DNA of 14,933 nucleotides from Clostridiales bacterium (lineage in GTDB: Bacteria > Bacillota_A > Clostridia > Christensenellales > Borkfalkiaceae). The number at the start of each line of letters is the position of its first letter. The first letter of the stretch is position 1. The notes beneath the pieces are model-generated. The model made no database searches and had not been told where the DNA came from. It saw only the letters and a program-made list of their open reading frames with translations. The stretch is from contig SVHQ01000023.1 in the NCBI GenBank assembly GCA_015055785.1, positions 1 to 14,933 on the forward strand, in the 5' to 3' direction. The translations under genes and the position numbers were made by a program. This document shows, in pieces, positions 1-14,933 of this stretch.

Positions 1-264
1 TGCCGTTTCCAAACCAAGAGCTTTCTTGATAAGAACGGGAGCGGGGGGCGTCTTCAAAATGAACGTGAAGGAACGATCTTGATAAATCGTTACAACAACG
101 GGGATAATGAGACCGGGTTTGTCTGCTGTCTTAGCATTGAATTCCTTCGTAAAGCCAGGCAAGTTAATACCGAAGGGACCAAGCGTGGAACCTACGGGAG
201 GAGCCGGAGTTGCTTTACCAGCGGGAAGTTGCAATTTTACGACTGCTGTAATCTTCTTAGCCAT
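1..264 (-). CDS. rplK: 50S ribosomal protein L11, 5' part (runs off the window)
   Basis: The 88 visible codons encode the N-terminal domain of L11, which binds 23S rRNA at the GTPase-associated centre and is needed for factor-dependent steps of translation. The start [18 protein letters not shown], the APPVG segment near residues 21-25 and the LKTPPAPVL segment near 70-78 are diagnostic. The ATG at 264 is preceded by an AAGGAG site at a normal distance. The gene follows nusG by about 130 bp on the same strand, which is the usual bacterial order, and rplA would be expected beyond the window edge. The C-terminal RNA-binding domain is outside the window. Identification is secure; only completeness is unknown. 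Confidence 0.98.
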
Positions 265-280
265 AAATATATTTCTCCTT

Positions 281-326
281 AGTGGTTTTGACAAGACGCC
301 CTCAAAAATTTGACGTCTCTCCCACT
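281..326 (-). promoter_or_regulatory. structured leader hairpin upstream of rplK
   Basis: The minus-strand RNA just before the rplK ribosome binding site folds into nested pairs: AGTGG/CCACT (322-326 with 281-285), GACG/CGTC (314-317 with 295-298) and TCAAA/TTTGA (309-313 with 302-306). It starts with GTGGGAGAG. From memory, many Firmicutes have a GTGGGAG...CCAC hairpin before rplK, so this is probably a conserved ribosomal-protein leader. Whether L11, L1 or another ligand binds it cannot be read from the sequence. A TTGACA lies upstream at 347-352 on the minus strand, but I see no good -10 box at the right spacing. Confidence 0.5.
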
Positions 327-363
327 TTTTTAACGTGTTTAAAAATTGTCAATGCAATCCTTT

Positions 364-384
364 CAAAACGGCGATATGCTCGCC
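364..384 (-). terminator. weak hairpin plus T-run after nusG
   Basis: After the nusG stop codon the minus-strand RNA has a GGCGA/TCGCC stem (380-384 with 370-374) with a five-base loop, followed by G and TTTTG. The stem is short. It could be a weak or partial terminator that lowers read-through from nusG into rplK. It is a candidate only. Confidence 0.3.
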
Positions 385-394
385 TAAAAAGCGA

Positions 395-955
395 TTATTC
401 TTGCGTTTCGCTTGCTTCGGGCAAAGGTGCATCCACCTTTTTAATCTGGATATATTCCACTTCTACTTCGGTGTTTCTGCCGAACATGCTCGTGGCGATC
501 TTTGCCTTTTGCGCCGTAGCGTTGAGTTCTTTAATCGTCCCAAAGAAGCCCTTCAAAGGACCGTCTTCAATGGATACCGTATCACCAACTGCAAAGATTT
601 CGTTCGAAACAAATTCTTCAAGGCGCATTTTACGAATTTCTTCCTCTTTCATGGGGATAGGACGACCTTGAGGGCCGCAGAAACCCGTTACGCCGCGCGT
701 ACTCGTGACGTAATACCAAATCTGATTGGTGTAAATCATCTTAATGAATACGTAGCAAGGGAGCAATTTTCTCTCCACGATCTTGCGTTTCCCGTTCTTT
801 TCTTCGATGACCTGTTCCATCGGGATTTTTAAATCAACAATATAATCGCCCAGATTGTTATTTTCAATCAACTTTTCCAAGCTGTCTTTTACCATCGCTT
901 CATACCCAGAATAGGTGTGAAGGATATACCACTTGGGCTCTTCGTTCATCGGCAT
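395..955 (-). CDS. nusG: transcription termination/antitermination factor NusG
   Basis: NusG binds the RNA polymerase clamp and affects pausing, Rho-dependent termination and coupling to the ribosome. The 186-residue product has the NGN domain at about residues 7-112, with the hallmark start KWYILHTYSGYE and the core LLPCYVFIKM. A C-terminal KOW domain at about 121-175 contains VGDTVSIEDGPLKGFFGTI. Length is normal for the family. The ATG at 955 is chosen over the internal ATG at 949 because a GGAGGG site sits six bases before it. It follows secE by 14 bp and is surely cotranscribed with it. Confidence 0.98.
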   Translation of the reverse strand: MPMNEEPKWYILHTYSGYEAMVKDSLEKLIENNNLGDYIVDLKIPMEQVIEEKNGKRKIVERKLLPCYVFIKMIYTNQIWYYVTSTRGVTGFCGPQGRPIPMKEEEIRKMRLEEFVSNEIFAVGDTVSIEDGPLKGFFGTIKELNATAQKAKIATSMFGRNTEVEVEYIQIKKVDAPLPEASETQE

Positions 956-969
956 ATACGTCCCTCCGA

Positions 970-1194
970 TTACGAACCCGAGATAAGGTTTAACAGGAAC
1001 GTCAACAACTGATCAACGCCCGTTACGACAATAAGGAAAACAGCAACGATAACGAGAACGACACCCGTCGTTTTCAATACCGTCGTGAAAGAGGGCCAAG
1101 TAACTCTCTTCAATTCAGAAAAAGTTTCCTTGCACTTAGCGCCTACGCGACGAAACCAATTGGGTTTCTTGTTGTTTGCTTTTGCGTTTGCCAT
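970..1194 (-). CDS. secE: preprotein translocase subunit SecE
   Basis: SecE is the small essential subunit that clamps SecY in the SecYEG protein-export channel of the cytoplasmic membrane. The 74-residue product is the short single-span form typical of Gram-positives. A basic N-terminus is followed by the amphipathic signature ELKRVTWPS (residues 27-35) and one hydrophobic span at about 42-70. GAGGT precedes the ATG at 1194. It lies between rpmG (70 bp upstream) and nusG (14 bp downstream), the standard context. No tRNA gene lies in the rpmG-secE gap. Confidence 0.97.
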   Translation of the reverse strand: MANAKANNKKPNWFRRVGAKCKETFSELKRVTWPSFTTVLKTTGVVLVIVAVFLIVVTGVDQLLTFLLNLISGS

Positions 1195-1264
1195 TTGTTA
1201 CCTCATAAACGCCGTTATTTCACCACGCGAAAAGAACGCGGGTAAAACACGCGCACTATTTCAA

Positions 1265-1429
1265 TTATTTAGACTCTTTGTGTTCCGTATGCTTCTTGCA
1301 GAAAGGGCAATACTTGGAAAGTACAAGTCTGTCAGGATCGTTCTTTTTGTTCTTAATGCTGTCGTAATTTCTACGCTTGCATTCGGTGCATTCAAACGTA
1401 ATTTTAGCTCTAGCGGTCTTAACTGCCAT
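1265..1429 (-). CDS. rpmG: 50S ribosomal protein L33 (zinc-ribbon form)
   Basis: The 54-residue protein begins [18 protein letters not shown] and carries two CxxC pairs, C14/C17 and C41/C44, which form the zinc ribbon of C+ type L33 paralogues. L33 is a small protein of the large ribosomal subunit near the E site. The segment [19 protein letters not shown] is typical. A GGAG lies shortly before the ATG at 1429. It is the first gene of the rpmG-secE-nusG unit, directly behind the promoter at 1479-1507. The zinc-binding form suggests that a zinc-independent paralogue may exist elsewhere in the genome, but that is inference. Confidence 0.96.
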
Positions 1430-1478
1430 AATAAAACTCCATACAAAAAATTACACCCCTCTTTGGGTGCGTGCATAA

Positions 1479-1507
1479 AGTTTACCACACTTTAGAGGGG
1501 TTGTCAA
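1479..1507 (-). promoter_or_regulatory. SigA-type promoter for rpmG-secE-nusG
   Basis: On the minus strand TTGACA (1502-1507) is separated by 17 bp from TAAACT (1479-1484), which has an upstream TG-G extended -10 element. The -35 matches consensus fully and the -10 matches at four of six bases. An 8-bp inverted repeat, ACCCCTCT/AGAGGGGT, has one arm in the spacer (1494-1501) and the other in the early transcript (1455-1462). Confidence 0.75.
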
Positions 1508-1654
1508 TCTTTTTTGAAAGCTTTTTCAAACTTTTTTTATTTTTTATCAAATATTTTTTCAAGAGAGTTTTTCAACACCTTCTCCGTCATATTTACGCCT
1601 ATATTATATATTGTATAGAAAAATATGTCAAATAAATATCGAACTTTATTCACA

Positions 1655-1689
1655 TAAAAATAAAAGCGATGAGCAAAACCCACCGCTTT
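1655..1689 (-). terminator. intrinsic terminator of the two-gene membrane-protein operon
   Basis: On the minus strand an 11-bp stem (1679-1689 with 1663-1673), closed through two G-U pairs, has a five-base loop and is followed by a TTTTATTTTT tract. The wobble pairs are compatible only in the minus-strand RNA, which supports the direction. It lies 48 bp after the stop codon of the 315-residue membrane protein. Confidence 0.8.
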
Positions 1690-1736
1690 CAACGAACCTT
1701 TATTTATTAAAATTAGCAAATTTGCTTTTTATTTTA

Positions 1737-2684
1737 TTACACAAAGAAAATAACCAATAATATCGCACCGCCTATCGCTAATAACAAAGCAATCAAAGCT
1801 TCTTGTATAGCCTTAAATATATTAAAATCTTCTCCCTTTTTTCCGAATAAGTCCAAAAAATAATCCTTTTTATAATCTATAGAAAATACTTTTATTCCCA
1901 AAAATATAAGTAAAGCACTTGCGGCAATTAACGAAAAGAGAGATTTAGGAGCCGTATAAATCCATGCGCCTACGCCAATTAATATTGTAGCCACACGAAC
2001 CCCAAAACCAAGTCGTTTTGCTTGTTTTGCCTTATCTGCAACCTTTTGCGAAACTAAATAATGATAATATCCATATCCGTTATGCATATTTACAATAAAC
2101 TCATAATTCGTTCCGTTATACTCAAAACCAATCACTGCTATTGGCACCAATACAGCTGTTGCATTCCAACTATTTAAACATAATTCAGCATCCGCCGATG
2201 GACTTTTTCTTCTTGCGTATGATTTAATATCATAAGAAAGTTGTCCACTTGTGTATACACAAGAATCGTTATAAATATCCCCATCCAAATCATCTACATG
2301 GGACAGCTTATAAAAGCGTTCATCATTTCTTCCTACAAATTTTACAGGTTTGCAGCTCTCATAAATACTTTTATAAAAATATTCGGAAAACGTATTCTTT
2401 TCTGTATTATGCGTTGTCGTAATTTGGTCGTATGTTTCCGTGGTAACATCCCATGTGTAGGTTACTGTTGCTTGGACGTAATAATCAGGGAAATAATATT
2501 TTTTGAATTTTAGTTTATCGTTGGAAGTTGATAAAAGTTTATTTAAAAAGTTTTGGTCTATTCCCTTGATTTCTCGTAAATGATTTTTGGCAATATTGCA
2601 ACATTCATCTCTGTTATAATTGCCTTTTGCTTCCACTAATTTATCACACCAATCAAATTGCGTATTACAATTTTCCACCGCCAT
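1737..2684 (-). CDS. membrane protein of unknown function with a cysteine-containing N-terminus
   Basis: I do not recognise a named family for the whole 315-residue protein. It has a soluble N-terminal part of about 225 residues without a signal peptide, with cysteines at 6, 13, 28 and 29 near the start. Three hydrophobic spans follow at about 227-243, 248-266 and 292-315, the last ending the protein. The segment LVPIAVIGFEYNGTNYEFIVNMHNG (about 179-203) resembles, from memory, the Y-x-G-x-x-Y-x-F-x-VNG motif before the transmembrane helices of zinc-ribbon membrane proteins in Firmicutes; a canonical CxxC ribbon is absent here. An AGAGGTG site precedes the ATG at 2684. It is the second gene of a two-gene operon, 26 bp after the 151-residue membrane protein. 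It probably sits in the cytoplasmic membrane with its large domain in the cytoplasm. Confidence 0.85.
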   Translation of the reverse strand: MAVENCNTQFDWCDKLVEAKGNYNRDECCNIAKNHLREIKGIDQNFLNKLLSTSNDKLKFKKYYFPDYYVQATVTYTWDVTTETYDQITTTHNTEKNTFSEYFYKSIYESCKPVKFVGRNDERFYKLSHVDDLDGDIYNDSCVYTSGQLSYDIKSYARRKSPSADAELCLNSWNATAVLVPIAVIGFEYNGTNYEFIVNMHNGYGYYHYLVSQKVADKAKQAKRLGFGVRVATILIGVGAWIYTAPKSLFSLIAASALLIFLGIKVFSIDYKKDYFLDLFGKKGEDFNIFKAIQEALIALLLAIGGAILLVIFFV

Positions 2685-2710
2685 GGTTCACCTCTTTTGT
2701 GTAAAATTAT

Positions 2711-3166
2711 TTATGAAACCGTTTTCCCTTCGCTTTCTACATTTTTGCTCTTTTTTTCTTTGACCATTTTAACAATAAATACTACAATATCAATGATTGC
2801 CAATATCATTTTAAAAGCCAAATAAAATACGCCAATAAGCAAACAAAATATCGTAGTAATTACAAGCGAGACTAACGCAGTACGGAACGGATGATTTTGC
2901 ACGGTAACAGCAGAAGAAGAAACACTCACCTCATAATCTCTAGAACCTCTTCTTGCACCATCTCTCATGCTATTAAACATCGTTTTTAAATGGAAACCGA
3001 TAACAGGAATGGAACAAAAAAATCCACCCACCAACCAAAAACCAAATGTTTTTTGCTGGAAAAATACATACAGTCCTCCAAACATCATTATCGCTGCAAA
3101 AATCAACCATACGCATTTCCAAACAAACCCTGCGATGGTCTGAATCCCTTCTCTCTTTTTTGCCAT
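2711..3166 (-). CDS. small multi-span membrane protein of unknown function
   Basis: The 151-residue product has about four hydrophobic spans: roughly 10-34, 40-60, 95-117 and 118-135. A polar stretch at 62-92 separates the pairs, and the C-terminus is highly charged (KMVKEKKSKN). The ATG at 3166 is chosen because GGAGG lies seven bases upstream; a longer reading frame from 3226 would place its first codons inside the promoter and operator. It is the first gene of the operon that is divergent from the XRE regulator and is followed by the 315-residue membrane protein. I cannot name a family. Its operator arrangement matches that of the MACPF gene, so the products may act together, for example as a partner or a protection factor, but that is inference. 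Confidence 0.85.
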   Translation of the reverse strand: MAKKREGIQTIAGFVWKCVWLIFAAIMMFGGLYVFFQQKTFGFWLVGGFFCSIPVIGFHLKTMFNSMRDGARRGSRDYEVSVSSSAVTVQNHPFRTALVSLVITTIFCLLIGVFYLAFKMILAIIDIVVFIVKMVKEKKSKNVESEGKTVS

Positions 3167-3192
3167 AAGAAACCTCCATAATATTATTTTTT

Positions 3193-3207
3193 TAGCAAAA
3201 TATGCTA
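3193..3207. promoter_or_regulatory. operator O1, TAGCA-N5-TGCTA palindrome
   Basis: The 15-bp sequence TAGCAAAATATGCTA is a palindrome of two 5-bp arms. It lies about +4 to +18 of the predicted minus-strand operon transcript, with 11 bp between coordinate 3207 and the -10 box at 3218. The same arms and spacing recur at 3779-3793 before the MACPF gene. Placement downstream of the start site suits a repressor, most simply the XRE protein encoded next door. Confidence 0.7.
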
Positions 3208-3217
3208 ATTTTATTTT

Positions 3218-3246
3218 ATTATACATATTTATTTTGCTATTGTCAA
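3218..3246 (-). promoter_or_regulatory. consensus promoter of the membrane-protein operon
   Basis: On the minus strand a perfect TTGACA (3241-3246) is 17 bp from a perfect TATAAT (3218-3223). The spacer contains an extra TAGCA half-site (TGCTA at 3235-3239 on the plus strand). A promoter this close to consensus would be very active unless repressed, which fits the operator at 3193-3207. Confidence 0.85.
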
Positions 3247-3253
3247 TTATATT

Positions 3254-3282
3254 TTAGCTTTTTTTGCTATTTTTTGTATGAT
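3254..3282 (+). promoter_or_regulatory. probable xre promoter overlapped by operator O2
   Basis: TATGAT at 3277-3282 is one base from consensus, with a weak -35 candidate TTAGCT at 3254-3259 seventeen bases upstream. The imperfect palindrome TAGCT-N5-TGCTA (3255-3269) covers the -35 and spacer, and another half-site TAGCA lies at 3283-3287 just after the -10. This layout would allow the XRE protein to repress its own gene. The weak -35 makes the promoter call less certain than the other two. Confidence 0.5.
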
Positions 3283-3309
3283 TAGCACGAATTGAGGGGG
3301 AATAAAATT

Positions 3310-3648
3310 ATGTATCGAATTCATGAACTAAGGTTAGCTGCGGGATTAACGCAAAGAGAATTGGCTGAAAAAATCGGCGTAAAAAACTATACTGTTGCAA
3401 ATTGGGAACAAAACCGCACAGAGCCCAGTATAAAAGATTTAATTGATTTAGCCAACTATTTCGAATGTAGCGTTGATTATTTAATCGGCAGAGAAAATGA
3501 TTTCGGACAAGTAATTGTTTTTAAAAATGGAGAAAAAGAATATGCCGACCTGCTTTGTTTATATAATAGCTTGTCTGAAGAAAGAAAAAAAATAATACAA
3601 TTACTTTTACATGATTTAAAAGCTCTCACCGATATAGAAACAAAATAA
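3310..3648 (+). CDS. XRE-family helix-turn-helix transcriptional regulator
   Basis: The 112-residue protein has a Cro/CI-type DNA-binding domain at residues 3-60. The segments LRLAAGLTQRELAEKIGV, VANWEQNRTEPS and LANYFECSVDYLIGR are textbook HTH_3 features. The tail of about 45 residues, charged and helical, may serve dimerisation. The ATG at 3310 is chosen because AGGGGG lies nine bases upstream; the TTG at 3292 would overlap that site. It sits between two operons whose promoters carry the same TAGCA-N5-TGCTA palindrome, and its own promoter region has an imperfect copy, so it is the obvious candidate to bind them. There is no peptidase domain of the ImmR/ImmA kind. Repression is inferred from operator position. 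Confidence 0.93.
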   Translation: MYRIHELRLAAGLTQRELAEKIGVKNYTVANWEQNRTEPSIKDLIDLANYFECSVDYLIGRENDFGQVIVFKNGEKEYADLLCLYNSLSEERKKIIQLLLHDLKALTDIETK

Positions 3649-3688
3649 AATTAAGCCTACTAGATAATTTCTGGTAGGCTTAATTTTT
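3649..3688 (+). terminator. intrinsic terminator after xre
   Basis: A 12-bp perfect stem (3649-3660 with 3674-3685) with a 13-base loop ends in ATTTTT. It begins directly at the xre stop codon and isolates xre from the MACPF promoter 50 bp downstream. Confidence 0.85.
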
Positions 3689-3739
3689 AGATAACTACTT
3701 TTCGCATAAATTAAAAATAATAAAAATTGCTAATTATAC

Positions 3740-3768
3740 TTGACAGTAGTAAAAATTACATGTATAAT
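3740..3768 (+). promoter_or_regulatory. consensus promoter of the MACPF lipoprotein gene
   Basis: A perfect TTGACA (3740-3745) is 17 bp from a perfect TATAAT (3763-3768). A half-site TGCTA lies at 3728-3732, eight bases before the -35, and the full operator O3 follows the start site. The predicted start is near 3775, giving a short leader of about 39 nt before the ATG at 3814. Confidence 0.87.
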
Positions 3769-3778
3769 TTAATTATAT

Positions 3779-3793
3779 TAGCAGTTATTGCTA
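3779..3793. promoter_or_regulatory. operator O3, TAGCA-N5-TGCTA palindrome
   Basis: The 15-bp sequence TAGCAGTTATTGCTA has the same arms and spacer length as O1. Coordinate 3779 is 11 bp after the end of the -10 box, the same offset as O1 from its own promoter. This identical geometry at two promoters argues for control by the same protein. It would block initiation or early elongation of the MACPF gene. Confidence 0.7.
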
Positions 3794-3813
3794 TTTTTTA
3801 GGAGGTAATACAT

Positions 3814-5301
3814 ATGAAAAGGAAACCGATTTTAAAAGCACTCGCTTCAGCGTTACTCACAATTTCAACAATTATGAGTGGATGTACTTTCAATCCTGAT
3901 GATTTTAATAAAGTAATGGATAACTATTTTAAGAATTACAAAGCGATGTCGAAAGTGGAAACAGGCAGCTATGAAAAATTTAAGGATATCAACGTTGACT
4001 CATCCTATCTTGGTTATGGATATAATGTTATCGATGACCCCTATATAGATAAAAATTGCATCAATTTAAGCGCGCCTATTATCGATATGAGTAAAATTGA
4101 TAACGTTAATCTGCGTATGATTAAAGAAAATCAAGCATACGTACAAGATTATCAAAGCGCAACTATGGAAGATTTTTATAAAAATTTTGCAACAAATATT
4201 AATGCGTATGGAAAAACAGGTAAAATGTTTGCCGGTGGATTAAAGTTAGACTTTGCCACCAGCACCTCCGAAAAAAAATACTACCAATTTTACAAACACG
4301 TTTATGAAATTCGTTCATTTAATATTTATATCACAAATTCTATTGAATCCATCAAAGAGATATTATCCGAACCTTTCAAAAAAGACCTACAGCAAATGGC
4401 TCCCAATGATTTGTTTAATAAATATGGTACACATATGATAAAAGAAGCTGTCATGGGAGGAAAAATAGAAATCAATTCCACCTATTCTTCCGAAACAGTA
4501 AGCTCCTCTACAAGCGTTGACGCTGCAGTTAATGCGCATATAAAATTCTTAAAAGGTAAATCCTTTAATGTAGAAGCTGGCGTAAAATATGAAAATGCTT
4601 TAACACAGCAACAAATAACAGAAAAAACCGAAATAAAACAATATGGTGGAGCTTTAGTTGATTTACATACCCGTGAATCATTGGCGGAAAATTACGCAAA
4701 ATGGGTGGAATCTTTCGACAATAAATTAGAATATTCCGCTCTCTGCGGTATCGTAGGTGAACATTCCCTTGTCCCGCTTTGGGAATTATTACCCGAAGGC
4801 AACGAAGCAAGAGCCGCAGAATTGGAAAATACTTTCATTGAATTAAGTGAAAATGTCTATGATGAACTGTGTTCCAACTTCCCTTTCTCCGGAGATGTTT
4901 TCTTTGAAGATTACTATACGGGAAATACCATAACCGTAGACAAAAACAATCCTTACATTCATTTTACAAACGAAATACCCAATATCCAGCGATATTACGA
5001 GAAGGGTTATAACAAAATGGAAATTTATTTCAGTTTCTACACCAAAGGTACTTGGACATTATTCGGTGGCAATGTTAATATTCAAGGCTATCTCTGTCCC
5101 AACGAAAATACAAGCAATAACATCTTCTACTTTGATCGAGCCTCTGACACAGATGGAAAAACAATCGAATACACAGTTATCACCGACTTAGTTTGGTTTA
5201 AGGATAGTAAAAAAATATATCTCATCTTCCGCAATGGAAATAAAACCGAGTCAGTTGACATCAACAAAATAACATTTAAGGTAAGAATTTATAAGGAATA
5301 A
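3814..5301 (+). CDS. MACPF/perforin-domain lipoprotein
   Basis: The 495-residue protein starts with a basic n-region and hydrophobic stretch ending in the lipobox MSGC, with C24 as the likely lipidated residue, so it should be anchored on the outer face of the membrane. The MACPF signature YGTHMIKEAVMGG lies at 204-216 (YGTH 204-207, bend glycines 215-216). The flanking segments at about 136-170 and 222-275 correspond to the regions that become membrane hairpins in pore-forming members. W297 and the segment LVPLWELLPEGNEAR (319-333) match the end of the domain. The last 140 residues are rich in aromatic and beta-prone segments and may be a binding domain I do not recognise. AGGAGG lies eight bases before the ATG at 3814. 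MACPF proteins include complement, perforin and antibacterial toxins of Bacteroides; some bacterial members have no shown lytic activity. Pore formation here is inference. Confidence 0.92.
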   Translation: MKRKPILKALASALLTISTIMSGCTFNPDDFNKVMDNYFKNYKAMSKVETGSYEKFKDINVDSSYLGYGYNVIDDPYIDKNCINLSAPIIDMSKIDNVNLRMIKENQAYVQDYQSATMEDFYKNFATNINAYGKTGKMFAGGLKLDFATSTSEKKYYQFYKHVYEIRSFNIYITNSIESIKEILSEPFKKDLQQMAPNDLFNKYGTHMIKEAVMGGKIEINSTYSSETVSSSTSVDAAVNAHIKFLKGKSFNVEAGVKYENALTQQQITEKTEIKQYGGALVDLHTRESLAENYAKWVESFDNKLEYSALCGIVGEHSLVPLWELLPEGNEARAAELENTFIELSENVYDELCSNFPFSGDVFFEDYYTGNTITVDKNNPYIHFTNEIPNIQRYYEKGYNKMEIYFSFYTKGTWTLFGGNVNIQGYLCPNENTSNNIFYFDRASDTDGKTIEYTVITDLVWFKDSKKIYLIFRNGNKTESVDINKITFKVRIYKE

Positions 5302-5327
5302 GAATTATACATACGCCCTTAAAGCAA

Positions 5328-5368
5328 TAAACCAGCAAGCGAAAACTTTCGCTTGCTGGTTTAACTTT
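5328..5368 (+). terminator. strong intrinsic terminator after the MACPF gene
   Basis: A 16-bp perfect stem (5328-5343 with 5348-5363) with a four-base loop is followed by ACTTTTT. It lies 27 bp after the MACPF stop. It may also stop transcripts of the convergent aminotransferase gene, whose RNA would leave the stem into a weaker T-rich run. Confidence 0.9.
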
Positions 5369-5381
5369 TTATATCCTTTAT

Positions 5382-6566
5382 TTACTTATATTCTTCTGCT
5401 AATTTTTTAAATAACGGCAAAGCGCGCTCGATTTGCTCTGTCTGTACACAGTAAGCCACGCGCACCCAGCCTTGCGCACCAAAATCTGCTCCGTTGACAA
5501 ATAACAGTTCGTATTTTTTCGCTCTCTCACAGAACGCCGCAACGTCCTCCTCTAAAGCTTTAACAAACAAATAAAACGCTCCGTCGGGATATACACAAGT
5601 ATAACCGTATTCCGTCAAGGCATTATATAACAAATCACGGTTGCGTTTATATACGCTCAAATCCGCGGTCAAGCCGTCGCATTCCGCCGCCACGCGCTGA
5701 AAAAGTGCAGGCGCGCATACAAAACCCAAAGCTCTGCCCGCGCCGCAAACCGCCGCATATACTTCCTTTCTTGCCGTCATGTACGGGCTTACCGCCACGT
5801 ATCCAATACGTTCCCCTGGCATGGATAAGGATTTGGAATAGGAATAGCAAACAATCGTGTCCTTATAATACTTCATGGGACAAGGCACCACTGTTTCTTT
5901 ATCATACACAAGTTCTCTATACGGCTCGTCGGAAATGAGATAGACGGGTCTGCCGTATTCCGCCGATTTTTCTTCCAAAATCGCCGCCAATTTTTGCATG
6001 GTTTCCACGCCGTATACCGCTCCCGAGGGATTGTTAGGAGAATTGATAAGCAAACCCCTCACGCGCGGATTTATCGCCTTTTTCAAAGCCTCGAAATCAG
6101 GCTGCATTTTTTCGTCGGAAGGCAGCACGACAAGCTTACAGCCCGCGCTCTTCACAAACACACCGTATTCAGGAAAATACGGCGCGAAAACGATAAACTC
6201 ATCGCCAGCATTCGCCAAGGCGTTAAAGGTGATTGTCAAGGACGCCGCCGCACCGCAGGTCATATACAAATCGTCGCCCGTCAAAGGTACGTCGAAGCGC
6301 CGTTGATAGTTCGCCGCGATTTTATCACGCACACCCTTATCCCCTTGCGCTGACGTGTAACCGTGCAGTGCCACCGACGGCATTTCCTGCACTATACGCA
6401 CAATCGCTTCATTCACTTCCTTAGGTGCAGGAACGGACGGATTTCCGATGGAAAAATCGAACACTTTCTCCGCACCAATCTCCGCCGAACGCTTTTTGGC
6501 ATATTCAAAAATTTCTCTTATCGTCGAGCGTTTGCTGCCCAAACGGTACATTTCCTGATTATACAT
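5382..6566 (-). CDS. PLP-dependent class I/II aminotransferase
   Basis: Transfers amino groups between an amino acid and a 2-oxo acid through pyridoxal phosphate. In the 394-residue protein the Schiff-base lysine is K245 in YSYSKSLS. The phosphate-binding arginine is R253 in PGERIGY. D213 and Y216 lie in ISDEPYRE, and the coenzyme and substrate asparagine lies in INSPNNPSG (about 174-182). The N-terminal GNPSVPAP motif is typical of aspartate-type fold I enzymes. The substrate cannot be decided; it resembles clostridial enzymes annotated as aspartate or aromatic aminotransferases. The ATG at 6566 has AGAGG eight bases upstream; the TTG at 6572 is too close to that site. It lies 65 bp after the DUF975 gene and is probably cotranscribed. 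Confidence 0.93.
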   Translation of the reverse strand: MYNQEMYRLGSKRSTIREIFEYAKKRSAEIGAEKVFDFSIGNPSVPAPKEVNEAIVRIVQEMPSVALHGYTSAQGDKGVRDKIAANYQRRFDVPLTGDDLYMTCGAAASLTITFNALANAGDEFIVFAPYFPEYGVFVKSAGCKLVVLPSDEKMQPDFEALKKAINPRVRGLLINSPNNPSGAVYGVETMQKLAAILEEKSAEYGRPVYLISDEPYRELVYDKETVVPCPMKYYKDTIVCYSYSKSLSMPGERIGYVAVSPYMTARKEVYAAVCGAGRALGFVCAPALFQRVAAECDGLTADLSVYKRNRDLLYNALTEYGYTCVYPDGAFYLFVKALEEDVAAFCERAKKYELLFVNGADFGAQGWVRVAYCVQTEQIERALPLFKKLAEEYK

Positions 6567-6631
6567 ATTCAAAACCTCTTTCTTCTCTCTTTACAGCGCA
6601 ATCGCCGTCTTTTATTCAAAAAAATACCTAT

Positions 6632-7285
6632 TTAAAGTTCAGGGAAAATCTCTTTCGAAGACGCATAAACGGCTGCCGACTTCGCATTTTCCATATCCTT
6701 TTGCATTTTCAGTTCCGCATAGAAATTCGCGCGCGCCAGTTCATGATAGGGCGTAACGAACAACGTGCCAACGCCAAAGCACAACGCACCCAAAAAATAC
6801 CAACCGATAAAGCTTAAATCCAAGCAAAAAAGCTGCCATTTATGCCCTCGCATCAATTTCTCGCTTTCAGCAAGACAACCTCTTGCGTCCAATTCAGGAT
6901 GATCCCCTGCGACGTAAAAAGAAAGTGCGTATGCGTAGGTTTTTATAAGCCCTGGAACGATAAACAGCAACGTCCATAAAGCAATAAATAAATTTTGCAA
7001 TAAATACAGCACGAGCGATTGGGAAAAACGATGGGAAAAACCACGGAAAATATGCTCTATTTTCCACTCCATACCCCTCGCACACGAAAGCGTTACGTTT
7101 TGCAAACCGTACAATAAAGGTCCGCCGACGATAAGCACCGCCGCGCCGTAAGTAGCGGAAGAAGCCATGCTGATAATCGCCGAAACAATCATACACGCCA
7201 CCAGCATCATCAGCCAAGCATTGGAAAAAATATGATTTCCCAATTGAAAACGGGCTCTTTCCCGCAAAGTAGAATTATCGACCAT
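6632..7285 (-). CDS. DUF975 family integral membrane protein
   Basis: The 217-residue protein has about five or six hydrophobic segments. It contains the conserved DUF975 pattern: LWTLLFIVPGLIKTYAYALS in the centre, then D-P-E-L with an SEKLMRGHKWQLF segment, LDLSFIGWYFLG, and TPYHELARANFYAEL near the C-terminus. The family is common in Firmicutes and has no established function. The ATG at 7285 has GGAGG six bases upstream; the TTG at 7291 would abut that site. It is the first gene after the promoter at 7330-7358 and precedes the aminotransferase on the same strand. Confidence 0.92.
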   Translation of the reverse strand: MVDNSTLRERARFQLGNHIFSNAWLMMLVACMIVSAIISMASSATYGAAVLIVGGPLLYGLQNVTLSCARGMEWKIEHIFRGFSHRFSQSLVLYLLQNLFIALWTLLFIVPGLIKTYAYALSFYVAGDHPELDARGCLAESEKLMRGHKWQLFCLDLSFIGWYFLGALCFGVGTLFVTPYHELARANFYAELKMQKDMENAKSAAVYASSKEIFPEL

Positions 7286-7329
7286 CGTCAACCTCCATAG
7301 CCTTTCTCGTTTCCCGATTGGCTTGTATT

Positions 7330-7358
7330 ATTATAGCATATCCTATTCCGTTTGTAAA
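7330..7358 (-). promoter_or_regulatory. promoter of the DUF975-aminotransferase unit
   Basis: On the minus strand TTTACA (7353-7358) is 17 bp from TATAAT (7330-7335), with a TG-C extended -10 element. It lies 45 bp upstream of the DUF975 start codon. Confidence 0.8.
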
Positions 7359-7453
7359 TATTTTTTCTTATATTTATCAAAAAACAAAAATGCCTGCGCT
7401 ATCGCTTGGATAAAATTTATTTTTTCAAGGAAAAATTTTTTTATATAGAATTG

Positions 7454-7482
7454 TTGAAATTTCCGTCGAAATATGTTACAAT
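7454..7482 (+). promoter_or_regulatory. promoter of the acyltransferase gene and its leader
   Basis: TTGAAA (7454-7459) is 17 bp from TACAAT (7477-7482), with a TG-T extended -10. Both boxes miss consensus by one base. Transcription should start near 7489, leaving an untranslated leader of about 170 nt. Confidence 0.7.
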
Positions 7483-7488
7483 GTAAGA

Positions 7489-7661
7489 ACAATGTTAAAA
7501 CACTTGACTATGTCACAAAGACGGTTGATGGATAATTCATGACAATTTTATGCGAACGCGCATCCCCTTGCGTCCCATAAAATAGCGTTATGCAGAAAAT
7601 TTATTAGAAATCATCCAGATGCTGTGACGGCGTCAAATTATGAACCCCTTGGAGAAAAAAA
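7489..7661 (+). promoter_or_regulatory. long structured 5' leader of the acyltransferase gene
   Basis: The leader has a long-range closing stem: TTGAC (7504-7508) pairs with GTCAA (7632-7636), and GTCACA (7512-7517) pairs with TGTGAC (7623-7628), separated by a symmetric 3x3 internal loop. Inside lies a hairpin with ATTTTATG/CATAAAAT arms at about 7545-7582 and an inner ACGC/GCGT helix. The closing stem ends 12 bases before a CCCTTGGAG stretch that includes the ribosome binding site. No terminator-like hairpin is visible, so any control would act on translation or stability. I do not recognise a known riboswitch class. The rest of the 7286-7661 gap holds two divergent promoters and AT-rich DNA. 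Confidence 0.5.
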
Positions 7662-8909
7662 ATGAAAAAACAACCTAAAAGATTCGACATGTACCGTCAG
7701 CCGAATAAGCCGAAATGGTATTTGAAGTTGGTGGAGTACCTTATCGTACCCCCGTACATGTTCTTTAGCAACGCACACGTAAAGACAGACCCTGAAGTGA
7801 AGAAAATCAAAGGTCCTTACCTCATTTTATCCACGCACGCGTCGTTTATCGATTTCCCTATGGTGGTGGCAGGTATGTGGCCGCGCACGACGGGTTGGGT
7901 TATGTCGGTGGAAGAATTCCGCAGAGGCGATTGGCTTATGTACGGCGTTGGCGGTATGCCCAAACGCAAATTTACGCACGATATCGTCACCGCAAAACAC
8001 ATACTTCGTTATTTGAAAAAATTAAAACACCCCGTTACGTTATACCCCGAAGCGCGTTTTGAGCTTGCTGGCGTAAACGAACGCTTGGACGGTGCTTTGG
8101 GCAAGCTTTGTAAAAAGGCGAAAGTGCCCGTAGTGATGTGCAAAGCGTACGGTAATTTCATCAACTCCCCACAATGGAGCAAGCACCCGTACAGAAATAT
8201 CCGTCAGGAAGGACATATGTACGTACTCTTGACCACGGAAGAATTGGAACGCCTTTCCGCTGAAGAAATTCAAGCCAAGATTGAAAAAGCCTTTGAAAAA
8301 GACGAATACAAGTGGCAAGTGGAAAACAACCTGCATACCAAATGCAAAAAGCGTGCCGACGGGCTCTATCGTATCCTTTATAAATGCCCCGTTTGCGGCA
8401 CGGAGTTTGAAATGAAGAGCGAAGGCATCCACCTTTGGTGTGAACACTGCGGTGCAAAATGGGAAATGGATACCCTCAGCCGCTTGAAGGGCGTGAATAC
8501 GGAAGGCGGTTTCTCCCATATCCCCGATTGGTATAATTGGGAGCGCGAGGAAGTACGCAAGGAAGTCCGCGCAGGCAAATATCATTTTGAGGACGACGTT
8601 CGCGTAGAAGATTACTATTCGACGAGGGTCGGTTTTGTGGACGTAGGCACGGCGCACGTAGTGCATGATGAAAAGGGTTTCACGTTCAAAGGCACGGTGA
8701 ACGGCAAGCCTTTCGAATTAAACAAACCCGTATCTTCCATGTACTCGGTGCATATTGAATATAATTTCTTAAAGCGCGGCGACGCATTCGATATTGCCAC
8801 GGACGAAACCAGCTATTTCATGTTCTTAAAAACCGCAAAGAATTATTTGACAAAAATGCATTTTGCAACGGAAGAACTCTACGATTTCTACGTACGCGAC
8901 AAAGCATAA
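7662..8909 (+). CDS. PlsC-like 1-acylglycerol-3-phosphate acyltransferase with zinc-ribbon extension
   Basis: The N-terminal 215 residues form an LPLAT (PlsC) acyltransferase domain. The catalytic HxxxxD motif is STHASFIDFP (H59, D64), and the substrate-binding motif is LYPEAR (127-132) in place of the usual FPEGTR. Such enzymes acylate lysophosphatidic acid or a related acceptor at the membrane. A zinc ribbon follows with two pairs, C242/C245 and C260/C263. A further 150 residues of unrecognised sequence bring the length to 415, much longer than a plain PlsC of about 200-250. TGGAG precedes the ATG at 7662. It is a single-gene unit with its own promoter, long leader and terminator. The acyltransferase call is firm; the exact substrate is not. 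Confidence 0.9.
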   Translation: MKKQPKRFDMYRQPNKPKWYLKLVEYLIVPPYMFFSNAHVKTDPEVKKIKGPYLILSTHASFIDFPMVVAGMWPRTTGWVMSVEEFRRGDWLMYGVGGMPKRKFTHDIVTAKHILRYLKKLKHPVTLYPEARFELAGVNERLDGALGKLCKKAKVPVVMCKAYGNFINSPQWSKHPYRNIRQEGHMYVLLTTEELERLSAEEIQAKIEKAFEKDEYKWQVENNLHTKCKKRADGLYRILYKCPVCGTEFEMKSEGIHLWCEHCGAKWEMDTLSRLKGVNTEGGFSHIPDWYNWEREEVRKEVRAGKYHFEDDVRVEDYYSTRVGFVDVGTAHVVHDEKGFTFKGTVNGKPFELNKPVSSMYSVHIEYNFLKRGDAFDIATDETSYFMFLKTAKNYLTKMHFATEELYDFYVRDKA

Positions 8910-8913
8910 GCAT

Positions 8914-8942
8914 AAAGCCTTCTCTTCACGAGAAGGCTTTTT
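8914..8942 (+). terminator. intrinsic terminator after the acyltransferase gene
   Basis: An 11-bp perfect stem (8914-8924 with 8930-8940) with a five-base loop runs into TTTTT. It lies five bases after the stop codon. Confidence 0.92.
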
Positions 8943-8974
8943 CCAACGTTCCGTTTCTCATTGCAACTCCAAAC

Positions 8975-9004
8975 AAAAACAGCGAGGTTTTTTGAAAGCC
9001 CCGC
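8975..9004 (-). terminator. terminator of the leucine-rich-repeat lipoprotein gene
   Basis: The minus-strand RNA has a GCGGGG/CCTCGC stem (8999-9004 with 8982-8987, one G-U pair), extendable by wobble pairs, followed by TTTTTG. The outer arm and tail are nearly identical to those of the trxA terminator at 11554-11584. Its stem is imperfect. Confidence 0.65.
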
Positions 9005-9017
9005 CATTTTTTTCGCT

Positions 9018-11180
9018 TTATAATTTCACTGTGCCATCTATGCAAACCACTTCCGTAGCAGGAACACCCCTATTCCAGTTATCCCCTTTTTCTATTGCAT
9101 TCCATTGTTCCACCGTGCCGTTAAAAGTAATACTTTTTAAATTCGTACACCAGTTGAATGCTTCTTCACCAATACTCGCTAAATTTTCTCCGAGCACAAT
9201 ACTTTTCAAACTATAACAGCCCTCAAATGCATGAGCTCCAATAATTTCCAAATTCAATCCAAAATCAATAATTGATAAGTAGCTACAATCTTGAAAAGCC
9301 TTTTCTCCAATACTTACTGTACAATCAGAAAACACCACTTTCGTCAGCGCGTCATTATGTCCAAATGCATGATATTTAATTTCTTTTATATTATCGGGTA
9401 TAACCAACTCCGTTAATAAGTCATTTCCTATATATAATTTAATCGGATTTTCATACCCTTCTGCATATTCTGACACGTAATCAAGCGGATTTGACCAATA
9501 TCCCTCAAATACAATTCCGCACCAATCACCAATATCTCCTTTATAATAAACATTCTTTATATTATTCCCCACAACAAAAGACATCCCTCCCACAGAGGAA
9601 GATACATTTGAACAAAAGAAGGTATATTCCCCAATAGTTTTAACTCTTTTACCAATGGTTAAATCTATTAAATGGGAACAATTCATAAATGCTTCTCCTC
9701 CCACATACTCCACATTATCGCCTATAATCGCACTATTTATATTCGCGCCAAAAAAGGCTTGCTTTTTTATCTCTTTAACAGTATTTGGAATAACTAAATT
9801 CTCAATTAATTGGTCTTCAATGTACCAATTCACTCCTAACGCCAATGGATTTGATGTTACTGTCTCTGCAGAATTAAAATTTTCAAATGTAATTTTACAC
9901 CAATCCTCAATCTTTCCATTATAATATACATTTTCTAAATTGCCAAATTTAATCACTTCATCGCTAAATGTCTCAAAGCGCGCCAATACACCATCTATTT
10001 GTTTTACCGTACTTGCAATTGTTATATTTTTCAAATTACAATCTTCTTCAAAAATATCCCAATCAATATATTCAACCCCCTCATCAAATGTACAATTCTG
10101 TATATTGTTGCTAAGTAAAAAACACTCAGATTTCAATTCTTTCACACCACCAATAAACACATCTGTCAAATTATTACAACCTGCAAATGCACAACTTTCA
10201 ATGCTTGCATTTCCATTTCCAATAATTTTTATACTTTTTAAATTCCGACAATTTTCAAAAGCATGTTTACCAATATTCGTATACCCATTAATTACCAGCT
10301 TTTCCAATCCATTATATCCAAAAAACGAATTTTCGCCGATATTCATCACCTCATTCGTATTTATCACCATTTCTTTTATCAATTGATTATTAATATAAAA
10401 TTTTTCAGTATAACATAATGGATTAACAGGAAATTGGATTTTTACCCAACTTTCTATATCACCTGTATAATAAACCTCTTCTAAAGTAATACCACCATCT
10501 CTAAATGCCATCTGATATATATTTTTTAAACCCTTTCCTAAAGTAAGCTTTTCAATGTTACAATTACTAAAAAGATTACCGCCTATCTCCTCCACACTAT
10601 CTCCAAGCTTCAGTTCTTTTAAATTAGAACAACCTTGAAACATATTCCATCCCAGGCTGGCTACTCCATCACCGATGACCACATGTTTCAAATTGGTACA
10701 CCCAATACATAAGTTACTCAATTCACCCGTAACACTATTGGGAATCTCAAGTTCTTCTAAGCTCGTACAATCACAGAATGCACCACTCCCAATTTTGGTT
10801 ACACTATTAGGAATGGCGATTTCCTCTAAACCTGAACACCCTTCAAACGCGCGCTCACCAATACTTATTACGTTTTCACCTATTGAAACACTTGTTATCG
10901 AAACGCAGTCTTTAAAAGCTTCATCGACAATCTTTATCACAGGCAACCCATTATATGTAGATGGAATAATAACATCCGAAGATTGATAAGTGCCAATCCC
11001 CACTACATTATAGCCACCTAAATATTGTTCCCCTACAAATTTTAAAGAATTTTCCAATTCTTCCTGAAAACTACCTATATCCCCATCATTGCCCTTATCG
11101 CAACTCGAAAAACCAATCACACCTATACCAATCGTTAATAAAGCCAATGCGCTAATTAAAACCTTTTTAATTCCTTTCAT
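9018..11180 (-). CDS. BspA-type leucine-rich-repeat (LRR_5) surface lipoprotein
   Basis: The 720-residue protein has a signal peptide with lipobox FSSC (C27 lipidated), so it should be displayed on the cell surface. From about residue 66 to the end it consists of LRR_5 repeats of about 23 residues with the pattern IPNSVTKIGSGAFCDCTSL. Three longer modules interrupt the repeats, each starting YYxGxIxxW (237-245, 419-427, 545-553) and reaching a xYIxxxL strand. The protein ends with an FNGTVEQW ... VVCIDGTVKL cap that is frequent in this family. Related proteins take part in adhesion or carbohydrate and host-protein binding, but many are untested. GGAGG precedes the ATG at 11180 by six bases. 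It is AT-richer than the neighbouring housekeeping genes. A structured RNA ends about 70 bp upstream and may be its leader. Confidence 0.92.
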   Translation of the reverse strand: MKGIKKVLISALALLTIGIGVIGFSSCDKGNDGDIGSFQEELENSLKFVGEQYLGGYNVVGIGTYQSSDVIIPSTYNGLPVIKIVDEAFKDCVSITSVSIGENVISIGERAFEGCSGLEEIAIPNSVTKIGSGAFCDCTSLEELEIPNSVTGELSNLCIGCTNLKHVVIGDGVASLGWNMFQGCSNLKELKLGDSVEEIGGNLFSNCNIEKLTLGKGLKNIYQMAFRDGGITLEEVYYTGDIESWVKIQFPVNPLCYTEKFYINNQLIKEMVINTNEVMNIGENSFFGYNGLEKLVINGYTNIGKHAFENCRNLKSIKIIGNGNASIESCAFAGCNNLTDVFIGGVKELKSECFLLSNNIQNCTFDEGVEYIDWDIFEEDCNLKNITIASTVKQIDGVLARFETFSDEVIKFGNLENVYYNGKIEDWCKITFENFNSAETVTSNPLALGVNWYIEDQLIENLVIPNTVKEIKKQAFFGANINSAIIGDNVEYVGGEAFMNCSHLIDLTIGKRVKTIGEYTFFCSNVSSSVGGMSFVVGNNIKNVYYKGDIGDWCGIVFEGYWSNPLDYVSEYAEGYENPIKLYIGNDLLTELVIPDNIKEIKYHAFGHNDALTKVVFSDCTVSIGEKAFQDCSYLSIIDFGLNLEIIGAHAFEGCYSLKSIVLGENLASIGEEAFNWCTNLKSITFNGTVEQWNAIEKGDNWNRGVPATEVVCIDGTVKL

Positions 11181-11250
11181 AAAAAACCTCCATGGAAATA
11201 TTTACATTTTGAAATCCTATCATTGCCATTTCCAGAATGACAAAACACAT

Positions 11251-11284
11251 AAAAAAAGTGCCGCTCCGCGAATCGAAACGACAC
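11251..11284 (-). terminator. intrinsic terminator of the structured RNA
   Basis: On the minus strand an 11-bp stem (11274-11284 with 11258-11268, three U-G wobbles) has loop ATTCG and is followed by seven T residues (A run 11251-11257). On the plus strand the wobbles would be mismatches, so the terminator works in one direction only. Confidence 0.8.
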
Positions 11285-11422
11285 CTGTAAAAATGTCCTT
11301 CTCGCTTTGCTGCGACACAATTTCTATTACCAATCCCTAAAAGGTTTTTTGTAACGCGAAAAAAATACACCTCTACCAAAGAAGTATATTCCTTTTTAGG
11401 GATTTCTATGAAATTATGTCGC
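11251..11422 (-). ncRNA. candidate structured RNA, about 172 nt, own promoter and terminator
   Basis: A promoter at 11429-11457 predicts a start at G11422. The RNA begins with a 13-bp stem (11410-11422 with 11312-11324, one G-U). Inside it a second stem pairs 11391-11404 with 11332-11344 (13 bp, one bulged base). Directly inside that is a 10-bp hairpin (11381-11390 with 11364-11373) with two G-U pairs. The 3' part ends in the terminator at 11251-11284. Several pairs are wobbles that work only in the minus-strand RNA, which fixes the direction. The 3' end lies about 70 bp before the leucine-rich-repeat lipoprotein gene, so it may be a free-standing RNA or a leader that stops transcription. It does not match a class I know. 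A spanning open frame (11167-11430) has no ribosome binding site and covers the hairpins. Confidence 0.65.
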
Positions 11423-11428
11423 ATATTC

Positions 11429-11457
11429 ATTTTACCACTTTTTCCTTACCTTGTCAA
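11429..11457 (-). promoter_or_regulatory. promoter of the structured RNA
   Basis: On the minus strand a perfect TTGACA (11452-11457) is 17 bp from TAAAAT (11429-11434), with a TG-G extended -10. The predicted start falls on the first base of the outer stem of the RNA, which supports both calls. Confidence 0.82.
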
Positions 11458-11502
11458 TAATTTAAAAAAAGCTTTTTTCTTACAATTATCATCGTGTCTC
11501 AC

Positions 11503-11535
11503 TGTCATTGCGAATAGCAAGCCAAGCGCAATGAC
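11503..11535. repeat. REP-like palindromic element TGTCATTGCG/CGCAATGACA
   Basis: A 10-bp perfect inverted repeat (11503-11512 and 11526-11535) has a 13-base loop. It sits between the trxA terminator and the structured-RNA promoter. The GTCATTGCGA start is like the short intergenic repeats scattered in many bacterial genomes, from memory. No T-run follows it, so it is not a standard terminator. Confidence 0.5.
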
Positions 11536-11553
11536 AACATAACAACCCCAAAC

Positions 11554-11584
11554 AAAAACAGCGAGGTTTTTAACAACCCCGCTG
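11554..11584 (-). terminator. intrinsic terminator after trxA
   Basis: The minus-strand RNA has a 10-bp stem (11575-11584 with 11559-11568, one G-U pair), a six-base loop and a TTTTT tail (11554-11558). It ends the hisS-trxA unit 22 bp after the trxA stop codon. A second near-copy of its outer part lies at 8970-8990. Confidence 0.85.
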
Positions 11585-11606
11585 TTTTTTCGTTCTATTC
11601 ATTCCA

Positions 11607-11921
11607 TTAAAGATTCTTTTCGACAAACGCTTCCAAAGCCGCTTGCGGTACGAAACCAAGGCTGTTATCCACCTGCGCACCGTTCTTGAACGCGATAACG
11701 TTGGGAATAGAGGTAATACCATACTTTCTTGCCGCCGCCTCTTCGCTGTCCACGTCCACCTTTACAAAGCTTGCTTTACCGTCGTATTTTTCCGACAATT
11801 CTTCAAATACAGGGCCTAACATTCTGCAAGGTCCGCACCAAGTCGCCCAAAAATCACAAAATACAGGTTCGCCTTTTGCAATCAATTCTTCCAATTCACT
11901 GCTCGTTACGTGTTTTACCAT
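11607..11921 (-). CDS. trxA: thioredoxin
   Basis: The 104-residue cytoplasmic redox protein reduces protein disulfides and is recharged by thioredoxin reductase. The active site WCGPC is at residues 28-32 (C29, C32), within FWATWCGPCRM. The cis-proline is P73 in TSIPN, and the buried acid is in the VDVDSEE region. Length is standard. AGGAAGG lies before the ATG at 11921. It follows hisS by 31 bp on the same strand and is probably cotranscribed with it; that pairing has no obvious functional logic. Confidence 0.97.
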   Translation of the reverse strand: MVKHVTSSELEELIAKGEPVFCDFWATWCGPCRMLGPVFEELSEKYDGKASFVKVDVDSEEAAARKYGITSIPNVIAFKNGAQVDNSLGFVPQAALEAFVEKNL

Positions 11922-11952
11922 AATTTTTCCCTTCCTTTGTTATTATTATCAA

Positions 11953-13203
11953 TTATTTTTCCTGAAAATATGCAACCATGTCCGCAAAAGCCACACTTTC
12001 GCTTTCCCCCGTTGCCATGCACTTGACGTTGGCTTTGCCTTCCGCAAGCTCGTTTCCGCCAATCACCGCCACATACTTCGCGCCCAGCTTGTCCGCATAC
12101 TTAAACTGTGCTTTTACAGAACGTTCCATGTGGTCGATTTCCGCATAAATATCCGCTTTTCTCAGCGCGGTTGCCAATTCAAAAGCCTTTCTTCTGCAAT
12201 CGTTGTCCATGCCCGCAATATACACCGTCGGCACAGCAGGCGCAGGAATTTCCACACCCGTTTGTTCCATAACAATCAAAAGTCTTTCAATGCCTGCCGC
12301 AAAACCCACCGCTGGCATGGGATTACCGCCGAGTTCTGCAATTAATCCATCGTATCTGCCCCCTGCACACACAGTGCCTTGCGCGCCAATAGACGTAGAA
12401 ACAAACTCAAACACACTGCGCGTGTAATAATCAAGCCCACGCACAATACGAGGGTCGATTTCGTAAGCAATTCCCGCCAAATCAAGGCACGCCTTTAACT
12501 CTTCAAAATGCGCACTGCACTCCTCGCAAAGATAATCGAGAATGGAGGGCGCGTTCGCATTTATTTTCTTACAATTTTCTTCCTTACAATCGAGTAAACG
12601 CAAGGGATTTTTCTCAAAACGCGTCTTGCAATCGTAACAAAGGCTTTCTAAATTGGGGGCAAAGAAATCTTTTAACGCTTTATTAAATGCCGCGCGGCAG
12701 GTTTTACAACCGATGGAATTGATGTACAATTTCACCTGCAAACCCAGCTTTTTCAACAGCGTATCAGCCATTTGAATAGCTTCCGCATCCGTTTGCGCGC
12801 CTTTTGCACCGAAAATCTCCACACCGAATTGGTGGAATTCACGAAGTCTGCCAGCCTGCGGACGTTCATAACGGAAAGCAGGCGTAATGTAATACATTTT
12901 CGCAGGCAACACGCCGTTTGCAAGACCGTTTTCAATAAACGAACGCACTGCCCCTGCCGTACCTTCGGGTTTCAGCGTGATGGATCTATCGCCCTTATCT
13001 TTAAAGGTGTACATTTCTTTCGTTACGATGTCCGTCGTGTCCCCCACGCCGCGCAAAAAGAGTTCCGTATGTTCAAATACGGGTGTGCGGATTTCTTTTA
13101 AATTGAATTTTTGCGCTACTTCACGCGCCATGCCCTCTACGTACTGCCATTTGTAAGCGTCGGAGGGTAAAACGTCTTTTGTGCCTTTGGGAATGTTAAT
13201 CAT
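11953..13203 (-). CDS. hisS: histidyl-tRNA synthetase
   Basis: Class II aminoacyl-tRNA synthetase that charges tRNA-His with histidine. In 416 residues it shows motif 2 in FRYERPQAGRLREFHQFGVE (110-129). The histidine-specific loop is RGLDYYTRSVFEF (255-267), and motif 3 is AVGFAAGIERLL (298-309). The C-terminal anticodon-binding domain spans about 325-416. An insertion at about 166-229 carries four cysteine pairs (C166/C169, C189/C192, C206/C211, C226/C229), a feature seen in clostridial HisRS that may bind zinc. GGAAGAG precedes the ATG at 13203. No T-box leader is visible upstream; the hslU-hisS gap instead holds a folded element. Confidence 0.98.
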   Translation of the reverse strand: MINIPKGTKDVLPSDAYKWQYVEGMAREVAQKFNLKEIRTPVFEHTELFLRGVGDTTDIVTKEMYTFKDKGDRSITLKPEGTAGAVRSFIENGLANGVLPAKMYYITPAFRYERPQAGRLREFHQFGVEIFGAKGAQTDAEAIQMADTLLKKLGLQVKLYINSIGCKTCRAAFNKALKDFFAPNLESLCYDCKTRFEKNPLRLLDCKEENCKKINANAPSILDYLCEECSAHFEELKACLDLAGIAYEIDPRIVRGLDYYTRSVFEFVSTSIGAQGTVCAGGRYDGLIAELGGNPMPAVGFAAGIERLLIVMEQTGVEIPAPAVPTVYIAGMDNDCRRKAFELATALRKADIYAEIDHMERSVKAQFKYADKLGAKYVAVIGGNELAEGKANVKCMATGESESVAFADMVAYFQEK

Positions 13204-13271
13204 TTTATTCTCTTCCTATAATTATTTTTGCTGATTTCTTTATTTGTTCTTTCGGGCGTTACCCGTCATGC

Positions 13272-13374
13272 TAAAATGCGGAGATGCAAGCAAGACAAGA
13301 CGCGCTGAGGGAGCGTACAAAAATAGTACGTAACCGAAGCGCAACACAGTATTGCGCAGCATATACGCATTTTA
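13272..13374. repeat. folded intergenic element with a long outer stem and nested hairpins
   Basis: A 9-bp perfect inverted repeat, TAAAATGCG/CGCATTTTA (13272-13280 and 13366-13374), encloses nested pairs. One hairpin joins GCGCT (13302-13306) with AGCGC (13338-13342), then GG with CC, then CGTAC (13314-13318) with GTACG (13326-13330). A second hairpin joins GCGCAA (13339-13344) with TTGCGC (13352-13357) and overlaps the first, so the two compete. AGATGC/GCATAT (13282-13287 and 13359-13364) adds an inner helix with one mismatch. It fills most of the hslU-hisS gap. It looks like a miniature mobile or REP-type repeat, or a structured RNA segment; copy number elsewhere is unknown to me. Confidence 0.5.
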
Positions 13375-13378
13375 CAAC

Positions 13379-14686
13379 TTATAAAACGTATTTCTTCAAA
13401 TTCCTATCACCTGTCAACTTCTGCAAATGTTCGTCCACATATTTTCTATCGATATGCAGGGTGAACATGGGATAATCGCCGCCTGCATTAAAGGAAATAT
13501 CCTCTAATAAATATTCCATAACGGTGTGTAATCTTCTTGCGCCGATGTCTTCCGAGGTCAAATTCATTTCCACAGCAACCTCGGCAATACGCTCGATTGC
13601 GCCCTTGTCAAACTGCAAATCAATGTTATCCACACTCAAAAGCTGACCGTATTGGAAAGTCAAAGAATTTTCCGTTTCCGTGAGAATTTTTACAAAATCC
13701 TCTTTTGTCAAACTCTGCAATTCCACAGACACGGGAAATCTACCCTGCAATTCAGGGATTAAATCTTCCACCGCCGCCACGTGAAACGCGCCTGCCGCGA
13801 TAAAGAGAATGAAGTCCGTTTTAATCGGACCATATTTCGTCACAACCGTCGAACCCTCGACAATGGGCAAAATATCTCTTTGCACGCCCTCGCGCGATAC
13901 GTCCGCGCCGTTTCTGTTTCCCTTGCCTGCAATTTTATCAATTTCATCAATGAATACAATACCGTCGTTTTCCGCACGGTACACCGCTTCCGTCTTGATT
14001 GCGTCCTCGTCAACGAGCTTGTCCGATTCCTCAGCAATGGCAATCTGCAACGCTTCCTTGACGCTCATACGGCGTTTTTTCGTCTTTTGCGGGAACATAT
14101 CCCCGAAAATGCTACCGATAGAAATTGCCGCACCACCTGGCGCCAATTCCATGGGTTGGGGATTGTCCACCACTTCGATTTCAATAGCGAAATTATCGTA
14201 TTGACCTTTGCGTAAACCGTCTAAAAGGTTGGCTTCAAACACTTCTTTTGCCGTGTCGCCTTTTTCGTCCTTTTTCGCTTCCGCCAACGCGCGCACAATG
14301 CGTTTTTCCGCCATGGACGTAGCTTTGGCTTTCACTTCCTCTTCCTTTTCCGATTTCACAAGTCGATAAGCGCACTCCGCCAAATCGCGAATCATGCCCT
14401 CTACGTCCTTACCCACGTAACCAACTTCTGTATATTTCGTAGCTTCCACCTTTACAAAAGGAGCCTTTACGAGTTTAGCAAGACGTCTTGCAATCTCCGT
14501 TTTACCTACCCCCGTAGGGCCTTTCATAATGATGTTTTTCGGTGTGATTTCCTCACGGATTTCTACGGGCAACTGCGCACGGCGATAACGGTTTCGAAGC
14601 GCAATTGCCACCGCTTTTTTCGCCTCGTCCTGCCCAATGATATATTTATCTAAACGATAGACGATTTGTTTCGGAGATAAATCCAT
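13379..14686 (-). CDS. hslU: ATP-dependent protease ATPase subunit HslU (ClpY)
   Basis: AAA+ unfoldase that feeds proteins into the HslV peptidase. The 435-residue protein has Walker A GPTGVGKT (56-63), the pore loop GYVG (89-92) and Walker B VFIDEID (244-250). The arginine-finger region is LQGRFPVSVEL (R316), and the sensor-2 region is EDIGARRLHTVMEYLLED. The intermediate domain lies at about 105-235. The C-terminus LKKYVL is the tail that docks in HslV. Length is close to the usual 440-470. AAGGAGG precedes the ATG at 14686. Three bases separate it from the hslV stop codon, so the two are translated from one message. Confidence 0.98.
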   Translation of the reverse strand: MDLSPKQIVYRLDKYIIGQDEAKKAVAIALRNRYRRAQLPVEIREEITPKNIIMKGPTGVGKTEIARRLAKLVKAPFVKVEATKYTEVGYVGKDVEGMIRDLAECAYRLVKSEKEEEVKAKATSMAEKRIVRALAEAKKDEKGDTAKEVFEANLLDGLRKGQYDNFAIEIEVVDNPQPMELAPGGAAISIGSIFGDMFPQKTKKRRMSVKEALQIAIAEESDKLVDEDAIKTEAVYRAENDGIVFIDEIDKIAGKGNRNGADVSREGVQRDILPIVEGSTVVTKYGPIKTDFILFIAAGAFHVAAVEDLIPELQGRFPVSVELQSLTKEDFVKILTETENSLTFQYGQLLSVDNIDLQFDKGAIERIAEVAVEMNLTSEDIGARRLHTVMEYLLEDISFNAGGDYPMFTLHIDRKYVDEHLQKLTGDRNLKKYVL

Positions 14687-14689
14687 ATA

Positions 14690-14933
14690 TTATTCCTCCT
14701 TTGCCTTTTTACGGCTCGTCTTTTTAGCTTCTTCCGCGTTCCCCACCGTTTCACAACGAATGTTGTCATTGGTGAAAACGCAAATTTCCGAAGCAATTTT
14801 CAAGGCTTTTTTTGCAATTGTTTCCGCGTCGTAATCGGTTTCTTGATACAATGCGCGCGCCGCCGCCAAAGCGTAATTTCCGCCGCTGCCAATCGCGCAA
14901 ACTCCCTCGTCCGGCTCAATCACTTCGCCCGTA
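14690..14933 (-). CDS. hslV: ATP-dependent protease peptidase subunit HslV (ClpQ), C-terminal part
   Basis: The visible reading frame encodes the C-terminal 80 residues of HslV and continues beyond the window edge. The segment [28 protein letters not shown] is diagnostic, with the GSGGNYA core conserved in the proteasome-like fold. HslV forms two hexameric rings capped by HslU. The catalytic N-terminal threonine or serine lies outside the window, so the catalytic type cannot be read here. The tail ends in an unusually charged [11 protein letters not shown] stretch. Confidence 0.96.

What the first reader, a model, noticed from the sequence alone, without database searches (positions are those of the whole stretch)
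3193..3793. One palindrome at the same position in two consensus promoters defines an XRE regulon
TAGCA-N5-TGCTA occurs exactly at 3193-3207 and 3779-3793. Each copy starts 11 bp after the -10 box of a perfect TTGACA-17-TATAAT promoter, one driving two membrane-protein genes leftward and the other a MACPF lipoprotein rightward. A third copy with one mismatch (3255-3269) overlaps the likely xre promoter. Single half-sites lie at 3235-3239, 3283-3287 and 3728-3732. The identical geometry implies that the XRE protein encoded between them represses both operons and itself. All three genes and both outputs then form one switch: strong promoters held off until a signal releases the repressor.
Basis: partly seen in the sequence, partly recalled or inferred. 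Interest (0 to 1): 0.78.

Follow-up and report, generated by a model that had tools for sequence, protein, structure and literature searches.

The report
XRE repressor switch with two outputs
A small bacterial repressor gene sits between two strong promoters carrying what look like its own DNA binding sites, one for two membrane proteins and one for a perforin-like surface protein, and it belongs to a large family of look-alike switches that keep the same layout but use different DNA words.

Summary
TAGCA-N5-TGCTA is exact only at 3193-3207 and 3779-3793, each 10 nt beyond a TTGACA-17-TATAAT promoter; 0 of 20,000 shuffles gave two copies. It is very probably the operator of the XRE protein encoded between them: the closest relatives' xre genes (L001/L002, L003, L004; 52-68% identity) carry exact copies just upstream, and L106 (50%) near copies. 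In six relatives' genomes 8 of 14 exact copies lie at xre; the rest look like chance. So it looks like a local cassette rather than a wide regulon; the window's own genome was not available.

The larger result: relatives share a three-operator layout near -23, +7 and +39 from TTGACA. It is detectable in 84 other loci and in 33 representatives, with locus-specific operator words that follow the XRE sequence. It resembles a lambda-type immunity region reused for chromosomal, often cell-envelope, genes. Of 92 loci checked, only the window showed a second controlled promoter (MACPF) in the stretch fetched. Binding and repression are inferred; the inducing signal is unknown.

The parts
3193..3207 (-). 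Operator O_dn of the leftward promoter, TAGCA-N5-TGCTA exact, about +5 to +19 of the inferred transcript
   Evidence: start of transcript inferred
3218..3246 (-). Leftward promoter TTGACA-17-TATAAT in front of the 151-aa and 315-aa membrane-protein genes
3225..3239 (-). Spacer operator O_sp of the leftward promoter; only the half-site next to -35 is intact (5 mismatches in all); L002 has an exact site at this place
3255..3269 (-). Operator O_up, one mismatch, at -23 from TTGACA; just upstream of the putative xre -10 box
3277..3282 (+). Putative xre -10 box TATGAT (no good -35 found)
   Evidence: inference
3310..3648 (+). xre: 112-aa HTH_3 (Cro/CI-type) regulator; predicted HTH plus two C-terminal helices, no ligand domain seen
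2711..3166 (-). Gene B: 151-aa protein with four hydrophobic segments, first gene of the leftward output
1737..2684 (-). Gene A: 315-aa protein with C-terminal hydrophobic helices; no Pfam, NCBIfam or PHROG family and no PDB fold match at E <= 0.001
3718..3732 (+). O_up-like site of the rightward promoter (2 mismatches), at -22 from TTGACA
3740..3768 (+). Rightward promoter TTGACA-17-TATAAT in front of the MACPF gene
3747..3761 (+). Weak O_sp-like site (TAGTA half-site; 4 mismatches in all), 32 bp before O_dn
3779..3793 (+). Operator O_dn of the rightward promoter, exact
3814..5301 (+). 495-aa predicted lipoprotein with a MACPF/perforin domain (PF01823, E 8.5e-11); YGTH...GG motif and lipobox-like MSGC

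Best explanation
A self-contained repressor switch. The 112-aa XRE protein, probably a dimer, binds TAGCA-N5-TGCTA. The perfect sites just after the start of both output transcripts (O_dn), perhaps helped by weaker sites in the -35/-10 spacer (O_sp) three helical turns away, keep RNA polymerase off or blocked on two consensus promoters: one for two membrane proteins, one for a MACPF lipoprotein. The upstream site (O_up) lies in the region of the xre promoter and limits xre expression. Sites step by about 30-32 bp, so dimers would lie on one face of the helix and could cooperate. Shown here: the sites, their fixed positions, their conservation with this XRE subgroup, and family-wide co-variation of operator with XRE sequence. 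Inferred: binding, repression, autoregulation, cooperation. Unknown: what lifts repression; no sensor domain was seen.
For: Sites and geometry exact and beyond chance. The closest loci of the genome scan (L001/L002, near-identical, 68%; L004 53%; L003 52%) have exact copies 50-112 bp upstream of the xre match; L106 (50%) has four one-mismatch sites; L010 (41%) one exact plus a CAGCA variant; L016 a GAGCA type. Only 6 of the 47 loci have a site within one mismatch in the 120 bp upstream. Exact copies are rare: 14 in six genomes, two of which (G001, G002) are close relatives; 8 of the 14 are at xre. Positions -23/+7/+39 recur in L002, L003, L004, L106 and L010, with different cargo. Family test on 84 regions without the TAGCA-group loci: strongest within-locus repeats at offsets 7&40, 7&39 and -22&8 (z 6.5-7.5); 33 representatives: 7&39 is top, z 6.6. 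Operator similarity follows XRE similarity (O_dn rho 0.28 with the recognition helix, 0 of 2,000 permutations; control region 0.04, 207 of 2,000), and Y27 of the recognition helix is the most associated column. Divergent promoter scoring at least 10 of 12: 107 of 136 XRE genes, against 7 of 136 co-directional and 27 of 680 shuffles.
Against: No binding or expression data. The spacer sites in the window are poor (4-5 mismatches), so the full three-site array is not intact here. The correlation of operator with the rest of the HTH (rho 0.29) is as high as with the recognition helix (0.28), so common descent explains at least part of it. Family-wide the downstream operators are only moderately palindromic (4.31 of 7 pairs against 3.71 in shuffles). 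The sixth genome, G006, has no exact copy at its xre. The reversed control pattern is as common per genome as the palindrome, so genome-wide counts alone show nothing. The xre -35 is not recognisable. The own genome could not be searched.
Confidence: 0.82

Rival explanations
1. Dual regulator: XRE bound at the spacer site also activates its own weak promoter, like lambda CI at OR2 (recalled), so the cassette is a bistable or hysteretic switch rather than a simple off-switch.
For: The family-wide xre -10-like box peaks at offsets -27/-28, which would put O_sp just upstream of the xre -35 region, and no consensus xre -35 was seen by eye. [quoted passage not shown]
Against: No expression data; the spacer site in the window is only a half-site; the window's own -10-like box lies about 9 nt further out than the family peak; transcription starts are not mapped.
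Confidence: 0.3
2. The palindromes act as RNA hairpins at the 5' ends of the output mRNAs or as terminators, not as operators.
For: O_dn lies within the first ~20 nt of both inferred transcripts and is self-complementary.
Against: Copies also lie in the spacer and upstream of the promoter; stems are 5 pairs; neither exact site is among the 5 terminator-like sites listed for 1400-5450; operator sequence follows the XRE protein. No RNA fold was computed.
Confidence: 0.04
3. The MACPF promoter is read mainly by another XRE of the same cell, and sharing the motif with the divergent promoter is cross-talk or a recent promoter copy.
For: MACPF relatives L115 and L116 have their own divergent small XRE genes and different palindromes at similar places (read by eye); related XRE genes are often several per genome. 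The two window promoters agree at 41 of 54 bases.
Against: In the window the MACPF gene directly follows this xre and its site is an exact copy; L115 and L116 show two MACPF genes each next to an XRE of their own.
Confidence: 0.08
4. Chance palindromes in AT-rich intergenic DNA.
For: At up to two mismatches the window total is not unusual.
Against: Exact copies, identical geometry and conservation in relatives.
Confidence: 0.01

Closest known systems
Lambda/P22/434-type phage immunity region (repressor with three operators between divergent promoters; operator roles recalled)
   Same: Small Cro/CI-type HTH repressor, divergent strong promoter, three phased operators around both promoters, operator word varying with the repressor; P22 C2 and 434 repressor are among the solved relatives
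   Different: Step is about 30-32 bp here instead of about 23-24 bp (recalled); no Cro-like partner in the leftward genes; chromosomal, often envelope, cargo; no self-cleaving domain seen
RstR family (NCBIfam NF041951)
   Same: Best NCBIfam hit, 54.4 bits, residues 3-100; alleles with differing specificity (recalled)
   Different: Below the curated cut-off of 80; not filed as a member
ICEBs1 ImmR
   Same: Closest solved DNA-binding domain by sequence, 7t8i, E 2.3e-9
   Different: ImmR works with the ImmA protease (recalled); none among the five proteins scanned with Pfam, not searched further
Rco of pLS20
   Same: Overlapping divergent promoters of unequal strength, repeated sites, cooperative binding (PMC4207663: abstract and one Results section read)
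   Different: Eight-bp motifs in two operators with DNA looping; conjugation cargo
CylR2/CylR1 of the enterococcal cytolysin
   Same: Small HTH repressor at overlapping divergent promoters controlling a pore-forming product, with a suspected membrane protein required for induction (PMC3709268 passages); CylR2 structures are among the fold matches (E about 1.3e-3)
   Different: Cytolysin is a lantibiotic, not MACPF; here the membrane proteins lie on the repressed side, and sensing by them is only a hypothesis
C proteins of restriction-modification systems
   Same: Small HTH autoregulators; C.Kpn2I inhibits a promoter and acts as an elongation roadblock (PMC6237814 abstract)
   Different: No R-M genes recognised among the four cassette genes

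Membership tests
XRE / Cro-CI type HTH_3 regulators | HTH_3 domain above the curated cut-off | tested here: met
   PF01381 60.3 bits against cut-off 23
Phage-type three-operator immunity switch | Three copies of one operator between repressor gene and divergent strong promoter | tested here: inconclusive
   Met as a family tendency: offsets -23/+7/+39. In the window itself the spacer copy is only a half-site
Phage-type three-operator immunity switch | Counter-repressor (Cro) on the divergent transcript | tested here: not met
   The two leftward proteins have no HTH hit in Pfam
Phage-type three-operator immunity switch | Repressor occupies the operators and is inducible | not testable with these tools
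   No binding or expression data
RstR family NF041951 | Score at or above the curated cut-off of 80 bits | tested here: not met
   54.4 bits
ImmR/ImmA systems | Adjacent ImmA-type metalloprotease | tested here: inconclusive
   None among the four cassette proteins and one LRR protein scanned; other window ORFs and the genome not scanned
MACPF/perforin family (PF01823) | Pfam MACPF above cut-off, and YGTH...GG motif (motif recalled) | tested here: met
   42.8 bits against cut-off 21.5; YGTHMIKEAVMGG at residue 204

The most novel reading that the evidence does not exclude
A large family of insulated, phage-immunity-like switches has been domesticated in gut Clostridia (Pumilibacteraceae and their relatives). 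Each copy keeps one rigid three-operator promoter layout but has evolved its own operator word and matching recognition helix, so that several such switches can run side by side in one cell without cross-talk. They gate mainly cell-envelope genes, including lipoproteins, BspA-type LRR proteins and MACPF proteins. The window holds a two-output version in which a MACPF gene has come under the same operator as the divergent membrane genes.
Probability: 0.6. Interest if true: 0.75.

Novelty: new variant of a known kind. Interest (0 to 1): 0.62.

Why it matters
It turns one palindrome into a predictive rule. Given one of these XRE genes, one can look for its operators by position and read the likely binding word from the sequence. 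That offers a natural set of dozens of candidate repressor-operator pairs with a common geometry, useful for learning the HTH recognition code and for building orthogonal switches. It also suggests which envelope proteins of poorly cultured gut Clostridia, including perforin-like ones, are normally held silent and conditionally expressed.

Tried and rejected
Wide regulon: scanned six relatives' genomes for the exact palindrome. Of the 6 copies away from xre, four lie inside ORFs (L049, L050, L059, L061), one starts 5 bases after an ORF stop (L051), and one (L052) was not annotated but matches L061 at 379 of 400 bases; rejected as targets.

Composite promoter-plus-operator scan of 396 genomes of the order: 13 genomes had a match with up to one mismatch, two of them exact (G002's own xre locus and G147:C55, not followed up); the reversed control pattern gave about 19 matches by my count of the table, so beyond the xre locus this adds nothing.

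Viral contigs: 12 stretches matched a pattern, none confirmed as a relative. Rfam: nothing at gathering thresholds. Gene A fold: no PDB match with E <= 0.001. Gene A relatives in 251 genomes of one family: 6 genomes with partial matches at E <= 1e-6, not followed up. Empty-site test: in the closest aminotransferase relative among 74 genomes (77%, L211) none of the other 14 window proteins tried had a match in the 15 kb fetched, so insertion of the cassette could not be shown.

A test of mean palindromicity by offset on 37 loci was weak and noisy (best z 3.1) and is not relied on; the repeat-matching test replaced it. In a phylum-wide sample (32 XRE genes from 29 loci) 25 have a divergent promoter score of at least 10, and 7 a co-directional one, with distances of 33-140 nt; some (L185, L193, L176) show similar spacing, so the layout is probably not exclusive to this group.

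Rows dropped: near-identical XRE proteins (151 to 137); one XRE without enough upstream sequence; 44 of 136 lacking a score of at least 10, a 17-nt spacer or a full 120-nt region before the repeat tests; 8 rows from TAGCA-group loci, two of which (a second XRE at L106 and another XRE at L010) are not of the TAGCA type, for the 84-region test; two XRE genes without a cargo ORF, and cargo ORFs under 60 aa (107 to 105 to 91).

Full report
What is in the window. Two intergenic regions flank a 112-aa XRE gene (3310-3648). To its left lie two genes for hydrophobic proteins (151 and 315 aa, minus strand), to its right a 495-aa MACPF lipoprotein. The exact palindrome TAGCA-N5-TGCTA occurs twice, at 3193-3207 and 3779-3793, each following TTGACA-17-TATAAT by 10 nt. 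Shuffles of the two regions (20,000) had a mean of 0.0019 exact copies and never two; 24 of 5,000 shared any identical 5-N5-5 palindrome arm. The two promoter-operator blocks agree at 41 of 54 bases, and at 19 of 32 outside the fixed boxes and arms. At up to two mismatches the number of sites in the window is ordinary.

Is it this XRE's operator? 55 XRE relatives were found; 48 of them and the window's protein were aligned. Of 47 loci found in species-representative genomes, six have a site within one mismatch in the 120 bp upstream of the xre match: L001 and L002 (near-identical, 68% XRE identity), L003 (52%), L004 (53%), L010 (41%) and L016 (48% over residues 3-69; one mismatch, in fact a GAGCA type). 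The other 41 do not. A further relative, L106 (50%), found in another genome set, has four one-mismatch sites upstream of xre and no exact one. In the six genomes holding L001-L004, L010 and L016 the exact palindrome occurs 14 times in all, and 8 copies are at xre; G001 and G002 are close relatives, and G006 has none at its xre. Of the other six copies four lie inside ORFs, one starts 5 bases after an ORF stop, and one (L052) was not annotated but matches L061 at 379 of 400 bases. The reversed control pattern occurs 2-6 times per genome, as often as the palindrome or more, so it is the placement, not the count, that carries the signal. The link of palindrome to this XRE subgroup is strong and the target set looks local.

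Geometry. Measured from the first T of TTGACA in the divergent promoter, sites sit at -23, +7 and +39: L002 with 1, 0 and 0 mismatches; L003 0, 2 (at +10) and 0; L004 1, half-site and 0; L106 1, 2 and 1 (at +38), with further one-mismatch sites at -54 and +75; L010 0, a 3-mismatch CAGCA site, and a CAGCA-N5-TGCTG site at +40. The window's left promoter has 1, half-site and 0; the right promoter 2 (at -22), a weak half-site and 0. The cargo behind the promoter differs: predicted lipoprotein(s) in L002, a protein with one hydrophobic segment in L003, a BspA-like repeat protein in L004 (judged by eye), an eight-segment hydrophobic protein in L106 (L106 in 58).

Generalisation. From 127 sources, 137 non-redundant XRE genes were taken, 136 with upstream DNA. 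A divergent promoter scoring at least 10 of 12 is found for 107 of 136, against 7 of 136 on the xre strand and 27 of 680 shuffles; at 11 or more it is 90, 2 and 2 of 680. For those at 11 or more, TTGACA lies a median 48 nt from the xre start (IQR 46-52, range 17-176). Ninety-two regions had a 17-nt spacer and full sequence. Comparing each region with itself against other regions, the strongest repeats are at offsets 7&40, 8&39, 7&39 and -22&8, with -23&39 also in the top list. Without the TAGCA-group loci (84 regions) 7&40, 7&39 and -22&8 lead (z 6.5-7.5). With one representative per cluster (33 of 84) the top pair is 7&39, z 6.6. The best second copy of each locus's own downstream operator falls at +5..+9 or -25..-20 in 56 of 84 loci against a null mean of 30.5, maximum 45; with at least 10 of 15 matches, 53 against 14.1, maximum 22. 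The downstream operators are only moderately palindromic: 4.31 of 7 pairs against 3.71 in shuffles, maximum 3.96. The operator words differ by locus and go with the recognition helix: for example VKNYT with TAGCA, IPRYT and FERYT with GAGCA, CSQKS with AGTAA or GAGAAA, ASNKA with GTGTAA, ISRQV with GCAAGA (read by eye). Mantel tests on 92: O_dn against recognition-helix identity rho 0.28, O_sp 0.19, both 0 of 2,000 permutations; control region 0.04, 207 of 2,000. The rest of the HTH gives 0.29 and 0.21, so descent and contacts are not separated by this test. Among pairs with the rest of the HTH under 50% identical, the 32 pairs with recognition-helix identity of at least 0.6 still share more of O_dn (9.97 of 15, against 8.09-8.38). 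Y27, in the predicted recognition helix (residues 26-33), is the most associated column; D43, outside it, is second.

The xre promoter. In 63 loci with TTGACA 40-62 nt from xre, a TATAAT-like box on the xre strand starts at -36..-25 in 50, against 17.8 expected (maximum 27), with peaks at -27 (19 loci) and -28 (14). At the peaks it overlaps the edge of O_up. In the window the likely box, TATGAT (3277-3282), starts 8 bases beyond O_up. No good xre -35 was seen. O_sp would then sit just upstream of the xre promoter, as lambda OR2 does for PRM (recalled), so activation at low XRE level is possible.

Cargo. First ORFs of at least 60 aa behind the divergent promoter are envelope-type by a crude hydrophobicity and lipobox rule in 60 of 91, against 191 of 512 background ORFs from 46 loci (Fisher p 4.8e-7; the background was not purged of cargo genes). 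A second controlled promoter in the same fetched stretch was sought at 92 loci: four hits, of which L133 and L140 are the divergent promoter itself and L013 looks spurious, leaving only the window (flanks differ in length and only one-mismatch copies were sought, so others may be missed). MACPF relatives in two other genomes (L115, L116) have their own divergent small XRE genes and different palindromes at similar places (read by eye), which suggests that MACPF genes of this type can be put under such switches repeatedly; seven further weaker MACPF matches were only scanned for TAGCA sites (none within one mismatch).

Mechanism. O_dn lies about +5 to +19 of the inferred transcript and O_sp between -35 and -10, so repression by exclusion or roadblock is the natural reading; C.Kpn2I, a small HTH controller, is reported to inhibit one promoter and to act as a roadblock (PMC6237814, abstract). 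The model of the XRE (mean pLDDT 88.6) shows an HTH and two C-terminal helices and no sensor domain. Closest solved relatives are ImmR, P22 C2 and 434 repressor by sequence; SinR and the phage Phi106 repressor bound to the antirepressor AimX are among the top fold matches, and CylR2 lower (E about 1.3e-3). What releases it is unknown; an antirepressor encoded elsewhere is one option. In the cytolysin system a suspected membrane protein, CylR1, is needed for induction (PMC3709268, passages), so a sensing role for the membrane genes is another idea to test; so is an immunity role towards the MACPF protein, since MACPF proteins are known antibacterial factors in Bacteroides (PMC8406203, passages). 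None has direct support here.

Novelty. Searches for XRE with palindrome and TAGCA, and for XRE with Christensenellales (order name recalled), returned no paper in the held library; searches on paralogous or orthogonal XRE repressors and on three-operator surface-protein switches listed nothing matching by title and start of abstract. The library is incomplete. The kind (autoregulated divergent repressor with repeated operators) is well known; the multi-copy, operator-diversified family with rigid spacing and much envelope cargo appears to be a new variant.

Limits. Own genome not held; organism unnamed; relatives are mostly metagenome-assembled Clostridia, with two named genera in Pumilibacteraceae. 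All function is inferred.

Noticed in passing
window 9018-11180: 720-aa BspA-type leucine-rich repeat protein (PF13306, six stretches) with a lipobox-like start (by eye) in the same window; no TAGCA site within two mismatches near it.
   Followed up: partly
window 1603-1631 (minus): A third perfect TTGACA-17-TATAAT promoter, in front of what look like rpmG-secE-nusG (names by eye), without an operator; a contrast for the two controlled ones.
   Followed up: no
L115 and L116: MACPF lipoprotein relatives with their own divergent small XRE genes and other palindromes in the promoter (ACAGCA-N3-TGCTGT; ACAT/ATGT type, by eye): same arrangement with a different word.
   Followed up: partly
L106: One locus carries two XRE genes with different operators: the TAGCA type, and a palindrome of another word in the spacer of a second divergent promoter before a predicted lipoprotein.
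   Followed up: partly
L009, L012, L018, L137; L014, L015, L041, L043: Recurrent cargo types behind the divergent promoter: zinc-ribbon-like plus transmembrane proteins (start MFCKNCGKEI) and a membrane family starting like MNYVEKNLRNGEE, in different genomes.
   Followed up: no
window 1737-2684: Gene A family (six sequences aligned) has conserved N-terminal stretches around FDWCDKL, DECCN and GRNDERFY and no Pfam, NCBIfam, PHROG or PDB fold match.
   Followed up: partly
L171-L199 (phylum sample): Some more distant Bacillota XRE loci (L185, L193, L176) also show similar sequences in the spacer and about 32 bp downstream, hinting that the layout is older than this group.
   Followed up: partly
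G147:C55:5650-5703 (L093): The only other exact match of the composite promoter-plus-operator pattern among 396 genomes, with a TACAAT -10 and a more GC-rich palindrome; relation to any XRE gene unknown.
   Followed up: no
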